Source of the DNA: Conexibacter woesei Iso977N | Lineage (GTDB): Bacteria > Actinomycetota > Thermoleophilia > Solirubrobacterales > Solirubrobacteraceae | Assembly (NCBI RefSeq): GCF_000424625.1 | Contig: NZ_AUKG01000002.1 | Location: forward strand, 930,001-994,000 | Direction: 5' to 3' | DNA length: 64,000 bases | Shown here: one piece after another, positions 1-64,000 of the stretch | Layout: each line of letters opens with the position of its first letter | Position numbering within the stretch: the first letter of the stretch is position 1 | Notes under the pieces: generated by a model | Told to the model about the DNA's origin: nothing | Database searches by the model: none | The model's input: only the letters and a program-made list of their open reading frames with translations | Program-made: the position numbers and the translations under genes

Positions 1-848
1 AGGGCGGCAAGGTGCCGGACGAGCTGCGCGGCGTCGTCGAGCGGATCGCCCGCGAGGGCGGCACGCCGCTGGCCGTCGCCCGCGACTCGCAGGTGCTCGG
101 CGTCGTGTACCTGAAGGACACCGTCAAGGAGGGCATGGCCGCTCGCTTCGAGCAGCTGCGGGCGATGGGCATCCGCACCGTCATGGTCACCGGCGACAAC
201 CGGCTGACCGCGGCGAAGATCGCCGAGGAGGCGGGGGTCGACGACTTCCTGGCCGAGGCGACGCCGGAGCGCAAGATGGAGCTGATCAAGGCCGAGCAGG
301 CCGAGGGCCGGCTGGTCGCGATGACCGGCGACGGCACCAACGACGCGCCCGCGCTGGCCCAGGCCGACGTCGGCGTGGCGATGAACACCGGCACCCAGGC
401 GGCCCGCGAGGCGGGCAACATGGTGGACCTGGACAGCAACCCGACGAAGCTCATCGAGATCGTCGAGGTCGGCAAGCAGCTCCTGATCACGCGCGGAGCG
501 CTGACCACGTTCTCGATCGCCAACGACGTCGCGAAGTACTTCGCGATCCTGCCGGCGATCTTCGTGGGGCTGTACGCCGCGCACGGCCAGTCGTCCGGCC
601 CGCTCGACGCGTTGAACATCATGTCGCTCGGGTCGCCGCAGTCGGCGATCATCTCGGCGATCGTGTTCAACGCGGTGGTGATCCCGATGCTGGTGCCGAT
701 CGCGCTGCGCGGCGTCGCCTACAAGGCGGTCGGCGCGACCGCGCTGCTGCGGCGCAACCTGCTGGTCTACGGCCTCGGCGGGCTGGTCGCTCCGTTCGTC
801 GGGATCAAGTTGATCGACCTCGTCGTCCACAACATCCTGGGCGCGTGA
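1..848 (+). CDS. kdpB: Potassium-transporting P-type ATPase B subunit, C-terminal part (cut by window start)
   Basis: This is the last ~281 codons of KdpB, the ATP-hydrolysing subunit of the Kdp high-affinity K+ pump in the membrane. The frame is open from the window edge. It carries the P-type ATPase motifs [19 protein letters not shown] and [17 protein letters not shown]. The KdpB-typical stretches [19 protein letters not shown] and [17 protein letters not shown] follow, with hydrophobic C-terminal segments. The phosphorylation DKTG site lies outside the window. The stop overlaps the start of the next gene (TGATG), so kdpC, which normally follows kdpB, is not here. Family assignment is firm. 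Confidence 0.95.
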
Positions 849-1951
849 TGGACGACGCCCGCGGTCATCTCAAGGTGTTCCTGGGCATGGCCGCGGGCGT
901 CGGCAAGACCGTCCGCATGCTCGACGAGGGCCGCGTCGAGCTGGAGGCGGGACGCGACGTCGTGATCGGGCTCCTGGAGACCCACGGCCGCGAGCTGACC
1001 GAGGCGCGCGCCGCGGGGCTGGAGCGGCTGCCGCGGCGGCGCGTCACCTACCGCGGCACGACGTTCAACGATCTGGACCTCCCGGCGGTCCTGGCGCGCA
1101 GGCCGGAGCTGTGCCTGATCGACGAGCTCGCGCACACCAATGCGCCGGGGCTGGACCACGGCAAGCGCTATGAGGACGTCGAGACGATCCTGGCGGCGGG
1201 CATCGACGTGCTGTCGACCATGAACATCCAGCACCTGGAGTCGCTGAACGACACGGTCGCCGAGCTGTCGGGCGTCCGGGTGCGCGAGACGGTCCCCGAC
1301 AGCGTGCTGCGGCGGGCCGACGAGATCGTGCTGGTCGACGTCACGCCCGAGGCGCTGCTGGACCGGCTGCGCGCGGGCAAGATCTACCCGACGGCGCGGA
1401 TCGACGCGGCGCTGAGCAACTTCTTCAAGATCGAGAACCTCAACGCGCTGCGCGAGACCGCGCTGCGCCAGGTCGCCGAGAACGTCGAGGCGCGGCGCGT
1501 CGAGCCGCTCGACCAGGACGTCGCCCAGGCGGTGGGGGAGCGGCTGCTGGCGCTGATCGAGCCCTACCCGGGCGCGCAGCGGCTGGTCCGGCGCGCGTGG
1601 CGGTCGGCCCAGCGGCTGGGCGCGCCGCTGGACCTGCTGTGGGTCGCGCCGCCCGGCGACGCGGGGCCCGAGGGCGAGGAGGGCGCGTCGCTGCACGCGC
1701 TGCGCCAGCTCGCGTCGGTGCTCGGCGCGGTGCTGCTGGTCGAGGAGGGCGACGACGTCGCCGCGACGACCGCGCGCGTCGCGGCCGAGCGCGGCATCAC
1801 CTACATCCTGCTCGGGGCCTCACGGCCGCCGCGGGGGCTGGCGCGCCTGCGCGAGCCGCTCCCGACGCGGCTCGTGCGGCTGGTGCCGGGCGTCGACGTC
1901 CGCATCGTGGCGGACCGGACCCGCATGCGCGGGCGGAAGGGAGCGAGATGA
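848..1951 (+). CDS. kdpD: KdpD-like osmosensor N-terminal domain protein without kinase module
   Basis: At 367 aa this covers only the cytoplasmic N-terminal part of KdpD. Walker A-like GMAAGVGKT (residues 13-21), Walker B-like LCLIDELAHTNAPG (near residue 90) and the STMNIQHLESLND stretch match the KdpD sensor domain. A universal-stress-protein-like domain follows (about residues 235-360). The four membrane segments, HisKA box and ATPase domain of full KdpD are absent. Short KdpD proteins are known in some cyanobacteria and Deinococcus. I chose ATG 848 (TGATG overlap with kdpB); GTG 845 is possible. Its role here is presumably regulation or modulation of Kdp, but without a kinase it cannot phosphorylate KdpE by itself. 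Confidence 0.88.
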   Translation: MDDARGHLKVFLGMAAGVGKTVRMLDEGRVELEAGRDVVIGLLETHGRELTEARAAGLERLPRRRVTYRGTTFNDLDLPAVLARRPELCLIDELAHTNAPGLDHGKRYEDVETILAAGIDVLSTMNIQHLESLNDTVAELSGVRVRETVPDSVLRRADEIVLVDVTPEALLDRLRAGKIYPTARIDAALSNFFKIENLNALRETALRQVAENVEARRVEPLDQDVAQAVGERLLALIEPYPGAQRLVRRAWRSAQRLGAPLDLLWVAPPGDAGPEGEEGASLHALRQLASVLGAVLLVEEGDDVAATTARVAAERGITYILLGASRPPRGLARLREPLPTRLVRLVPGVDVRIVADRTRMRGRKGAR

Positions 1952-2505
1952 TGATCTTGGTGCTGGTCCTCGTGGCCGCGGCGGCCGGCCTCGTGCTGGG
2001 GCGGCTGCGGGCACCGCGGCGCGTGGCGCAGCGGGCCGCGCGGCCGCAGACGGTGCGGCGGATCCTGCTGCCGTTCACGGGGCCGTCGATCTCGCGGCGC
2101 GCGTTCGACGCGGCGGTCCGGCTGGCGCGCGCCGAGAACGCGACGCTGATGCCGTGCTACCTGGCGACGGTGCCGCTGAACCTGCCCCTCGACGCCGCGC
2201 TGCCGGCGCAGTGCCTGCGCGCGATGCCGCTGCTGGAGACGATCGAGCAGCGCGCGATCGACCAGGACGTCGCGATCGACGGTCGGATCGTCCGCGGCCG
2301 CACGTACCGCGACGCGCTGCGCCGGATCCTCGAGGACGAGCACTTCGATCGCGTGATCGTCTCTGCCGAACATCAGAACGGCCGCACGTTCAGCGGCGAC
2401 GACCTCGTCTGGCTGCTGGACCGCGCCGACGCCGAGGTCCTGATCCTGCGCCCCGCGCCGGAGGACCACGCCGCGGTCGCCGCCGCGGTGGCCGGGCACT
2501 TCTAG
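1948..2505 (+). CDS. Membrane-anchored universal stress (Usp) family protein
   Basis: A 185-aa protein starting with ATG 1948, which overlaps the stop of the KdpD-like gene (ATGATGA), so it is the third gene of the same operon. Residues 2-20 are a hydrophobic segment likely to anchor it, followed by a basic stretch. The remainder starts with RRILLPFTG and resembles the UspA alpha/beta fold (the RxILxP strand and late VIVSAEHQNG and VLILRP strands). Usp proteins bind ATP or act as stress adaptors. Here the context suggests a partner of the KdpD-like protein, perhaps replacing part of its sensing. Function beyond family is not known. Confidence 0.75.
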   Translation: MMILVLVLVAAAAGLVLGRLRAPRRVAQRAARPQTVRRILLPFTGPSISRRAFDAAVRLARAENATLMPCYLATVPLNLPLDAALPAQCLRAMPLLETIEQRAIDQDVAIDGRIVRGRTYRDALRRILEDEHFDRVIVSAEHQNGRTFSGDDLVWLLDRADAEVLILRPAPEDHAAVAAAVAGHF

Positions 2506-2564
2506 CCGCGCACGAGCGTGAAAGGGCGATCCTCGGGTAGGTTCGGAGCCGAGGTCCCAACGCC

Positions 2565-4757
2565 TTGGCCACGCTCCTCTACCGACTCGGGCGCGCCTGC
2601 GCGCAACGGCGGCGCCTGGTGGTCGCCGCGTGGCTCGTCGTGCTGGTCGCGATCGGGATCGCCGCCGCCACGCTGAAGGGCACGACCGACGACGGCTTCT
2701 CCGTTCCCGGGACCGAGGCGCAGCGCGCGATCGACCTGCTGGACCAGAAGTTCCCGGGCACCGGCGGCGCGACCGCGCGCGTCGTGTTCGCCGCGCCCAG
2801 GGGCCACACGCTCGACGAGCCCCAGTACCAGAGGCTCCTGGACCCGACGCTGGCGCTCGTGCGCAGGGTCCCGCAGACCGTGCCGGGGACGGGCGCGCAG
2901 GGCGCTGCGAACAGGCTCGTCGTCAGCAGGGACAGGAGGATCGGGTTCGGGGACATCAACTTCACGGTCCCGGTCGCCGACGTCTCCGACAGCACCAAGG
3001 ACGCGCTGGAGAAGGTCGCCGAGCCCGCGCGCGCCGCGGGGCTGGAGGTCGAGTTCTCCGGCGGCATCGTCGCCACCGGCTCCGGCAAGCAGGGCAACAC
3101 GGAGGCGATCGGCATCATCGTCGCGTTCGTCGTCCTGATGGTGACCTTCGGCGCGCTGAGCTCCGCGATCCTGCCGCTGGCCACCGCGATCATGGGCGTC
3201 GCGATCGGCCTGCTGACGCTGACCGCCGCGACCGGGATCTTCACGCTCTCCTCGACCGCGCCGACGCTGGCCACCATGTTGGGGCTGGCCGTCGGGATCG
3301 ACTACGCGTTGTTCATCGTGTCGCGCCACCGCCAGCAGGTCGCGGCCGGGACCGAGGTCAACGAGTCGATCGGCCACGCGGTCGCGACCGCCGGATCCGC
3401 GGTTGTCTTCGCGGGCCTGACCGTCGTGATCGCGCTCGTCGGCCTGCTGATCACCGGGATCCCGTTCCTGTCGGCGATGGGCCTCGGCGCCGCGTTCACC
3501 GTCGTCGTCGCGGTGCTGATCGCGCTGACGCTGCTGCCCGCGCTGCTCGGCTTCGTCGGCGCGCGCGCCGCGAAGGGCCGCCACCCCGGCGGCGCGCACA
3601 TGCCGTTCGGCGAGCGCTGGGCGACGTGGGTGACGTCGCACCCGTGGCCGGTGATGCTCGGCGTGATCGTCGTGCTGCTGCTCGCCGCCGTGCCCGCGTT
3701 GAGGCTCGACCTCGGCCTCCCGGACGCCGGGACCAAGCCCAAGGCCGACACGCAGCGCAAGGCCTATGACCTGCTGACCGAGGGCTTCGGCCCCGGCTTC
3801 AACGGCCCGCTGACCGTCGTCCTCGACGCGTCCGACAGCAAGGACTACAAGCAGGTCGGCGCGCAGGCGACCAGGGCGCTCGGGCAGTTCAGGGACGTCG
3901 CGGTCGCCTCGCCCGCGGTGTCCAACAGCACCGGGAAGGTCTCGATCGTCTCCGTCACGCCCGCGTCCGGGCCGTCGACCGACGCGACCAAGGACCTGGT
4001 GAAGTCGATCCGCGCGCAGGCCAAGCTCGTGCGCGACAGGTACAAGGTCGACATCCTGGTCACGGGCCCGACCGCGATCAACATCGACGTCAGCGACAAG
4101 CTGGCGAGCGCGCTCCCGCCGTTCCTGATCTTCATCGTCGGCCTCGCGCTGTTGTTGTTGCTGTTGGTCTTCCGCAGCATCCTGGTCCCGATCAAGGCCG
4201 TGCTCGGGTTCCTGTTCACGATCGCCGCGGCGCTGGGCGGGGTCGTCTTCATCTTCGAGCAGGGCCACCTGCAGAGCCTGCTCGGCGTCGCCGCCAAGGC
4301 GCCGGTCCTCAGCTTCCTGCCGGTGCTGATGATCGCGATCCTCTTCGGGCTCGCGATGGACTACCAGGTGTTCCTGGTCACCCGCGTACGCGAGGCGTAC
4401 GTCCACAACAACGAGCCGATCCCCGCGGTCCGCGAGGGCTTCCGCGCGAGCGCGCGCGTCGTCACCGCCGCGGCGCTGATCATGATCAGCGTGTTCTCCG
4501 GCTTCATCATCGGCGACGACCCGATCATCAAGTCGATCGGCTTCGCGCTCGCCTTCGGCGTCCTGGTCGACGCGTTCTTCGTCCGCATGACCCTGGTCCC
4601 GGCCGTGCTCGCGCTGCTCGGCCGCAGCGCGTGGTGGCTGCCGGGCTGGCTCCAGAAGCACCTGCCCGACCTCGACATCGAGGGCGCGCGGCTCGAGGCG
4701 CCCGCGCCCGCGGAGCCCGCTGCGCCTACAGCGGCGGCGGAGAGTCCACGCAGATGA
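2565..4757 (+). CDS. MMPL/RND-family membrane transporter
   Basis: A 730-aa integral membrane protein with the MMPL layout: one N-terminal segment, an extracytoplasmic domain, five to six segments, then a repeat of the same plan. The half-repeats share VGIDYALFIVSRHR and FGLAMDYQVFLVTRVREAY, which carry the Asp-Tyr pair of the proton relay in MmpL proteins. The family exports lipids, glycolipids or drugs using the proton gradient; the substrate here is unknown. Start is TTG 2565, the only candidate before the first membrane segment. A TAGGTT hexamer at 2538-2543 may be its -10 box. The 3' end overlaps the convergent regulator gene by 32 bp. Confidence 0.9.
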   Translation: MATLLYRLGRACAQRRRLVVAAWLVVLVAIGIAAATLKGTTDDGFSVPGTEAQRAIDLLDQKFPGTGGATARVVFAAPRGHTLDEPQYQRLLDPTLALVRRVPQTVPGTGAQGAANRLVVSRDRRIGFGDINFTVPVADVSDSTKDALEKVAEPARAAGLEVEFSGGIVATGSGKQGNTEAIGIIVAFVVLMVTFGALSSAILPLATAIMGVAIGLLTLTAATGIFTLSSTAPTLATMLGLAVGIDYALFIVSRHRQQVAAGTEVNESIGHAVATAGSAVVFAGLTVVIALVGLLITGIPFLSAMGLGAAFTVVVAVLIALTLLPALLGFVGARAAKGRHPGGAHMPFGERWATWVTSHPWPVMLGVIVVLLLAAVPALRLDLGLPDAGTKPKADTQRKAYDLLTEGFGPGFNGPLTVVLDASDSKDYKQVGAQATRALGQFRDVAVASPAVSNSTGKVSIVSVTPASGPSTDATKDLVKSIRAQAKLVRDRYKVDILVTGPTAINIDVSDKLASALPPFLIFIVGLALLLLLLVFRSILVPIKAVLGFLFTIAAALGGVVFIFEQGHLQSLLGVAAKAPVLSFLPVLMIAILFGLAMDYQVFLVTRVREAYVHNNEPIPAVREGFRASARVVTAAALIMISVFSGFIIGDDPIIKSIGFALAFGVLVDAFFVRMTLVPAVLALLGRSAWWLPGWLQKHLPDLDIEGARLEAPAPAEPAAPTAAAESPRR

Positions 4758-5304
4758 GCCGCAGCGGCGCGTCGGCGCTGGCGTTGCGGAACAGGTGCGG
4801 GCGGTCGGCGCGGTAGTAGGCGCTGTCGCCCGCGCGCAGCTCCTGCGGCTCGGCGCCGTCGATCTCCAGCACTAGCGTGCCGTCGAGCACGTGGACGAAC
4901 TCCTCGCCCGCGTGATGGCCGCGCTCGGCCAGCGACGAGCCGGACTCCAGCTCCAGCAGCATCGGCAACATGGTGCGGTTGGTCCCGGACGCGAGCAGGT
5001 ACATCGTCGTGCCCTCCTCGGGCGAGCGCAGCTGGCGCTCGGCGCCCGCGCGGACGACGTCCGGATCCCCGTCGGCGCCGGTGGGGAGGAGGTCGGTGAT
5101 CGAGATCCCGTAGTAGTCGACGAGTCGCGTCAGCCGGCCGATCGTGATGTCGCTGCGCCCGTTCTCGACCAGCGAGAGGAACGACGCGGAGATGCCGGTC
5201 TCACGCGCCACGTCGCCGAGCGAGACGCGGCGCGCACCGCGCAGCGCCCGCAACTGGGCGCCGAGGAACTCCTGCTGGCTCGGTGAATCGGCGGTCTCGC
5301 TCAT
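4726..5304 (-). CDS. XRE-family regulator with C-terminal cupin domain
   Basis: 192 aa. Residues about 13-70 are a Cro/C1 helix-turn-helix (SLGDVARETGISASFLSLVE, then ITIGRLTRLVDYYGI). Residues about 115-185 are a cupin sensor domain (ESGSSLAERGHHAGEEFVHV). Such proteins commonly repress neighbouring catabolic or transport genes and bind a small ligand in the cupin. It follows the FAD oxidase by 18 bp on the same strand, so the two likely share a message, and the divergent peptide importer is a plausible second target. ATG 5304 was chosen; GTG 5316 is an alternative 4 codons upstream. No clear Shine-Dalgarno is seen for either. Confidence 0.85.
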   Translation of the reverse strand: MSETADSPSQQEFLGAQLRALRGARRVSLGDVARETGISASFLSLVENGRSDITIGRLTRLVDYYGISITDLLPTGADGDPDVVRAGAERQLRSPEEGTTMYLLASGTNRTMLPMLLELESGSSLAERGHHAGEEFVHVLDGTLVLEIDGAEPQELRAGDSAYYRADRPHLFRNASADAPLRLICVDSPPPL

Positions 5305-5322
5305 CCCGGGCGCCACTGTAAC

Positions 5323-6486
5323 TCAGACGACCTGCAGCTCGGGGGTGAGCTGGCCGTCGGCGAAGCGCGACGGCGACAGCGGCTTCATGGTGTCCTCGAT
5401 CCTGCCCGCGACGACGCCGTCGGCGATGACGCGCCCGATCGTCGGCGCCATCATCAGCCCGCGGCCGTTCAGGCCCGCGGCGACGAACAGCCCGTCGTGG
5501 CCGTCGATCGCGCCGACGACCGGCTGGCGGTCCGGGGTCACGTCGTAGAAGCCCTCGACCAGGACCGGGAACGACACGTACTCGAGGATCGGCAGCGTCG
5601 CGGTGATCGCGCGGCGCACGTTGGAGTGCCAGTCCTCCTTGCCCTCGCCGGGCCGCGAGCCCGCGCCGAGGTCGCTGGCCAGGACCGAGCCGTCGGCCAG
5701 CTGCTTGGCGGCGAAGTGCGCCTCGGGCACGATCACCAGCGGCTCGAGCAGGCGCTCGCGGATCGGGTCGGAGTAGAAGAGGTAGCGCGGCTCACGCGTG
5801 ATCGGCAGCTCGGCGCCGAGCGGCGTCAGCAGCTCCGGCGTGTCCCACGCGGCGGCCACGACGACGGCGCCGGCACGCGTGGTCTCGCCGCCGCGCAGTG
5901 AAAGCTTCCAGCCCTCGCCGTCGCGGGCGATCGCCTCGACGCGGCGGTCGTGGAACGTCGCGCCGCCACGCTTGGCGGCGTCGGCGAACGCGCCGACGAC
6001 CGCGAGCGGGCGGTCGAAGTAGCCGTCCTGGTCGCACCACACGCCGCCGACGATCCCGGAGGTGTCCAGCCCCTCGACGACCTCGCCCGCTTCATCCGGC
6101 GTGACCTCGCGCGACGGGATCCCGAGCCGGTGCTGCAGCGCCAGCCGCTGGCGCTGCGCGGCCAGCTCCTCCTCGCCGCGTGCGACGAACAGGTACCCGC
6201 ACGCCGTAAGCTTGGGGTCAACCGCGGGCGTCAGCCGGTCCCCGATGTCGCTGTAGAAGGCGTAGGCCTCGAGGGCCATCCGGCAGGCGACCTCGGTACC
6301 CCACTGCTGCCGGACCCCACCCGGCTGCACGGCCGTCGCGCCGGACCCGATGCCCGTGCCGTCGAACGCGGCGACGCGGAGCCCGCGTTCGGTCAGGTGC
6401 CAGGCCGCGGAGAGGCCCGTGATGCCGGCTCCGACGATCGCGACGTCGACGATCTCCGGGACCGACTCATTCAAAGAACTGGACAT
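5323..6486 (-). CDS. FAD-dependent amine/amino-acid oxidase (DAO family)
   Basis: 387 aa. N-terminal Rossmann motif VAIVGAGITGLSAAWHL (residues about 12-30) binds FAD; later DAO-family features include GVRQQWGTEVACRMALEAY and, near the end, VTPDRQPVVGAIDGHDGLFVAAGLNGRG. Relatives include sarcosine, glycine and D-amino-acid oxidases and opine/proline dehydrogenases; the substrate cannot be told. Divergence from a peptide importer suggests oxidation of an imported amino acid or imino acid. Start ATG 6486 is preferred because the upstream in-frame ATG 6498 lies inside a -10-like TATGCT that ends 7 nt before 6486, giving a leaderless message. Confidence 0.88.
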   Translation of the reverse strand: MSSSLNESVPEIVDVAIVGAGITGLSAAWHLTERGLRVAAFDGTGIGSGATAVQPGGVRQQWGTEVACRMALEAYAFYSDIGDRLTPAVDPKLTACGYLFVARGEEELAAQRQRLALQHRLGIPSREVTPDEAGEVVEGLDTSGIVGGVWCDQDGYFDRPLAVVGAFADAAKRGGATFHDRRVEAIARDGEGWKLSLRGGETTRAGAVVVAAAWDTPELLTPLGAELPITREPRYLFYSDPIRERLLEPLVIVPEAHFAAKQLADGSVLASDLGAGSRPGEGKEDWHSNVRRAITATLPILEYVSFPVLVEGFYDVTPDRQPVVGAIDGHDGLFVAAGLNGRGLMMAPTIGRVIADGVVAGRIEDTMKPLSPSRFADGQLTPELQVV

Positions 6487-6509
6487 TCTGGCCAGCATAT
6501 TGAAAGAAT
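6470..6509 (-). promoter_or_regulatory. Promoter/operator candidate of the FAD oxidase operon
   Basis: On the minus strand a -10-like TATGCT (6499-6494) ends 7 nt before ATG 6486. Two A/T-rich repeats flank it: TTCAAAGAA at 6470-6478 (a TTC-N3-GAA dyad) and TTGAAAGAAT at 6500-6509. In this GC-rich sequence such elements stand out. They may be the site of the XRE-cupin protein encoded downstream; that link is inference. Confidence 0.4.
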
Positions 6510-6577
6510 GGCTCCAGGCCCACCCCCGGGTCGTACGAACATCGAGGCGCCTCGGCGCTCGGAGGAGCAGCACGCAC

Positions 6578-8206
6578 ATGCAGAGGAAGAGGCTTGGCAA
6601 GAGCGTCGGAGCGATCGCCCTCATCGGCGCGCTCGGCGCGGCCGGCTGCGGCGGGAGCGCGTCGACGAGCCCGTCCGGCTCGACCGGCGGCAGCACCACG
6701 AAGGCCGCGAGCGGCGCGCCGACCGGCACGCTGGTCGTCGACAACTCGTTCGTCGACAAGGGCATCGACCCCGGCCACGAGTTCACCCCGACCAACAACA
6801 TGCTGGTCAAGGCGATGTACGACACGCTCGTGACCTTCGAGCCCGGCAAGACCGAACCGGTCCCGGACCTCGCCGCGTCCTGGAAGGGCACCAAGGACGC
6901 CAAGTCCTTCACGTTCACGCTGGCCGACCCGACGTTCTCCGACGGCACGCCGGTCACCAGCGCCGACGTCAAGTTCTCGCTCGACCGCCTCGTCAACCTG
7001 CAGAGCAGCGGCGCGTTCCTGCTCGACGGCGTCACCGTCACGGCGCCCGACGCCAGGACCGTGGTCGTCACGTCCAAGAAGGCCAACCCGGCGCTGCTGC
7101 GCATCCTCGCGACGCCGCCGACGTCGATCCTGAACTCGAAGGTCCTGAAGGCCCACGGCGGCACCGACGCCAAGGACGCCAACAAGGCCGACAAGGCCGA
7201 GGCCTACCTGCAGACGGCGTCGGCCGGCTCGGGCCCGTACGTCCTGGGCACCGCCCAGCAGAACCAGCAGTACACGCTCAACGCCAACCCCAGGTACTGG
7301 GGTGACGCCAAGGGCTTCCCGAAGGTCGTGGTCCGCAACATGGCCGCGCCGACGCAGCTGCTCAACGTCCAGCGCGGCTCGAACGAGATCGCGCTCGACC
7401 TGTCCGGCCAGCAGGCCGGGACGCTGAAGTCCAACGGGTCGCTGCAGGTGACGACGGACGCCTCCGTCAACATCTTCGACGTGGAGGCCAACTGGGACAG
7501 CTCGGTCTCGCCGACCGGCGATCCGGCGGTGCGCAAGGCGATCCGCCTCGCGCTCGACTACGCCGGCTACGCGCGCCTGTCGGGCGCCGGCGCCGCGCAG
7601 GCCCCGGGCGTGATCCCGTCGCAGTTCCTCGGCGCGCTGTCCCAGGACGACGCGGTCAAGCAGGACCTCGACGCCGCGAAGGCCGCGCTGGGCGGCAGGA
7701 CGGGCATCAAGCTGAAGATCGGCTACCCGTCGGACGCGACGCCCAACGGCGTGTCGTTCGCCTCGGTCGCGCAGAAGGTCAAGTCCGACCTCGGCAAGAT
7801 CGGCATCGACGTCACGCTCGACGGCAGCCCCGCGGTCACGTTCCTGAAGAACTACGCCGCCGGCAAGAACCAGCTGAGCGTGTCGTACTGGGGCCCGGAC
7901 TACCCGGACCCCAACGACTACCTCGTCTACGCGCCGGGCGCGCCGGGCACGAGCCGCGCGGCCGACAACAAGTGGACCAAGGACGCGGCGCCGGAGATCG
8001 CGGCGCTGGGCGCCAAGGCCGGGAGCACCCTGGACGACACCGAGCGCGGCTCGCTGTTCCAGGACTTCCAGCGCAAGCTCAACGAGGACAGCCCGTTCTT
8101 CCCGCTGTTCCAGCCCGCGCAGGCGATCGTCGGCTCCAAGAGCCTGTCGAACGTCGTGCTCGATCCGACGTACACCCTCAACATCCCGGCCGTTGGCAGC
8201 AACTGA
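6578..8206 (+). CDS. Peptide/opine ABC transporter substrate-binding lipoprotein (SBP family 5)
   Basis: 542 aa. GGAGGAG at 6561-6567 lies 10 nt before ATG 6578. The N-terminus is a lipoprotein signal (basic QRKR, hydrophobic core, ALGAAGC with Cys24), then a Ser/Thr/Gly linker. The body is family-5 (DppA/OppA type): FEPGKTEPVPDLAASWKGT, the TFTLADPTFSDGTPVTSADV stretch typical of the fold, and late VSYWGPDYPDPNDYL. It captures peptides or similar solutes outside the membrane for the permeases encoded next. It is first in a five-gene transporter operon divergent from the FAD oxidase. Exact ligand unknown. Confidence 0.93.
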   Translation: MQRKRLGKSVGAIALIGALGAAGCGGSASTSPSGSTGGSTTKAASGAPTGTLVVDNSFVDKGIDPGHEFTPTNNMLVKAMYDTLVTFEPGKTEPVPDLAASWKGTKDAKSFTFTLADPTFSDGTPVTSADVKFSLDRLVNLQSSGAFLLDGVTVTAPDARTVVVTSKKANPALLRILATPPTSILNSKVLKAHGGTDAKDANKADKAEAYLQTASAGSGPYVLGTAQQNQQYTLNANPRYWGDAKGFPKVVVRNMAAPTQLLNVQRGSNEIALDLSGQQAGTLKSNGSLQVTTDASVNIFDVEANWDSSVSPTGDPAVRKAIRLALDYAGYARLSGAGAAQAPGVIPSQFLGALSQDDAVKQDLDAAKAALGGRTGIKLKIGYPSDATPNGVSFASVAQKVKSDLGKIGIDVTLDGSPAVTFLKNYAAGKNQLSVSYWGPDYPDPNDYLVYAPGAPGTSRAADNKWTKDAAPEIAALGAKAGSTLDDTERGSLFQDFQRKLNEDSPFFPLFQPAQAIVGSKSLSNVVLDPTYTLNIPAVGSN

Positions 8207-9272
8207 GACAACGGCCTTGCCGGCACCGGCGCGGGCGCGGCGTAAGCCGCGCTCGCACCGGCCGCTGGTGCGGTTCCTGGCGCGCCGTCTCGGCGCGCTC
8301 GTGCTGCTGCTGATCGGGATCACCATCGTCTCGTTCGTGCTCACCCAGGCGGTGCCGGGCGATCCGGCGCTGGCCAACCTGGGCCAGAACCCCACGCCCG
8401 AGGCGATCCACGCCTTCCACGAGAAGTACGGGCTCGACGACCCGCTCCCGCAGCAGTACCTGACCTACATGGGGCACTTGCTCCAGGGCGACCTGGGCAC
8501 GTCCCAGCAGACCCACCAGCCGGTCAGCCACGACCTGTCGGTCGCGATCCCGGCGACCGCCGAGCTGGCCCTGTTCTCCATCATCTTGAGCGCGATCCTG
8601 GGCGTCGGCCTCGGCATCCTCGCCGCGCTGCGGCGCGACACCGCCACCGACGCGAGCATCCGCGTCGTCACGCTCGCGGGCCTGTCGCTGCCGATGTTCT
8701 GGTTCGGCCTGCTCGCCCTGTACCTGTTCTTCTTCAAGTGGGGGTTGTTGCCCGGTGGTGGCCGCATGAGCCCCACGATCACCTCGCCGCCCGACGTCAC
8801 CGGCTTCGACACGATCGACTCGCTGCTGGCCGGCGACCTCAACGCGTTCTGGGACGCGTTCCAGCACCTGATCCTGCCGGGCCTGGTGCTGACGGCCTAC
8901 AACGTGTCCTTGATCGCGCGCTACACGCGCTCGGCGATCCTCGAGGTGCTGCACGCCGACTACGTCCGCGCGGCGCGCGCCAAGGGCCTGCCCGAGCGCG
9001 TCGTGATCAACCGCTACATCCTGCGCGGCGCCCTGCCGTCGATCGTCACCGTGCTCGGCCTCGTGTTCGCGAGCGTGCTCGCGGGCGCGGTGCTCGTCGA
9101 GTCGATCTTCAGCTGGCCGGGGATCGGCGAGTACGCCTACAAGTCGGCCGTCTCGCTGGACCTCCCGGCGATCATGGGCGTCTCGATCTTCATCGCCTTG
9201 GTCTACGTCATCATCAACCTGATCGTCGACCTGCTGTACGCGGCGATCGACCCGCGGGTGCGGCTGTCATGA
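8193..9272 (+). CDS. Dpp/Opp-type ABC transporter permease (DppB-like)
   Basis: 359 aa, six predicted membrane segments. The first is RLGALVLLLIGITIVSFVLT, followed by the DppB signature QAVPGDPALANLG. The cytoplasmic coupling loop (EAA motif) is near YVRAARAKGLPERVVINRYI. Start TTG 8193 overlaps the binding-protein gene by 14 bp; an in-frame TTG at 8217 is an alternative. It forms the membrane channel with the next gene product. The overlap and order match a standard dpp operon. Confidence 0.92.
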   Translation: MAATETTALPAPARARRKPRSHRPLVRFLARRLGALVLLLIGITIVSFVLTQAVPGDPALANLGQNPTPEAIHAFHEKYGLDDPLPQQYLTYMGHLLQGDLGTSQQTHQPVSHDLSVAIPATAELALFSIILSAILGVGLGILAALRRDTATDASIRVVTLAGLSLPMFWFGLLALYLFFFKWGLLPGGGRMSPTITSPPDVTGFDTIDSLLAGDLNAFWDAFQHLILPGLVLTAYNVSLIARYTRSAILEVLHADYVRAARAKGLPERVVINRYILRGALPSIVTVLGLVFASVLAGAVLVESIFSWPGIGEYAYKSAVSLDLPAIMGVSIFIALVYVIINLIVDLLYAAIDPRVRLS

Positions 9273-10174
9273 GCGTCCAGGGAGCCGTCCTGCCGCCGTC
9301 GCGGCTGTCGCGCCTGCGCCGCCGGGGCCGCGCGGCCACGCGCGGCCACGGGTCGCCGTGGAAGCGCCCGACGATGATCCTCGGCCTCGGGATCGCGGGG
9401 CTGTGGCTGCTGATCGCGATCTTCGCGCCGCTGCTGGTGCCCCACGACCCGCTCGCCCAGGACTTCGCGATCACCCAGGCGCCGTCCTCGGCGCACTGGT
9501 TCGGGACCGACGAGCTCGGCCGCGACGTGCTCTCGCGCGTCCTGGCCGCCGCGCGCCACTCGCTGCCGCTGGCCATCCTGCTGGTCGCGCTGTCGGGGTC
9601 GATCGGCACCGCGCTCGGCGTGATGGCCGGCTACCTCGGCGGCTGGGTCGACGGCGTCGTCATGCGCCTCGCCGACCTCGTCAGCGCGTTCCCGGCGATC
9701 GTCCTGGCGATGGTCGTCACCGCCTCGCTCGGCCCGTCGACGCGCAACGCGGTGCTCGCGCTGGTCGTCGTGTCGTGGCCGATCTACGCGCGCGTCGTGC
9801 GCTCGCTGGTGCTGTCGATCGGGCAGGCCGAGTACGTCCAGGCCTACCGCCTGCACGGCGCGAGCGCCCGCCGCGCGATGGTCAAGGAGGTCCTGCCCAA
9901 CGTGGTCGGGCCGATCGTCGTGCTCGTCACGATCTACCTCGCCGACGGCCTGCTGTTGTTGTCGTCCCTGTCGTTCCTCGGGCTCGGCACGCAGCCGCCG
10001 ACGCCGGAGTGGGGCGCGATGGTCTCGACCGGGACCCAGTACTTCCAGAACTGGTGGATGGCGACGTTCCCGGGCCTGGCGATCTTCACCGCCGTGCTGG
10101 CCTTCAACTTCATCGGCGACGGGCTGCGCGACGTGTTCGACCCGCAGTCGAGCTTCCGGGAGGAGGACGCCTGA
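9269..10174 (+). CDS. Dpp/Opp-type ABC transporter permease (DppC-like)
   Basis: 301 aa. ATG 9269 overlaps the previous stop (ATGA). Typical DppC features: an N-terminal membrane segment, the motif HWFGTDELGRDVLSRVLAAA, then five more segments and the EAA loop YRLHGASARRAMVKEVLPN. The C-terminus has LSFLGLGTQPPTPEWGAMV, characteristic of the family. It pairs with the DppB-like subunit to form the translocation path. Confidence 0.93.
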   Translation: MSVQGAVLPPSRLSRLRRRGRAATRGHGSPWKRPTMILGLGIAGLWLLIAIFAPLLVPHDPLAQDFAITQAPSSAHWFGTDELGRDVLSRVLAAARHSLPLAILLVALSGSIGTALGVMAGYLGGWVDGVVMRLADLVSAFPAIVLAMVVTASLGPSTRNAVLALVVVSWPIYARVVRSLVLSIGQAEYVQAYRLHGASARRAMVKEVLPNVVGPIVVLVTIYLADGLLLLSSLSFLGLGTQPPTPEWGAMVSTGTQYFQNWWMATFPGLAIFTAVLAFNFIGDGLRDVFDPQSSFREEDA

Positions 10175-11160
10175 TGGCGCCGCTGCTGACCGTCGAGGGG
10201 CTGTCGATCCGGCTGCCCACGCCGTCGGGCCCGAAGACCGTCGTGCACCAGGTCGACCTCGAGGTCGAGGCCGGCCAGATCTACGGCATCGCCGGCGAGT
10301 CCGGCTCGGGCAAGACGCTGACGATGTTGTCGTTGTTGGGCCTGCTGCCGCGCGGCGGCGTCGCGGCCGGCTCGGCGCGCTTCGACGGGCGCGAGATCCT
10401 CGGCCCGGGCGCCGACGCGCGCGCCCGGACCGCGCTGCGCGGGCGCGACCTGTCGATGGTCTTCCAGGACCCGATGACGTCGCTGCACCCGATGCTCACG
10501 GTCGGCAAGCAGCTGACCGAGCACGCGCGCCGGCACCTGAAGCTGTCCAAGAAGGACGCGGCGGCGCGCGCGGCGCAGATGCTCGACGACGTCCGGATCC
10601 CGGACGGCGAGGCCGCGCTGCACGCCTACCCGCACGAGTTCTCCGGCGGCATGCGCCAGCGCATCGCGATCGCGATCGCGCTGATGTGCGAGCCGCGCGT
10701 CCTGATCGCCGACGAGCCGACGACCGCGCTGGACGTCACCGTCCAGGCCGGGATCCTGCGCCTGCTCGACCGCCTGCGGCGCGAGAAGGGCATGTCGGTG
10801 GTGTTGATCACCCACGACCTCGGCGTGATGTCGTCGATCGCCGAGCGCATGTCGGTGCTCTACGCCGGCCGCGTCGTCGAGCAGGGCGACGCCGCCGATG
10901 TCCTGAAGCGCCCCGAGCACCCCTACACGCGCGCGTTGCTGGCGTCGCTGCCGACGCCGGGCGTGAGCGCGCAGTCCGAGCTGCAGGCGATCCCCGGGAC
11001 GCCAGCCAGCCCGCTCGACCCGCCGCCCGGCTGCGCGTTCCACCCGCGCTGCCCGCTGGCGGTGCCGGACTGCAGGACGATCGTCCCGCCCCTGATCGCG
11101 CGCGGCGACCACGCCGCCGCCTGCATCGTCACGATGACCGCCGAGGAGAGCGCCGCATGA
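10174..11160 (+). CDS. Dpp/Opp-type ABC transporter ATP-binding protein (DppD-like)
   Basis: 328 aa, start overlapping the permease stop by one base (TGATG). Walker A GESGSGKT (about residues 42-49), Q-loop VFQDPMTSLHP, signature FSGGMRQRIAIAIAL and Walker B VLIADEPTTALD are all intact. The C-terminal oligopeptide-transporter extension with PGCAFHPRCPLAVPDC carries the conserved cysteines of the family. It powers import together with the next ATPase. Confidence 0.94.
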   Translation: MAPLLTVEGLSIRLPTPSGPKTVVHQVDLEVEAGQIYGIAGESGSGKTLTMLSLLGLLPRGGVAAGSARFDGREILGPGADARARTALRGRDLSMVFQDPMTSLHPMLTVGKQLTEHARRHLKLSKKDAAARAAQMLDDVRIPDGEAALHAYPHEFSGGMRQRIAIAIALMCEPRVLIADEPTTALDVTVQAGILRLLDRLRREKGMSVVLITHDLGVMSSIAERMSVLYAGRVVEQGDAADVLKRPEHPYTRALLASLPTPGVSAQSELQAIPGTPASPLDPPPGCAFHPRCPLAVPDCRTIVPPLIARGDHAAACIVTMTAEESAA

Positions 11161-12164
11161 GCACCGCCGTCGCCACCGAGACGCCGGCCCTGGCGATCGA
11201 GGACCTGGAGGTCGTCTACCACCGCCGCGGGCGCGAGGACGTGCGCGCGGTCGCGGGCGTCACGCTGTCGGTGCAGCGCGGGCAGATCCTCGGGCTGGTG
11301 GGGGAGAGCGGCTGCGGCAAGTCCACGCTTGCCCGCGCAGTTGTAGGTCTTGAAAGGCCGGCCGCCGGCCGGATCCTCTTCGAGGGCCGCGAGCTGTCGC
11401 CGCTGACACGCCGCGCGCGGCCGCTGCAGGACACGCGGCTGCAGATGGTCTTCCAGAACCCGTTCTCCTCGCTGAACCCGCGCCGCAAGATCGGCGTGCA
11501 GCTGCGCGAGGCGCTGGCGATGTCCGCGGGCGCCGACGGGTCGAAGGTGACCGACGAGCGCGTGCACGCGCTGCTGGAGCAGGTCGGCATGCCCGCGTCG
11601 GCCGCCGAGCGCTACGCGCACCAGTTCTCCGGCGGCCAGCGCCAGCGGATCGCGATCGCCCGCGCCCTCGCCGCCGACCCGACGGTGATCGTCCTCGACG
11701 AGCCGCTGTCGTCGCTGGACGCGTCGGCCCAGGCGCAGATCGCGAACCTGCTCGTGCGGCTCAGCCGCGAGCTGGAGCTGGCGCTGGTGCTGATCTCGCA
11801 CGACCTGGCGATCGTCCAGCACATCGTCGACGAGGTCGCGGTCATGTACCTGGGCAAGTTGGTGGAGACGGTCCCGAGCGGCGAGCTCTGGGAGCTGCCC
11901 GCCCATCCGTACACGGAGGCCTTGATCGGCTCGATCCCGCGCGCCGACGGCGAGCGGACGCTGCCGGTCGCGCTGGAGGGCGAGGTGCCGGACCCGAGCG
12001 CGCCGCCGTCCGGCTGCCGCTTCCACCCGCGCTGCCCGTACGCGATGGACCGCTGCCGCGTCGAGGAGCCGCCGGCGTTCGCCATCGGCCGTGGGCGCGA
12101 GGCGGCGTGCTGGCTGCAGGAGGGCGCGACCGAGCCGCGCCGCCCTGCGATGATGGGGGAGTGA
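11157..12164 (+). CDS. Dpp/Opp-type ABC transporter ATP-binding protein (DppF-like)
   Basis: 335 aa, ATG 11157 overlapping the DppD stop (ATGA). Walker A GESGCGKST, Q-loop VFQNPFSSLNPRRKIG, signature FSGGQRQRIAIARAL, Walker B VIVLDEPLSSLD and H-loop ISHDLA are intact, and the C-terminal PSGCRFHPRCPYAMDRC has the family cysteines. It is the fifth gene of the importer operon. Its stop overlaps the start of the AraC-type gene, so the regulator may be translated from the same message. Confidence 0.94.
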   Translation: MSTAVATETPALAIEDLEVVYHRRGREDVRAVAGVTLSVQRGQILGLVGESGCGKSTLARAVVGLERPAAGRILFEGRELSPLTRRARPLQDTRLQMVFQNPFSSLNPRRKIGVQLREALAMSAGADGSKVTDERVHALLEQVGMPASAAERYAHQFSGGQRQRIAIARALAADPTVIVLDEPLSSLDASAQAQIANLLVRLSRELELALVLISHDLAIVQHIVDEVAVMYLGKLVETVPSGELWELPAHPYTEALIGSIPRADGERTLPVALEGEVPDPSAPPSGCRFHPRCPYAMDRCRVEEPPAFAIGRGREAACWLQEGATEPRRPAMMGE

Positions 12165-12589
12165 CCGAGGAGCGCCTGGCCGACCTCGCGCGCCTGCGCC
12201 GCGCACGCGACCGGATGGATCGCGAGCACGCGCGGCCGCTGGACGTCGAGGCGCTCGCGCGCGACGCGGCGATGTCGCCGGGGCACTTCTCGCGGCAGTT
12301 CAAGGCCGCCTACGGCGAGTCGCCCTACGGCTACCTGATGACGCGCCGGATCGAGCGCGCGATGGCGCTGCTGCGGCGCGGGGACCTGAGCGTCACCGAG
12401 GTCTGCTTCGAGGTCGGCTGCTCGTCGCTGGGCTCGTTCAGCTCGTCGTTCACCAAGTTGGTGGGGATGGCGCCGAGCGCCTACCGCGAGCAGGCCGAGC
12501 ACGGGATCGAGGGGCTGCCAACGTGCGTGGCCAAGCAGGTGACGCGGCCGATCAGGAATGGAGAAGCGCGGGCCGCGGCCCGTCCTTAA
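12161..12589 (+). CDS. AraC-family transcriptional regulator (DNA-binding domain only)
   Basis: 142 aa from GTG 12161, which overlaps the DppF stop (GTGA); a GGGGGA run lies immediately before it. The protein is essentially a two-helix-turn-helix AraC domain: VEALARDAAMSPGHFSRQFK, then LSVTEVCFEVGCSSLGSFSS and the FTKLVGMAPSAYR signature. No ligand domain is present. AraC proteins of this size are often adjacent to VOC-fold genes, as here, where the VOC gene starts 10 bp downstream. That pair may act together on the UvrA-like gene or on itself (inference). Confidence 0.88.
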   Translation: MTEERLADLARLRRARDRMDREHARPLDVEALARDAAMSPGHFSRQFKAAYGESPYGYLMTRRIERAMALLRRGDLSVTEVCFEVGCSSLGSFSSSFTKLVGMAPSAYREQAEHGIEGLPTCVAKQVTRPIRNGEARAAARP

Positions 12590-12599
12590 CCTCCCGGCC

Positions 12600-13010
12600 A
12601 TGGACATCACGGTCTTCTCGGCGTTCCTGCCGCACACCGACCCCGACGCGTCGATCGCGTTCTACCAGGACCTGCTCGGGTTCGAGATCCGCAAGGACGT
12701 CGGTTACAACGGCTTGCGCTGGCTGACCGTCGGGCCGGCCGAGGACGCGGCCGCGACGTCGATCGTCCTGTACCCGCCGGGCGCCGACCCGGGGGTCACC
12801 GACGAGGAGCGCGCGACGATCGCCGAGATGATGGCCAAGGGCACGTTCGCGATGGCGGCGTTCGGGACGAACGATCTCGACGCGACGTTCGAGGCGCTGG
12901 CCGCGGGCGGCGCCGACATCGTCCAGGAGCCGACCGACCAGCCCTACGGGATCCGCGACGCGGCGGTCCGCGACCCGGCCGGGAACCTGCTGCGCATCAA
13001 CCAGCTGTGA
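12600..13010 (+). CDS. VOC-fold (glyoxalase/bleomycin-resistance-like) protein
   Basis: 136 aa from ATG 12600 (an in-frame ATG at 12558 would add 14 residues but lies inside the AraC gene). Two beta-alpha-beta-beta-beta modules are visible: [21 protein letters not shown] at the start, and [19 protein letters not shown] with [19 protein letters not shown] at the end, the normal VOC C-terminal strand. These proteins bind metals or sequester small molecules. Reaction unknown. Its stop overlaps the GTG start of the UvrA-like gene, so translation is probably coupled. Confidence 0.85.
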
Positions 13011-15394
13011 GCCCCGCCCGCGCCGCCGCTGCTGCGCCCGCCGACGCGCACGACGTCATCCGCGTCAACGGCGCGCGGGTCAACAACCTCAGGAACATCG
13101 ACGTCGAGATCCCCAAGCGCCGGCTGACCGCGTTCACCGGCGTGTCGGGGTCCGGCAAGTCGTCGCTGGTCTTCGGGACGATCGCCGCCGAATCGCAGCG
13201 GTTGATCAACGAGACCTACAGCGCGTTCGTCCAGGGCTTCATGCCGACGCTGGCGCGGCCCGACGTGGACGTGCTCGACGGGCTGACGACGGCGATCATC
13301 GTCGACCAGGAGCGGATCGGGTCCAACCCGCGCTCGACGGTCGGGACGATCACCGACACCGACGCGCTGCTGCGGATCCTGTTCTCGCGGCTGGCCGCGC
13401 CGTCGATCGGCGGCCCGGGCGCGTACTCGTTCAACGTGGCGTCGGTGAGGGGCAGCGGCGGGATCACGGTCGAGCGCGGCGACAAGACCGTGACGAGGGC
13501 CGCGAGGTTCTCGCGCGTCGGCGGGATGTGCCCGCGCTGCGAGGGTCGCGGATCGGTCAGCGACTTCGATCTCTCGGCGTTGTACGACGAGGACAAGTCC
13601 TTGGACGAGGGCGCGCTGACCGTCCCGGGCATGACGATGGACGGCTGGTACGGGCGGATCTTCCGCGGCTCCGGCTACTTCGACATGGCCAAGCCGATCA
13701 AGCGGTACACCAAGCGCGAGCGCCACGACCTGCTCTACCGCGAGCCCACGAAGCTCAGGGTCGAGGGCATCAACCTCACCTACGAGGGGCTGATCCCGAA
13801 GATCGAGCGGTCGATGCTGTCCAAGGACGTCGAGGCGCTGCAGCCGCACGTGCGCGCGTTCGTGCAGCGCGCCGTGGTGTTCACGGTCTGCCCGGACTGC
13901 GACGGCACGCGGCTGAGCGAGGCGGTGCGCGGGTCCCGGATCGGCGCGCTGTCGATCGCGGACGTCTCGGCGATGGAGATCCGGGCGGTCGCGGAGTGGG
14001 TGCGTTCGCTGGACGAGCCGTCGGTCGCGCCGTTGTTGGAGGCGTTGGGCGAGACGCTCGATTCGTTCGTGGAGATCGGGCTCGGCTACCTGTCGCTGTC
14101 GCGCGCGTCGGGGACGCTGAGCGGCGGCGAGGCGCAGCGGACGAAGATGATCCGGCACCTGGGGTCGGCGCTGACCGACGTCACCTACGTCTTCGACGAG
14201 CCGACGATCGGGCTGCACCCGCACGACATCGCGCGCATGAACGACCTGCTGCTGCGGCTGCGCGACAAGGGCAACACGGTGCTGGTGGTCGAGCACAAGC
14301 CCGAGGCGATCGCGATCGCCGACCATGTTGTGGATCTCGGTCCGGGCGCGGGCAGCGGCGGTGGGGCGGTGGTGTTCGAGGGGACCGTGGAGGCGCTGCG
14401 AGCGAGCGACACCGTGACCGGGCGCCACCTCGACGACCGCGCGACCGTGAAGGAGCCGCGCGCGCTGCGCACGCCGCGCGGTGCCTTCGAGATCCGGGGC
14501 GCGTCGCTGAACAACCTGCAGGATGTTGATGTGGATCTCCCGCTGGGCATGTTGGTGGTGTTGACCGGCGTCGCGGGCTCGGGCAAGTCGTCGCTGATCC
14601 GCTCGTCGGTCGAGGGCCGCGAGGGCGTCGTGACGATCGACCAGGCCGCGATCCGCGGCTCCCGGCGCTCGAACCCCGCGACCTACACGGGGCTGCTCGA
14701 CCCGATCCGCAAGGCGTTCGCGAAGGCCAACGGGGTCAAGCCCGCGTTGTTCTCCGCCAACTCCGAGGGCGCGTGCCCTGCGTGCAACGGGGCGGGCGTC
14801 ATCTACACCGACCTCGGCGTGATGGCCGGCGTCGCGACGCCGTGCGAGGAATGCGAGGGCAAGCGCTTCCAGGCGGCGGTGCTGGAGTACGAGCTCGGCG
14901 GGCGCGACATCGCGGAGGTGCTGACGCTGCCGGTCGACGAGGCGCTGGCGTTCTTCTCGGACGGCGAGGCGAAGATCCCGGCGGCGGCGAAGATCCTGGC
15001 GCGCCTGGCCGACGTCGGCCTCGGCTACCTGACGATCGGCCAGCCGCTGACGACGCTGTCGGGCGGCGAGCGCCAGCGGCTCAAGCTGGCGACGTCGATG
15101 GGGGAGAAGGGCGACGTGTACGTCTTGGACGAGCCCACCACCGGCCTGCACCTCGCCGACGTCGCGCAGTTGTTGGGGCTTTTGGACCGGCTCGTGGACT
15201 CCGGCAAGTCGGTGATCGTCATCGAGCACCACCAGGCCGTGATGGCGCACGCCGACTGGATCGTCGACCTCGGCCCGGGCGCGGGGCAGGACGGCGGCCG
15301 TGTGGTCTTCGAGGGCCCGCCGGCCGACCTGGTCGCGGCGCGCGCCGGGCTGACCGGCGCGCACCTCGCCGACTACGTGACGAGCGCCGCTTGA
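13007..15394 (+). CDS. UvrA-like ABC ATPase (short form, DrrC/UvrA2 type)
   Basis: 795 aa, shorter than housekeeping UvrA (about 950 aa). It has two ABC halves: Walker [16 protein letters not shown] and [15 protein letters not shown], signatures [12 protein letters not shown] and [12 protein letters not shown], Walker [12 protein letters not shown] and [11 protein letters not shown]. Zinc-binding pairs [24 protein letters not shown] and CEECEGK are present. Proteins of this size are described as drug- or DNA-damage-resistance UvrA paralogues (DrrC of daunorubicin producers). GTG 13007 overlaps the VOC stop. Together with the VOC gene (family known for bleomycin binding) this could be a small genotoxin-defence unit, but that is inference. 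Confidence 0.9.
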
Positions 15395-15431
15395 CGCGGC
15401 GCCACTCCCGTGGCGTCCCCACTGCTCCTGG

Positions 15432-15458
15432 CCGCGCCGCTCGTCTCGGGCGGCGCGG
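15432..15458 (+). terminator. GC-rich hairpin, candidate terminator of the importer/UvrA-like operon
   Basis: CCGCGCCGC (15432-15440) and GCGGCGCGG (15450-15458) form a perfect 9-bp stem with a 9-nt loop, 37 bp after the stop of the UvrA-like gene. No U-tract follows, as is common in high-GC actinobacteria. Confidence 0.4.
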
Positions 15459-15460
15459 TC

Positions 15461-15532
15461 GTCGTGGCTTAGGAGGTCGCGCATCGCCGTGCCGCTGCGA
15501 TCGGGGTCGGTCTTCGCCGCGATCCGTCCGGC
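15461..15532. repeat. 72-bp direct repeat, copy 1
   Basis: Begins GTCGTGGCTTAGGAGGTCGC and ends GCGATCCGTCCGGC. It is identical to 15651-15722 except for one base (G at 15489 against C at 15679). The copies are 190 bp apart, in non-coding DNA next to the insertion sequence. Confidence 0.85.
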
Positions 15533-15650
15533 ATCACTTCACCGCGGCTCCTCACCGCGTCGCCAGCGCCGCTCATCGCTTCACGCGGCTCCGCTCTCTC
15601 GGTGCCGGCCAGCGCCTTGGGCCGCGTCGCTCGTTTCCGGTTGCGCGAGC

Positions 15651-15722
15651 GTCGTGGCTTAGGAGGTCGCGCATCGCCCTGCCGCTGCGATCGGGGTCGG
15701 TCTTCGCCGCGATCCGTCCGGC
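15651..15722. repeat. 72-bp direct repeat, copy 2
   Basis: Second copy, 71 of 72 bases identical to 15461-15532. It ends 56 bp from the left end of the insertion sequence. Flanking sequence outside the 72 bp is not shared, so the copies are discrete units. Confidence 0.85.
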
Positions 15723-15772
15723 GAACGTCACCCGCGGCTCGGTCCTCGCGGCGATCACTCCGTGATCGGCGG

Positions 15773-15778
15773 GCTAGG
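15773..15778. repeat. Target-site duplication GCTAGG, left copy
   Basis: The 6 bases directly outside the left inverted repeat are GCTAGG, repeated exactly at 16831-16836 outside the right inverted repeat. The sequence fits NCTAGN, the target preference known for IS481 itself. CTAG supplies the TAG stop of the transposase frame on the minus strand. Confidence 0.85.
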
Positions 15779-16744
15779 TGTAAGTCCCAAGGAGGTTGTT
15801 CAGCCGAGTGATGGGTGGTTGGCGGCCGATGGCTTGGTGTTTGCGGTGATGGTTGTAGTGCCAGAGCCAGCCGTCAAGGGCGCGTGTGCGTTCTTGGCTT
15901 GATCCGTAGATGTTGTTGTAGGCCCAGCCTTCGAGCATGGTGCGGATGAAGCGTTCGGCTTTGCCGTTGGTTTGGGGGCGGTAGGGCCGGGTGCGCAGGT
16001 GGCGGAGGCCGAGCTGGCGGCAGGCGATCTGGTGGGCTTTGGAGACGTAGGGCGAGCCGTTGTCGGTGATCACTGATTCGACGGTGATGCCGTGGCGGGC
16101 GTAGAAGGCGATCGCGCGCCCCAGAAAGCCGACGGCGGTCTCGGCTTTCTCGTCGGGTAGGACTTCGGCGTAGGCCAGGCGGGTGGCGTCGTCGATGGCG
16201 ATGTGCACGCAGTCCCAACCTCGGGTCAGGCGTCGGATGCCGTCGGCATCGGTTCGTCGCGGGTCGCCATTGCGCCGAACGCCGGTGATCTGCTTTCCCG
16301 CGCCGCCGACGATGCGGCCGAGCTTTTTGATGTCGGTGTGGATCAGCTCGCCCGGCCTGCCGCGCTCATAGCGAACCGCCGGCGCCAGACCCAGGTGCCC
16401 CAGACGGCCCATCCCGATCCGCTTGAGGACCGCGCCGACCGTCGACAGCGGTCGATCGATGAGCTCTGAGATCTGCGGCCCGGAGAAGCGCAATCGTCGT
16501 AGCGCGGCGATCAACGCGACCGTCTGCGCGTCGGTCTTGTTGGCAACGGTTTTAGGGCCGAGGATCGATCCAACAACCCCAACTCGCCTTCGGCCTGCCA
16601 CCGAGCCAGCCACTTTCTCGCCGTGCGAACGCTGATCCCCGCCGCCTCAGCTGCCTGGCGAATATCCCAACCCTGTTGTTCGAGACGGTCGATGAGCAAA
16701 CGACGACCGTTCGGACTGAGCTTGGCGTTAGCGTGCAACCTCAT
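15774..16744 (-). pseudogene. IS481-family DDE transposase, split by a -1 frame change
   Basis: The N-terminal part (ATG 16744, frame ending at 16511) has the IS481 helix-turn-helix region: IRQAAEAAGISVRTARKWLA and GLLDRSS. The catalytic part continues in the -1 frame (open from 16613 to 15774) with PGELIHTDIKKLGRI, VESVITDNGSPYVS and RPYRPQTNGKAERFI, carrying D, D and E of the DDE triad, and ends LNNLLGTYT. Joined, the product is about 323 aa, the usual family size. The switch point is near the CCTAAAACC (minus strand, about 16557-16548). A four-A run there could allow -1 slippage, but IS481 elements normally use one ORF, so an inactivating indel is equally possible. The TAG stop lies outside the element, in the target duplication. 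Confidence 0.8.
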
Positions 16745-16830
16745 CCGGTGTCTCCTTGGTGCTGATGGCCTCGAGAACCACCAGCCTCCAAGGAGGCCCG
16801 GATGAATGAACAACGTCCCTAGGAACTACA
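15779..16830 (-). mobile_element. IS481-family insertion sequence, 1052 bp, complete ends
   Basis: Imperfect terminal inverted repeats are at 15779-15802 and 16807-16830 (complement): both begin TGTA and end GTTGTTCA, 19 of 24 positions identical. It is flanked by the 6-bp direct repeat GCTAGG. One transposase frame occupies the element on the minus strand. Base composition is lower in GC than the neighbours. Intact ends and a perfect target duplication indicate a recent insertion. It landed exactly at the stop codon of the PLP enzyme gene, whose TAG is retained within the right duplication. Confidence 0.92.
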
Positions 16831-16836
16831 GCTAGG
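16831..16836. repeat. Target-site duplication GCTAGG, right copy
   Basis: Identical to 15773-15778. It contains the stop codon (complement of CTA at 16832-16834) of the aminotransferase-like gene, so insertion left that gene intact. Confidence 0.85.
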
Positions 16837-18001
16837 TCGCCAGCGCGGCCAGCGTCTGATCGACCTCGTCGGCCGTGTTGTAGTGGAACAGGCCGATGCG
16901 CAGCGCGCCGCGGTCGCCGATCAGGTCCTTCAACCCCATGCAGTAGAACGAGTCGCTCGCACCGGCGTTGATGTTGTTGGCGACGAGCGTCTCGGCGACG
17001 GCGGTCGCGTCGCGGTCGGCGAAGGCGAGCAGGAACGTCGGGACGCGGCCGTCCATCGTGGGCGGGCCGATCAGGCGGGCGTCGTCCGGCAGGCCGTCGA
17101 GCAGCCGCTGGCCGAGCGCGCGGGCGTGGGCGTGGCCGGCGCCGGTGGCGTCGACGCTCTCCCAGTAGTTGATGGCCTCGGTGAGGCCGGCGAGCTGCTC
17201 GTAGGGCAGCGTGCCGGTCTCGAAGCGGCGGGCGACGGGGTCGCTCGGCGCGGGACGGACCTTGTACGGGCGCCAGTCGGCGAGCACCTCGGGGCGGCCG
17301 TAGGCGAGGCCGAGGTGGGGGCCGCAGAACTTGTAGGGGCTGCAGACGAGGACGTCGGCGCCGATCGCCTCGACGTCGACATGCACGTGCGCGGCGGCGT
17401 GGGTCGCGTCGATCCAGGCGAGCGCGCCGAACGAGTGCGCCAGCGCGGTGACGCGCTTCGCGTCGGTCAGCGTGCCGGTCGAGTTCGCCGCCCAGGAGAA
17501 GGCGACGACGCGCGTGCGGTCGCTGAGCTGGGCTTCCAGGTTGGTGAAGTCGAGCGTGGCGGTGGCCTCGTCGATGTCCACCACCTTGACGACGGCGCCG
17601 GTGTCATGGGCGACCTCGAGCCAGGGCGAGACCGACGCGTCGTGGTCCAGGCGCGTCACGACGATCTCGTCCCCGGCCTTGAGGTCCCGCGCGCACGCGC
17701 GCGAGAGGCTGAAGTTCAGGGTGGTCATGTTCTGACCGAAGATCGTGTCGTCGGGCGAGCAGTGCAGGAAGCGCGCGGCGGCGGCGCGGGCGCCGGTGAC
17801 GATCTCCGCCACGCGCTGGGAGGTCGCGAACGTGCCGCCGAGGTTGGCGGCGGCGTCGCGCATCGCGTCGGAGACGGCGGCGCGGACCGCGTCCGGGACC
17901 TGGCTGCCGCCGGGGGTGTCGAGGAAGATGGTGTCGTTGGTCGCGAGCGCGGCGAAGCGGGCGCGGACCGCGGCGACGTCGTAGGTGATGGTGTCGCTCA
18001 C
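16832..18001 (-). CDS. Class V aminotransferase / cysteine-desulfurase-like PLP protein
   Basis: 389 aa. The fold-type I PLP signature includes WIDATHAAAHVHVDVEAIGAD, with CSPYKFCGPHLGLAYG supplying the PLP lysine; an early FLDTPGGSQVPDAV matches the substrate-side loop of the cysteine-desulfurase-like subfamily. The reaction may be beta- or gamma-elimination or desulfuration rather than transamination; substrate unknown. It follows the RidA gene with a 4-bp overlap. PLP enzymes releasing enamines are the classic partners of RidA. An IS481-family element lies directly after its stop. Confidence 0.88.
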   Translation of the reverse strand: MSDTITYDVAAVRARFAALATNDTIFLDTPGGSQVPDAVRAAVSDAMRDAAANLGGTFATSQRVAEIVTGARAAAARFLHCSPDDTIFGQNMTTLNFSLSRACARDLKAGDEIVVTRLDHDASVSPWLEVAHDTGAVVKVVDIDEATATLDFTNLEAQLSDRTRVVAFSWAANSTGTLTDAKRVTALAHSFGALAWIDATHAAAHVHVDVEAIGADVLVCSPYKFCGPHLGLAYGRPEVLADWRPYKVRPAPSDPVARRFETGTLPYEQLAGLTEAINYWESVDATGAGHAHARALGQRLLDGLPDDARLIGPPTMDGRVPTFLLAFADRDATAVAETLVANNINAGASDSFYCMGLKDLIGDRGALRIGLFHYNTADEVDQTLAALAT

Positions 18002-18390
18002 AGCGTCACCACGTCGCGGGTGGCGATCGCGTCGAGCTCGACCTCGACGAGGCAGTCCTTCGGGATCAGCTCGGCGACGTGCAGCGTGGTGTTGGCGGGG
18101 TTGATGCCGCGGAACGCCTCGCCGTGGGCCTCGACCGCGGAGCGCCAGTCGGCGCCGGCCAGCAGGTAGACGCGGGTGCGGAAGACGTCCTCACGGGCGG
18201 CGCCGAGCGCGGCGGCGCCCTCGAGCGCGCAGCGGATGCACTCGGCGGTCTGCTCGCGCACGTCGCCGTGGCAGGTGCCGGTCGCGTCGGTCGCGGCGGT
18301 CCCGGCGACGGAGACGAGGTCGCCGATCCGGGTCGCGCGGGAGTAGGACGCGAGCTCCTCGAAGGGGCTGCCGCTTCTGAGCGTGTGCAT
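17998..18390 (-). CDS. RidA-family enamine/imine deaminase
   Basis: 130 aa, full length for the family. Motifs include SVAGTAATDATG, a central REDVFRTRVYLLAG containing the active-site Arg, and the late GINPANTTLHVAELIPKDCL. RidA hydrolyses reactive 2-aminoacrylate-type enamines made by PLP enzymes, protecting them. The PLP enzyme gene follows with a 4-bp overlap. A -10-like TAGTCT ends 6 nt before ATG 18390, predicting a leaderless message. Confidence 0.92.
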   Translation of the reverse strand: MHTLRSGSPFEELASYSRATRIGDLVSVAGTAATDATGTCHGDVREQTAECIRCALEGAAALGAAREDVFRTRVYLLAGADWRSAVEAHGEAFRGINPANTTLHVAELIPKDCLVEVELDAIATRDVVTL

Positions 18391-18396
18391 AGGGGC

Positions 18397-18425
18397 AGAC
18401 TACCGCCCTGTCCAGTATTGTGGAC
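18397..18425. promoter_or_regulatory. Divergent promoter region with 16-bp palindrome
   Basis: GTCCAGTATTGTGGAC (18410-18425) is a perfect 5-bp dyad with a 6-bp centre. It lies just upstream of the minus-strand -10-like TAGTCT (18402-18397) of the RidA operon and before TATCTT (18437-18442), a possible plus-strand -10 of the peptidase gene. A single repressor here could control both directions. Confidence 0.45.
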
Positions 18426-18456
18426 GGCCCGTGCACTATCTTGTGAAAGGCGCTGC

Positions 18457-19635
18457 ATGAGCGTTGAGGCTCCGTCCGTCCTGATGTACGCCGACACCAC
18501 CCGGTCGGCCGAGCTGCGCAACGAGGTCCCGCACACCGTGCACGACCCGTTCCTGTACATCGAGCACGGTGGGAGCAGGTACGCCGTGCTGCGGTCGCTC
18601 GAGGTCGCGCGGATGAGCGAGGTCGAGGGGATGACCGCGCTGCCGCTGGAGGACTTCGGGCTGGACGAGCTGATGGCCTCCGGGCTCAGCGGCGACGCCG
18701 CCGCGCTGGAGATCGCGGTGCGGGCGTGCTCGAAGCTGGGTGTGACGCGCGCGTTGGTCCCGCCGGCGTTCCCGGTCGCGCACGCCGACCGGCTGCGCGC
18801 GGCGGGGGTTGAGCTCGTGGTCGATCCCGAGGGGTTCGAGCGGCGCCGGCGCGTGAAGTCCCCGGCGCAGCTGGCGGGGATCAGGCGCGCGCAGACGGCC
18901 GCCGAGGCGGCGGTCGCCGCGGTCGCACGCATGTTGTATGACTCGACACCGGGCAGCGACGGGGGCCTGGTGCTCGACTGGGGGCCGCTGACGTGCGAAC
19001 GCCTGAAGGAGGGCGTGGCGGCGGCCTTCCAGCGCAACGGCTGCAGTGGCGACGACGTGATCGTCGCGCACGGGCCGCAGACGTGCATCGGGCACCACTC
19101 GGGGTCCGGGCAGGTGTTCGCGGGGGAGCCGGTGACGGTCGACCTCTGCCCGCGCGATCCGGAGACCGGGTGCTACACGGACATCACGCGGACGTTCGTG
19201 TTCGGCGAGGTGAACGACGAGCTGGCGTTGTACTGGCGGTTGGTCGACGAGTCGCTGCGGGATGTCCTGGCGGCGATCAGGCCGGGGCTGCCGGTGGCGG
19301 AGCTGCACCGGATCTCGTGCGCGCCGTTCGAGCGCGAGGGGCAGCCGACGCAGCTGTCGAAGAAGCCGGGGACGGTGCTGAACGAGGGGTTCTTCCACTC
19401 CTTGGGGCATGGTGTAGGCCTTGAGATCCACGAGGCGCCGGCGTTGAACCAGAACGAGGACGTGCTGGTCGTCGGCGACGTGATCGCGGTCGAGCCGGGG
19501 TGCTACCGCCAGGGGTTCGGCGGGGTCCGGCTGGAGGACCTGGTGCTGGTGACCGAGACCGGGGGCGAGCTGTTGACCGACTACCCCTATGAGCTCACGC
19601 CGGTGCTGGTCGAGCGCGGCGCTGTCGCGGCGTGA
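18457..19635 (+). CDS. M24-family metallopeptidase (Xaa-Pro aminopeptidase type)
   Basis: 392 aa from ATG 18457, with GAAAGG at 18445-18450 as ribosome site. An N-terminal creatinase-like domain is followed by the pita-bread fold with the five metal ligands: Asp in VTVDLCPRD, Asp in TDITRTFVFG, His in FFHSLGHGVGLEIHE, Glu in IAVEPGCY and Glu in GGVRLEDLVL. It removes N-terminal residues before proline, probably in the cytoplasm (no signal peptide). The downstream M20 peptidase overlaps by 4 bp. Together with the divergent RidA/PLP genes this suggests peptide and amino-acid breakdown. Confidence 0.92.
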   Translation: MSVEAPSVLMYADTTRSAELRNEVPHTVHDPFLYIEHGGSRYAVLRSLEVARMSEVEGMTALPLEDFGLDELMASGLSGDAAALEIAVRACSKLGVTRALVPPAFPVAHADRLRAAGVELVVDPEGFERRRRVKSPAQLAGIRRAQTAAEAAVAAVARMLYDSTPGSDGGLVLDWGPLTCERLKEGVAAAFQRNGCSGDDVIVAHGPQTCIGHHSGSGQVFAGEPVTVDLCPRDPETGCYTDITRTFVFGEVNDELALYWRLVDESLRDVLAAIRPGLPVAELHRISCAPFEREGQPTQLSKKPGTVLNEGFFHSLGHGVGLEIHEAPALNQNEDVLVVGDVIAVEPGCYRQGFGGVRLEDLVLVTETGGELLTDYPYELTPVLVERGAVAA

Positions 19636-20981
19636 TCGACGCCTACATCTCGGAGCACCGCGACCGCTTCGTCGCGGACTGGCAGACGTGCTGTCGGTTC
19701 CCGTCGGTGAGCGGGGCGCGGGCGGCGATCGAGGACTGCGCGGACTGGATCGAGGGGCGGATGGCGCCGCTGTTCGACGACGTGTGGCGGATCGAGATCG
19801 AGGGTCAGGGGCCGCTGGTCTGCGGCGAGTGGACCGGGACGGGGCCGGGCCGCTTGTTGATCTACACGCACTACGACGTGCAGCCCGCGGGCGACGCCGC
19901 GCTCTGGGCGTCGGATCCGTTCGGCGCGGAGATCCGCGACGGCAAGATGTACGCGCGGGGCGCGTGCGACGACAAGGCCGACGTGACGGCGCGGCTGCAG
20001 GCTCTGGAGGCCTGGCGCGCGTCGCTCGGCGGCGAGCGCCCGCCGTTCACCATCATCTTCATCTCGGATCCGGCCGAGGAGATCGGCTCGCCCGGTCTCG
20101 CCGAGGCGCTGGCGGCCAACGCCGACCGGTTGCACGCCGACGCGTGCCTCTGGGAGTCGTTCCTGCGTGACGAGGACGGGCGGCCCGGGATCGGCTTCGG
20201 CTGTCGCGGCAACCTCGAGGCGACGTTGTCGTTGAGGTTGTTGAAGGCCGACCAGCACACGGCCTTCGCCTCGATCCTGCGCTCCGCGCCGCTGGAGCTG
20301 ATGCGCGCCGTGAGCACGCTGCAGGACGAGACCGGCCACATCACCGTCGAAGGCTGGACCGCAGGCGCGCTCCAGCCGACCACGTCGCAACTGACCGCCG
20401 CCCGAGCCATCCCTCTGCCACGGGCGGCGGTCACCCGCGACGACGGCACGAACCCCTTCAAGCCCGGCGACGACGAGTCCCTCGCCACCAACCTCGTCTT
20501 CGAGCCGTCCATGAGCGTGTCGAGGTTCATCGTCGGCGCCGACAACGTCGGCTCCGTGCCCGCGGAGGCGAGCATCACGCTGCGCTTCTCGCTGGTGCCG
20601 GACCAGGATCCTGAGCACTGCCTCTCAGCCCTCCGCGCCCACCTGGCCGCGGTCGCATCCGACATCACCGTCGAGGCAGGCCGGATGATCCTCCCTGCCT
20701 CCTCGCCGATGGAGACACCCTTCGCCACGGCGACGATCTCCGCCGCCGCCGAGGTCTTCGGCGAACCCGCCATCTACCCCGTCCTGATCGGGGCGGGCCC
20801 CGGCCGCATGGTCCTCGACACCCTTGGTGCACCCGTCATCTCACCCGCCGGCACCCTCCGCCCGGACGGCAACATGCACGGCCCCAACGAGCACGGCGCG
20901 ATCACCGACTACCTCGACCACATCCGCTTCACCACCCACCTCCTGACCCACCTCGCCACCCTCGGCGGCCCTACCGCCTAA
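19632..20981 (+). CDS. M20-family zinc dipeptidase/carboxypeptidase
   Basis: 449 aa, GTG 19632 overlapping the previous stop (GTGA). Zinc ligand and catalytic motifs: YTHYDVQPAGD (His, Asp), ARGACDDKADVTARL (Asp), ISDPAEEIGSPG (catalytic Glu and ligand). The dimerisation lid domain occupies about residues 190-330 and is followed by the C-terminal NMHGPNEHGAI with a late His ligand. Likely hydrolyses dipeptides or N-acyl amino acids. Forms an operon with the M24 peptidase. Confidence 0.92.
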   Translation: MIDAYISEHRDRFVADWQTCCRFPSVSGARAAIEDCADWIEGRMAPLFDDVWRIEIEGQGPLVCGEWTGTGPGRLLIYTHYDVQPAGDAALWASDPFGAEIRDGKMYARGACDDKADVTARLQALEAWRASLGGERPPFTIIFISDPAEEIGSPGLAEALAANADRLHADACLWESFLRDEDGRPGIGFGCRGNLEATLSLRLLKADQHTAFASILRSAPLELMRAVSTLQDETGHITVEGWTAGALQPTTSQLTAARAIPLPRAAVTRDDGTNPFKPGDDESLATNLVFEPSMSVSRFIVGADNVGSVPAEASITLRFSLVPDQDPEHCLSALRAHLAAVASDITVEAGRMILPASSPMETPFATATISAAAEVFGEPAIYPVLIGAGPGRMVLDTLGAPVISPAGTLRPDGNMHGPNEHGAITDYLDHIRFTTHLLTHLATLGGPTA

Positions 20982-20987
20982 CCGCAC

Positions 20988-21312
20988 CTCCCTCGGTAGA
21001 CGCGCCTCGACTCGCCGCAGCACTTCCGGCCTCAGTGGCCGCGGTGTCGGTCAGCGGCGACGCGGTCGTACTGCCTATTGATCGCGAATCCCCCGTGGCG
21101 ATGCGCAGCTGCGCCTCGCTCCGCCATCGCCTCTGACTCGCGTCTCGCCCGACTGCCGCGTCTCCCTCGGTACACGCGCCTCGACTGGCCGTAGCACTTC
21201 CGGCCTAAGTGACCGCGGTGTCGGTCAGCGGCGACGCCGTCGTATCGCCTATCGGTCACGAATCCCCCGTGTCTCCGCGCGGCTGCGCGTCGCTCCGCCG
21301 TCGGCCCTGACT
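20988..21312. repeat. Two diverged ~150-bp repeat units in a non-coding gap
   Basis: Unit 1 is 20988-21138 and unit 2 is 21162-21312, with a period of 174 bp. Both start CTCCCTCGGTA, share GTAGCACTTCCGGCCT-like and CGGTGTCGGTCAGCGGCGAC blocks and CGAATCCCCCGTG, and end in CGCTCCGCC plus CTGACT. They fill the 330-bp gap between the M20 gene and the sensor-kinase gene. No gene or clear promoter is seen in it. Confidence 0.8.
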
Positions 21313-22607
21313 TACTCCGGCGTCGGGCCGTGGACGGCGGGGAGGGTCAGGATGAAGTGGCCGCCGGGGCCGGGGCCGAGGGTGATGGTGCCGCCGCAGG
21401 AGTGGATCAGGCGGCGGGAGAGGGGGAGGCCGAGGCCGGCGGAGCCGGGTGAGGTGCCGCGGGTGCCGGGGTCGAAGGCGGATTCGCCGAGGGCGGGGGA
21501 CATGCCGGGGCCGTCGTCGCGGATCGCGAGCTGCACGGTGCCGGCGGAGGACGACAGCTCCAAGGTCACCCGGGAGGATGCGTGGCGGTGGGCGTTGTCC
21601 AGGAGCGGCGCCAGCGCGCGGCGGATGATGTCGGGTTCGCCCTCGGCCAACGGGGGCGTCCCGTCCACGACGAGCTCGACGTCGGGGATCTCGCGGGCCA
21701 AGGACACCATGTCGACCGCTGAGGCCGACGGATCCAACTCACGGCGCGCCACCGCCAGCAGCGTGTCGATCGCCCCGGTCAGCCGCTCCGACTGCGACAC
21801 GATCGACGTCAGCGCCTCCGTCCGCGCGTCCTCGTCGTCGTCGATGGCCAGCTCGGCCCGCCCGCGGATCCCGGCCACCGGCGTCCGCAGCTCGTGCGCG
21901 ACCTCCGCGGCGAAGCGCTGCTCGTGGCGCCGCGACGCCGCGATCCGCGCCAGCAGGCCGTCCAGCGTCGCCGCCAGCCCGGTCAGCTCGTCGCGCGGCG
22001 GCCCCATCCCGAAGCGGCGGTCGAGGTCGTGCGCGCCCCAGTCCTCGGCCTCGGCCGTCATCCGCGCGACCGGCTCCAGCGCCCGGTCGATCGCCCGTCG
22101 CAGCGCCAGCCCGCCCGCCAACAACACCAACAACGCCAGGACCAACGACCCCAACAACACGACCTGCTGGAGATCCTCCAGCGGCTCGGTTGAGATCCCG
22201 ACGACGACCGCACCCACGACGCGCCCGTCACGTCCCCGGACCGGCTCGACGCGCAGCGACACGTCGCCCGGCCCGTCGTGCTCGCCCGCCTGCGCCGCGC
22301 GCCCCAGCCTCACCGCCGTCGCGTCGAGCTTCGACGACACGTTCTCCGGCCGCTCGACCACCCGCGAACCCTCGAGCACCCACGCCCGCCGATCCAGCAC
22401 CTCGTCGTTGGCTCCCTCACGCACCGACACCCGCGACCCGTCGACGACCAGCGTCGCCAGGAGCCCCTCGGCCCGCGTCCGCAGCTCGGTCGACGTCTCA
22501 TGATGTACGCGAACGTCGAGCAGCACGTTCCCCACCAACAACAGCGCGCCCAGCCCCAGGGCGAGCGTCACCAGCGACGTGACCAGCAACCGGTTGCGGA
22601 AGCTCAC
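21312..22607 (-). CDS. Two-component sensor histidine kinase (HisKA type, HAMP domain)
   Basis: 431 aa from GTG 22607, overlapping the response-regulator stop. Membrane segment 1 is about residues 8-28; an extracytoplasmic region of about 110 residues follows; segment 2 is about residues 145-165; then comes a HAMP region. The H-box is FAAEVAHELRTPVAGIRG with His238 as phosphate acceptor. N-box LAPLLDNAHRHA, G1 IRDDGPGMSP and G2 GSAGLGLPLSRRLI complete the ATPase domain. Signal unknown. It pairs with the OmpR-type regulator encoded immediately upstream. Confidence 0.92.
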   Translation of the reverse strand: MSFRNRLLVTSLVTLALGLGALLLVGNVLLDVRVHHETSTELRTRAEGLLATLVVDGSRVSVREGANDEVLDRRAWVLEGSRVVERPENVSSKLDATAVRLGRAAQAGEHDGPGDVSLRVEPVRGRDGRVVGAVVVGISTEPLEDLQQVVLLGSLVLALLVLLAGGLALRRAIDRALEPVARMTAEAEDWGAHDLDRRFGMGPPRDELTGLAATLDGLLARIAASRRHEQRFAAEVAHELRTPVAGIRGRAELAIDDDEDARTEALTSIVSQSERLTGAIDTLLAVARRELDPSASAVDMVSLAREIPDVELVVDGTPPLAEGEPDIIRRALAPLLDNAHRHASSRVTLELSSSAGTVQLAIRDDGPGMSPALGESAFDPGTRGTSPGSAGLGLPLSRRLIHSCGGTITLGPGPGGHFILTLPAVHGPTPE

Positions 22608-23293
22608 CGGAGCTCGTACCCGAGCCCGCGCCGCGTGTGGATCGCCTGCTCGACCCCCGCATCGCGCAGCTTGCGCCGCAGCCGCGCGAGGTACGCGTCG
22701 AGCGTGTTGTCGTGGACGATCGCGCCCTCCGGCCACCCGGCGCTGACCAGCGTCGCCCGCCGGACCACCTCGCCCGGCCGCGCCGCCAGCGCGGCGAGCA
22801 GCCGGAACTCCGTCGGCGTCAGCGGGATCCGGACGTCCTCGTGCAGGACCGCGTGGGCGGAGGGATCGAGACGCAGCGCCGGCGCGTCGCCGTCGTCGCG
22901 CGGTGCGGGCTCCGCGGACGGCCCGCGCCGCACCAGCGCCTGCACCCGCACCAGCAGCTCCGCGAGCGCGAACGGCTTCGTCAGGTAGTCGTCGCCCCCG
23001 GCGTGGAACCCGCTCAGCCGGTCCGGCAGCGCGTCGCGCGCGGTCAGGAACAGCACCGGCGTCGCGACGCCCTGCGCCCGCAGCGCCTGGCACACATCGC
23101 GCCCGTCGGCGTCCGGCAGCCCGACGTCCAGCACCAGCACGTCGAACGACCCGCCGCCGTCGCCCGCGAACGACCGCACCGCGTCCGCCCCCGTGGCGAC
23201 CGCGACGACCGCGAAGCCCTCGCGCTCCAGCGCACGCCGGACCACGCCCCGCAGCTCGTCGTCGTCCTCGCAGATCCCGGCCCGCAGCTCCAC
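22604..23293 (-). CDS. OmpR/PhoB-family response regulator
   Basis: 229 aa from GTG 23293. The receiver domain has the acidic pocket ICEDDDELR, phospho-acceptor Asp in VLVLDVGLPDADGRD, the conserved Thr in LFLTARDALPDR and Lys in YLTKPFALAEL. The C-terminal winged helix includes PLTPTEFRLLAALAARPGEV and DNTLDAYLARLRRKLRDAG. It is co-transcribed with the kinase (4-bp overlap). A 9-bp inverted repeat upstream (23349-23379) may be its own operator and could also act on the divergent secreted protein. Confidence 0.93.
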   Translation of the reverse strand: MELRAGICEDDDELRGVVRRALEREGFAVVAVATGADAVRSFAGDGGGSFDVLVLDVGLPDADGRDVCQALRAQGVATPVLFLTARDALPDRLSGFHAGGDDYLTKPFALAELLVRVQALVRRGPSAEPAPRDDGDAPALRLDPSAHAVLHEDVRIPLTPTEFRLLAALAARPGEVVRRATLVSAGWPEGAIVHDNTLDAYLARLRRKLRDAGVEQAIHTRRGLGYELR

Positions 23294-23348
23294 GCCCCGG
23301 ATGGTAAGCGCCCCACACCCGACGACCCTGACCGCAACCTGAACACGC

Positions 23349-23379
23349 GACGCCCGTTTCCCCCACCAAGACGGGCGTC
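23349..23379. promoter_or_regulatory. Inverted repeat between divergent genes
   Basis: GACGCCCGT (23349-23357) and ACGGGCGTC (23371-23379) are perfect 9-bp arms with half-site centres 22 bp apart, about two helical turns. It lies between the response-regulator start (23293, minus) and the DUF4394 protein start (23418, plus). A dimer-binding operator is more likely than a terminator given the divergent context. Confidence 0.45.
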
Positions 23380-23417
23380 CAGCCCCGTCGAACCCCTCAA
23401 CTAGGATGCGCAACCGA

Positions 23418-25691
23418 ATGATCCGATCGAGAACCCTCGCCACATTCGCGGGCGCCGTCGCGCTGCTCTGCGCGGCCGCTGCGCCCGCGGCCGACGCGGC
23501 GCCGTCGCAGACCGCCTACGCGCTCTCCAACGGCAGGCTTCTGTCGTTCGCCACGTCCGCGCCGGCCACGACCGTGCAGACCGACACGATCCGCGGCGTC
23601 GCCCCCGGCGAGAGCCTCGTCGCGCTCACCGTCCGGCCCCAGAACGGCGCCTTCTACGCGCTCGGCGTCAACGCCGCGGGCGACACCGGCACGCTCTACG
23701 TCATCGGGATCGACGGCAACTCGGGCCTCGACTGGCCGGCCGGCGCCGTCCCGGTCGGGGCGGTCGGCTCGATCGCGCTCACGACCGATGGCGCGACGGC
23801 CGTCGACCTCCCTGCCTCCGGCTACGGCATGGCGTTCAGCCCGGCCGCCGACCGCGTCCGCGTCACGACGACCGGCGGCCTCAACTTCCGGATCAACCCC
23901 AACACCGGCACGCCGGTCGACGGTGACAACGGCGGCTCGGCCGGCAGCGTGACCGGCACCAACCCGGACGGCGCGCTGCACGGCGCTTCGACGAGCGCGG
24001 GCGGCATCGGCTACACCGACGCGCGCCTCAACGCCACGGCGACCACGGCCTACACCTTCGACGCGGCCGGCGGCGAGCTCGCGCTCCTCAACCCGCCCAA
24101 CGCCGGCAACCAGACCGGTGCGATCGCGCTGACGCACGGCGGGGCGCCGTTCGCGCCCGGCTCGGTCGCCGGCTTCGCGATCGACCCGGACACCAGGGCG
24201 CCTGCGAGCAACCAGCCCGTCACCGCCGGCACCGGCTACGCGGCGCTGAAGCTCGGCACCACGACCAGCCTGTACAAGATCGACCTCGCCGGCGGCGCGG
24301 TCACCGACGCCGGCACGATCGGCGACGGCACCGTGCCGATCCAGTCGCTCGCGCTCCCGCGCGACGCGGACATCGCCGGCTACCCGGCGATCGGCCTCGA
24401 CGCCGACGGCACCGACACGCTGCACCGCTTCCAGACGACGACGCCCGGCAGCCAGACGTCGCTCGCCGTGACCGGATTGACGGCCGGCGAGCACCTCGCA
24501 GGTGTGTCGTGGCGGACCCAGACCGGCCAGCTCGTCGGCGTCGGGATCGACGCCGCGGCCGACACCGGCACGATCTACCGGATCGACCCGCAGAGCGGAG
24601 CGGCGACCGCGATCGGCACGCCCGGGGGCCTGTCGTGGGTCGACAGCGGTGGCGCCACGGTCGACCTGCCGGCCTCCGGCTGGGGCGTCGACGTCGCTCC
24701 GGTCTATGACCAGCTCCGGATCAGCAACGCCAACGGGCTCAACCTGCGCGCATCGCTGACCAGCGGCGCGCCGATCGACGGCAACTTCGGCGGCGCCGCG
24801 GGCAGCGTGGCCGGGACCAACCCGGACCACCCGTGGACCGACGAGCCGCCCGGCGCGATCGGACCGACCTCGATCGCCTACGCCTACGCGTGGCCGCACA
24901 CGACGCTCGACGCCCCGAACGACGTCGCCTTCGCGCTGGAGCCCGGCACCGACAAGCTGCTGTACACGGTCACGGCGAACGCCGGGTCCTTCAGCCAGGC
25001 TCCCCAATCCACGGTGACCCTCGGTGGCACCACGCTGGACTTCGGCCCGATCACCGCGGCCGACATCCCGTGGGGCAACGGCGGAAGGTGGACCGAGGTG
25101 ATGATCACGTCGCTGGTCGTCGGCGGCACACCGGGCCTCTACAGCATCGTCACCCTCAACGCCGAGGCCCAGAGGCTCGGCACGTTGCCGACCGCGCTCT
25201 CGGCGTTGGCCGTCGGCGCGGCGGAGCTGCCGCACCCGGTCAGGGCGATCGACGACCCGCCGCCGCCAGCAACGCACCAGGACGACACGACCGAAAGGAC
25301 GACGCCGACCCCGACGCCGACCCCGGCGCCCTACGTCGCGCCCCTGAAGCCGATCGTGCCGATCGGGACGCCGCAGCCAGGTGACCACACCGCGCCGGTC
25401 CTCAAGGGCCTGAAGGTTTCGACGAGCACCAAGCGGCGCCTGACCGTCAGCTTCACGGCGTCGGAGGCGGGCAAGGCCACCATCAAGCTGACCCGTACCG
25501 TCAAGCACGGCAGGAGGACGGTTCGCAAGACCTACAGGTCGGTCGCCAAGACGATCAACAAGGCCGGCAAGGTCACGGTGACGTTCAAGGGCCTCGAGGC
25601 CGGCCTGCGGCTGCGGGTCGAGATCACGTTGAAGGACAAGGTGGGCAACGCCGCCAGGACCGCGCTGAAGAGCGCGACCGTGCGGCGCTAG
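23418..25691 (+). CDS. Secreted protein with two DUF4394 domains
   Basis: 757 aa from ATG 23418; ATG 23406 is also in frame, but a -10-like TAGGAT (23402-23407) overlaps it, so the downstream ATG is preferred. A signal peptide with an AAPAADAAPS-like cleavage region opens it. Two DUF4394 copies (about residues 35-310 and 320-610) each have TGTLYVIGID/TGTIYRIDPQ, a VDLPASGYGM/VDLPASGWGV motif, and paired GLNFR/GLNLR and GSAGSV/GAAGSV blocks. A Thr-Pro linker (TPTPTPTPAP) leads to a Lys-rich C-terminal domain with an Ig-like appearance. Function unknown; probably exported and wall-associated. Its stop shares CTAG with the convergent kinase gene. Confidence 0.85.
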   Translation: MIRSRTLATFAGAVALLCAAAAPAADAAPSQTAYALSNGRLLSFATSAPATTVQTDTIRGVAPGESLVALTVRPQNGAFYALGVNAAGDTGTLYVIGIDGNSGLDWPAGAVPVGAVGSIALTTDGATAVDLPASGYGMAFSPAADRVRVTTTGGLNFRINPNTGTPVDGDNGGSAGSVTGTNPDGALHGASTSAGGIGYTDARLNATATTAYTFDAAGGELALLNPPNAGNQTGAIALTHGGAPFAPGSVAGFAIDPDTRAPASNQPVTAGTGYAALKLGTTTSLYKIDLAGGAVTDAGTIGDGTVPIQSLALPRDADIAGYPAIGLDADGTDTLHRFQTTTPGSQTSLAVTGLTAGEHLAGVSWRTQTGQLVGVGIDAAADTGTIYRIDPQSGAATAIGTPGGLSWVDSGGATVDLPASGWGVDVAPVYDQLRISNANGLNLRASLTSGAPIDGNFGGAAGSVAGTNPDHPWTDEPPGAIGPTSIAYAYAWPHTTLDAPNDVAFALEPGTDKLLYTVTANAGSFSQAPQSTVTLGGTTLDFGPITAADIPWGNGGRWTEVMITSLVVGGTPGLYSIVTLNAEAQRLGTLPTALSALAVGAAELPHPVRAIDDPPPPATHQDDTTERTTPTPTPTPAPYVAPLKPIVPIGTPQPGDHTAPVLKGLKVSTSTKRRLTVSFTASEAGKATIKLTRTVKHGRRTVRKTYRSVAKTINKAGKVTVTFKGLEAGLRLRVEITLKDKVGNAARTALKSATVRR

Positions 25692-27361
25692 CGACGGTCA
25701 CCGCCGCCGAGCTGCCGTCCCAGCGGCGGCTCGGCGAGCGGGAGCGTCGCCTCGACGGTCGTCCCCGCGCCTGGGGAGGACGTGATGACGAGCGTCCCGC
25801 CGAGCAGCTCCGCGCGTTCGCGCATCCCGAGGACGCCGAAGCCGTCGGTCGCGCGGGCCGGGTCGAAGCCGGAGCCGTCGTCGCGGACGCTCAGCTCGAC
25901 GCGGCCGCCCGCGACCGCGACCGTCGCCACCGCCCGCCGGGCGCCGCCGTGCTTGCGCGCGTTGGACAGCGCCTCCTGGACGATCCGGTAGATCGCGATC
26001 TGCCGGTCCGGATCGGCGACGACGCCGTCGTCGACGGCCACATCGAGGTCGACATCCAGGCCGGACGACGCGCTGCGCTCGGCCAGCGCGCCGATCGCCG
26101 CCGCCAGCCCCAGCTCGTCGAGCGCCGCCGGGCGCAGCTCGGTGATCAGCGCGCGCAGCGTCGCGATCTCGCCGTCGAGCTGCCCGAGCGCCTCGGTCAG
26201 GAGCGAGTCCAGCGCCGCCGGGTCGGCCGCGCCCGCCGCGCGCCGCGCCGCCGCCAGCCCGAGCCGCAGCGCGGCCAGCGACTGCAGCGTCTCGTCGTGC
26301 AGCTCGCGCGCCCAGCGGGCGCGCTCGGCCTCGGTCGCCGCGATCCGCATCCGCCGCTGCTCGGTCGCCGCGTTCTGCGCGGTCGCGACCGCCGTCGCCG
26401 CGCTCGCCGCGAAGGACTCCATCAACCGCACGTCGTCGTCGCCGATCCGCCCGGCCGCGATCAGGACCCCGTACGGCGCGCCGCGGAAGACCAGCGGCAC
26501 CGCCAGCCCCGCCGTCGCGCTGAACCCCAGCCGGCCAAGGCCATGCTCTTGGAAGCGCGCCGCGTTCTCCGGATCCTCCAACCGCTGCGTGACGAGCGTC
26601 CGCAGCGCGGCCTCCGCGACCGTGTCGCGCACCGGCACGCGCATCCCCACAAGGCCTACAGGAACCTCGCCGCTGGCCGCCGCGACGACCAGGTCGTCGC
26701 CGTCGAGGACCTCGATCGCCAGCGCGGGCGCGTCGACCAGCGCGCGGCCGCGCTCGGCGACCAACCCCAACACCTTGCCCACGTCGCTCTGCCCGCCCAG
26801 CGCCAGCGCGATCTGCACGGTGGCGTCGAGCGCCGCGACCGTCCGCACCAGCGCGCGCCGCTCGGTCTCCGACCCCGCGTAGCGGCGCGCGTGGTCGATC
26901 GCCACACCCGCGAAGTCGGCGAGCAACGTGAGCGCTCGCTCGTCCTCAGCGGAGAACTGCGCGCCGCCGGCCTTGTCGGTCAGGTACAGGTTCCCGTACG
27001 GCTCGCCGCCCGCCAGCACCGGCACGCCGAGGAACGCGTGCATCTTGGGGTGGTTGCCCGGGAAGCCGAACGAGTGCGGGTGCCCGCTCACCTCCGGCAG
27101 CCGCAGCGCCACCGGGTGGCTGATCAGCTCGCCGAGCACGCCGCGCCCGCGCGGCGGCGGCCCGATCGCGCGCGTCGCCTCCTCGTCCAGCCCGGACGTG
27201 ATGAACCGCGCCAGCCCCGTGCGTTCCTCATCGAGCACGCCGATCGCCGCGTAGCGCGCGCCGGTCAGCTCACGCGCCGCGACCAGGACCCGCTCCAGCG
27301 TGACGTCGAGGTCGAGGTCCTCGAGAACGCTCCGCGCGAGCTGCAGGACGCCGTCGAGCAT
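25688..27361 (-). CDS. GAF-domain sensor histidine kinase (NarL/DevS-type)
   Basis: 557 aa from ATG 27361; a TTG at 27370 with GGAG 3 nt upstream is an alternative. Two GAF domains (about residues 20-165 and 185-320) are followed by a HisKA_3 dimerisation region with ERARWARELHDETLQSLAAL, acceptor His355, and an HATPase domain with VQEALSNARKHG, VRDDGSGFDP and GFGVLGMRERAELLGG. It has no membrane segment, so it senses a cytoplasmic signal or redox state, as DevS/DosT-like kinases do; no heme ligand can be confirmed. It follows its response regulator directly. Confidence 0.92.
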   Translation of the reverse strand: MLDGVLQLARSVLEDLDLDVTLERVLVAARELTGARYAAIGVLDEERTGLARFITSGLDEEATRAIGPPPRGRGVLGELISHPVALRLPEVSGHPHSFGFPGNHPKMHAFLGVPVLAGGEPYGNLYLTDKAGGAQFSAEDERALTLLADFAGVAIDHARRYAGSETERRALVRTVAALDATVQIALALGGQSDVGKVLGLVAERGRALVDAPALAIEVLDGDDLVVAAASGEVPVGLVGMRVPVRDTVAEAALRTLVTQRLEDPENAARFQEHGLGRLGFSATAGLAVPLVFRGAPYGVLIAAGRIGDDDVRLMESFAASAATAVATAQNAATEQRRMRIAATEAERARWARELHDETLQSLAALRLGLAAARRAAGAADPAALDSLLTEALGQLDGEIATLRALITELRPAALDELGLAAAIGALAERSASSGLDVDLDVAVDDGVVADPDRQIAIYRIVQEALSNARKHGGARRAVATVAVAGGRVELSVRDDGSGFDPARATDGFGVLGMRERAELLGGTLVITSSPGAGTTVEATLPLAEPPLGRQLGGGDRR

Positions 27362-27370
27362 CGGCGACAA

Positions 27371-28024
27371 CTACTCCGGCGCGTCCAGCAGCCCGTGGTC
27401 GAGCGCGTAGCGCACCAGCTCGGCGCGCGAGGACCGCCGCAGCTTCTGCTGGATGTGCGCGCGGTGCGTCTCGACGGTCCGGACCGACAGGAACAGCTGC
27501 CCGCCGATCTCGGCGTTCGTGTGGCCCAGGGCGATCAGCCGCAGCACCTCGAGCTCGCGCGCGGTCAGGTCGTCCGGCGGCCCCGCGGGCTCGGTCGGGG
27601 CAGAAGCGATTCGCGCGCCGAGCTGCGGGTTGAGGTACACCTCGCCGGCGGCCGCGCGGCGGATCGCCTCGACCAGCTCGGCGTCGGCGGCCTCCTTCAA
27701 CACGTAGGCGTTGGCCCCGGCGGCCAGCGCCTTGCGCGCGTACTGCGGGTCGTCCTGCATCGTCAGGACGACCACGCGTGTGTCCGGCGCGTCGGCCGCC
27801 AGGACCGGCAGCGCGTCGAGCGAGGAGCCCAGCCGGCCCGGCATGTTGAGGTCCAACACCGCCACGCGCGGGCGGTGGGCCTTGATCAGCCGGACCGCGT
27901 CGTCGGTCGTGCCCGCCTCGGCCAGCACCTCGAAGCCCTCCTCGGCGTCGAGGACGAGCCGCAGCCCCTTGCGCACGACCGCGTGGTCGTCGGCGAGGAC
28001 GATCGAGATGGTGGTGTCGCTCAT
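27371..28024 (-). CDS. NarL/LuxR-family response regulator
   Basis: 217 aa. Receiver: VLADDHAVVRKGLR acidic pair, phospho-acceptor Asp in VAVLDLNMPG, Thr in VVVLTMQDD and Lys in AYVLKEAADAEL. The LuxR helix-turn-helix includes LTARELEVLRLIALGHTNAE and LFLSVRTVETHRAHIQQKL. It pairs with the GAF kinase encoded downstream. A TAGGAT hexamer (28039-28034 on the minus strand) lies 9 nt before ATG 28024. The divergent neighbour is a secreted hydrolase, a possible target. Confidence 0.94.
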   Translation of the reverse strand: MSDTTISIVLADDHAVVRKGLRLVLDAEEGFEVLAEAGTTDDAVRLIKAHRPRVAVLDLNMPGRLGSSLDALPVLAADAPDTRVVVLTMQDDPQYARKALAAGANAYVLKEAADAELVEAIRRAAAGEVYLNPQLGARIASAPTEPAGPPDDLTARELEVLRLIALGHTNAEIGGQLFLSVRTVETHRAHIQQKLRRSSRAELVRYALDHGLLDAPE

Positions 28025-28119
28025 GCCCCACCGATCCTACCCGCGGGCCCGGGGCGCGCCTCCGTAGTTCCCCGCGCTGTCGCTGCTCGCGGTGCGGCAA
28101 CGCCGAGTGCACCAGGCCG

Positions 28120-28148
28120 TTGCGTAACAGAGGGCGCATCTGTAGCGT
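28120..28148 (+). promoter_or_regulatory. Promoter candidate of the secreted hydrolase gene
   Basis: TTGCGT (28120-28125), a 17-bp spacer and TAGCGT (28143-28148) resemble -35/-10 elements. The -10 box ends 6 nt before ATG 28155, which puts the transcription start at the start codon. Confidence 0.45.
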
Positions 28149-28154
28149 CGCTGC

Positions 28155-29564
28155 ATGTCCCATAGCCGTTCACGCCGCGCCGCCGTCCTGGCGGCCGGCG
28201 CGCTTTCCCTCGCCGCCCTCGCGGCACCGGCCGTCCAGGCGGCCCCGACCACGAAGTTCACGCGCGTCGCCGGCCTGAAGGTCGCCGGCACGCCCGCCAA
28301 GTACGACAAGGTCGGCGTCCTGCAGATCGGGTCGGCCAAGGCCAAGAACATCCTCGTCCTGAACCCGGGCACCTCGGCCAGCGCCGCGTACTTCGCGCCG
28401 CTGGCCCGCTCGATCGTCCAGCAGGCCCCGGACTGGCAGGTCTGGTCGGTCGAGCGGCGCGAGAACCTGCTCGAGGACCAGTCGGTCATCGACCAGGCCA
28501 AGGCCGGCAAGGCCACGCCGCAGCAGCTGTTCGACTACTACCTGGGGTGGCTCAACAACAAGTCGATCACCCCGCACTTCGCGATGATCCCCGACGCCTC
28601 GGTGGCCTACGCCAAGCAGTGGGGGATGAACACCGAGATCCAGGACCTGCGGGTGATCGTCAAGCGCGCGCAGAGCAGCGCGCGGAGGCTGCACGGCAAG
28701 GTCGTCGTCGGCGGCCACTCGCTCGGCGGCACGATCACCAGCGCATACGCGACGTGGGACTTCGGCGGCAGGGCGGGGGCCGACGGCCTCGCGGGCCTGC
28801 TGTTCATCGACGGCGGCTCCGGCCCGACGCCGGTCACGCCCGCCGCGGCGAGGGACTCGCTGAGCAGGCTCGACGCGGCCACCGCCTCGCCGTGGCTGCA
28901 GTTCGGCGGGATCCCGGCGCCGTTCACCGGGCTGTTCAACTCCACCGGTTCGCTCGGCGTGCTCCTGGATCCGAACGCGCCGTCGCTCGGCCAGGCCTCG
29001 GGGCTGCTGCCGGCCAACATCGTGCCGTCGCAGCCGGTGACCAACGTGGGCCAGTACGGCTACGCGCTCGACGTCAAGACGTCGCCGCCCGGCCTCGCCG
29101 CCGCGCAGGCGCACCTCGGGACGCTCGGGACCGGCAACCCGGCGGGCTGGGACGACACCGGCGCGCTGACGCCGATCAGGCGCATGGCCGACGTCTTCTC
29201 CGGCTGGGGCCTGAAGGGCCTCGACGGGACCGCGTGGTACCACCCGCTGCGGCTGACGATCGACGCGGGCGCGGTCGCCGCCGGCAACAGGAACGCCGCG
29301 CAGAGGGTGCTCGACGTCCACGCGACGCACGGCAGGGACCTGCCGCGCGATCTCAAGATGTACGCCTTCGGCGCCGCCCTGGGCGGCAAGCGTGTCCTGG
29401 ACGCGACCAAGGCCCTGGCCAGGCAGTCGCACATCCCGTCCAAGAACCTCACGTTGGTCGACCGCCACACGACCTACGCGCACAACGACCCCAACACGGC
29501 CGACCCCTCCAAGAACGACTTCTTGAAGCGGTTGATCCCGTGGCTGAAGTCGGTGGCTAAGTAG
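28155..29564 (+). CDS. Secreted alpha/beta-hydrolase
   Basis: 469 aa. A Sec signal peptide (basic RSRR, long Ala/Leu core, likely cleavage after VQA near residue 30) points to export. The catalytic Ser189 is in VVVGGHSLGGTITSAY, an acid residue is probable in LLFIDGGSG, and a late DRHTTYAHND may supply the His. Lipase, esterase or amidase activity fits; substrate unknown. It diverges from the NarL-type regulator, so regulation by that system is possible. The 3' end overlaps the convergent CoA-transferase gene by 8 bp. Confidence 0.85.
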   Translation: MSHSRSRRAAVLAAGALSLAALAAPAVQAAPTTKFTRVAGLKVAGTPAKYDKVGVLQIGSAKAKNILVLNPGTSASAAYFAPLARSIVQQAPDWQVWSVERRENLLEDQSVIDQAKAGKATPQQLFDYYLGWLNNKSITPHFAMIPDASVAYAKQWGMNTEIQDLRVIVKRAQSSARRLHGKVVVGGHSLGGTITSAYATWDFGGRAGADGLAGLLFIDGGSGPTPVTPAAARDSLSRLDAATASPWLQFGGIPAPFTGLFNSTGSLGVLLDPNAPSLGQASGLLPANIVPSQPVTNVGQYGYALDVKTSPPGLAAAQAHLGTLGTGNPAGWDDTGALTPIRRMADVFSGWGLKGLDGTAWYHPLRLTIDAGAVAAGNRNAAQRVLDVHATHGRDLPRDLKMYAFGAALGGKRVLDATKALARQSHIPSKNLTLVDRHTTYAHNDPNTADPSKNDFLKRLIPWLKSVAK

Positions 29565-30672
29565 ACGGCAGGTCCGGCGGCGCCGTCCGGTAGGCGGGCG
29601 GCGTCGCGGACATGTTGATGGGGTTGCGCGTCAGGCGGGCGGTGCTGCCGTCGGCGCGGGGGACCTCGACGACCGGGTCCAGGCCCAGCGACGTCGCGAA
29701 GGCGAACGCGCCCGCGACGTCGTTGACCTGGCCGGCGGGGACGCGCGCGGCGCTCAGCGCCGGGACCCACTCGGCGGCGGGGCGCGCGGCGAGGCGTTGC
29801 ACCAGCACGTCCCGGAGCGCGTCGCGGTGGGCGACGCGCTCCTTGTTCGTGGCGAAGCGTGCGTCGGGCTCCAGCCCGATCACCGCGCACAGCGCCGCGA
29901 ACTGCTTGTCGTTGCCGACGGCCAGGACGAGGTCGCCGTCGCCGGTGGGGTAGAGCTCGTAGGGCGCGATCGACGGGTGCGCGTTGCCCATCCGGCCCGC
30001 GACCGCGCCGGCCAAGGTGTAGGCGCTGCCCTGGTTGACGAGCGCGGCGAGCAAGGACGACAACAGGTCGACCTCCACCAGTTGCCCCTCGCCGGTCCGC
30101 TCGCGATGGCGCAGCGCGGCCAGGATCCCGACCGCGGCGAACAGCCCGGTGATGACGTCGACCAGCGCGACGCCCGCCTTCTGCGGCTCGCCGTCCGGCG
30201 CGCCGGTGATCGCCATCAGCCCGCCGACGGCCTGGACGAGCAGGTCGTAGCCCGGCAGCGCCGCGCCCGCGCCCGACCCGCCGAAGCCGGTGACCGAGCA
30301 GTACACCAACTCGGGCTTGTCGCCCGCGAGCGACTTGTAGTCCAACCCCAGCGACGCCATCAGGCCCGGCCGGAAGTTCTCCACCACCACGTCGGCGCGG
30401 GCGATCAGCGCGCGCGCCTCATCGCGTCCGGCGTCGGTCCCGAGGTCGATCGCCACGCTGTCCTTGTTGCGGTTGACCGACTGGAAGTACGTCGCCTCGC
30501 CGCGCTCGTCGAACGGGGGACCCCAGTGGCGCGTGTCGTCGCCGACACCCGGCCGCTCGACCTTGACCACCTCCGCGCCCAGGTCCGCCAGCACCATCGT
30601 GGCCAGCGGCCCCGCGAGCACCCGCGAGAAGTCGACGATGACGAGATCCTGAAGTGCGCTCGGCTGCGACAT
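29557..30672 (-). CDS. CaiB/BaiF (class III) CoA-transferase, possibly succinyl-CoA:glutarate
   Basis: 371 aa from ATG 30672. N-terminal LVIVDFSRVLAGPLATMVLA and LGAEVVKVERPGVGDDTR are class III CoA-transferase signatures. The catalytic Asp is in LPGYDLLVQAVGGLM; the C-terminal FATNKERVAHRDALRDVL is typical. It moves CoA between carboxylic acids. Divergence from a glutaryl-CoA dehydrogenase gene suggests it activates glutarate, as in known glutarate pathways; that specificity is inferred from context only. On the minus strand -10-like TAAGAT (30686-30681) ends 8 nt before the ATG, so the message may be leaderless. Confidence 0.9.
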   Translation of the reverse strand: MSQPSALQDLVIVDFSRVLAGPLATMVLADLGAEVVKVERPGVGDDTRHWGPPFDERGEATYFQSVNRNKDSVAIDLGTDAGRDEARALIARADVVVENFRPGLMASLGLDYKSLAGDKPELVYCSVTGFGGSGAGAALPGYDLLVQAVGGLMAITGAPDGEPQKAGVALVDVITGLFAAVGILAALRHRERTGEGQLVEVDLLSSLLAALVNQGSAYTLAGAVAGRMGNAHPSIAPYELYPTGDGDLVLAVGNDKQFAALCAVIGLEPDARFATNKERVAHRDALRDVLVQRLAARPAAEWVPALSAARVPAGQVNDVAGAFAFATSLGLDPVVEVPRADGSTARLTRNPINMSATPPAYRTAPPDLPST

Positions 30673-30680
30673 GTGCGAGG

Positions 30681-30699
30681 ATCTTAGATCTTCGAAGAT
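30681..30699. promoter_or_regulatory. 12-bp perfect palindrome between CoA-transferase and acyl-CoA dehydrogenase genes
   Basis: ATCTTCGAAGAT (30688-30699) is a perfect palindrome. It directly abuts the minus-strand -10-like TAAGAT (30686-30681) and contains GAAGAT, a possible plus-strand -10. A repressor bound here would block both promoters; the FCD-type GntR encoded two genes downstream is the obvious candidate. Confidence 0.5.
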
Positions 30700-30729
30700 T
30701 TCGATGCGCCCCCGAAGGAGACCCTCGCC

Positions 30730-31920
30730 ATGAGCAGCACCGCCGCCGCGCCGCCCGCGATCAAGCCCAAGGACTACCTGAACATCGACCACCTCCTCTC
30801 CGACGAGGAGCGGGACATGCGCGACAGCGTCCGGGCGTTCGTCCAGAACGAGGTCGTCCCGTACGTCGGCGACTGGTTCGAGGCCGGCGAGGTCCCGGCG
30901 CGCGAGCTGGCGCCGGCGCTCGGCAGGCTCGGCGTCCTCGGCATGCACCTCGAGGGCTACGGCTGTGCGGGCGCCACCGCGACCGCCTACGGCCTGGCCT
31001 GCCTGGAGCTGGAGGCCGGCGACTCCGGCATCCGCTCGCTCGTCTCGGTCCAGGGCTCGCTGGCGATGTTCGCGATCTGGCGCTGGGGCTCCGAGGAGCA
31101 GAAGCAGGAGTGGCTGCCGCGGATGGCCGCCGGCGAGGCGATCGGCTGCTTCGGCCTGACCGAGCCCGACGCCGGCTCCGACCCCGGCGCGATGCGCACC
31201 CGCGCCCGCCGCGACGGCGACGACTGGATCCTGCACGGCCAGAAGATGTGGATCACCAACGGCTCCGTCTCCGACGTCGCCGTCGTCTGGGCGATGACCG
31301 ACGAGGGCGTCCGCGGCTTCGTCGTCCCCACCGACACGCCCGGCTTCACGACGCAGGACATCCACAAGAAGCTCTCCCTCCGCGCGTCGATCACGTCCGA
31401 GCTGCTGCTCGACGACGTCCGCCTCCCGGCCAGCGCGATGCTGCCGGAGACCACCAGCCTCCGCGGCCCGCTCTCCTGCCTCAACGAGGCCCGCTTCGGG
31501 ATCGTCTTCGGCGCCGTCGGCGCCGCGCGCGCCTGCTTCGAGGCCGCGCTGGACTACAGCCTGGAGCGCACCGCGTTCGGCAGGCCGATCGCCGGCACCC
31601 AGATCCAGCAGGCCAAGCTCGCCGAGATGGCGCTGAAGGTCAACACCTCCACCTTGCTCGCCCTGCACCTCGGCCGGATGAAGGACGACAACCTGCTCCG
31701 CCCCGAGCACGTCTCGATGGGCAAGCTCGGCAACGTCAACGACGCGCTCTGGGTCGCGCGCACCGCCCGCCAGGTGCTCGGCGCCAACGGCGTCACGCTC
31801 GAGTACCCCGTGATCCGCCACATGAACAACCTGGAGTCGGTCGTGACCTACGAGGGCACGGCCGACGTCCACGCGCTCGTCGTCGGCGGCGCGCTGACGG
31901 GGATCCAGGCCTTCCGGTGA
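30730..31920 (+). CDS. gcdH: Acyl-CoA dehydrogenase, probable glutaryl-CoA dehydrogenase
   Basis: 396 aa, with AAGGAG (30715-30720) 9 nt before ATG 30730. Acyl-CoA dehydrogenase motifs include CFGLTEPDAGSDPGAMRTRA, QKMWITNGSVSDVAVVWA and ERTAFGRPIAGTQIQQ. The catalytic base is Glu375 in VTYEGTADVHALVVG. The opening DYLNIDHLLSDEER and the YEGT-HAL pattern resemble glutaryl-CoA dehydrogenases, which oxidise and decarboxylate glutaryl-CoA to crotonyl-CoA (lysine/glutarate catabolism). Neighbours (CoA-transferase, GntR) support this. Other short-branched acyl-CoA substrates cannot be excluded. Confidence 0.85.
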   Translation: MSSTAAAPPAIKPKDYLNIDHLLSDEERDMRDSVRAFVQNEVVPYVGDWFEAGEVPARELAPALGRLGVLGMHLEGYGCAGATATAYGLACLELEAGDSGIRSLVSVQGSLAMFAIWRWGSEEQKQEWLPRMAAGEAIGCFGLTEPDAGSDPGAMRTRARRDGDDWILHGQKMWITNGSVSDVAVVWAMTDEGVRGFVVPTDTPGFTTQDIHKKLSLRASITSELLLDDVRLPASAMLPETTSLRGPLSCLNEARFGIVFGAVGAARACFEAALDYSLERTAFGRPIAGTQIQQAKLAEMALKVNTSTLLALHLGRMKDDNLLRPEHVSMGKLGNVNDALWVARTARQVLGANGVTLEYPVIRHMNNLESVVTYEGTADVHALVVGGALTGIQAFR

Positions 31921-32573
31921 GCCTGGCGACCGCGCAGCAGCACGCGGTCGACGCGCTCCGGCAACGCATCGTCGCCGGGGCGCTGCGCCCCGGCGCGCGC
32001 GTCAACCAGGAGGACGTCGCGGCCGAGCTCGGCCTCTCGGTCGCGCCGGTCCGTGAGGCGCTGCGCGTCCTGGAGCAGGAGGGGCAGGTCACCTACCTGC
32101 CGCGCCGCGGCTACTTCGTCACCGAGCTGCGGATGGCCGACCTCGAGGAGATCTACGCGCTCCGCGCCCTGCTGGAGGCCCGCGCCGCGCGCCACGCGCT
32201 CCCCGTTCTCGACGACGAGGCGCTGGAGCGCGTCCGCGACGCCGCGCGCGCCTGCGCCGACGCGGCCGAGAGTGGTGACGTCGCCGCCGAGCTGGCCGCC
32301 AACCGGCGGTTCCACATGGGGTTGCTCGACGCGCCCGGCCAGCCCCACGCGCTGCGCGTGATCCGGCTGCTGTGGGACTCGACCGAGGCCTACCGCGCCA
32401 TGTACTACAACTCGCCCGAGGAGCGCCGCGCCTCGCTCGACGCCCACGACGAGATCCTCGACGCCGTCGGCGACCGCGACGCCGATCGCCTCGTCCGCGC
32501 CCTCGACGACCACCGCGACCGCGCGCTTGACGTCCTGCGCGGCCTGCTCGTCGAGGTCGAACCCGCCGCCTAG
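31917..32573 (+). CDS. GntR-family regulator (FCD domain)
   Basis: 218 aa from GTG 31917, overlapping the dehydrogenase stop (GTGA). Winged helix: LRQRIVAGALRPGARVNQED, then AELGLSVAPVREALRVLEQE. The FCD effector domain (about residues 75-205) has EEIYALRALLEARAARHAL, NRRFHMGLLDA and DAHDEILDAV with metal-binding His/Asp positions. FCD regulators usually sense organic acids or their CoA esters; glutarate or a derivative would fit. The probable operator is the palindrome at 30688-30699. Its TAG stop lies inside the left arm of the next repeat element. Confidence 0.92.
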   Translation: MSLATAQQHAVDALRQRIVAGALRPGARVNQEDVAAELGLSVAPVREALRVLEQEGQVTYLPRRGYFVTELRMADLEEIYALRALLEARAARHALPVLDDEALERVRDAARACADAAESGDVAAELAANRRFHMGLLDAPGQPHALRVIRLLWDSTEAYRAMYYNSPEERRASLDAHDEILDAVGDRDADRLVRALDDHRDRALDVLRGLLVEVEPAA

Positions 32574-32695
32574 GACGATTCTCCGGGCCGCCTCGCCGCG
32601 CCTGACGGCCGCCGCCCCGACTTACGTACAACCAGCACGCGACGCTGGGGCGGCGACCGCCAGCCACGACGATCCGGGCCGGAGAATCGCCCTAG
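32570..32695. repeat. 126-bp inverted-repeat element between convergent genes (MITE-like or bidirectional terminator)
   Basis: Left arm 32570-32586 (CTAGGACGATTCTCCGG) and right arm 32679-32695 (CCGGAGAATCGCCCTAG) are complementary at 16 of 17 positions. A second pair inside (GCCGCCCC against GGGGCGGC) extends the fold. Each outer end contains CTAG, which supplies the stop of GntR on the left and of NhaA on the right, and CCTAG is also directly repeated at both edges. It could be a miniature transposable element or a shared terminator. Confidence 0.65.
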
Positions 32696-34626
32696 TGCGG
32701 GGCCGGCGCCGGGCCGGCCATCCCGGCGCGCGCGGCGGCGCGGTAGGCGCTGAGCACCTCACGGGTCAGCGTGTCGACGTCGTAGACGCCCTGGTGGCGG
32801 CGGCCGTTGACGAAGAACGTCGGCGTCCCGGACACGCCGGACATGTCGGCGCTCGCGACGTCCTCGGCGATGCGCGAGCGGTGGCGGCGGCGCATCACCT
32901 CGTCCTCGAAGCGGGCCGCGTCGAGGTTGAGCGCGTTGGCGTGGCGCAGCAGCGTCGCCGGGCGCAGGTCGTCGTTGTCGCCGATCATCAGATCGGCCAT
33001 CTCCCAGAACCTGCCCTGGGCCGCCGCGGCCTCCGACGCCTCGGCGGCCAGCTGCGCGTCGGGGTGCACGTCGCTCAGCGGCAGGTGGCGCCAGACGTAG
33101 CGCAGGTCGTCGCCGAAGCGCTCCAGCAGCTCGTCGATCACCGGCGCGGCGGCCGCGCAGTACGGGCACTGGAAGTCGCCGTACTCGACGATCGTCACCG
33201 GCGCGTCCACGTTGCCGCGGATGTGGTCGTGCCCGGGATCGACGTCGTCGGCGAGGTCGACGATCGTGTCGGCCGTCCCGCCGAGCTGGCGGGCCCGGAC
33301 CTCGTCGGGCAGGTGGCGCATGACCCACACCGCGATCCACGTCAGCGCGCCCGCGACCAGCGCCGTGAGCAAGACCCCCAACTTGGCCTGGTCCAGCAGG
33401 TCCGGCCGGTCCCTGAACGCGATCGAGGCCACCAACAACGACACCGTGAAGCCGACGCCCGCCGACGTCCCGACCGCGGCCAGCGCCGGCCACGTGATCG
33501 TCAGCCTCTGGCCGCCGAAGCGCCTGCGCGTCCCGATCCACGACGCGAGCAGGATCCCGGCCGGCTTGCCGATCCCGTAGGCCAGGATGATGCCCCACGT
33601 CACCGGCGAGCTGACGGCGTCGCTGAGCAGGGACGACGAGAAGTGCACGCCCGCGTTGGCGAGCGCGAACAGCGGGACGATCACCTGGCTCGTCCACGGC
33701 AGCAGCCGGTACTGCAGCCGCTCGTTGAGCGACACCGCCGAGGTCAGCGACGCGCGCGCCGCGTAGGCCAGCTCCGGCGTCGGCTGCTCGCGGAACAGGA
33801 TCGCCTGGGCGGTCCCGGCCTCCAGCTTCTCGCGCGGCGGCGGGTAGGCGGTGATGATGAAGCCGACGAGCAGGCCGGTGATCACCGGGTCCACGCCGGA
33901 CTCGAACAGCGCCAGCCACATCGCGATCCCGAGCACGGTCGCGACCTGGCCGCGCCACGGGAACTCGACGAAGCGCAACCCGACGATGATCGCGAAGAAC
34001 AGGACCGCCAGGCCCAGGGCCGTCAGCCTGATCGTGTCCGAGTAGAACAGCGCGATCGCCCCGAGCGCGACGAGGTCGTCGACGACCACGACCGTCAACA
34101 GGAACACGCGCATCCGGATCGCCTTGCCCTGCGTGAGCAGCGACAGGACGCCCAGCGCGAGCGCCGTGTCGGTGGAGATCGCGGCGCCCCAGCCGTGCGC
34201 GCCCGCGCCGCCGGCGTTGACCAGCGCGTAGACGGCGGCCGCGCAGGCCATGCCGCCGACGCCGGCCATCACTGGGATCGCGACGCGCGAGCGCTCGCGC
34301 AGCTCGCCGAGGTCCAGCTCGCGCTTGGCCTCCAGCCCGACGACCAGGAAGAACAGGGTCATCAGGCCCTCGTTGACCCAGCCGCGCAGGTCGGTGGCGA
34401 TCGAGTGGTCGCCGAGGGAGATCGCCAACCGCGTCTCCCACGCCGAGCTGTAGGTGTCGCCGGGCAGGTTGGCCCACAGCAGCGCGGCCAGCGTCGCGAC
34501 CACGAGCAGGATCGCGCCGCTGGTCTCGGCGTAGAGGAAGCGCCGGATCGGGGCGGCGAGGTTGCGGGCCCAGGCGGTGCGGCCGTCGGCGGTGGAGCTG
34601 GCGGTGGGGTTGGGCGTGGTGCTCAG
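32692..34626 (-). CDS. nhaA: Na+/H+ antiporter NhaA fused to a C-terminal DsbA/thioredoxin domain
   Basis: About 644 aa if started at CTG 34626. The NhaA part (about residues 25-430, roughly 12 membrane segments) has LMTLFFLVVGLEAKREL, ISTDTALALGVLSLL, LTVVVVDDLVALGAIALFY (the paired Asp of the ion site) and AYGIGKPAGILLASW. The C-terminal part (about 455-630) is a DsbA-like domain with FQCPYCAAAAP and cis-Pro loop SGTPTFFVNG. Such fusions occur in other bacteria. No ATG, GTG or TTG is in frame between the upstream stop and GTG 34503, and starting at 34503 would remove RRFLYAETSGAILL of the first segment. A CTG start followed by STTPNPTAS is proposed. Confidence 0.85.
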   Translation of the reverse strand: MSTTPNPTASSTADGRTAWARNLAAPIRRFLYAETSGAILLVVATLAALLWANLPGDTYSSAWETRLAISLGDHSIATDLRGWVNEGLMTLFFLVVGLEAKRELDLGELRERSRVAIPVMAGVGGMACAAAVYALVNAGGAGAHGWGAAISTDTALALGVLSLLTQGKAIRMRVFLLTVVVVDDLVALGAIALFYSDTIRLTALGLAVLFFAIIVGLRFVEFPWRGQVATVLGIAMWLALFESGVDPVITGLLVGFIITAYPPPREKLEAGTAQAILFREQPTPELAYAARASLTSAVSLNERLQYRLLPWTSQVIVPLFALANAGVHFSSSLLSDAVSSPVTWGIILAYGIGKPAGILLASWIGTRRRFGGQRLTITWPALAAVGTSAGVGFTVSLLVASIAFRDRPDLLDQAKLGVLLTALVAGALTWIAVWVMRHLPDEVRARQLGGTADTIVDLADDVDPGHDHIRGNVDAPVTIVEYGDFQCPYCAAAAPVIDELLERFGDDLRYVWRHLPLSDVHPDAQLAAEASEAAAAQGRFWEMADLMIGDNDDLRPATLLRHANALNLDAARFEDEVMRRRHRSRIAEDVASADMSGVSGTPTFFVNGRRHQGVYDVDTLTREVLSAYRAAARAGMAGPAPAPH

Positions 34627-34636
34627 GGTCGCCAGG

Positions 34637-35092
34637 TTATGGCGTGGCGAGGCGGTCGGCCAGGGACCGCAGGGCCGGGGTCGCCGCGACGAGGGCTGCC
34701 GCGTCGTCGGGACCGAGCTCGCGCAACGCGTCGCGCATCGCCTCGGCCCACCCGTGCTCGCGCGCGTCGCGGGCGGCGATCGCCCGCGGCGTGGGGTGCA
34801 GGCGGGCGACGCGGCCGTCGTCGGGATCGCGGCGGCGCTCCAGCAGCCCGCGCGCCAGCAGCGCCTTGACGGCGGCCGACGCGTTCGGCGCGTGCAGCCC
34901 CAGCTCGGCCGCGACCTCGCCGACCTTCAGCCCGGGACGCCGGACGAGCAGCCGCATGACCTCCAGCTCGGAGAGCGGGAGCGGGTCGCGGTTCAGCTCG
35001 GCGGCGCCGATCGTCCGCGGCAGCAGCCACGCGAGGTCCTGGAGCGTGACGGCCAGGCGCCGGGCCTGGGGCGCGGTGGGTTGCCTTGCCAT
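34637..35092 (-). CDS. MarR-family transcriptional regulator
   Basis: 151 aa. Winged helix-turn-helix: PLSELEVMRLLVRRPGLKVG, then AELGLHAPNASAAVKALLARG and the wing RRRDPDDGRVARLHPT. MarR proteins usually repress a divergent gene and release DNA on binding a phenolic or lipophilic ligand; the divergent gene is an FAD oxidase. A dyad covers that gene's start. A -10-like TACCAT (35105-35100, minus) ends 7 nt before ATG 35092. Confidence 0.9.
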   Translation of the reverse strand: MARQPTAPQARRLAVTLQDLAWLLPRTIGAAELNRDPLPLSELEVMRLLVRRPGLKVGEVAAELGLHAPNASAAVKALLARGLLERRRDPDDGRVARLHPTPRAIAARDAREHGWAEAMRDALRELGPDDAAALVAATPALRSLADRLATP

Positions 35093-35099
35093 GGCGGCG

Positions 35100-35134
35100 A
35101 TGGTACCTTCGGATCTAGATAGATATGAATCTAT
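35100..35134. promoter_or_regulatory. Divergent MarR/oxidase promoter region with MarR-like operator
   Basis: ATAGATATGAATCTAT (35119-35134) is a perfect 6-bp dyad with a 4-bp centre, A/T-rich in GC-rich surroundings, and covers ATG 35125 of the oxidase gene. TAGAT also occurs at 35116. On the other strand TACCAT (35105-35100) is a likely -10 of marR-type gene 34637-35092. A MarR dimer here would block the oxidase at its start. Confidence 0.55.
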
Positions 35135-36510
35135 ACATACCTGACTTCGCGGGGCGCGTGATCACGGGGGCCGACAGCGACTACGACGCGGCGCGCGCGA
35201 TCTGGAACGCGATGCACGACCGCCGCCCGGCGGCGATCGCGTGCTGTGAGAGCGCGGCCGACGTGGCCGCCGCGGTGCGCTTCGCGCGCGCCGAGGGCCT
35301 GGCGATCGCCGTGCGCGGCGGCGGGCACTCGATGCCCGGCCACAGCGTCTGCGACGACGGGCTCGTCGTCGACCTGCGGGGCTTGAGCGGGGTGGAGGTC
35401 GACGCGAGGGCGCGGCGCGTGGTCGTCGGGGGCGGCGCGCTGCTCGGCGAGCTGGACGCCGCGACGCAGGCCCACGGGCTCGTCGTCCCGGCGGGCGTCG
35501 TCTCGCACACGGGCGTCGGCGGGCTCACGCTCGGCGGTGGCGTCGGGCGGCTGATGCGGCGCTTCGGGCTGACGGTCGACGCGCTGCTGGCCTGCGAGGT
35601 CGTCCTGGCCGACGGGTCGATCGTGCGTGCGTCCGAGCAAGAGCACCAAGATCTCTTCTGGGGCCTGCGCGGCGGCGGCGGGAACTTCGGCGTCGTGACC
35701 GAGTTCACGTTCGCCTGCCACGCGCTGGCCGAGCTGCAGATCCTCGGCATGTTCCACCCGCTCGACCGCGCACGCGAGGTGCTCGAGCGCGGCCGCGCGG
35801 AGATGGCCGACCCCGACGCGCCGGACGCGCTGCTGTGGACGTCGTTCCTGCGCAAGGCGCCGCCGGTCCCGTGGATGCCCGACGAGCTGGTCGGCGTCCC
35901 CGGCGTCATGTCGCTGGTCGAGTGGTCGGGTGTGAGCGGGGCGGAGGGCCGCGCGCGGCTGGCCGACATCCGCGACGACCTGCACCCGACCGCGACCTCG
36001 CTGGAGGCGATCCCGTTCCTGGCGATGCAGACGATCACCGACGAGATCTTCGCCGCCGGGCAGATGACCTACATCAAGGCCGGGTTCGTGACCGAGCTGA
36101 CCGACGCCGCGATCGACGCGCTGCTGGCCCAGGCCGCGACCGTCGGCTCGCCGCTGTCGCAGATCGAGGTGCTGGCGATGGGCGGTGCGATCGCGCGCGT
36201 GGACGCCGACGCGACCGCGTTCCCGCACCGCGACGCGGCCTGGCTGCTCAACGTCCCGGCGATGTGGACCGACCCGGCCGACACCGAGGCCGAGGTCGCC
36301 TGGACGCGCGAGTCCTACCGGTTGCTCGAACCGCACATGACCGGCGGGACCTACGTCAACTTCATGGCCGGCGACGAGGCCGCCGACAGCACCGGCGCCC
36401 ACGCGCGCACGCGCGCGCGTCTAGAGGAGGTCAAAGCGGCCTACGACCCGGACAACGTCTTCCGGCTCAACCAGAACATCACGCCGGCGCGGGCGGGCGC
36501 TGCGGGCTGA
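35125..36510 (+). CDS. FAD-linked oxidase (berberine-bridge/PCMH type)
   Basis: 461 aa. The FAD-binding PCMH domain includes IAVRGGGHSMPGHSVCDDGL, whose His can carry covalent FAD, and GVGGLTLGGGVGRLMRRFGL with LLACEVVLADGSIVRA. The C-terminus has the BBE motif region near AAYDPDNVFRLNQNI. The family oxidises alcohols, sugars or alkaloid-like substrates with O2. No signal peptide is seen. The start codon lies inside a MarR-like dyad, and the MarR gene diverges. The 3' end overlaps the convergent FMN-reductase gene by 32 bp. Confidence 0.9.
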   Translation: MNLYIPDFAGRVITGADSDYDAARAIWNAMHDRRPAAIACCESAADVAAAVRFARAEGLAIAVRGGGHSMPGHSVCDDGLVVDLRGLSGVEVDARARRVVVGGGALLGELDAATQAHGLVVPAGVVSHTGVGGLTLGGGVGRLMRRFGLTVDALLACEVVLADGSIVRASEQEHQDLFWGLRGGGGNFGVVTEFTFACHALAELQILGMFHPLDRAREVLERGRAEMADPDAPDALLWTSFLRKAPPVPWMPDELVGVPGVMSLVEWSGVSGAEGRARLADIRDDLHPTATSLEAIPFLAMQTITDEIFAAGQMTYIKAGFVTELTDAAIDALLAQAATVGSPLSQIEVLAMGGAIARVDADATAFPHRDAAWLLNVPAMWTDPADTEAEVAWTRESYRLLEPHMTGGTYVNFMAGDEAADSTGAHARTRARLEEVKAAYDPDNVFRLNQNITPARAGAAG

Positions 36511-37396
36511 GCGTGCGGTCGTAGTCGCGATACGGGGCGACGCCGGCAGCGATGGCGTCGCTCTGCGCGAACTGGCGGATCGCCGTCTGCTGGACCTCGA
36601 GGAAGTGGTCGTGCTTCTCGGCGACGGTGAGGACCGACCGCGCCGCGGCGTCCGCGTCGCCGAAGTCGACGCCGCCGCCGGCGGTCAGGCGCCCGCCCGC
36701 GCCGCACGTCGCGCACTCGACCGCGCCGCCGTCGAGCAACACCATGGCATTGAGATGGCAGTGCGGGCACAGCCCGGGCTCGCCCCGGAACTCGACCGCG
36801 TCGAACGCACGCCCCGCCTGCTCGGCGACGTTGCGCCCGAGCCGCCCGGCGCGCTGAAGCGCGGCGGGGTCGAGCGCGATCGCGCTCGGCACGCCCGCGC
36901 CCTCGAAGACGACCTGGTCGACGACGCCGATCTGCATCGAGAACGTCATGTGGTGCATGAGCGGCAGCGCGAGCGCCTTCCAGCGGTCGGTCAGCGCGCC
37001 GCCGACGGCCAGGAACCCGGCGACGCGCGGGCGCAGCACGCGCTCGTCGAACGGGAACCTGACGGTCGCCTCCTCGCCCGCGTCGCGCATGCGCACGTAC
37101 TCGAGCGCGAACGCGACGTCGGCCTTCGGCCCGAGGATCGCGTCGAGCAACAGCTTCAACTTGCCCGGGATCGTGCGGTTGTGGATCGGCGCGCTGATCA
37201 GCAGCCCGTCGTGCTCCATCAGCTGGTCCCAGAACCATGCCGCGTCCTCGTCCCAGCGCGCGAGGTCGAGGTCGCCGAGCCGGACGTGCGAGACGCCGAC
37301 GCCCGCGGCCTCGGCGCCCTGCAGCGCGGCCTTCATCAGCAGGTCGCTGCTGCCGTCGGCCGGGCCACACGACAATCCGAGCAAGCGCATGGTCAT
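36479..37396 (-). CDS. NAD(P)H-dependent FMN reductase/flavodoxin-like protein with zinc ribbon
   Basis: 305 aa; ATG 37396 overlaps the monooxygenase stop. The N-terminal flavodoxin-like fold starts LLGLSCGPADGSSDLLMKAA and includes LISAPIHNRTIPGKLKLLLD, the FMN-binding loop of NADPH:FMN reductases. A C-terminal module has CPHCH and, 17 residues on, CATC, consistent with a zinc ribbon, which is unusual in this family. It is last in a four-gene operon with a bicupin dioxygenase, FAH hydrolase and FAD monooxygenase. It may supply reduced flavin or reduce a quinone intermediate (inference). Confidence 0.82.
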   Translation of the reverse strand: MTMRLLGLSCGPADGSSDLLMKAALQGAEAAGVGVSHVRLGDLDLARWDEDAAWFWDQLMEHDGLLISAPIHNRTIPGKLKLLLDAILGPKADVAFALEYVRMRDAGEEATVRFPFDERVLRPRVAGFLAVGGALTDRWKALALPLMHHMTFSMQIGVVDQVVFEGAGVPSAIALDPAALQRAGRLGRNVAEQAGRAFDAVEFRGEPGLCPHCHLNAMVLLDGGAVECATCGAGGRLTAGGGVDFGDADAAARSVLTVAEKHDHFLEVQQTAIRQFAQSDAIAAGVAPYRDYDRTLSPQRPPAPA

Positions 37397-38610
37397 GCCC
37401 CGCTGCCCTGCTTGAGCCCGCCGCCGCCGAAGCGGCTGTGGTCCTCGGAGAGGTCCATGATCGGGTAGACGTAGTCGCGCATCGCCTGCTCGTAGTCGCC
37501 GATCGCCGCGACGACGTCCTGCTCGCCGCGGGCCGCGCCGGCCAGCCGCGCGCTGAGGATCCCGGCGTCGCGCAGCGCCATGTTCGCGCCCTGGCCGCGG
37601 GTCGGCATCATCGCGTGGATCGCGTCGCCCAGCAGCGTCACGCGCGACGACGGCCAGGCGGGCACCGGGTCCAGGCGCCGGAACGGGAACCAGAACAGCG
37701 TGGACAGGTCGATCCGCTCGACCAGCCCGCGCAGCGCGGGGTGCCAGTCGGCCACGACCTCGCGCATGCCCGCGTGGACCTCGGCGGGCGTGTCGTCCGT
37801 CCAGTCGGCGGGCGCGGGCGCGCTCGTCCCGGGCGGCACGCCGCCGGAGATCATCATGTAGGGGTCGACCGCGTCCATGTGGATGTCCGGTGCGATCCGC
37901 GCGGCCGCCTCGGCCACCGGCTCGCGCGGGTCGTAGACGCCGAGGGCGAGCATGCCGCCGCGCTTGTCGCGCGCGATCACGAAGCCGTCGAGCAGGACGT
38001 CGGGGAGCTCGGCGAGCACCTCGGGCGTCAGCGGCGACCGCGCGAACAGGCCGAGCCCGCCGACGTCGGCGGGGATGATCTCGACGTCGGGCATCAGCTG
38101 CCTGCGGACCGCGGAGCCGACGCCGTCGGCCGCGACGAGCACGTCGCCGGTGACCGTCGAGCCGTCGGCGAGTTGTGCTTCGACATGGTCGCCGTGGTCG
38201 GTGAAGCCGGTCACCGCGGCGTCGTCGTGGAGCGCGTCGCCGAGCCACGCGCGCAGGATATGGCGCAGCGTGCGGCGGTCGATCGCGGTGTGGGGGCGCT
38301 CGCCGTCGTTGGGCGGGCCGAGGTGCGGCTGCGTCGTCAGCTCGTGGCACTGCTCGTCGATCACGACGGCCACGCCGCGCGGCGGCGTCTTGCGCGACGC
38401 CTGCAGGTAGAGGTCGTAGAGGTCGTCGGGCAGGCACGCGCGCAGGGCGTTGCCGCCGTCGGCGTTCATCGTCAGCCGGTAGCCGGAGCGCGGCGCGCCC
38501 GCGGGATCGCGCTCGTAGACGGCGCACGAGATCCCGGCGCGCTTGAGCCCCTGCGCCAGCGTCAGGCCCCCGACGCCGCCGCCCGCGATCAACACGTGGA
38601 AGTCGCTCAT
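37393..38610 (-). CDS. FAD-dependent monooxygenase (aromatic hydroxylase type)
   Basis: 405 aa from ATG 38610, overlapping the FAH stop (ATGA). N-terminal VLIAGGGVGGLTLAQGLKRA binds the ADP part of FAD; the DG motif is in VLVAADGVGSAVRR; the GD motif is in VTLLGDAIHAMMPTRGQG. These define group A flavoprotein monooxygenases, which hydroxylate aromatics using NAD(P)H and O2. In this operon it probably hydroxylates the ring before cleavage by the cupin dioxygenase and hydrolysis by the FAH protein. Exact substrate unknown. Confidence 0.88.
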   Translation of the reverse strand: MSDFHVLIAGGGVGGLTLAQGLKRAGISCAVYERDPAGAPRSGYRLTMNADGGNALRACLPDDLYDLYLQASRKTPPRGVAVVIDEQCHELTTQPHLGPPNDGERPHTAIDRRTLRHILRAWLGDALHDDAAVTGFTDHGDHVEAQLADGSTVTGDVLVAADGVGSAVRRQLMPDVEIIPADVGGLGLFARSPLTPEVLAELPDVLLDGFVIARDKRGGMLALGVYDPREPVAEAAARIAPDIHMDAVDPYMMISGGVPPGTSAPAPADWTDDTPAEVHAGMREVVADWHPALRGLVERIDLSTLFWFPFRRLDPVPAWPSSRVTLLGDAIHAMMPTRGQGANMALRDAGILSARLAGAARGEQDVVAAIGDYEQAMRDYVYPIMDLSEDHSRFGGGGLKQGSGA

Positions 38611-39434
38611 GCCGCCTCCTCCTTCATGGTGTTCTCGATCCGGCCGACGCCGCCGACCTCGACCGCGACGACGTCGCCGGCCTTGAGCAGCAGCGGCGGG
38701 TCGCGGCGGGCGCCGACGCCGCCGGGCGTCCCGGTGAGGATCAGGTCGCCGGGCAGCAGCGTGCAGAACTCCGAGATCGTCGCGATCAGCGTCGCGACGT
38801 CGAAGATCATCAGGTCGGTCGTCGCGTCCTGGACGGTCTCGCCGTTGACGACGGTCGTGATCCGCAGCGGGTCGCTGCCGGCCTCGTCGGGCGTGACCAG
38901 GAACGGGCCGACCGGGGTCGAGGCGTCCCACGCCTTGCCCTGCAGCCACTGGTGCGACCGGTGCTGGAAGTCGCGCATCGAGAGGTCGTTGGCGACCGCG
39001 TACCCGGCGACGACGCCCAAGGCATCGTCCTTGCTCACCCGCCGTGCACGCTCGCCGACGATGACCACCAACTCGCCCTCGTAGTCGATCTTCGACGACT
39101 CCGGCGGCGCGGCCAGCGCGTCGTAGGGCCCGGCCAGCGTCGAGGCGAACTTCGTGAACAGCACCGGGTAGTCCGGCTCGTCGCGCAGCGACTCGGCGAC
39201 GTGCTCGCGGTAGTTCAACCCCACGCAGATGACCTTGTCGGGCGCGGGAACGACGGGCCGCAGCGTCACGGAGTCCAGCGGGACCGCGGCGTCGCGGTCC
39301 AGCGGCGGGTCGGCGAGCACGGCGTTGGGCGTGTCGAGGCCGAGCGCGGCGATCCCGGTCAGCGGGATCGCCTGCTCGCCCTCGACGGCGACGGCGCGCG
39401 GGACGCCGTCGATCAGCGCGGAGGCGAAGCGCAC
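38607..39434 (-). CDS. Fumarylacetoacetate hydrolase (FAH) family protein, first of two
   Basis: 275 aa from GTG 39434, 4 bp after the bicupin stop. FAH fold motifs: VICVGLNYREHVAES, the metal ligands in SSKIDYEGELVVIVGE, VANDLSMRDFQHRSHQW and TPGGVGARRDPPLLLKAGD. FAH proteins hydrolyse C-C bonds of acylpyruvates or hydrate and decarboxylate oxo-acids from aromatic meta-cleavage. Its place between an oxygenase pair suggests it acts on the ring-cleavage product. Confidence 0.9.
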   Translation of the reverse strand: MRFASALIDGVPRAVAVEGEQAIPLTGIAALGLDTPNAVLADPPLDRDAAVPLDSVTLRPVVPAPDKVICVGLNYREHVAESLRDEPDYPVLFTKFASTLAGPYDALAAPPESSKIDYEGELVVIVGERARRVSKDDALGVVAGYAVANDLSMRDFQHRSHQWLQGKAWDASTPVGPFLVTPDEAGSDPLRITTVVNGETVQDATTDLMIFDVATLIATISEFCTLLPGDLILTGTPGGVGARRDPPLLLKAGDVVAVEVGGVGRIENTMKEEAA

Positions 39435-39438
39435 GCGC

Positions 39439-40470
39439 TCAGGCGTCCACGAAGTGGACGTCCAGCTCGGCCGCCGCGGCCTCCAGCGCCGCGGCGTCCG
39501 GGAACGGGATCGGCTCGGCCGGGAAGACGTGGTGCGCGTACGGCTCGCCCGCGAGCGCGAACAGCTGCTCCAGGCCGCCGGGCGAGGACATCACGATCGC
39601 GCGCGTGACCGCGGACTCGAAGGCGTAGGTGTGGACGCAGCCGGCCGGGATCGACGCGACGTCGCCGGGCTTGAGCACGGTGGACTCGCCGTCGAGCGTG
39701 ACGCGCACGGACCCGTTGCGCACGTAGATCGCCTCGTGCGTGCGCTCGTGCACGTGCGCGGGCATCTCGCCGCCGATCGTGCCCTGGACCGTCCACATGC
39801 CCAGCTCGCCGCGCGACTCGGCCGCGGTCAACATGGTGGTGATCATCTGGCCGCCGAGCAGGTGGCGCGGGCCCTCGCCCGAGCGCAGGAAGTAGGGCTT
39901 CATCTCGCCCGGCAGCGTGTCGTCGGCCGCGTCCCAGGTCGGCGCCGCGTACGGCGTGTCCGGGGGCAGGTACTTCATGTTGAACTGGCCCTCGGCCTGG
40001 CCGAACTTCGCGAACGGCGGCGGCGAGTTGTCCTCGGGCGGGAACGCGGGCGCGTCGTAGGGCGTGCCGCAGAGGTCGAAGAAGCGGTCCCAGCCGCCCG
40101 GCGTGATCGGCCCGACGAACTCCGAGAAGTGCGAGTGGAACTGGTAGGCGTGCACGACGCCCGCGGGCACGACCGCCATGTCGCCGGGGGAGAGGACGCG
40201 CGACTCGCCGTCGGCCCAGACCTGCACGCGCCCGCGCGTGCAGAGGAAGACCTCCAGCTCGCGGTCGTGGAAGTGCAGCGGGATCGGGCGCCCCTTCGGC
40301 CCGCAGTTGGTCATGAACGACAGCTCGCCGTTGGACTGCTCCGCGCCGATCATCGCCCGCGCGACCTGGCCGAGCAGCAGGTGGGCTCGGCCGGTCCCGG
40401 CCGGCTGGACGTAGGGGACGCTGGTCTCGGGGAGCGGAGGCGCGGTGACCGCGAGCGTGGGATCGGACAT
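39439..40470 (-). CDS. Bicupin dioxygenase-like protein (quercetin 2,3-dioxygenase type)
   Basis: 343 aa from ATG 40470. Two cupin domains: the first has PLHFHDRELEVFLCTRG (His-x-His and Glu metal ligands) and PAGVVHAYQFHSH; the second has PAHVHERTHEAIYVRNG and PAGCVHTYAF. Both retain metal ligands, as in quercetinases and some ring-cleaving dioxygenases. It is the first gene of the catabolic operon. A -10-like TACTGT (40482-40477 on the minus strand) ends 6 nt before the ATG, so the message is probably leaderless. True substrate is unknown; quercetin is only one family example. Confidence 0.82.
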   Translation of the reverse strand: MSDPTLAVTAPPLPETSVPYVQPAGTGRAHLLLGQVARAMIGAEQSNGELSFMTNCGPKGRPIPLHFHDRELEVFLCTRGRVQVWADGESRVLSPGDMAVVPAGVVHAYQFHSHFSEFVGPITPGGWDRFFDLCGTPYDAPAFPPEDNSPPPFAKFGQAEGQFNMKYLPPDTPYAAPTWDAADDTLPGEMKPYFLRSGEGPRHLLGGQMITTMLTAAESRGELGMWTVQGTIGGEMPAHVHERTHEAIYVRNGSVRVTLDGESTVLKPGDVASIPAGCVHTYAFESAVTRAIVMSSPGGLEQLFALAGEPYAHHVFPAEPIPFPDAAALEAAAAELDVHFVDA

Positions 40471-40476
40471 GTGTGC

Positions 40477-40519
40477 ACAGTAACGCCGAGTGTGTCCGGC
40501 GCGCAAGCGCCCTGTGTCC
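40477..40519 (-). promoter_or_regulatory. Promoter of the bicupin operon with TGTGTCC direct repeats
   Basis: -10-like TACTGT (40482-40477) and -35-like TTGCGC (40506-40501, 18-bp spacer) on the minus strand. TGTGTCC occurs at 40491-40497 and 40513-40519, 22 bp apart, and a GGCGC-GCAA-GCGCC hairpin sits between them. The same heptamer forms an inverted repeat before the Liv transporter (43775-43801). Confidence 0.5.
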
Positions 40520-40529
40520 GATTTCCAAA

Positions 40530-40559
40530 TTGCATACAGATACGGGATCTGTGTAGACT
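40530..40559 (+). promoter_or_regulatory. Promoter with operator-like palindrome before the second FAH gene
   Basis: -35-like TTGCAT (40530-40535), 18-bp spacer, -10-like TAGACT (40554-40559). The spacer is almost filled by ACAGATACGGGATCTGT (40536-40552), a perfect 6-bp dyad with a 5-bp centre, the classical place for a repressor. GCATACAG (40532-40539) recurs in reverse at 57094-57101. The GntR encoded just downstream is a candidate binder. Confidence 0.55.
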
Positions 40560-40595
40560 GGCGCGGTCCGTACTCCTGCCTGAAAGGCGAACCTG

Positions 40596-41474
40596 ATGAA
40601 GTTGGTGACGTTCGACGACGGTCGCGTCGGGAAGGTCGTCGGCGACCTGGTGGTGGAGCTCGACGTGCCGGACATGCGGCGCTACTTCGAGCTCCAGGGC
40701 GACGTCCAGCCCACCGGGCGCGAGCTTCCGCTCGCCGACGTCCGCCTCCGCGCGCCGATCATCCCGAAGAAGTTCTTCCACACGGCGGGCAACTTCCGTG
40801 AGCACCACGAGGAGTCCAAGAACGTCAACTGGTCGCACCCGGTCCTGCCGTGGATCGTGTTCTTCCAGAACGTCGACGCGATCATCGGCCCCGACGACCC
40901 GATCGTCTACCCGGAGCCGCTGACCAGGGAGCTGGACTACGAGCTCGAGCTCGCGGTGGTGATCGGCAAGAAGGGCAAGTTCTTCTCGCCCGAGGAGGCC
41001 GAGGAGTACATCGCCGGCTACGTGGTGTTCAACGACATCACCGCGCGCGACATCCAGCGCGAGGAGATGAAGTCCGGCGTCTTCTGCCTGAGCAAGTCGA
41101 TCGACACGTTCTGCCCGCTGGGCCCGTGGATCGTGACGCCCGACGAGGTCGGCGACCCCGCGGACCTGAACATGGCCTTGCGCGTCAACGGCAGGGAGCG
41201 CCAGAAGTCGCACACGGGCAACATGTCCGTGACGGTCGCGGAGATCTTGTCGCACTACTCGCCGATGGGCTACAACCCGGGCGACGTCGTCTCGACCGGC
41301 ACGGTGTCCGGCGTCGCCGGCTTCTCCGACGACCCGTTCGCCAACTACCTCAGGCCCGGTGACGTCGTCGAGGCCGAGATCGAGAAGATCGGGACGCTGC
41401 GCAACCCGGTGCTCGCCTGGGACGACCGGCCCGAGGGCACCGGCGCGGCGCGCCCTGAGGGCGCGGCCGCCTAG
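40596..41474 (+). CDS. Fumarylacetoacetate hydrolase (FAH) family protein, second of two
   Basis: 292 aa; GAAAGGCGA precedes ATG 40596. Motifs: IIPKKFFHTAGNFREHHEES, metal ligands in TRELDYELELAVVIGKKG, and VFNDITARDIQREEM. The C-terminal region has STGTVSGVAGF. It diverges from the operon holding the first FAH paralogue, to which it is only distantly similar, so they probably act on different intermediates. The promoter contains a palindromic operator between -35 and -10. The GntR gene is convergent 8 bp downstream. Confidence 0.9.
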   Translation: MKLVTFDDGRVGKVVGDLVVELDVPDMRRYFELQGDVQPTGRELPLADVRLRAPIIPKKFFHTAGNFREHHEESKNVNWSHPVLPWIVFFQNVDAIIGPDDPIVYPEPLTRELDYELELAVVIGKKGKFFSPEEAEEYIAGYVVFNDITARDIQREEMKSGVFCLSKSIDTFCPLGPWIVTPDEVGDPADLNMALRVNGRERQKSHTGNMSVTVAEILSHYSPMGYNPGDVVSTGTVSGVAGFSDDPFANYLRPGDVVEAEIEKIGTLRNPVLAWDDRPEGTGAARPEGAAA

Positions 41475-41482
41475 GCCATCAA

Positions 41483-42247
41483 CTACGCGGCGCGGCGGCG
41501 CCTCTTGGCGCCGCTGTCGCCCTTGCCGCCGACGGCGGTCGGGTGACCGGTCGTCGTCGCGAGGTCCGCCAGGACCTGGCGCAGCGCGGCGAGGTCGTAC
41601 TCGGGCTCGACGATCTCGACGATCCCGTAGACCGTGCGCGCCAGGTGGCGCCCGAGCAGCGCGGACGCCAGGTCGGCGTCGGCGGCCTTGCAGGCGTCCA
41701 GGATCTCCCGGTGGTCGGTCGTCGACTGGACGGAGAACTGGTGGCCGAAGTGCATGCGCCGGTAGCGCTCGGCGTGGTCGAAGAGCTGGAGCAGCAGCGC
41801 GTCGAAGCGCGCGCCCGCGCGCTGCGTCAGCGCGCGGTGGAAGGCCTGGTGGGGGACGTACCAGCGCGCGTAGTCCTCGTCGGCGGCGAAGTGCGCCATC
41901 GCGGCCATGTAGCCCTCGAGCTCGGCGATGTCCTCGGGCGTCATGCGCGCGATCGACAGCCGCAGCGCGGTGACCTCGAGCGGGATCCGGATCGCGTAGA
42001 GCTCCTCGACGTCGGCGAGCGACAGCGGCGCGACGCGGACGCGGCGGTTGGGCTCCGAGAGGATCAGGCCCTCGCCCTGGAGCATCCGCAGCGCCTCGCG
42101 CAGCGGGGTCCGGCTGACGCCGAGCTCGTCGGCGAGCGCCACTTGTGACATCGTCTCACCGGGCGTCAGCGATCCGTCGAGGATCGACTCGCGGATCATG
42201 CGGTGGACGTGCTCGACGCTCTGCCGCGCGGGGGCGGTGTCGCTCAT
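41483..42247 (-). CDS. GntR-family regulator (FCD domain)
   Basis: 254 aa. Winged helix: HRMIRESILDGSLTPGETMS, then DELGVSRTPLREALRMLQGE. FCD domain: VEELYAIRIPLEVTALRLSI, PHQAFHRALTQRAG and a later TTDHREILDACKAAD, with His/Asp positions for metal and acid binding. The tail is unusually basic (GAKRRRRAA). It sits in the middle of the catabolic region and is the only regulator there, so it probably controls the flanking operons through the palindromes near 40540 and the TGCAT-containing sites upstream of itself. Start ATG 42247. Confidence 0.9.
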   Translation of the reverse strand: MSDTAPARQSVEHVHRMIRESILDGSLTPGETMSQVALADELGVSRTPLREALRMLQGEGLILSEPNRRVRVAPLSLADVEELYAIRIPLEVTALRLSIARMTPEDIAELEGYMAAMAHFAADEDYARWYVPHQAFHRALTQRAGARFDALLLQLFDHAERYRRMHFGHQFSVQSTTDHREILDACKAADADLASALLGRHLARTVYGIVEIVEPEYDLAALRQVLADLATTTGHPTAVGGKGDSGAKRRRRAA

Positions 42248-42394
42248 GCGGCGCTCCGTGGGAGGTGGTGGTGGCCTGCGGCCGATGGATGCACAACGGC
42301 ATTCTACATGCACCCTCAGCGTTCGCTGTGCGCACATCCTGCCAGGTGCACCCGATGGGATGTATGAGCCATCTGCATGCACTTGTCAAACCTG

Positions 42395-42400
42395 TACGCT
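42395..42400 (+). promoter_or_regulatory. -10-like TACGCT before the carboxylesterase gene
   Basis: TACGCT ends 7 nt before ATG 42408, suggesting a leaderless message. The 160-bp divergent gap (42248-42407) also has several TGCA-core words (near 42288, 42308 and 42374), possible half-sites for the GntR protein. Confidence 0.4.
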
Positions 42401-42407
42401 CGCGCCC

Positions 42408-43790
42408 ATGAGCGTCGACGTGTTCCGTGGCCTCCCGTACGCGCGCGCAGAGCGCTTCGGGGTCCCGGAGGTCGTACCGCTGGACGCCGTCCCGGAGCCG
42501 GGCGCGCGGCCGTTCGGGCCGGTCGCGCCGCAGCCCGCGCGGCCGATCGGCGCGTTCACGCACGGCGAGCTGCCGGCGATGGACGAGGCCGCGTGCCTGA
42601 CGCTGAACGTCTGGCGGCCGCGCGGCGCGGCGGCCGGCGCCGGGTTGCCGGTGCTCGTGTGGATCCACGGCGGCGGCTTCACCATGGGGTGGGGGAGCGC
42701 GTCGCTCTACGACGGCGCGCGCCTGGCGGAGGCCGCGCAGGCGGTGGTCATCACCATCAACTACCGGCTCGGCTCGCTGGGCTGGCTGTTCCACCCCGAG
42801 CTGGGCGGCGGGAACTGGGGCCTGCGCGACCAGCAGGCGGCGCTGCGCTGGGTCCAGGGCAACGTGGAGGCCTTCGGCGGCGACCCCGCGCGCGTGACGC
42901 TCGCGGGCCAGTCGGCGGGCGCGCTCAGCGCGATCGACCATCTCCATGCCATTGGGTCGGACGGGTTGTTCCAGCGGTTGCTCCTGCTCTCCCCGCCGGT
43001 CTTCGACGCCGCCCACGCGCCGGCGATGCCGGCGCGCTGGGCCGAGGCGCTCGCCGAGCGCGCCGGGAGCTTCGCGGCGCTGCGCCACTACCCGGCCGAC
43101 CAGGTCGTCGCGCTGCACGAGGACGCGCTGGCCGACGGGCCGTTCGCCGGGACGCGCGGCTGGGCGCTGCCGACGATCGACCCCGCGACGCTGCCCGGCC
43201 CGCCGGACGCCGCCGCCCGCGCGCGGACCGACATCCCCGTGTTGCTCGGCACGACCGCCGACGAGGGCGCGTTCTTCTTCCGCGCCGCCGGGCGCCGCCC
43301 GGAGCCCGGCGAGGAGCGCCTGATCGCGATGGTCGCCCACATGCCCGGCGTGACCGACGCGCCCGCCGTGATCGCCGCCTACCGCGAGCGGCTCGGGGCG
43401 CAGACCGACACCAACACCTTGCTCGTGCGCATCGGCGGCGACCACATGGTGATCCGCCCGACCGACGCCTGGGCGCGCGAGCGCCTCGCCGCCGGGGGCA
43501 CGATCCACCGCCTCCGCATCGACCACGCGGGGGACCCGGACCTCGGCGCGCTGCACTCGATCGACGCGCCGCTGCTGTTCGGCACCTACGGCGACGGCGG
43601 CCCCGGCACGCGGATGGCCGGGAACACGCCGCGAGCCGAAGAGGTCTCGAAGTCCTTCATGAACGCCGCGGCGGCGTTCGTCGGCGGTGATGCGCCCGGC
43701 TGGGACGCGCTGCGACCCGACGGATCCGGCGCGCTCGCGGTCTTCGGCGGTCCGGAGGGAACGCCTCCGCAAACTGTGTCCGCAATCTAA
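42408..43790 (+). CDS. Type B carboxylesterase
   Basis: 460 aa from ATG 42408. Carboxylesterase/lipase features: FRGLPYARAERF at the start, ACLTLNVWRP, oxyanion loop VWIHGGGFTMGWG, nucleophile Ser169 in VTLAGQSAGALSAIDHL, acid region TTADEGAFFF and His in LGALHSIDAPLLFG. It has no signal peptide, so it works inside the cell, likely removing an ester or aryl-ester group before ring oxidation by neighbouring enzymes (inference). Its stop lies inside the inverted repeat of the next promoter. Confidence 0.92.
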   Translation: MSVDVFRGLPYARAERFGVPEVVPLDAVPEPGARPFGPVAPQPARPIGAFTHGELPAMDEAACLTLNVWRPRGAAAGAGLPVLVWIHGGGFTMGWGSASLYDGARLAEAAQAVVITINYRLGSLGWLFHPELGGGNWGLRDQQAALRWVQGNVEAFGGDPARVTLAGQSAGALSAIDHLHAIGSDGLFQRLLLLSPPVFDAAHAPAMPARWAEALAERAGSFAALRHYPADQVVALHEDALADGPFAGTRGWALPTIDPATLPGPPDAAARARTDIPVLLGTTADEGAFFFRAAGRRPEPGEERLIAMVAHMPGVTDAPAVIAAYRERLGAQTDTNTLLVRIGGDHMVIRPTDAWARERLAAGGTIHRLRIDHAGDPDLGALHSIDAPLLFGTYGDGGPGTRMAGNTPRAEEVSKSFMNAAAAFVGGDAPGWDALRPDGSGALAVFGGPEGTPPQTVSAI

Positions 43791-43822
43791 GACTGGACAC
43801 ACTTTCGCGAGTCGTGTACGTT
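43775..43822 (+). promoter_or_regulatory. Promoter of the Liv-type transporter operon with TGTGTCC inverted repeat
   Basis: TGTGTCC (43775-43781) and GGACACA (43795-43801) are perfect 7-bp arms with a 13-bp centre. TGGACA (43794-43799), a 17-bp spacer and TACGTT (43817-43822) give a promoter whose -35 box lies inside the right arm. A regulator bound to the dyad would directly control initiation. Confidence 0.6.
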
Positions 43823-43875
43823 CTGGCTCCCGCGTGCTGTGTGCCCAAGAGCACGCAGCGTCTGGAGGAGAACCC

Positions 43876-43932
43876 ATGGCACGTCGCTGTCCCGCGATCC
43901 CTGAGTACGCGCTGCCCGGAGCCGTCGCATGA
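43876..43932 (+). CDS. 18-codon ORF (uORF) coupled to the transporter ATPase gene
   Basis: ATG 43876 is preceded by GGAGGAG (43864-43870), the best ribosome site in the window, at 5 nt spacing. The peptide would be [18 protein letters not shown]. Its stop overlaps the ATG of the ATPase gene (ATGA, 43929-43932), and that gene has no ribosome site of its own. The promoter at 43794-43822 lies upstream, so the small ORF is the first translated unit. It may serve to load ribosomes or act as a regulatory leader; no family is recognised. Confidence 0.6.
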   Translation: MARRCPAIPEYALPGAVA

Positions 43933-44693
43933 CGTTGCTGCAGGTGCGCGATCTACGCGTCACCTATGGCGGTGTCGTCGCTGTCGGCGGCGTCGACCTC
44001 GACGTCCCCGAGGCGTCGGTCGTCGGCCTGATCGGCCCCAACGGTGCCGGCAAGACCTCCATGATCGACGGGCTCACCGGCTACCACCCGCCGTCCGGCG
44101 GGACCGTCACCTTCGAGGACGCCGACATCACGAGGATGCGCCCGCACCTGCGTGCGCGCCGCGGGATGGTCCGGACCTTCCAGTCCGTCGAGCTGTTCGA
44201 CGACCTGACGGTGGAGGAGAACCTCCAGGTCGCCGCCGACGGCCTCGGCGTCGCCCGGGCGCTGCGCGACGTGTTCCTGCCGGCCGCCCGCGCCCGCGCG
44301 CGCCGCGACGACGTCGCCTGGGCGCTGGACGTCTGCGGCCTCGCCGACGTCGCCGACGCGCGCCCCACCGAGATCTCCCACGGCCGCCGCAAGCTCGTCG
44401 GCGTGGCCCGCGCGCTCGCGCGCCGGCCGCGCCTCGTGCTGCTCGACGAGCCCGCCGCCGGCCTCGACACCGACGAGTCGCTGGAGCTGGGCCGTCGCCT
44501 GGCGGCGATGCCCGAGCAGGGCGTCAGCGTGTTGCTGGTCGACCACGACATGGGGTTGGTGCTCGGCGTCTGCACCGACATCTACGTGTTGGACTTCGGG
44601 AGGCTGATCGCGCACGGCACGCCCGCGCAGATCCGCGAGGACCCCGCGGTCCTCGGCGCCTACCTCGGGACCGAGGAGATCGCGCATGCCTGA
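43929..44693 (+). CDS. livG: Branched-chain amino-acid-type ABC transporter ATP-binding protein (LivG-like)
   Basis: 254 aa. Walker [11 protein letters not shown] (about residues 35-44), Q-loop [20 protein letters not shown] typical of LivG, Walker [14 protein letters not shown]-loop [10 protein letters not shown]. The signature is degenerate: [14 protein letters not shown] instead of LSGGQ. HAAT-family systems import branched-chain amino acids but also aromatics, amides and urea; the surrounding enzymes argue for an aromatic or cyclic substrate. Start ATG overlaps the small upstream ORF. Confidence 0.92.
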
Positions 44694-45402
44694 GCAGCGC
44701 CTGCATCTCGACGCGCTCGCCGCGGGCTACGACGGCAACGCGGTCGTCCGCGACCTCACGCTGAGCGTCGCGCCCGGCGAGGTCGTCGCGCTGCTCGGCC
44801 CCAACGGCGCGGGCAAGACCACCACCTTGATGACGATCGCCGGCCTGCTGCCGCCGGTCGGCGGCGCGATCCACGTGGACGGCGCGCCGATCGCCGGGCA
44901 GGCCGCGCACAAGCTCGCGAAGGCCGGCGTCTCGCTCGTCCCCGAGGGCCGCTCGCTGTTCTTCAGCCTCACGGTCGCCGAGCACCTCAAGCTCGCCGAG
45001 GGCCGCGAGCCGCTCGCCAAGGGCGAGTTGATGGCCTTGCTTCCGGAGCTGGAGAAGTGCCTGGATCGCAAGGCCGGCGTCCTGTCGGGCGGCGAGCAGC
45101 AGATGCTCGCGGTCGGGCGCGCGCTGGTCTCGCGGCCCAAGCTGCTGCTGGTGGACGAGATGTCCCTCGGCCTCGCGCCCGTGATCGTGGAGCGCCTGCT
45201 CCCGATCCTGCGGCGCGTCGCGGCCGACCTCGGCGCCGGCGTGCTGTTCGTCGAGCAGCACGTCGCCCTGGCGCTCAAGGTCGCTGATCGCGCCTATGTC
45301 TTGAACCATGGTCGGCTGGTCCTGGAGGGCGCGGCGTCCGAGCTGCGCGACCAGCCCGACCTCCTGAAGTCCAGCTACCTCGGTGAGGTGGCTGTTGCCT
45401 AA
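44686..45402 (+). CDS. livF: Branched-chain amino-acid-type ABC transporter ATP-binding protein (LivF-like)
   Basis: 238 aa, overlapping LivG by 8 bp. Walker [14 protein letters not shown]-loop [17 protein letters not shown] (the family has a PEGR motif), signature [15 protein letters not shown], Walker [15 protein letters not shown]-loop [18 protein letters not shown]. It forms the ATPase pair with LivG on the cytoplasmic face. Confidence 0.94.
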
Positions 45403-45436
45403 GCACGCACGCACTATGAGGAGAGGTGCTCACAAC

Positions 45437-46723
45437 ATGAGCGTTCGGTTGAAGGTCCCGGGAGCGCTCGTCGCGCTCTCGCTCGCGGCGGTGGCCGCGG
45501 CGGGTTGCGGTTCCAGCAGCGACAACAGCTCGACGTCGTCCAACAGCAGCGCCAGCACCGGCGCCTCGACGCCGGCCGCCGCGCCGGCGGCCGACGCGCT
45601 CGGCACGGCCAAGAAGGCGAGCGGCAAGCCGATCGTCCTCGGCCTGCTCAACCTGGAGTCGGGACCGGTCACGTTCCCCGAGTACCGCCAGGCCGCTGAG
45701 CTGGCGGTCAAGTACATCAACGACTACAAGGGCGGCATCGGCGGCCGGCCTGTGCAGCTCGCGAGCTGCGCGACCGACGGCCAGCCGGCGACGTCCGGCC
45801 GCTGCGCCAACCAGATCGCCGACAAGAACCCGACGGCGATCCTCGGCGGCGCGGACACCGGCGCGCCGGGTGCGTTCCCGGTCTGGGAGCGCAAGAGGCT
45901 CGCCTACATGGGCGGCATCCCGTTCACGCCCGTCGAGTCCAACGCCCCCAACGCGGTGCAGTTCTACTCCGTGTCGGTCGGCGACAACTTGGCCACCGTG
46001 CAGTACGCGGTCAAGGAGCTCGGCGTCAAGAAGGCGTCGGTCATCTACACCGACGACTCGCAGGGCAAGGCCACCGGCCTCGGCGTGATCGTCCCGGCCT
46101 TCAAGGCCGCGGGCGCCGAAGCCAAGGCGATCCCGGTCTCGCCGTCCGCGGCGGACCTGTCGTCGGCGGCGGCCGCCGCGATCGGCAGCTCGCCCGACGC
46201 GGTCTACGTCAACACGCCGAACGCGTGCCCGGCCGTGCTGAAGGCCCTGAAGGCCGTCGGCTACACCGGCAAGATCATGGGCATCGACCCGTGCACCTCG
46301 CCGCCGGCGCTGAAGGCGGCGGGCGACTCGGCCGAGGGCCTGTACTTCGCGCAGCCGTTCGTCTCGCTGGACTCCGGTGACAAGGACGCCAACCTGATGG
46401 GCGCCGCGATCAAGAAGTACGGCGGGTCGGACATCGCGCTCGACTCGATCGCGCAGGCCGGCTTCTCGTCGGTCATGAACGTCCAGGCCGCGCTCGACGG
46501 CGTGAGCGACCTGACCGAGAAGAACATCCTCGCGGCGTTCAAGGACGGCAGGGCCCACGACAACTTCATGGCCCACCCGTACACCTGTGACGGCAAGCAG
46601 CTCGCGGGCAACACCGCGGTCTGCAACACGTTCCAGAAGATCAAGCAGATCAAGAGCGGCAAGGTCACCACGGTCACCGATGACTGGGTGAACGGCGCCT
46701 CGCTGTACAAGCCGCAGTCGTAG
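45437..46723 (+). CDS. livK: Liv-type ABC transporter substrate-binding lipoprotein
   Basis: 428 aa from ATG 45437; GGAGAGGTG lies upstream, and ATG 45416 is a weaker alternative. The lipoprotein signal ends AAVAAAGC (Cys24), followed by a Ser/Asn-rich linker. The mature part is a type I periplasmic-binding fold: KPIVLGLLNLESGPVTFPEY, LAVKYINDYKGGIGGRPVQL and VKELGVKKASVIYTDDSQG. An EYRQA-containing start and many small residues resemble aromatic- or amide-binding relatives as much as true branched-chain amino-acid receptors. It confers specificity on the LivGF/LivHM system. Confidence 0.92.
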   Translation: MSVRLKVPGALVALSLAAVAAAGCGSSSDNSSTSSNSSASTGASTPAAAPAADALGTAKKASGKPIVLGLLNLESGPVTFPEYRQAAELAVKYINDYKGGIGGRPVQLASCATDGQPATSGRCANQIADKNPTAILGGADTGAPGAFPVWERKRLAYMGGIPFTPVESNAPNAVQFYSVSVGDNLATVQYAVKELGVKKASVIYTDDSQGKATGLGVIVPAFKAAGAEAKAIPVSPSAADLSSAAAAAIGSSPDAVYVNTPNACPAVLKALKAVGYTGKIMGIDPCTSPPALKAAGDSAEGLYFAQPFVSLDSGDKDANLMGAAIKKYGGSDIALDSIAQAGFSSVMNVQAALDGVSDLTEKNILAAFKDGRAHDNFMAHPYTCDGKQLAGNTAVCNTFQKIKQIKSGKVTTVTDDWVNGASLYKPQS

Positions 46724-46744
46724 TCCTACGAGAACGGGAACATC

Positions 46745-48799
46745 ATGTCCTCCTACATCCTGTTCCTGCTGCTGGGCCTGGGGTCGGGTGCCGTCTACGG
46801 CATGCTGGCCCTGGGCCTGGTGCTCAAGCACCGCAGCGGCGGCGTCGTGGACTTCGGCCACGGCGCGGTCGCGATGTTCATCGCCTACGTGTACCTGGGG
46901 CTGCGCCAGGACGGGACGCTCGAGCTGCCGTGGCTGTGGCTGCCGCACTCGATCGACCTCGGCGGCGCGTTCGGCACGTGGCCGGCGATCTTGGTGTCCT
47001 TGGTCTACGCAGCGGTCTTCGGCGCCATCCTGTACGTCTTGATCTACCGCCCGCTGCGCGGCGCGACGGCCCTGACGCGCGTGTGCGCGTCGGTCGGCAC
47101 GATGCTCGCGCTGCAGGCGATCGCCGTGCTGAACTTCGGGACCACGGCGAAGTCGACGCCGGCGATCCTGCCCAACAAGCCGTTCAGGATCGGGGACATC
47201 ACGGTCCCGGTCGACCGGCTGTGGTTCGCGGGCATCGTGGTCGTCCTGGCGATCCTGCTCGGCGCGGTCTACCGCTTCACGCGCTTCGGCCTCGCCACGC
47301 GCGCGTCGGCCGAGAACGAGCAGGGCGCGGCGCTGGTCGGGCTCAACGCCGACCGGATCGCGCTCTGGAACTGGGTCCTGGCGACGATCCTCGCGGGTGT
47401 CGCGGGGATCCTGATCGCGCCGGTCTCGACCGTCGACCCGACGTCCTACACCTTGTTCATCGTCCCGGCGCTGGGCTGCGCGCTGCTCGCGCGGTTCACC
47501 TCGTTCGGGATCGCCGCCGGCGCGGGCCTCGTGCTCGGCATGCTGCAGAGCGAGATCACCAAGTTGATCTCGGTCGCCTCGTGGCTGCCGCAGGAGGGCC
47601 TGCCGCAGGCGCTGCCGTTCGTCCTGATCGTGCTGGCGATGACGCTGATGTCGCGCGGCGTCGGTGCGCGCGGCGTCGTCGGCGAGCTGAAGAACCCGTC
47701 GCTCGGGCGCCCGACGCGGCCGTGGTCGACGGCGCTGATGTGCTTCGTCCTCGGGACGATCGCGCTGATCGTGCTCAGCGGCTCGCTGCGCGTCGCGATG
47801 ACCGCGTCGATCTGCACGGTGTGCATGGCCATGTCCTTGGTCGTGCTGACCGGCTACGTCGGCCAGGTGTCGCTGGCGCAGATGTCGTTCGCGGGCATCG
47901 GCGCGTTCGAGGTCACGCACCTCTTCGGGCCGGGCACGCCGTTCATCATCACCCTGTTCTGCTCCGCGCTGGTCGCGGTGCCGCTGGGGCTGTTGATCGG
48001 GCTGCCGGCGCTGCGGGTGCGCGGGGTCAACCTCGCGGTGGTGACGCTGGCCGCGGCGTTCGCTTTGGACGCGCTGGTCTTCAACAACGACAAGTTCTCC
48101 GGCGGTCTGGCGGGGCGCGACGTCGCGTCGCCGAAGTTCCTCGGCGTCGACGTCGGGATCGCCCATGGCGATGCCTACCCGCGCGTGATCTTCGGGGTGG
48201 TCGCGCTGGCGATCGTCTGCCTCGTGGGTGTCTTCGTCGCGCGGCTGCGCAACGGCGCCGCGGGCCGGATGTTCATCGCGGTGCGCTCCAACGAGCGCGC
48301 GGCCTCGGCGATCGGGATCGACGTGGCCCGGACCAAGTTGATGGCCTTCGGGCTGTCGGCGTTCATCGCCGGCCTGGGCGGCGGGCTGCTGGCCTACCAG
48401 CAGCAGACGGTGTCCTCACCGTCGTTCGCGACGTTCGCGTCGCTGTCGCTGCTGGCCGTCACCTACGTGGCGGGCGTGGGGCGGATCGCGGGCGCGGTCG
48501 TCGCGGGCGTGATGCTGTCGTCCACGGGCCTGTTCGTCACCGCGCTGGACAAGGCGTTCGGCGTCGGCAAGTACCAGCTGTTGGTCGCGGGCGTCGCGCT
48601 GACGCTGACGGCGATCAAGCAGCCGGACGGCATCGCCGCGACGCCTCCGCCGCCGCTGGTCAAGTTGTGGCACATGATCATGTCGAGGTGGGAGGGACGG
48701 TCGAAGGGGAACAACGGCAACGGCGCCCCGTCGGCTCCGTCCGCGCCGTCGGCTCCGTCGGCGCAGCCGCGCGTCGGCTCCGCGCCGGTGAAGTCGTGA
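46745..48799 (+). CDS. Fused LivH-LivM ABC transporter permease
   Basis: 684 aa, both permease subunits in one chain. The N-terminal half (about residues 1-300) is LivH-like: GLGSGAVYGMLALGLVLKHR, DFGHGAVAMF and a loop with GLATRASAENEQGAALVGLN. The C-terminal half (about 325-640) is LivM-like: VVLTGYVGQVSLAQMSFAGI, MFIAVRSNERAASAIGIDVA and FIAGLGGGLLAYQQ. The tail has an APSAPSAPSAPSAQP repeat. In most organisms these are two genes; fusion fixes a 1:1 ratio. It completes the importer operon. Confidence 0.92.
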   Translation: MSSYILFLLLGLGSGAVYGMLALGLVLKHRSGGVVDFGHGAVAMFIAYVYLGLRQDGTLELPWLWLPHSIDLGGAFGTWPAILVSLVYAAVFGAILYVLIYRPLRGATALTRVCASVGTMLALQAIAVLNFGTTAKSTPAILPNKPFRIGDITVPVDRLWFAGIVVVLAILLGAVYRFTRFGLATRASAENEQGAALVGLNADRIALWNWVLATILAGVAGILIAPVSTVDPTSYTLFIVPALGCALLARFTSFGIAAGAGLVLGMLQSEITKLISVASWLPQEGLPQALPFVLIVLAMTLMSRGVGARGVVGELKNPSLGRPTRPWSTALMCFVLGTIALIVLSGSLRVAMTASICTVCMAMSLVVLTGYVGQVSLAQMSFAGIGAFEVTHLFGPGTPFIITLFCSALVAVPLGLLIGLPALRVRGVNLAVVTLAAAFALDALVFNNDKFSGGLAGRDVASPKFLGVDVGIAHGDAYPRVIFGVVALAIVCLVGVFVARLRNGAAGRMFIAVRSNERAASAIGIDVARTKLMAFGLSAFIAGLGGGLLAYQQQTVSSPSFATFASLSLLAVTYVAGVGRIAGAVVAGVMLSSTGLFVTALDKAFGVGKYQLLVAGVALTLTAIKQPDGIAATPPPPLVKLWHMIMSRWEGRSKGNNGNGAPSAPSAPSAPSAQPRVGSAPVKS

Positions 48800-49209
48800 T
48801 CGCGCTGGACCACGCGGGGCTCACGGTGCAGGACCTGGACGCGGCGGTCGCCTTCTACGGCGCGGCGTTCGGCTTCGCGAGCGAGCACCCGTTCGAGCTG
48901 GGCGTGGACGGGATCCGCGGCATCATGCTGCGCCATCCCGACGGCGCGCGGCTGGAGCTGTTCGCGCGGCCGGCGTCGGCGGGCGGCGAGCAGCGCGGGC
49001 GCACGCCGATCGAGACGATCGCCTTCCACGGCTACGGCCACTTCGCGCTGACCGCGCCGGACCTCGACGCCGTGTTCGCGCAGGCGATCGCGGCGGGCGC
49101 GACCGAGCGCGTGTCGCCGCGGCCGTCGCCGGAGCCCGGCGTCCGGTTCGCGTTCGTCGCGGACCCGGAGGGCAACCTGGTGGAGCTCGTCGGGCGGTCC
49201 GCGGCGTGA
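48796..49209 (+). CDS. VOC-fold protein (glyoxalase/extradiol dioxygenase superfamily)
   Basis: 137 aa, GTG 48796 overlapping the permease stop (GTGA). LDHAGLTVQDLDAAVAFYGA carries an N-terminal His; HGYGHFALTAPDLDAVFAQA carries the second His; the C-terminal FAFVADPEGNLVELVG supplies the Glu. This His-His-Glu set is the usual metal site, so it is probably an active isomerase, epimerase or dioxygenase-like enzyme. It belongs to the transporter operon. Confidence 0.87.
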   Translation: MIALDHAGLTVQDLDAAVAFYGAAFGFASEHPFELGVDGIRGIMLRHPDGARLELFARPASAGGEQRGRTPIETIAFHGYGHFALTAPDLDAVFAQAIAAGATERVSPRPSPEPGVRFAFVADPEGNLVELVGRSAA

Positions 49210-49958
49210 GCGGGCGGCTGGCGGGCAAGCGCGTCCTGATCACCGGCACGGCCGGTGGGCAGGGCGCGGCGGCGGCGCGGCTGTTCGCGGCCGAGGGCGC
49301 GCGGGTGGTCGGCTGCGACCTCGACGTCGCGCGGGCCGAGGCGACCGCGGCCGAGGGCGGCTTCACGGCGTTCGCGCCGGTCGACCTCGCCGACGTCGAT
49401 GCGGCGACGGGGTGGATCACGTCGGCGGTCGAGGTCCTGGGCGGGATCGACGTCCTGTACAACAACGCCTCCGCGACGCGGGTCGGGCCGTTCGAGGACG
49501 TGACGCTGGAGGACTGGCGGTTCGTCCTTCGCAATGAACTTGACTTGATCTTCACCGTGACGCAGGCGGCGTGGGAGCACCTCGCCGAGGCGCGTGGGTC
49601 GATCATCAACACGGCATCGGTCTCCGCCTGGCGCGGTGCGGCGTTCACCGAGCAGGCGGCGCACGGCGCGGCCAAGGGCGGGGTGCTGGCGATCACGCGG
49701 CACCTGGCGGCGTCGGGCTCGCGGCGCGGGATCCGGGCCAACTCGATCTCGCCGGGGCTGACCGTGACGCCGCAGATCCAGGAGTTCCTGGACGACCCGT
49801 CGCACCCGATGCACGGGATGGAGGCCGCGCATCCGCTGCGGCGGCTCGGGACGCCGGAGGACGTGGCGCGCGTCGCGCTGTTCCTGGCCTCCGACGACGC
49901 TTCGTACCTCAATGCCATCGACATCGTGGTCGACGGCGGGCAGTCGGTGATCGTGTGA
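49206..49958 (+). CDS. Short-chain dehydrogenase/reductase-like protein, catalytic Tyr replaced by His
   Basis: 250 aa, overlapping the VOC gene by 4 bp. The cofactor motif VLITGTAGGQGAAAARLF is normal, YNNAS replaces NNAG, and the catalytic Ser is in INTASVSAWRG. The YxxxK pair is changed: the sequence reads QAAHGAAKGG, with His where Tyr is expected while Lys remains. It ends with the usual DIVVDGGQSVIV. Either an altered mechanism or a non-redox role is possible. It sits between VOC and FAD-oxidase genes in the transporter operon. Confidence 0.85.
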   Translation: MSGRLAGKRVLITGTAGGQGAAAARLFAAEGARVVGCDLDVARAEATAAEGGFTAFAPVDLADVDAATGWITSAVEVLGGIDVLYNNASATRVGPFEDVTLEDWRFVLRNELDLIFTVTQAAWEHLAEARGSIINTASVSAWRGAAFTEQAAHGAAKGGVLAITRHLAASGSRRGIRANSISPGLTVTPQIQEFLDDPSHPMHGMEAAHPLRRLGTPEDVARVALFLASDDASYLNAIDIVVDGGQSVIV

Positions 49959-51328
49959 GGCTGTTCCGGCGCGGCGACGACGGCTACGAGCAGGCGCGCG
50001 TCGGGCGCGTCTTCAACGCGCGGCGGCCGGAGCGGTACCCCGCGGCGGTGCTGCTGGCCGAGTCCGAAGATGATGTTGTTGCCGGCGTGCGGCTCGCGGC
50101 GCGCGAGGGCTGGAGGGTCTCGGTCCGGTCGGGCGGGCACTCGTGGGCGGCGTGGTCGGTGCGCGACGACGCGCTGCTGATCGACCTGGGGTCGATGAAG
50201 GACATGACCTTCGACGCCTTGACCGGCGTCGCCACGGCGAACCCGGCGGTGCGCGGTGGCATGGACCTCGCGCCGTTCCTGGACGCGCACGGGCGCATGT
50301 TCCCGGGCGGGCACTGCGAGAGCGTGGGGATCGGCGGCTTCCTGCTGCAGGGCGGGCAGGGCTGGAACTCGCGGCAGTGGGGGTGGGGCTGCGAGAACGT
50401 GGTGGGCGTGGACGTGGTCACCGCCGACGGCTCACTCGTCCACGCCAACGCGATCGAGAACACCGACTTGTACTGGGCGGCACGCGGCTCCGGGCCCGGC
50501 TTCCCGGGCGTGATCACGCGCTTCCACCTCAAGACGTATGACAAGCCTGCCGCGTTCACGCAGGACACGTGGACGTTCAGGTTGGAGGACTTGGAGGAGC
50601 TGTTGTCGTGGTTGCACGACGAGCTCCCGTCGCTGGACCGGATCGTGGAGCCCGTCGTGGCCGCCACGCGGCTGCCGGACGTCCCGCTGTTCGAGGGCGT
50701 CACCCGTCCCGATGGCCCCGTGTTGTTGTTGCACACGACCGCGATGTGCGCCTCCGCCGAGCAGGCGGAGGCGCTGCTCGCGGCGCTGGAGCCGCCGGGG
50801 GCGCTCGCCGCGCGGGCGCTCGGGCACGTGCGCGGGTTGACGACGATCGCCGAGGAGAACGCGGCGCAGGCGGTCCAGAACCCGGAGCAGCACCGCTACG
50901 CCGTGGACTGCACGTGGAGCGACGCGACCGCCGAGCAGCTCGCGCCGGCGCTGCGCGAGGTCTGGGCGAACCTGCCGACCGAGCACTCGTTCTCGATCTG
51001 GTACGGCTGGGCGCCGGTGCGCGCGCTGCCGGACATGGCGTTCTCGGTCGAGGCGAACGTGTACCTGGCGACGTACGTGATCTACACGGACGAGGCCGAC
51101 GACGAGACGTATCGGTCCTGGGTCCACTCGCGCACAGCGGACCTGGCCGCGGCGGGCGGGGCGGGCCGCGGCGTGTACCTCGGCGACACCGACTTCACCC
51201 GGCGCAGCGACCGCTTCATGAGCGACGCCAACTACACGCGGTTGGAGCAGATCCGCTCCGAGCGCGACCCCGACGGGCGCATCTGCGCCTACCTGATCGA
51301 CCCGTCGTTCGCGCTCAACGCGGGCTGA
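49955..51328 (+). CDS. FAD-linked oxidase (berberine-bridge/PCMH type)
   Basis: 457 aa, GTG 49955 overlapping the SDR stop (GTG-TGA). FAD-binding PCMH domain: VSVRSGGHSWAAWSVRDDAL (His for covalent FAD) and GIGGFLLQGGQGWNSRQWGW with NVVGVDVVTADGSLVHA. C-terminal domain ends in a BBE-like SDRFMSDANYTRLEQIRSER region. It is the second oxidase of this family in the window and only distantly like the one at 35125. It probably oxidises an alcohol or ring carbon of the imported compound. Confidence 0.9.
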   Translation: MRLFRRGDDGYEQARVGRVFNARRPERYPAAVLLAESEDDVVAGVRLAAREGWRVSVRSGGHSWAAWSVRDDALLIDLGSMKDMTFDALTGVATANPAVRGGMDLAPFLDAHGRMFPGGHCESVGIGGFLLQGGQGWNSRQWGWGCENVVGVDVVTADGSLVHANAIENTDLYWAARGSGPGFPGVITRFHLKTYDKPAAFTQDTWTFRLEDLEELLSWLHDELPSLDRIVEPVVAATRLPDVPLFEGVTRPDGPVLLLHTTAMCASAEQAEALLAALEPPGALAARALGHVRGLTTIAEENAAQAVQNPEQHRYAVDCTWSDATAEQLAPALREVWANLPTEHSFSIWYGWAPVRALPDMAFSVEANVYLATYVIYTDEADDETYRSWVHSRTADLAAAGGAGRGVYLGDTDFTRRSDRFMSDANYTRLEQIRSERDPDGRICAYLIDPSFALNAG

Positions 51329-51974
51329 GGCCGCCGTCCGGGACCAGCGTCTGGCCCGTCAGCGCGGCGGCGCCGTCGGTGACGAGGAACGCGACCGTCG
51401 CGGCGACGTCGTCGGGCACGAGCGTGCGCGTCAGCGCCTGCCGCGCGAGCACGCCGTCGAAGGCCTCGCGCGGCATGCCGTCGCGCGCAGCGGGCGTGTC
51501 GGTCAGCCCGGGAGCGACGGCGGTCACGGCGACGCCGCTCGCGCCCAGCTCCAGCGCGAGCGTCCGCGTGATCCCGACCAGCGCCGCCTTGCTGGCGACG
51601 TAGGCGAGCAGGTCCGGGCTCGGCGGCCCGTAGACCGTGTCGCTGGTGACGAACACGATCCGCCCGAAGCCGCGCTCGGCCATCCCCGGCACGAAGGCCT
51701 GGGCGAGCAACAACCCTGACTCGACGTTCACCGCCTGCACGCGGCGGTAGGCGTCGAGGTCGAGCGTGGCGAGCCGCATCTGGTCGAACGCCGCCGCAGC
51801 ATGGACCAGCACATCGACTTCGCCGACCGCGGCCGTCGCCCGCCGCACATCATCGGCATCGCCCAGATCGACCTGCTCGCGATCGAGGACGACAACATCA
51901 TGATCCGCGCGCAGCCGCCCGCAGATCGCCGCCCCGATCGCTCCGGCACCGCCGGTGACGACCGCGCGTCTCAC
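51315..51974 (-). CDS. Short-chain dehydrogenase/reductase
   Basis: 219 aa from GTG 51974. Cofactor site VVTGGAGAIGAAICGRL, then HAAAAFD in place of NNAG; catalytic Ser in IVFVTSDTVYG and YVASK in LLAYVASKAALVGITRTL. The C-terminus GQTLVPDGGLSPR is usual. It ends the minus-strand operon that starts with the TPP enzyme at 57063, and its 3' end overlaps the convergent oxidase gene by 14 bp. Substrate unknown. Confidence 0.9.
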   Translation of the reverse strand: MRRAVVTGGAGAIGAAICGRLRADHDVVVLDREQVDLGDADDVRRATAAVGEVDVLVHAAAAFDQMRLATLDLDAYRRVQAVNVESGLLLAQAFVPGMAERGFGRIVFVTSDTVYGPPSPDLLAYVASKAALVGITRTLALELGASGVAVTAVAPGLTDTPAARDGMPREAFDGVLARQALTRTLVPDDVAATVAFLVTDGAAALTGQTLVPDGGLSPR

Positions 51975-53410
51975 CGCTCGCCGCCCACCGAGGGCGCGAC
52001 GCTCGCGGCGCCGCCCGCCGTCGCGACTCCGCCCGTCGGCGTCGCTCGGCCCGCGGCGTGCGTGCCTGCGGCGCGGCCGAAGACCATGGCGTCGGTCAGG
52101 CCGCCGCCGTGGTCGATGAGGTGGCCCCAGACGAGCGAGACTGCGCCGGCGGCGTAGAGGCCGGGGATCGGTTCGCCCTGCGGGTCAAGGACTCGGGCCA
52201 TGGCGTCGTGGCGGGGGCCGCCGGTGGTGCCGGCGACGCCGGGCCAGGTCGGCAGGGCGTACAGCCTGCCCTCGAGGGGGACGAGCGTCTCGGGCGCGCG
52301 GCCGAAGGCGTCGTCGGCCTTGCGGCGCGCGGACGAGTTGTAGGTGTCGATCGTCGCGACCAGCTCGGCGCCGAGGCCGGTCTGCTCCGCCAGCTCCTGC
52401 GGCGAGTCGGCGGCGACGATCCAGCCGGCCTCGACCTCCGCGGCGTTGTCGCCGCTCCAGGTGTAGTCGTTGGGCGTGCCGAGCAGGCCGTTGAGCGGCC
52501 CGGCGGCGCGGGTCGCGTCGTCGAAGACGGCCCACGACGGCAGCGCCGGCCGGTTCGCTCGGTCCGGGAGGTAGGTGGACAGCGCGCGGAGGCGGTCGTG
52601 GACCTCGAAGCCGGTCTCGTCGGAGAAGCGGCGGCCCTCGTTGTCCACCATGATGAACCCGGGCGCGAAGAAGTCGATCGCGAACGGCGCCGCGAAGCCG
52701 GGCGCGCGGAACGCGAACCACCCGAAGAACCCGTACATGTGCCACAGCGCGGCGCCCGCCGCCTGCGCGATCCGCAGCCCGGCGCCGTCGTTGGCGCCGT
52801 GCCCGACCGGCGAGGTCGGGCCGAGCGGGAGGTAGGCGTCGGCCAGCCCGGCGTCGCCCTCGAAGCCGCCGCACGCCAGCACGACGCCGCCGCGCGCCGC
52901 GATCTCGTCGCCGCCGGCGGTGCGCACGCCGTCGCCGGTCCACGCGGCGACCGGCGTGTCGAAGCGCACGTCGATCCCGCGCGACCGGACCGCGCCGTCG
53001 AGCACGCGCCACAGCACCTCGCCGCGGCGGCCCTCGCCGCCGCCGACCACGGCGTACCTGATGTCCTCGCCCGCCGGGAACGACGGCCACGACGGGAACG
53101 ACGCGGGCAGCCGGCCGGGCGGCGGGGCGAACGGCTCGATCGTCGCGCCGAGCGACTCCAACCACCCTGACAACTCGTGCAACCCATCGGCGTAGGCCTC
53201 GACGACGTCGCGCGGCGTGCGGCCGAAGCTCAGCGCGTCGATGTGGTCGGCGGCCTGCGGCGCGTCGAAGAGGAAGCCGCCCGCGTAGCGGCAGTTGCCG
53301 CCGCCGGCGCCGGTCTTCTCCAGCACGACGACATCGGCGCCGGCATCGTGCGCGGCGATCGCCGCCGCCGCGCCCGCCGGGCCGTAGCCGATGACGACGA
53401 CGTCAGCCAC
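51971..53410 (-). CDS. FAD-dependent dehydrogenase (fumarate reductase/3-ketosteroid dehydrogenase-like)
   Basis: 479 aa from GTG 53410. FAD motif VVVIGYGPAGAAAAIAAHDA with VVVLEKTGAGGGNCRYAGG; later VVLACGGFEGDAGLADAY and the C-terminal LYAAGAVSLVWGHLIDHGGG are typical of the FAD-binding 2 family (flavocytochrome c, 3-ketosteroid Delta1-dehydrogenase, urocanate reductase). It probably introduces or reduces a C=C bond next to a carbonyl. It overlaps the VOC gene by 8 bp within the minus-strand operon. Confidence 0.88.
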   Translation of the reverse strand: MADVVVIGYGPAGAAAAIAAHDAGADVVVLEKTGAGGGNCRYAGGFLFDAPQAADHIDALSFGRTPRDVVEAYADGLHELSGWLESLGATIEPFAPPPGRLPASFPSWPSFPAGEDIRYAVVGGGEGRRGEVLWRVLDGAVRSRGIDVRFDTPVAAWTGDGVRTAGGDEIAARGGVVLACGGFEGDAGLADAYLPLGPTSPVGHGANDGAGLRIAQAAGAALWHMYGFFGWFAFRAPGFAAPFAIDFFAPGFIMVDNEGRRFSDETGFEVHDRLRALSTYLPDRANRPALPSWAVFDDATRAAGPLNGLLGTPNDYTWSGDNAAEVEAGWIVAADSPQELAEQTGLGAELVATIDTYNSSARRKADDAFGRAPETLVPLEGRLYALPTWPGVAGTTGGPRHDAMARVLDPQGEPIPGLYAAGAVSLVWGHLIDHGGGLTDAMVFGRAAGTHAAGRATPTGGVATAGGAASVAPSVGGER

Positions 53411-53909
53411 GGCGCCGGATCGGGTCGCTGCCGTCCCAGCCGTCGGCCGCCGCGCGGATCGAGTCGTAGAACTCGAGCAGCGGCGGCGCGCTCTGCAGCA
53501 CCTCGACGTGGTGGCCAAGCCAGTCGGACTCCAGCCAGACCGCGGACGCCGGGCCGGTCCTGCCGGTGTGGAACGCGCGCAATCCCTGCGCCTCCAGGCG
53601 CGCGACCTCCGTGGCCTGGTCGTCGACGACGTAGCCGACGTGGCCGATCCCGCGGGCGCCGCCGAGCGCCGCGCGCAGCTCCGGCGGCTCGGCTCCATGC
53701 ACCTGCGTGAGCTCCACCAACAACCCGCCGGGGAGCGCCGCGAAGCCCGACGAGTGGTCGTACTCCGCGGGGCCGCCGCGGTAGGTCGTCTCGTCGAACG
53801 TCATGTGCTCGATCAGGAAGAACGGGCCGGTGCCGAGCGTCGCGATCGCCTGCGGGATCGCAGCCTGCAGGTCCTCGACGACGTAGCCGATGTGATGGAT
53901 CTTGATCAT
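53403..53909 (-). CDS. VOC-fold protein, methylmalonyl-CoA epimerase-like
   Basis: 168 aa. KIHHIGYVVEDLQAAIPQAI and GIGHVGYVVDDQATEVARLE give the two His positions of the metal site; VEVLQSAPPLLEFYDSIRAA ends with the Glu ligand and the typical YDSIR terminus of the epimerase-like subgroup. May isomerise or lactonise an intermediate. Its ATG overlaps the methyltransferase stop. Confidence 0.87.
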   Translation of the reverse strand: MIKIHHIGYVVEDLQAAIPQAIATLGTGPFFLIEHMTFDETTYRGGPAEYDHSSGFAALPGGLLVELTQVHGAEPPELRAALGGARGIGHVGYVVDDQATEVARLEAQGLRAFHTGRTGPASAVWLESDWLGHHVEVLQSAPPLLEFYDSIRAAADGWDGSDPIRRRG

Positions 53910-54679
53910 GCGACGCTCCCAACGGCGTAGCGGAACACGTTGTTCATGGACACGCTCCCGTCGTCGCGGACGAACGGAGCGATCGCGGGCTCCAGCGCCG
54001 CGCGGACCGCGGCCTCGCCGACGGCGTCGGTCGCCCGCGCGCCGCCCGCCGAGCAGAGCAGGCTCAAGATGGTGTCCTCGACGTCGGCGTGGGCCCAGAC
54101 CACCGGGACCTCGCCGCGCTCGACCACGTCCAGCCCGGCGTCGGCGAGCAACGCCTCCAACTTGCCGGGCGCCGAGAGCGCGTAGGGCGCGTAGCCGTCG
54201 CCGGACGGGTCCACCGCGTTCTTCATCGCCAGGTGCAGGGCGGTGGACTCGCAGCGCTCCGGCTCGGCGAACGTCGTGATCGCCACGCGCCCGGGCGCGA
54301 CCCGCGCCGCCTCGCGCAGCGCGCCGACCGGGTCGGCGGCGAACTGGAACGCGTTGACGCCGAACGCGACGTCGTAGGCGCCGTCGGCGAGCGGCAGTGC
54401 GTCGAGCGACCCCACCAGGAACTCGCCGTCCGGGACGCGCTCGCGCGCGACCTCCAGCAGCTCGGGCGTGATGTCGACGCCGCCGACGACCGCGCCGCGC
54501 TCGTGGGCCATCTGCGCCGCCAGGCCCGAGCCACAGCCGCAGTCCAGGACGCGCATGCCTTCGCGCACGCCGAGCGCGTCGAGCACCGCGGCGAACAGCG
54601 CGACGTTCTGCGGCTCGGCGAGCCGCGCCCAGTCGCGCGGCCGCCGGCCCCAGAGCGCGGCCTGCGTCGCGGCGCTCAC
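53906..54679 (-). CDS. Class I SAM-dependent methyltransferase
   Basis: 257 aa. SAM motif I is VLDCGCGSGLAAQMAHE, with an acidic end to strand 2 in VGGVDITPELLEVARERV; motif II region YDVAFGVNAFQFAADP and motif III RVAPGRVAITTFAEPE follow. It resembles ubiE/type-11 methyltransferases. An O- or C-methylation step in the pathway is likely, but the acceptor is unknown. It overlaps both neighbours by 4 bp. Confidence 0.9.
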   Translation of the reverse strand: MSAATQAALWGRRPRDWARLAEPQNVALFAAVLDALGVREGMRVLDCGCGSGLAAQMAHERGAVVGGVDITPELLEVARERVPDGEFLVGSLDALPLADGAYDVAFGVNAFQFAADPVGALREAARVAPGRVAITTFAEPERCESTALHLAMKNAVDPSGDGYAPYALSAPGKLEALLADAGLDVVERGEVPVVWAHADVEDTILSLLCSAGGARATDAVGEAAVRAALEPAIAPFVRDDGSVSMNNVFRYAVGSVA

Positions 54680-55377
54680 AGCGTCACAGCCTCGCCGGGC
54701 TTCGGCGCGGCGGCGCGCGCGTGCTGCGCGGCCGTGACGTCGCTGACGAACTCGCCGACGTCGGTCGCGATCGGCGGGAACGTGTCGTAGTGGCAGGGGA
54801 TGACCAAGTCGGTGTTGATCAGCCGCGTGGCTTCAACCGCATCGACGCGGTCCATCGTGTAGTGGCCGCCGATGCACAGCAGCGCCGCGTCGAGCTTCGC
54901 GCCGCGCCCGGCGAGCGCGAGGTCGGCGACCAGCGCGGTGTCGCCGACGTGGTAAACGCGCCTGCCGCCGAGCTCGATGACCATGCCCGACGGGACGTCC
55001 GGCGTGCCCTTCGGCGTCACCGAGAAGTGCGCGGCGGGGACCAGCCGCACGCTGCCCCACGGCATCGCGATCGTGCCGCCGAGGTTGGCGGTCTTGAGGT
55101 CGTGGCCCTCGGGCAGGTCGTCGCCCAGCTCGCGGCCGAGCGACATGGTGGTCAACACCGGGACGCCGAGGCGCGTGGCGACGGCGACCGTGTCGCCGAC
55201 GTGGTCGGGGTGGCCGTGGGTGACGAGGATCGCGTCGGCCTCGACGTCGGCGGCGGCGACCGATGCCTTGGGGTTGCCGGTCAGGAACGGGTCGACGAGC
55301 AGCGTGGTCGTGCCGTCGCCGATCGTGAACGCCGCGTGGCCGAGGTAGCGGATCTCCAGCGTGGACATGCTCTCCAT
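54676..55377 (-). CDS. Metallo-beta-lactamase-fold hydrolase (UPF0173 type)
   Basis: 233 aa from ATG 55377; an in-frame ATG at 55368 is an alternative. IRYLGHAAFTIGDGTTTLLVDP at the start, zinc motif LVTHGHPDHVGDT (HxHxDH), AAHFSVTPKG, DTALVADL and PCHYDTFPP with the last His. The UPF0173 group are cytoplasmic metal-dependent hydrolases of unclear substrate. In this operon a lactone or thioester hydrolase would fit. Confidence 0.9.
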   Translation of the reverse strand: MESMSTLEIRYLGHAAFTIGDGTTTLLVDPFLTGNPKASVAAADVEADAILVTHGHPDHVGDTVAVATRLGVPVLTTMSLGRELGDDLPEGHDLKTANLGGTIAMPWGSVRLVPAAHFSVTPKGTPDVPSGMVIELGGRRVYHVGDTALVADLALAGRGAKLDAALLCIGGHYTMDRVDAVEATRLINTDLVIPCHYDTFPPIATDVGEFVSDVTAAQHARAAAPKPGEAVTL

Positions 55378-55383
55378 TGGGGG

Positions 55384-57063
55384 TCAGCGACCGGCGGCGC
55401 CGAAGCGCGGCAGGCCGGGGTGGGGGACGAGGCGGGTGGTGACGTCGATGACCGCAGGGACGCCGGCGTTGAGCGCGCGCTCCAGCGCCGGCGCGATCTC
55501 GGCGCGCGTCGTGACGCGCTCGGCGTGGCAGCCGAACGCGCGCGCGATCGCGACGTGGTCGGTGCCGGCGAGGTCGGTGCCGAGCTCGAAGCCCGCACGC
55601 GACTGCCCGAGCCGGATGACGCCCCACGCCGAGTTGTTGTGGATGACGTGGACGGCGTTGAGCCCGTGGCGGCGCGCGGTGTCCAGCTCCTGGAGCGTGA
55701 AGCCGAACGCGCCGTCGGCCGTGATGTTGACGACCGGCCGGTCCGGGAACGCGGCCTTCAGCGCGTTGGCGTAGGGGATGCCGAAGCCGAGATGGCCCAT
55801 CCCCGGCTCGTGGAACCGCGTCCGCGGCGCGGTCGCGGGCGTGAAGTCGTTGGAGAAGAACGACGTGTGCGCGCCGTCGTAGGCGACGAGCGCATCGGCG
55901 GGGAGCGCCGCGCCGAGCTCGGCGGCGAGGGTCGCGGGGTGGAGCGGACCCTCGCCGTCATCGGCCGCCGCGAGGTACTCCGCTCGCCACTCGGCGCGCT
56001 CGGCGGCGAGCGAGGCGCGCCAAGTGGGGTCTGAAACGGTCTCGCTCGGCAGAGCGTTCAGCAGCCGGCGCAGGACGAGCTGTGCGTCGCCGACGAGGCC
56101 GAGGCTGCCGGGCACCGCGCGGCCCGCGATCTCCGGGTCGACGTCGACATGGACAACTTGCCCTTGCACGGCGGGCCTGCGGCCGTCCCAGAGCCAGGAG
56201 GAGAAGCGGCAGCCGACGGCGAGGACGACGTCGGCCTCGCGGAAGGCGCGCAGGACGGCGTCGCCACCGATCACGCCGCCGTGGCCGATGAAGTTTGGGT
56301 CCTCGGTCGAGATCGTGCCGAGGCCCATCTGGGTCGCGGTCGCGGCGGCGCCGAGCTGCTCGACGACCGCGCGCAGCTCGTCCTCCGCGAACGCCCGCGC
56401 GACGCCGCCGCCCGCGACGACCAGCGGCCGCTCCGCGCCCGCGAGCAGCTCCGCGGCGCGCGCCACCGCGTCCGGGTCTGCGGCGGTTCGCGCGGGCAGC
56501 ACGCGCCCCAGCGGCAGGTCCAGCTCGGCCACGCGGTACTCCGCCTCGGCGCCGAGCACGTCGGCCGGGACCTCCAGGTGCACCGGCCCGGGCCGGCCGG
56601 TCAGCGCGGCGCGCAGCGCGCGGTGCACGAGCGCCGGGACACGCGCGGGATCGCGCGCGACCGCGCCCCACTGCGTGGACGCGCTGAACAACTTGAGGTT
56701 GTCGGTCTCCATGACCATGCCCTCGTAGGGCCGGGCCAGCTCCGACGGCACGCCGGAGGTGATCACCAGCGCTGCCAAGTTGTTGTTGTAGGCGCTGCCC
56801 AGCGCGCTGGCGAGGTTGTGCGAGCCGGGCCCGGACTCGCCGTAGGCGACCGCGATCCGGCCGGTCGCCGCGTAGGTCGCGGCGGCCATCCAGGTGGCGG
56901 CGGCCTCGTGGCGGACGCCGAGGTGGGTCAGGCGCTCGTCCTCGCCGACGGCGGCGAGGAACGGCGCGAGCTTGCCGGCCGCGATCCCGAACACGTCGCG
57001 GACGCCGCACGCCGCGAGCGTGCGCGCCAGCGCGGCGCCCGCCGTGAGGCGCAGGGTGGCCAC
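55384..57063 (-). CDS. Thiamine-diphosphate-dependent enzyme (acetolactate synthase/decarboxylase family)
   Basis: 559 aa from GTG 57063. The N-terminal PYR domain has the cofactor-activating Glu in LGVRHEAAATWMAAATYA; the central domain includes LVVAGGGVARAF and GHVDVDPEI-like VVHVDVDPEIAGR; the C-terminal PP domain binds Mg-ThDP through ITADGAFGFTLQELDTA and HVIHNNSAWGV (Ala replaces the first Gly of the GDG motif). Relatives include acetolactate synthase, benzoylformate decarboxylase and cyclohexane-1,2-dione hydrolase. C-C bond cleavage or decarboxylation of a 2-oxo or 1,2-diketo intermediate is likely. It heads the six-gene minus-strand operon. Confidence 0.9.
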   Translation of the reverse strand: MATLRLTAGAALARTLAACGVRDVFGIAAGKLAPFLAAVGEDERLTHLGVRHEAAATWMAAATYAATGRIAVAYGESGPGSHNLASALGSAYNNNLAALVITSGVPSELARPYEGMVMETDNLKLFSASTQWGAVARDPARVPALVHRALRAALTGRPGPVHLEVPADVLGAEAEYRVAELDLPLGRVLPARTAADPDAVARAAELLAGAERPLVVAGGGVARAFAEDELRAVVEQLGAAATATQMGLGTISTEDPNFIGHGGVIGGDAVLRAFREADVVLAVGCRFSSWLWDGRRPAVQGQVVHVDVDPEIAGRAVPGSLGLVGDAQLVLRRLLNALPSETVSDPTWRASLAAERAEWRAEYLAAADDGEGPLHPATLAAELGAALPADALVAYDGAHTSFFSNDFTPATAPRTRFHEPGMGHLGFGIPYANALKAAFPDRPVVNITADGAFGFTLQELDTARRHGLNAVHVIHNNSAWGVIRLGQSRAGFELGTDLAGTDHVAIARAFGCHAERVTTRAEIAPALERALNAGVPAVIDVTTRLVPHPGLPRFGAAGR

Positions 57064-57093
57064 GTCTTCGTCAAGTGGATGCAAGATGACGAA

Positions 57094-57107
57094 CTGTATG
57101 CGATAGT
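57094..57107 (+). promoter_or_regulatory. Promoter/operator candidate before the small cupin gene
   Basis: GATAGT (57102-57107) ends 7 nt before ATG 57115 and is the best -10 candidate. Just upstream, CTGTATGC (57094-57101) is the exact reverse complement of GCATACAG at 40532-40539, in the promoter of the second FAH gene. This may mark a common regulator. Confidence 0.4.
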
Positions 57108-57114
57108 CCGGGCC

Positions 57115-57453
57115 ATGGGCAAGCCAGAGAAGGTCGACTGGGACGACCGGGAGTTCACCGAGGTCCGGCCGGGCATCTTCGGCGCCACCGTGCACACGCC
57201 GCAGCTCACCGCGACGCTCTACCGCTACGGTCCGGGCAGCGCGTGGGAGGAGCACCAGCACCCGCAGGACCAGGTCACGACCGTGATGATGGGAACGGTC
57301 GACTTCGTGGTCGACGGCCAGCCGGTCCGTCTGACCGCGGGGCAGACCGCGACGCTGCCGGGCGGCGTCCCGCACTCCGCGACGGTCCCTGACGGCGGCA
57401 TGGCGATCACCATCAACGTGCTCACCTCGCGGCCGGAGACGCCGCGTGCCTGA
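57115..57453 (+). CDS. Small single-domain cupin protein
   Basis: 112 aa from ATG 57115. One cupin fold: SAWEEHQHPQDQVTTVMMG has the His-x-His and Gln/Glu-like metal positions, and ATLPGGVPHSATVPDGG the last His. Could be a dioxygenase, isomerase or binding protein. It diverges from the TPP enzyme and overlaps the following SDR gene by 8 bp. Confidence 0.85.
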   Translation: MGKPEKVDWDDREFTEVRPGIFGATVHTPQLTATLYRYGPGSAWEEHQHPQDQVTTVMMGTVDFVVDGQPVRLTAGQTATLPGGVPHSATVPDGGMAITINVLTSRPETPRA

Positions 57454-58189
57454 GCCCGCCGCGCCGGAGTCCTACCTCGGCCTCGAGGGGCAGCGCGTGA
57501 TCGTCGCCGGCGGCTCGGGGACGATCGGCCGCGCGCTCGTCGAGGGCTTCGAGGCGGCCGGCGCCACCGTGGCCGTCGTCGACCTCGACCCCCAGGACGG
57601 CAGCGTGCGCGTCGCCGCCGACCTCGGCGACGCGGACGCCTGCAGGCGCGCGATGGGCGAGGCGACGGACCAACTCGGTGGTGTCGACGTCTTCGTCCAC
57701 GCGGTCGGGATCAACGACCGCCGTCCGATCGAGGCCTACACCTCGGCGGACTGGGAGCGCTTCATCGCCATCAACTTGAGCAGCGCGTTCTTCACCGCGC
57801 AGGCGGTCCTGCCGCTGATGCGCGCCCAGGAGCACGGCCGGATCGTGTTCTTCTCCAGCGTCGCCGGGCGCAGCGGCCACAAGGAGCACGGCCCGTACGC
57901 GGCGACCAAGGGCGCGATCAACCAGCTCATGCGCGTCATGGCGCACGAGCACGCGGCCGACGGCGTGACGGTCAACGCGGTCGCGCCGGGCTACATGGAC
58001 ACCGCGCTGACGCAGGCCTACCTGGACGCGCATCCGGAGAGGCGCGAGGCGCTGATCCAGCTGATCCCGGCGCGACGCTTCGGGCAGCTGCAGGAAGTCG
58101 TGGGCCCCGTGCTGTTCCTGGCCTCGCGTCAGGCGAGCTTCGTGACGGGGCAAGTGCTGTACATCGACGGCGGCCGCACGGTCGTCTAG
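57446..58189 (+). CDS. Short-chain dehydrogenase/reductase
   Basis: 247 aa from GTG 57446. VIVAGGSGTIGRALVEGFEA for cofactor, HAVGIND replaces NNAG, catalytic Ser in IVFFSSVAGRSGHK and YAATK in HGPYAATKGAINQLMR; C-terminus FVTGQVLYIDGGRTVV. Complete and probably active, NAD-preferring judging by Asp in VVDLDP after strand 2. Part of the cupin-SDR-SDR operon. Confidence 0.92.
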   Translation: MPEPAAPESYLGLEGQRVIVAGGSGTIGRALVEGFEAAGATVAVVDLDPQDGSVRVAADLGDADACRRAMGEATDQLGGVDVFVHAVGINDRRPIEAYTSADWERFIAINLSSAFFTAQAVLPLMRAQEHGRIVFFSSVAGRSGHKEHGPYAATKGAINQLMRVMAHEHAADGVTVNAVAPGYMDTALTQAYLDAHPERREALIQLIPARRFGQLQEVVGPVLFLASRQASFVTGQVLYIDGGRTVV

Positions 58190-58214
58190 CGAGAACGAGG
58201 AGAGAACAACAACT

Positions 58215-58973
58215 ATGGGTCGACTCGACGGCAAGACCGTGATGGTCACCGGCGCGGGCACGGGCTTCGGCGCCGAGCTCTCGGTCAAGGCGGCGGAGGA
58301 GGGTGCGGCGCTGGTCGTCATCCACTACCGCTCGTCCAAGGCGGGCGCGGAGGACACCGCGCAGCGTGTGGAAGCGCTCGGCGCGCAGACGCGGCTGGTG
58401 CAGGGCGACATCTCGTCGTGGGACGACATCAAGCGCATGGTGTCGGAGGCCGGCGATGTCGATGTGTTGGTGAACAACGTCGGCGACATGGCCTCCGACC
58501 AGAACGGCTGGGACGACCTCACCGAGGAGATCATCGACCACTGCCTCGCGGTCGACATCAAGGGCACCATGCTGATGGTCCACGAGTTCGGCAAGGCGAT
58601 GAAGGCCCGCGGTCGCGGCGCGATCGTGAACATCGGCTCGACCGTCATCGTGCGCGGCAGCCCGCGCGCGCCGATCTACGCCGCCGGGAAGTACGGGTTG
58701 CTCGGCATCACCAAGTCCTACGCCAAGGCGCTGGCGCCCGAGGTCCGCGTGAACACGTTCGCGCCGGGCTTCATGGCGACCGAGGCGGTCCTGACGCGCC
58801 CGGACTTCCAGGCCGGCCGCGGCGAGCAGATCACCCGCGACACGCCGATGGGCCGGATCCCGCCGCCGGAGGACGTGACCGCAGCGGCGCTGTTCCTGGC
58901 GACCGACGACGCGATCCACATCACCGGGTCCTACATGATCTGCGACGGCGGCTACTCGATGCTGGGCGCCTAG
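58215..58973 (+). CDS. Short-chain dehydrogenase/reductase
   Basis: 252 aa, GAGGAGAG about 10 nt before ATG 58215. VMVTGAGTGFGAELSVKAAE for cofactor, VNNVGDMASD, catalytic Ser in IVNIGSTVIVRGSPRAP and YAAGK in IYAAGKYGLLGITKSYAKAL; C-terminus ITGSYMICDGGYSML. It closes the three-gene plus-strand operon. With the neighbouring SDRs it gives this region four members of the family, fitting several alcohol/ketone steps. Confidence 0.92.
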   Translation: MGRLDGKTVMVTGAGTGFGAELSVKAAEEGAALVVIHYRSSKAGAEDTAQRVEALGAQTRLVQGDISSWDDIKRMVSEAGDVDVLVNNVGDMASDQNGWDDLTEEIIDHCLAVDIKGTMLMVHEFGKAMKARGRGAIVNIGSTVIVRGSPRAPIYAAGKYGLLGITKSYAKALAPEVRVNTFAPGFMATEAVLTRPDFQAGRGEQITRDTPMGRIPPPEDVTAAALFLATDDAIHITGSYMICDGGYSMLGA

Positions 58974-59003
58974 CAGGTCTTAGGAACCCTGAGGGTTGGG
59001 ATT

Positions 59004-59801
59004 ATGTTCGCTTCACCGTGCTGCGGCACGGTGAAGCGCATGCGCTCCCGTCTCGCGGCCTCCGTCGTCGCGCTCTCCCTCGTCGCCGTGCTGATCGCCG
59101 CGTGCGGCGGCAACGACAGCGGCTCCAAGAAGTCCGCCAGCGACAAGACCAGCGGCCTCACGGTCTCGGTCAGCGACGACACCGTCAGCCTCGCGCGCAC
59201 CGCGAAGTCGACGTCCGGCACCGCCGGCACGTCGGGCACCGTGTCGTGCACCGACGACTACAGCAAGCTCGTGAAGGCGAGCACCGTCCCGGCCCCGACA
59301 CAGCCCTGGTACGCGACCACGTACATCACGTGGCCCGCGACGGGCAAGTCGACCTCCGCGACGTTGTCGCACTCCCTGAAGGGCGACCCGCAGCTGTGCG
59401 TCGTCCAGTCGGGCGACCAGGGCGCGTCGGCGGTCATCTACTTCGACGCCAAGACGAAGGCCGGCGTCGAGAAGGTGCAGACCGACGGCGCGAAGACCCA
59501 GCAGGCCGGGCAGGCCACGCAGGCGCTGCAGTCCGCCGCGCAGGCCGCGATCGGCGCCGTCAGCAACAAGGCGTTCCCGACGAGCGGTGACACGATCGTC
59601 GCGGCGATCACCTCGTCCGGGCTGTACGTCAAGCCGGTCGCTTCGGAGAGCGACGTGACCGAGGCCGGGACGATCTACGTCATCACCGGCAAGTCCACCA
59701 AGTCGTCGCTGGAGCTGGCCTTGAAGGACAACAAGGGCACCATCCACACCGCGACCGAGGGCGTCAAGGGCTCGCCGAAGCTGGCGACCGTCAAGAACTA
59801 G
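59004..59801 (+). CDS. Putative lipoprotein of unknown function
   Basis: 265 aa from ATG 59004 (GAGGG 9 nt upstream) or 253 aa from ATG 59040. The signal ALSLVAVLIAACGG gives a lipobox LIAAC, followed by a Ser/Lys/Gly linker. The mature part is Thr/Ser/Ala-rich with a Cys in VSCTDDYSKLVKA and another in GDPQLCVVQSGDQ, which might pair. No family is recognised. A perfect hairpin covers the DNA between the two possible starts, so the start choice affects how that hairpin acts. Probably anchored to the outer face of the membrane. Confidence 0.72.
   Translation: MFASPCCGTVKRMRSRLAASVVALSLVAVLIAACGGNDSGSKKSASDKTSGLTVSVSDDTVSLARTAKSTSGTAGTSGTVSCTDDYSKLVKASTVPAPTQPWYATTYITWPATGKSTSATLSHSLKGDPQLCVVQSGDQGASAVIYFDAKTKAGVEKVQTDGAKTQQAGQATQALQSAAQAAIGAVSNKAFPTSGDTIVAAITSSGLYVKPVASESDVTEAGTIYVITGKSTKSSLELALKDNKGTIHTATEGVKGSPKLATVKN
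59009..59038 (+). promoter_or_regulatory. Perfect 13-bp hairpin at the lipoprotein start
   Basis: CGCTTCACCGTGC (59009-59021), loop TGCG, and GCACGGTGAAGCG (59026-59038) form an uninterrupted 13-bp stem that ends one base before ATG 59040. It could end transcription of the upstream SDR operon, or hide the ribosome site of ATG 59040. No U-tract follows. Confidence 0.6.
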
Positions 59802-59811
59802 CGCTCGACCG

Positions 59812-60378
59812 CTAGCGCTTGCTCAAGGCCACCAGGTAGCGCGTTGTTGATGCGGTTGGGTTGACGAACGCGCAGGGTTGGGGGTCCCCGAGTTGGAGGC
59901 AGTCGCCGGCGTCCAGCTCGTGGACCTCGTCGCCTTCGTGGAAGCGGAGGTGGCCGTCCAGGACCCAGATCTGCTGGTGGATGAAGGTGTAGGAGTCGGC
60001 GGCGATCGGGATGTTCGCCCCGGCCGGAAGCTCGACCTCGACCAGCTCCAACGGGCTGGTCGTCGTCGTTGGGGACACGGCACGGCGGACGTAGCCGGAG
60101 TCCGGGTCGGTCCAGACGGGCTGGTCGGCGCGGCGGGTCAAGCGTTGTTGTCGCGGTTGCTCGGCGCGGGCGATCAGCTCGGAGAGCGTGAGGCCGAGCG
60201 CGCCGGAGAGCTTGGACAGCAGCGCCGCGGTCGGCTGCGCGTCGCCGCGCTCGACCTTGGCGATCATCGCGCGCGAGACGCCGGAGCGCTCGGCCAGCGC
60301 GGCGACAGTGAGGTCCTGCGCGCCGCGGGCGGCGCGGACGGCTTCGGCCAGGCGCTCGGTGAGGTCGTCGGCTTCCAT
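59812..60378 (-). CDS. XRE-family regulator with C-terminal cupin domain
   Basis: 188 aa. Helix-turn-helix about residues 10-65: LTVAALAERSGVSRAMIAKV, then AALLSKLSGALGLTLSELIA. The cupin domain follows: VELPAGANIPIAADSYTFIH and VLDGHLRFHEGDEVHEL. It diverges from a GNAT gene, an arrangement often seen for this regulator type. ACTATAGT (60387-60394) is a palindrome in the shared promoter, with TATAGT on the minus strand ending 8 nt before ATG 60378, so autorepression is likely. Confidence 0.9.
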   Translation of the reverse strand: MEADDLTERLAEAVRAARGAQDLTVAALAERSGVSRAMIAKVERGDAQPTAALLSKLSGALGLTLSELIARAEQPRQQRLTRRADQPVWTDPDSGYVRRAVSPTTTTSPLELVEVELPAGANIPIAADSYTFIHQQIWVLDGHLRFHEGDEVHELDAGDCLQLGDPQPCAFVNPTASTTRYLVALSKR

Positions 60379-60383
60379 GAGGT

Positions 60384-60412
60384 GTGACTATAGTGTCTTT
60401 GCGCGCTACGAT
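60384..60412. promoter_or_regulatory. Divergent XRE/GNAT promoters with ACTATAGT palindrome
   Basis: Plus strand: GTGACT (60384-60389), 17-bp spacer, TACGAT (60407-60412), 7 nt before ATG 60420. Minus strand: TATAGT (60392-60387), 8 nt before ATG 60378. The 8-bp palindrome ACTATAGT (60387-60394) overlaps the -35 of one and -10 of the other, an efficient repressor position. Confidence 0.5.
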
Positions 60413-60419
60413 GGTGCTC

Positions 60420-60950
60420 ATGAACGTCCGGGACGCCACCCTCGAAGATGCCGCGGCCTGCGCGGCGGTCTACGCACCGTACGTGCGCGACACCGCGGTC
60501 AGCTTCGAGCTGGAACCGCCGGACGTCGAGGAGATGCGCGCGCGGATCGCGCGGGCGCTGGCGTCGCACGCCTGGTTGGTGCTGGAGGACGAGAACGCGC
60601 GCGTGGTCGGCTACGCCTACGGCGCGGCCTTCGCGCCGCGGGCGGCGTATCGCTTCGCATGCGAGGTCTCCGTCTACCTGGAGCCGGGGTTGCGGCGGCG
60701 GGGCGGGGGTCGGGCGTTGTACACCGTGTTGCTCGAGCGGCTCGCGGCGCGCGGGTTCCGGATGGCGTTCGCGGGGATGACGCTGCCCAACGAGGCGTCG
60801 GCCGGGCTGCACCGCGCGCTCGGCTTCGAGCCGTCCGGCGTCTACCGCAGGGTCGGCTGGAAGGACGGCGCGTGGCACGACGTCGCCTGGGTCCAGAAGC
60901 GGCTTATCGCTCTCGACGATGCCGGCGTCGAGCCCGCTGAGCCGCGCTGA
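60420..60950 (+). CDS. GNAT-family N-acetyltransferase (phosphinothricin acetyltransferase-like)
   Basis: 176 aa from ATG 60420. The start VRDATLEDAAACAAVYAPYV and FELEPPDVEEMRARI resemble PAT/Bar and MddA proteins; acetyl-CoA loop is in YLEPGLRRRGGGRALYTVLL; GLHRALGFEPSGVYRRVGWK and WHDVAWVQKRL are the PAT-like C-terminus. Acetylates an amine (phosphinothricin-like or methionine sulfone/sulfoximine). Its 3' end overlaps the convergent hypothetical gene by 47 bp. Confidence 0.9.
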   Translation: MNVRDATLEDAAACAAVYAPYVRDTAVSFELEPPDVEEMRARIARALASHAWLVLEDENARVVGYAYGAAFAPRAAYRFACEVSVYLEPGLRRRGGGRALYTVLLERLAARGFRMAFAGMTLPNEASAGLHRALGFEPSGVYRRVGWKDGAWHDVAWVQKRLIALDDAGVEPAEPR

Positions 60951-61479
60951 GGTGCGGCCTTTGGGCCTCGTCGACGCGATCGTCCAGCACGGCGAGGCCG
61001 AGGGTGGCGACGTCGCGCGCATCTCCGTCCAGAGACGCTCGCAGCACACCGAGGGCAATGACTGTCTCGCGAAGGAAACGGTCGAAGTGTCGATGCCATT
61101 CGTTTTCGAGCGACGGGGAGGCGTCGCGTTGGGTGACGATGTGATGGACGCCGGCCATGGAAGCGGCAGCTCGATCGACGATGTACCAGTCATCGTGCGA
61201 CAGCTCTACGGCCAGGGCAAATTGATGACGTTCCCACTGCCGGACGGAGGGCGGACCCTGGATCAGGCCGGTGAGGTCCGCTCGGCGCAGGGCCTCCCGC
61301 AGCGCACGTCCGTTTGTGCGGAGTTCGGACAGCACGAGCCGTGTTGCAGCCTGTTGTTCTCGCTCTCGCTGCATCTCGCTCGACGATTGCGTGGCTTTCA
61401 GGCTGATTCGGCCACCGAGCGCCGTCGCGCCGAGGGAGGTGAGCCCCGCGATGACGGCAGCTGCAAGTGTGTTGTCCAT
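60904..61479 (-). CDS. Hypothetical protein with N-terminal hydrophobic segment, atypical composition
   Basis: 191 aa. Residues about 4-22 are hydrophobic and may anchor the protein; then comes a charged, probably helical part (MQREREQQAATRLVLSELRT) and a His/Trp-containing middle. No family recognised. Many codons end in A or T (GCA, GCT, CGA, ACA, GAA, CAA), unlike all neighbours, which points to recent transfer. It overlaps the convergent GNAT gene by 47 bp. Protein existence is likely but not certain. Confidence 0.55.
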   Translation of the reverse strand: MDNTLAAAVIAGLTSLGATALGGRISLKATQSSSEMQREREQQAATRLVLSELRTNGRALREALRRADLTGLIQGPPSVRQWERHQFALAVELSHDDWYIVDRAAASMAGVHHIVTQRDASPSLENEWHRHFDRFLRETVIALGVLRASLDGDARDVATLGLAVLDDRVDEAQRPHLSAAQRARRRHRRER

Positions 61480-61556
61480 GTAGCGAACGTACCTCCAATC
61501 GCCAGCGCCAGTTCGCCGCGCACAGACGTCTGCGGCGGTCGAAAGTGGTGACCCGT

Positions 61557-61562
61557 AGGATC
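61557..61562 (+). promoter_or_regulatory. -10-like TAGGAT before the ArsC-like gene
   Basis: TAGGAT ends 6 nt before GTG 61569, so transcription would begin at the start codon (leaderless). No ribosome site is visible. Confidence 0.45.
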
Positions 61563-61568
61563 CCGCGC

Positions 61569-61946
61569 GTGCCGCTGACGCTTCTCCACAACCCGAACTG
61601 CCCCACGTCCGTCCACGCGCTCGACGCGCTGGAAGGCGCGGGCCACGACGTGCAGGTCCGCAGGTACCTGCTGGTCGCCGAGCGCCTGAACGAGCAGGAG
61701 CTGCGCGAGCTCGCGGGCCGCTTGGTCGGCGATCCGGTCGACGCGCTGATCCGCCGCGACAAGAAGTACAAGGACTTGGGTCTGGAGGCCGACGGCTGGC
61801 CGGTCGACGAGGTCGTCGCGACGCTGCTCGCCCACCCGTCGCTGCTACAGCGCCCGATCCTCGACGACGGCGAGCGGGCGATGATCGGCCGCCCGCGCAG
61901 CCGCGCGCTGGACTGGGCCGCCGCCGGCGGCGTCACCGAGGGCTAG
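61569..61946 (+). CDS. ArsC/Spx-family protein (arsenate-reductase-like)
   Basis: 125 aa from GTG 61569. LLHNPNCPTSVHALDALEGA has the thioredoxin-fold Cys in the place of ArsC CGTSRN, but the Arg after it is replaced (CPTSVH). The C-terminal RPILDDGERAMIGRPRSRAL matches the family's RPIVV..G..IGRP motif. Without the Arg, arsenate reduction is doubtful; it may be one of the uncharacterised YffB-like proteins. The last 102 bp overlap the convergent EamA gene. Confidence 0.82.
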   Translation: MPLTLLHNPNCPTSVHALDALEGAGHDVQVRRYLLVAERLNEQELRELAGRLVGDPVDALIRRDKKYKDLGLEADGWPVDEVVATLLAHPSLLQRPILDDGERAMIGRPRSRALDWAAAGGVTEG

Positions 61947-62870
61947 CCGCGGCACCGCGCGGCGGGCGCGGACGAGCAGCACGGCGGCGAGGACGAGCGC
62001 GCCGCCGAACAGCTGCGCGGGCGAGAACGACTCGCCGAAGACGAGGAACGCGAGCGTGACGGTGACGACCGGCTCGAAGGTCGAGAGGATCGCCGCGCTC
62101 GACGGGCCGACGCGGGCGAGGCCGGCGAAGAACAGGCCGACCGCGGCGACGGTCGAGACGAGCGCGATCGCGGCCATCCAGCCGTAGCCCGCGGCGTCGA
62201 CCGCGCCGAGGTCCAGCCAACCGCCGAGCACGCCTGCCACGCTCAGCGTGAACGCCGCGCCGGTGCAGACGAGCGTCGAGAGCAGCAGCGGCTCGACGCG
62301 CCGCGTCACGCCCTCGCTGACCAAGATGTAGGCGCTGTAGACGACCGCCGCGATCAGGCCGAGCGCGGTGCCGAGCGGGTCCAGCGCGCCCGCCGCCGCG
62401 CCGGCCAGCACGAGCAGCAACCCGCCGCTGGCCAGGCCGAGCGCGGCCGCGGTCCGGGTGCTGAACAGCTCGCGCCCGAGGGCGATCGCCGCGACCGTGA
62501 CGACGATCGGGAACGTGTACAACAACAGCGCCAGCAGCGAGGCGTCGAGGCGGTCGAGCGCTGCGAAGTACGCGCCGGCCTGCGCGCTGTAGCCGAGCGC
62601 GCCGAGGCCGAGCGCCAGCCCGACGTCGCGGCGGGGGAGACGCCGCAGCGTCCGCAGCGACGACCGGCGGGTGAGGAGGAGCAGGAGCCAGAGGACCGCC
62701 GCCGCCAGCGCGAACCGGACGGCGAGCAGCGTCCCGACCGTGGCGCCGTGGCGATAGGCGAGCTTGCCGAAGACGGCCATCGCGCCGAAGCCCGCCGCGG
62801 AGGCGAGGCAGAACAGGGCACCGGTCGGGGAGTGGCTGGGGGAGGGCGCGGGGGACATCGCGGGTCGCAT
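61845..62870 (-). CDS. EamA/DMT-family membrane transporter
   Basis: 341 aa from ATG 62870 (ATG 62858 also possible). Ten hydrophobic segments in two EamA repeats: LFCLASAAGFGAMAVFGKLA opens the first, and GLIAAVVYSAYILVSEGVTR the second; FEPVVTVTLAFLVFGESFSP is the typical segment-9 motif. Such proteins export amino acids or metabolites. The C-terminal ~34 residues run antisense through the ArsC-like gene and are Ala/Arg-rich, so the true end may be the only stop available rather than a functional tail. Divergent LysR gene probably controls it. Confidence 0.88.
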   Translation of the reverse strand: MRPAMSPAPSPSHSPTGALFCLASAAGFGAMAVFGKLAYRHGATVGTLLAVRFALAAAVLWLLLLLTRRSSLRTLRRLPRRDVGLALGLGALGYSAQAGAYFAALDRLDASLLALLLYTFPIVVTVAAIALGRELFSTRTAAALGLASGGLLLVLAGAAAGALDPLGTALGLIAAVVYSAYILVSEGVTRRVEPLLLSTLVCTGAAFTLSVAGVLGGWLDLGAVDAAGYGWMAAIALVSTVAAVGLFFAGLARVGPSSAAILSTFEPVVTVTLAFLVFGESFSPAQLFGGALVLAAVLLVRARRAVPRLALGDAAGGGPVQRAAARAADHRPLAVVEDRAL

Positions 62871-62921
62871 CTTGGCGCGGCCATTGCGTAGGAACAACAC
62901 CGCTTCGTTACGAGTTCGCGT

Positions 62922-62927
62922 TAGGAT
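62922..62927 (+). promoter_or_regulatory. -10-like TAGGAT before the LysR gene
   Basis: TAGGAT ends 9 nt before ATG 62937, giving a very short or absent leader. The 66-bp gap to the divergent EamA gene is A/T-richer than its surroundings and should hold the LysR binding site. Confidence 0.4.
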
Positions 62928-62936
62928 CGCTACGGA

Positions 62937-63866
62937 ATGCTCGATCTCCGCCGACTCCGCCTCCTGCGCGAGCTGCACGCGCGCGGCACGATCGCCGCGG
63001 TCGCCGACGCGCTGCAGTACACGCCGTCGGCGGTCTCGCAGCAGCTCGCGGTCCTGGAGCGCGAGACCGGGCGCACGCTGCTGACCCGCGCGGGCCGCGG
63101 CGTCCGGCTGACCGACGACGCGCTCGTGCTCGTCGGCCACGCCGAGGTGCTGCTGCGCCAGGCCGAGCTGGCCGAGGCCGACCTCGCCGCGGCGGCGGGC
63201 GGCGGTCCCGCGGGGCGCGCGCGGATCGCGTCGTTCCAGTCGATGGCGATGCGCGTCGCGATCCCGGCGATCGGCACGCTCGCGCAGGCCGCGCCCGGGC
63301 TGCGCTGTGAGCTGGTCGAGGCCGAGCCCGAGCAGTCGCTGCCCGCCCTGGCGCTCGGCGACCTCGACCTCGTGCTCGCCGACGAGTGGCGCCATCAGCC
63401 GCGCGCGCGGCCCGACGGCGTCGTGCGCGAGGACATCCTCTTGGACCCCGTGTCGCTCGTCCTCCCGGACGCGCACCCGGCGGTGCGCACGGGACGACGC
63501 GCCAGGACGGCGGTCCCGCTGGCGAGCCTCGCCGGCGCGCCGTGGGTCACCGGCCATCCCGGGACCGGCTGGGAGGAGATGACGGTCCGCGCGTGCCGGG
63601 AGCTCGGCGGCTTCGACCCCGACGTCCGCCACCGCGCCAACGACTCGGCGATCGGGCTGGCGCTCGTCGTCGCCGGGCAGGCGGTGATGCTGCTGCCCCA
63701 GCTCGTCGGCCCCGAGGGCCGCGCCGGCGTCGCGGTCCGGCCGATCGCCGAGGGGACGATCGACCGCACCATCTTCATGGCGACCCGGGCCGCCGACGCC
63801 AGGCGCCCCTCGGTCGTCGCGCTGCGCGACGCGGTCCGGGCGGCCGCCGCGGCGGTCCAGCGCTAG
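62937..63866 (+). CDS. LysR-family transcriptional regulator
   Basis: 309 aa. N-terminal winged helix: MLDLRRLRLLRELHARGTIA, then AVADALQYTPSAVSQQLAVL, typical LysR. The effector domain (about residues 92-300) has RARIASFQSMAMRVAIPAIG and LADEWRHQPRARPDG. It is divergent from the EamA exporter 66 bp away, the classical LysR arrangement, so it probably activates the exporter in response to its substrate. Its TAG shares CTAG with the convergent gene at the window end. Confidence 0.93.
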   Translation: MLDLRRLRLLRELHARGTIAAVADALQYTPSAVSQQLAVLERETGRTLLTRAGRGVRLTDDALVLVGHAEVLLRQAELAEADLAAAAGGGPAGRARIASFQSMAMRVAIPAIGTLAQAAPGLRCELVEAEPEQSLPALALGDLDLVLADEWRHQPRARPDGVVREDILLDPVSLVLPDAHPAVRTGRRARTAVPLASLAGAPWVTGHPGTGWEEMTVRACRELGGFDPDVRHRANDSAIGLALVVAGQAVMLLPQLVGPEGRAGVAVRPIAEGTIDRTIFMATRAADARRPSVVALRDAVRAAAAAVQR

Positions 63867-64000
63867 CGCGAGGCGTCCATCGCCGCGGCGACCGCGGCCT
63901 TGTTGTCATCCCATACGTCTTGCGGGACCGGCGGCAGGACGTCGTCCCAGATGACCGCGGTCATCATCGCGAACTGCGCCTGGTCGGCCGGCCGCGCGAT
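63863..64000 (-). CDS. C-terminal end of an unidentified gene cut by the window edge
   Basis: An open minus-strand frame of 45 codons plus TAG. It reads with strongly G/C-ending codons and gives a natural-looking tail with AVIWDDVLPPVPQDVWDDNK and AAVAAAMDASR. It has no start inside the window. The stop codon overlaps the LysR stop on the CTAG at 63863-63866. No family assigned from this piece. Confidence 0.5.
   Translation of the reverse strand: MARPADQAQFAMMTAVIWDDVLPPVPQDVWDDNKAAVAAAMDASR

Follow-up and report, generated by a model that had tools for sequence, protein, structure and literature searches.

An 18-codon reading frame overlapping the start of a livG-type gene in Conexibacter woesei: most likely a leader that loads ribosomes in this lineage, or a relic, rather than a peptide gene

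In Conexibacter woesei Iso977N a very short open reading frame, preceded by a strong ribosome site, stops at the point where a livG-type transporter gene begins, which raises the question of whether this short ORF encodes a peptide, senses a signal or brings ribosomes to the gene downstream. All of these roles had been offered in a preliminary description of the window, that is, the whole stretch of 64,000 nucleotides that was analysed (contig NZ_AUKG01000002.1, positions 930,001 to 994,000). The features of the locus, numbered within the window, are the following:

43794..43822, + strand: candidate promoter upstream of the liv-type operon (-35 TGGACA, N17, -10 TACGTT), a block conserved in the related locus L153
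43832..43856, + strand: 7-bp inverted repeat from a repeat search, a possible hairpin just 5' of the Shine-Dalgarno (SD) site of the short ORF
43864..43870, + strand: SD site GGAGGAG of the short ORF, with a 5-nt spacer to the ATG at 43876
43876-43932, + strand: short ORF of 18 codons, ATG at 43876 and TGA at 43930-43932
43918..43921, + strand: GGAG, the ribosome site of livG itself, within the short ORF and with a 7-nt spacer
43929..44693, + strand: livG-type ABC transporter ATPase, 254 aa (PF00005, ABC_tran, and PF12399; match to the LivG model PRK11300 below its cut-off)
44686..45402, + strand: livF-type ABC transporter ATPase (PF00005, ABC_tran; match to the LivF model PRK11614 below its cut-off)
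45437..46723, + strand: substrate-binding protein (PF13458, Peripla_BP_6), with the start given by the gene caller of this analysis
46745..48799, + strand: fused LivH-LivM-type permease (PF02653, BPD_transp_2, in two stretches)

The layout that had been described is present in full: GGAGGAG, 5 nt, ATG, 18 codons and a stop that overlaps the livG start, the TGA of the short ORF and the ATG of livG (43929) sharing the ATGA of 43929-43932 in a 4-nt overlap. Its 18 codons translate to [18 protein letters not shown]. Upstream lies an esterase gene whose TAA stop, at 43790, is 85 nt away from the ATG of the short ORF. The starts of the short ORF and livG are separated by 53 nt, which places the former one base off the livG frame, and no more than 24 nt of this frame are open ahead of the livG start.

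According to Pfam, the neighbourhood contains a COesterase gene upstream, a GntR/FCD regulator on the opposite strand and genes for a FAA hydrolase, a cupin protein, a short-chain dehydrogenase, a glyoxalase-fold protein and a FAD-binding protein, from which the operon would seem to serve a catabolic pathway. The LivG and LivF equivalog matches, being below their cut-offs, do not fix the substrate of the transporter. The LivH- and LivM-like halves of the permease are joined in one protein of 684 aa, and one continuous match over at least 655 of these 684 residues was found in seven of eight related loci; in the eighth (L018) the sequence ends short of the expected place of the gene.

The strength of the ribosome sites was computed as duplex energy with what we take to be the anti-SD sequence, and compared with 743 gene starts called by a simple, uncurated caller in 864 kb of the same genome (an 800 kb sample plus the window). 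The site of the short ORF reaches -9.3 kcal/mol, a value equalled or surpassed by 72 of the 743 genes. It is strong; nevertheless, the earlier claim that it is the strongest has to be withdrawn, given that the gene of the substrate-binding protein, in the same operon, has a site of -10.2 kcal/mol. It had also been stated that livG is devoid of a ribosome site, which is not the case: the GGAG of 43918-43921, 7 nt from the start, gives -5.8 kcal/mol, better than the median of the called genes (-4.2 kcal/mol), and 283/743 genes have an equal or stronger one.

The codon use of the short ORF is unlike that of genes, although 17 codons make a weak test. Its codon log-odds (codons 2-18) amount to -8.4, whereas the 743 called genes average +7.8 over their first 18 codons and only 10 of them score as low or lower. 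Out-of-frame stretches average -15.1, with 1194 of 1486 at or below the value of the short ORF, which, low as it is for a gene, thus exceeds most of them, and GC3 is 0.65 against a gene mean of 0.91. When frames were compared over 17 codons none of them stood out (-5.0 for the frame of the short ORF, -4.3 for the next one and -6.3 to -13.9 for the others). Nothing here suggests selection on the peptide, but regulatory ORFs need not carry codon bias.

Concerning the frequency of this arrangement, NTGA is found at 265 of the 742 background gene starts. An ATG ORF of 5-50 codons, with a SD match of at least 5 bases and ending in a 4-nt overlap, precedes 6/742 gene starts, compared with 1.9 (sd 1.3) when the 200 nt upstream were dinucleotide-shuffled 40 times; if any SD-led short ORF reaching a gene start is counted, there are 26 cases against 14.2 (sd 3.1). 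The layout is thus uncommon and at most mildly above chance, and the excess over shuffles is only suggestive because the DNA before a genuine gene start frequently codes for the end of a neighbouring gene. Two of the six cases, livG and the esterase gene, lie in the window, and the four remaining ORFs span 8 to 23 codons. The ORF before the esterase gene (42355-42411, + strand) is also an 18-codon ATG ORF, led by AGGTG and ending in ATGA at the called start. This start is preceded by hardly any ribosome site, and its call is doubtful because the frame is open upstream and contains an in-frame ATG.

The preliminary description placed a promoter upstream of the short ORF. The block TGGACA-N17-TACGTT begins 3 bases past the esterase stop and ends 53 nt before the ATG of the short ORF, which would therefore be the first ORF behind it; a consensus promoter scan of 42500-45500 called no promoter at all, this one included. 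What sustains the proposal is conservation: the block is probably a true promoter, because 27 of its 29 bases are kept before livG in a species of the same genus (locus L153, genome G005). In L098, from the same family, 15/29 bases are identical with the same hexamer spacing (both blocks were chosen by eye and then located by script). In a pairwise alignment with L010, which belongs to the operon of L153, 29 of 32 bases are identical in 43791-43822 versus 130 of the 188 aligned at the end of the esterase gene. The block has a single match in its own genome at up to 3 mismatches, and its core has two matches in 146 family genomes, one in its own genome and one in G005, each without mismatch, whereas the reversed pattern used as control gave single matches in G025 and G397 at up to 3 mismatches. 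A DNA search of the 146 family genomes with 43780-43935 returned matches at E <= 0.1 in 64 genomes; outside the own genome the best E value, 2.5e-7 (query 10-44), belongs to the G005 promoter, followed by one at E 6.2e-4 and the remainder above 0.003. Except for those to the own genome and to the G005 promoter, these matches are taken as chance similarity.

Related to this promoter, its spacer is nearly unchanged between the two species (43794-43822 and L153:268-296) though their transporter proteins differ by about 25%, and this constancy hints at the operator of some regulator, a possible one being the GntR/FCD protein of 41483-42247, of which relatives were found in G005 and G272. Another operator candidate, the palindrome TGTGTCC-N13-GGACACA (within arms 43761-43781 and 43795-43815), was discarded because the left arm is not conserved in L010. 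The inverted repeat of 43832..43856 sits in a gap of the L010 alignment and its fold is not significant (z -1.45); the other folds of the leader and livG region gave z -1.55 and 0.03, also without significance, the last one corresponding to the livG start, where the predicted structure is no stronger than that of shuffles.

Relatives of livG were sought in 61 relatives at E <= 1e-60 and, at E <= 1e-85, in overlapping sets of genomes from the class (399), the family (146) and the phylum (396), and a contig search contributed 80 of 501 candidate loci, among the matches listed. The upstream regions of L010-L023, L057, L096-L098 and L100 were viewed, and nine relatives, with start codons of the analysts' choice, were scanned for a short ORF with the rule used for the window: L153 (the L010 operon), L016, L017, L098, L018, L019, L020, L100 and L021. 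The count omits L097, whose upstream DNA is that of L017, L096, which by its contig coordinates is the same match as L016, and L011-L015, L022, L023 and L057 (farther removed, at 41-56% identity; by eye, several seem to lie behind a permease gene). L024-L095 were likewise outside the count.

In none of the nine does a SD-led short ORF share 4 nt with livG. An esterase gene upstream (looked for in L153, in L154, which is the region of L098, and in L016-L021) is known in two of the nine, L153 and L098; since only these two are known to share it, the other loci are a test of a livG leader in general more than of this junction. The relatives other than L153 and L098 have different DNA upstream of livG, which in L021 is preceded by a permease gene. 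The absence is not entirely clean, as some short ORFs do occur in the relatives: one of 6 codons in L018, with ATG, ending in ATGA without SD and inside a palindrome; one of 37 codons in L019, with GTG and a weak GGAG, ending 14 nt before the livG start; and one of 8 codons in L021, with GTG and no SD, ending at the livG start. Others without SD lie near the livG start in L016, L017, L098 and L100. Palindromes just before livG (CTTTCAT-TAG-ATGAAAG and similar ones) were seen at L018:5947-5963, L019:5928-5944 and L020:5956-5970, so livG control may differ among lineages.

The same-genus locus L153, on a contig of 11,175 bases, has an identical operon order (the end of the esterase gene, livG, livF, binding protein, fused permease, glyoxalase-fold protein, short-chain dehydrogenase and FAD oxidase) with 49-77% protein identity. 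There, the ATG directly behind the SD is that of livG, 49 nt past the -10 box, a distance similar to that of the short-ORF ATG in the window (53 nt), and its SD is of similar strength (-8.7 versus -9.3 kcal/mol). In G272, from the same family (L098/L154), an esterase gene is likewise found upstream, and the SD-led ATG of L098 (-5.8 kcal/mol), 38 nt past the -10 box, is in frame with livG and sits seven codons before the ATG that aligns with the livG ATG of the window. Judging from these loci, the SD-led ATG stays at a roughly similar distance from the promoter, and with the starts chosen for L153 and L098 it is the start of livG itself. That position is all that is kept across the compared loci: start, length and residues of the short ORF are not, which runs against the conservation that a functional peptide had led one to look for.

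The GGAGGAG of 43864-43870 is thus probably the ancestral ribosome site of livG, and the reading considered moderately probable is that livG became separated from this site and now receives ribosomes from the short ORF by termination-reinitiation. The SD and ATG of 43864-43878 would have been the original initiation site of livG in the operon, and a length change between this ATG and the livG core, in the present lineage, would have moved the ATG out of the livG frame; for this it would be enough that the stretch departs by 1 nt from an in-frame N-terminal extension, or that it contains a longer insertion. The displaced ATG would now open the 18-codon ORF that closes at the ATGA where livG begins, so that ribosomes from the strong site would read the 18 codons, terminate at TGA and initiate again on livG, with the assistance of the GGAG 7 nt upstream, and the peptide itself would not be under selection. 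We infer the evolutionary step, the translation of the short ORF and the reinitiation; the length change in particular is deduced from position rather than seen, because the bases between SD and livG are not reliably alignable with those of the relatives.

Against this reading, nothing indicates that the livG start has to be opened by coupling, because the structure predicted around it is no stronger than in shuffles (z 0.03), and the GGAG of livG may be sufficient alone for independent initiation. From this follows the first of the two main competing explanations, judged rather unlikely: that livG initiates from its own GGAG and the upstream ATG is noise or little used. The above-median strength of this GGAG is in agreement with it, as is the abundance of NTGA starts (265/742), at which any open upstream ATG in frame would end; besides, ribosome profiling in M. 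tuberculosis found many translated short ORFs, mostly apparently unselected (PMC9094748). However, the SD of the short ORF surpasses that of livG (-9.3 against -5.8 kcal/mol), so that initiation there is expected, and its stop is positioned exactly for reinitiation. The second, which is improbable, is a single-base assembly error splitting one livG with a N-terminal extension of about 18 residues from 43876. The one-base offset of the short ORF would fit, with the livG frame open only 24 nt upstream, and in-frame N-terminal extensions exist in relatives, with the starts chosen (7 residues in L098, 9 in L018, 15 in L019 and 20 in L017); on the other hand, the stretch has no long homopolymer by eye, the codon use of the short ORF is not gene-like, and the livG ATG aligns with an ATG of L098 and has a GGAG of its own. 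A programmed frameshift fusing the short ORF to livG (-1 frame) was also considered and discarded, no slippery heptamer being found by eye before the stop.

A functional leader appears very improbable, whether as a peptide for attenuation or sensing or as a small protein that assists the transporter. The short ORF is the first one past the conserved promoter block, coupled ORFs and conserved cysteine-rich leader ORFs have been reported in mycobacteria (PMC4633059), and gene-like codon bias is not required of a regulatory ORF (PMC9094748). Nevertheless, the short ORF is absent from the nine relatives scanned, its codon use is unlike that of genes, and [18 protein letters not shown] has no regulatory codon run, containing one I, one V, one L and a single C. 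No terminator-like site occurs in 42500-45500, where the short ORF runs straight into livG, and nothing in 43700-44100 reaches a Rfam gathering score, the sole match having 20.1 bits for a gathering score of 69; on these two grounds attenuator and riboswitch were ruled out, and the sensing leader once proposed finds no backing in any of these searches. Neither does the membrane or accessory peptide, in which, apart from the lack of relatives and of gene-like codon use, no membrane-type hydrophobic stretch is seen by eye.

Most likely, then, the short ORF is not a peptide gene but either a leader, specific to this lineage, that loads ribosomes or a relic. The ribosome-loading role that had been suggested is plausible from the anatomy (SD-led ORF, ATGA overlap and GGAG inside) and is the leading reading, the dependence of livG on it being a prediction. 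The fuller proposal, put forward tentatively, is that livG parted recently from a strong initiation site, that a newly formed coupled leader ORF keeps this site in use, and that livG depends on reinitiation. If true, it would be a snapshot of ribosome-delivery uORFs arising from a former gene start, and one example, with a clear same-genus comparison, of a coupled leader ORF born from start displacement. Beyond annotation its relevance is small, and in annotation an ATGA overlap with a strong SD is not to be read as evidence for a peptide gene.

Several known systems resemble this arrangement in part. livG was not named among the literature matches listed on leader peptides, small ORFs and uORFs, which does not amount to saying that this junction is unpublished. 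As in the uORF attenuators, such as that of Corynebacterium ilvB-II, a short ORF stands before an actinobacterial operon, but the window has no terminator-like site, significant fold, branched-chain codon enrichment or conservation, unlike attenuators of that type (PMC10272879). In mycobacteria, RTGA-coupled short ORFs have been reported as over-represented and ribosome delivery has been proposed for them (PMC4633059); the likeness lies in an unannotated short ORF, in the window only putatively the first of its transcript, with a TGA stop that overlaps the RTG of the next start, here in the ATGA of 43929-43932. The mycobacterial ones are described, in a supporting-figure legend of that paper, as the first gene of leaderless transcripts, whereas the short ORF of the window presumably carries a 5' leader because of its strong SD, the transcript start being predicted. 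That a short uORF 'delivers' the ribosome is also a possibility discussed in a 2025 review (PMC12548453). Finally, termination-reinitiation at ATGA overlaps is established, typically with a SD inside the upstream gene, and 14 pairs with ATGA and other overlaps from H. volcanii and E. coli are translationally coupled (PMC6728339). Those pairs consist of two annotated genes, whereas the upstream ORF of the window is not gene-like; with them it shares the 4-nt overlap and the SD of the downstream gene, the GGAG of 43918-43921, inside the upstream ORF.
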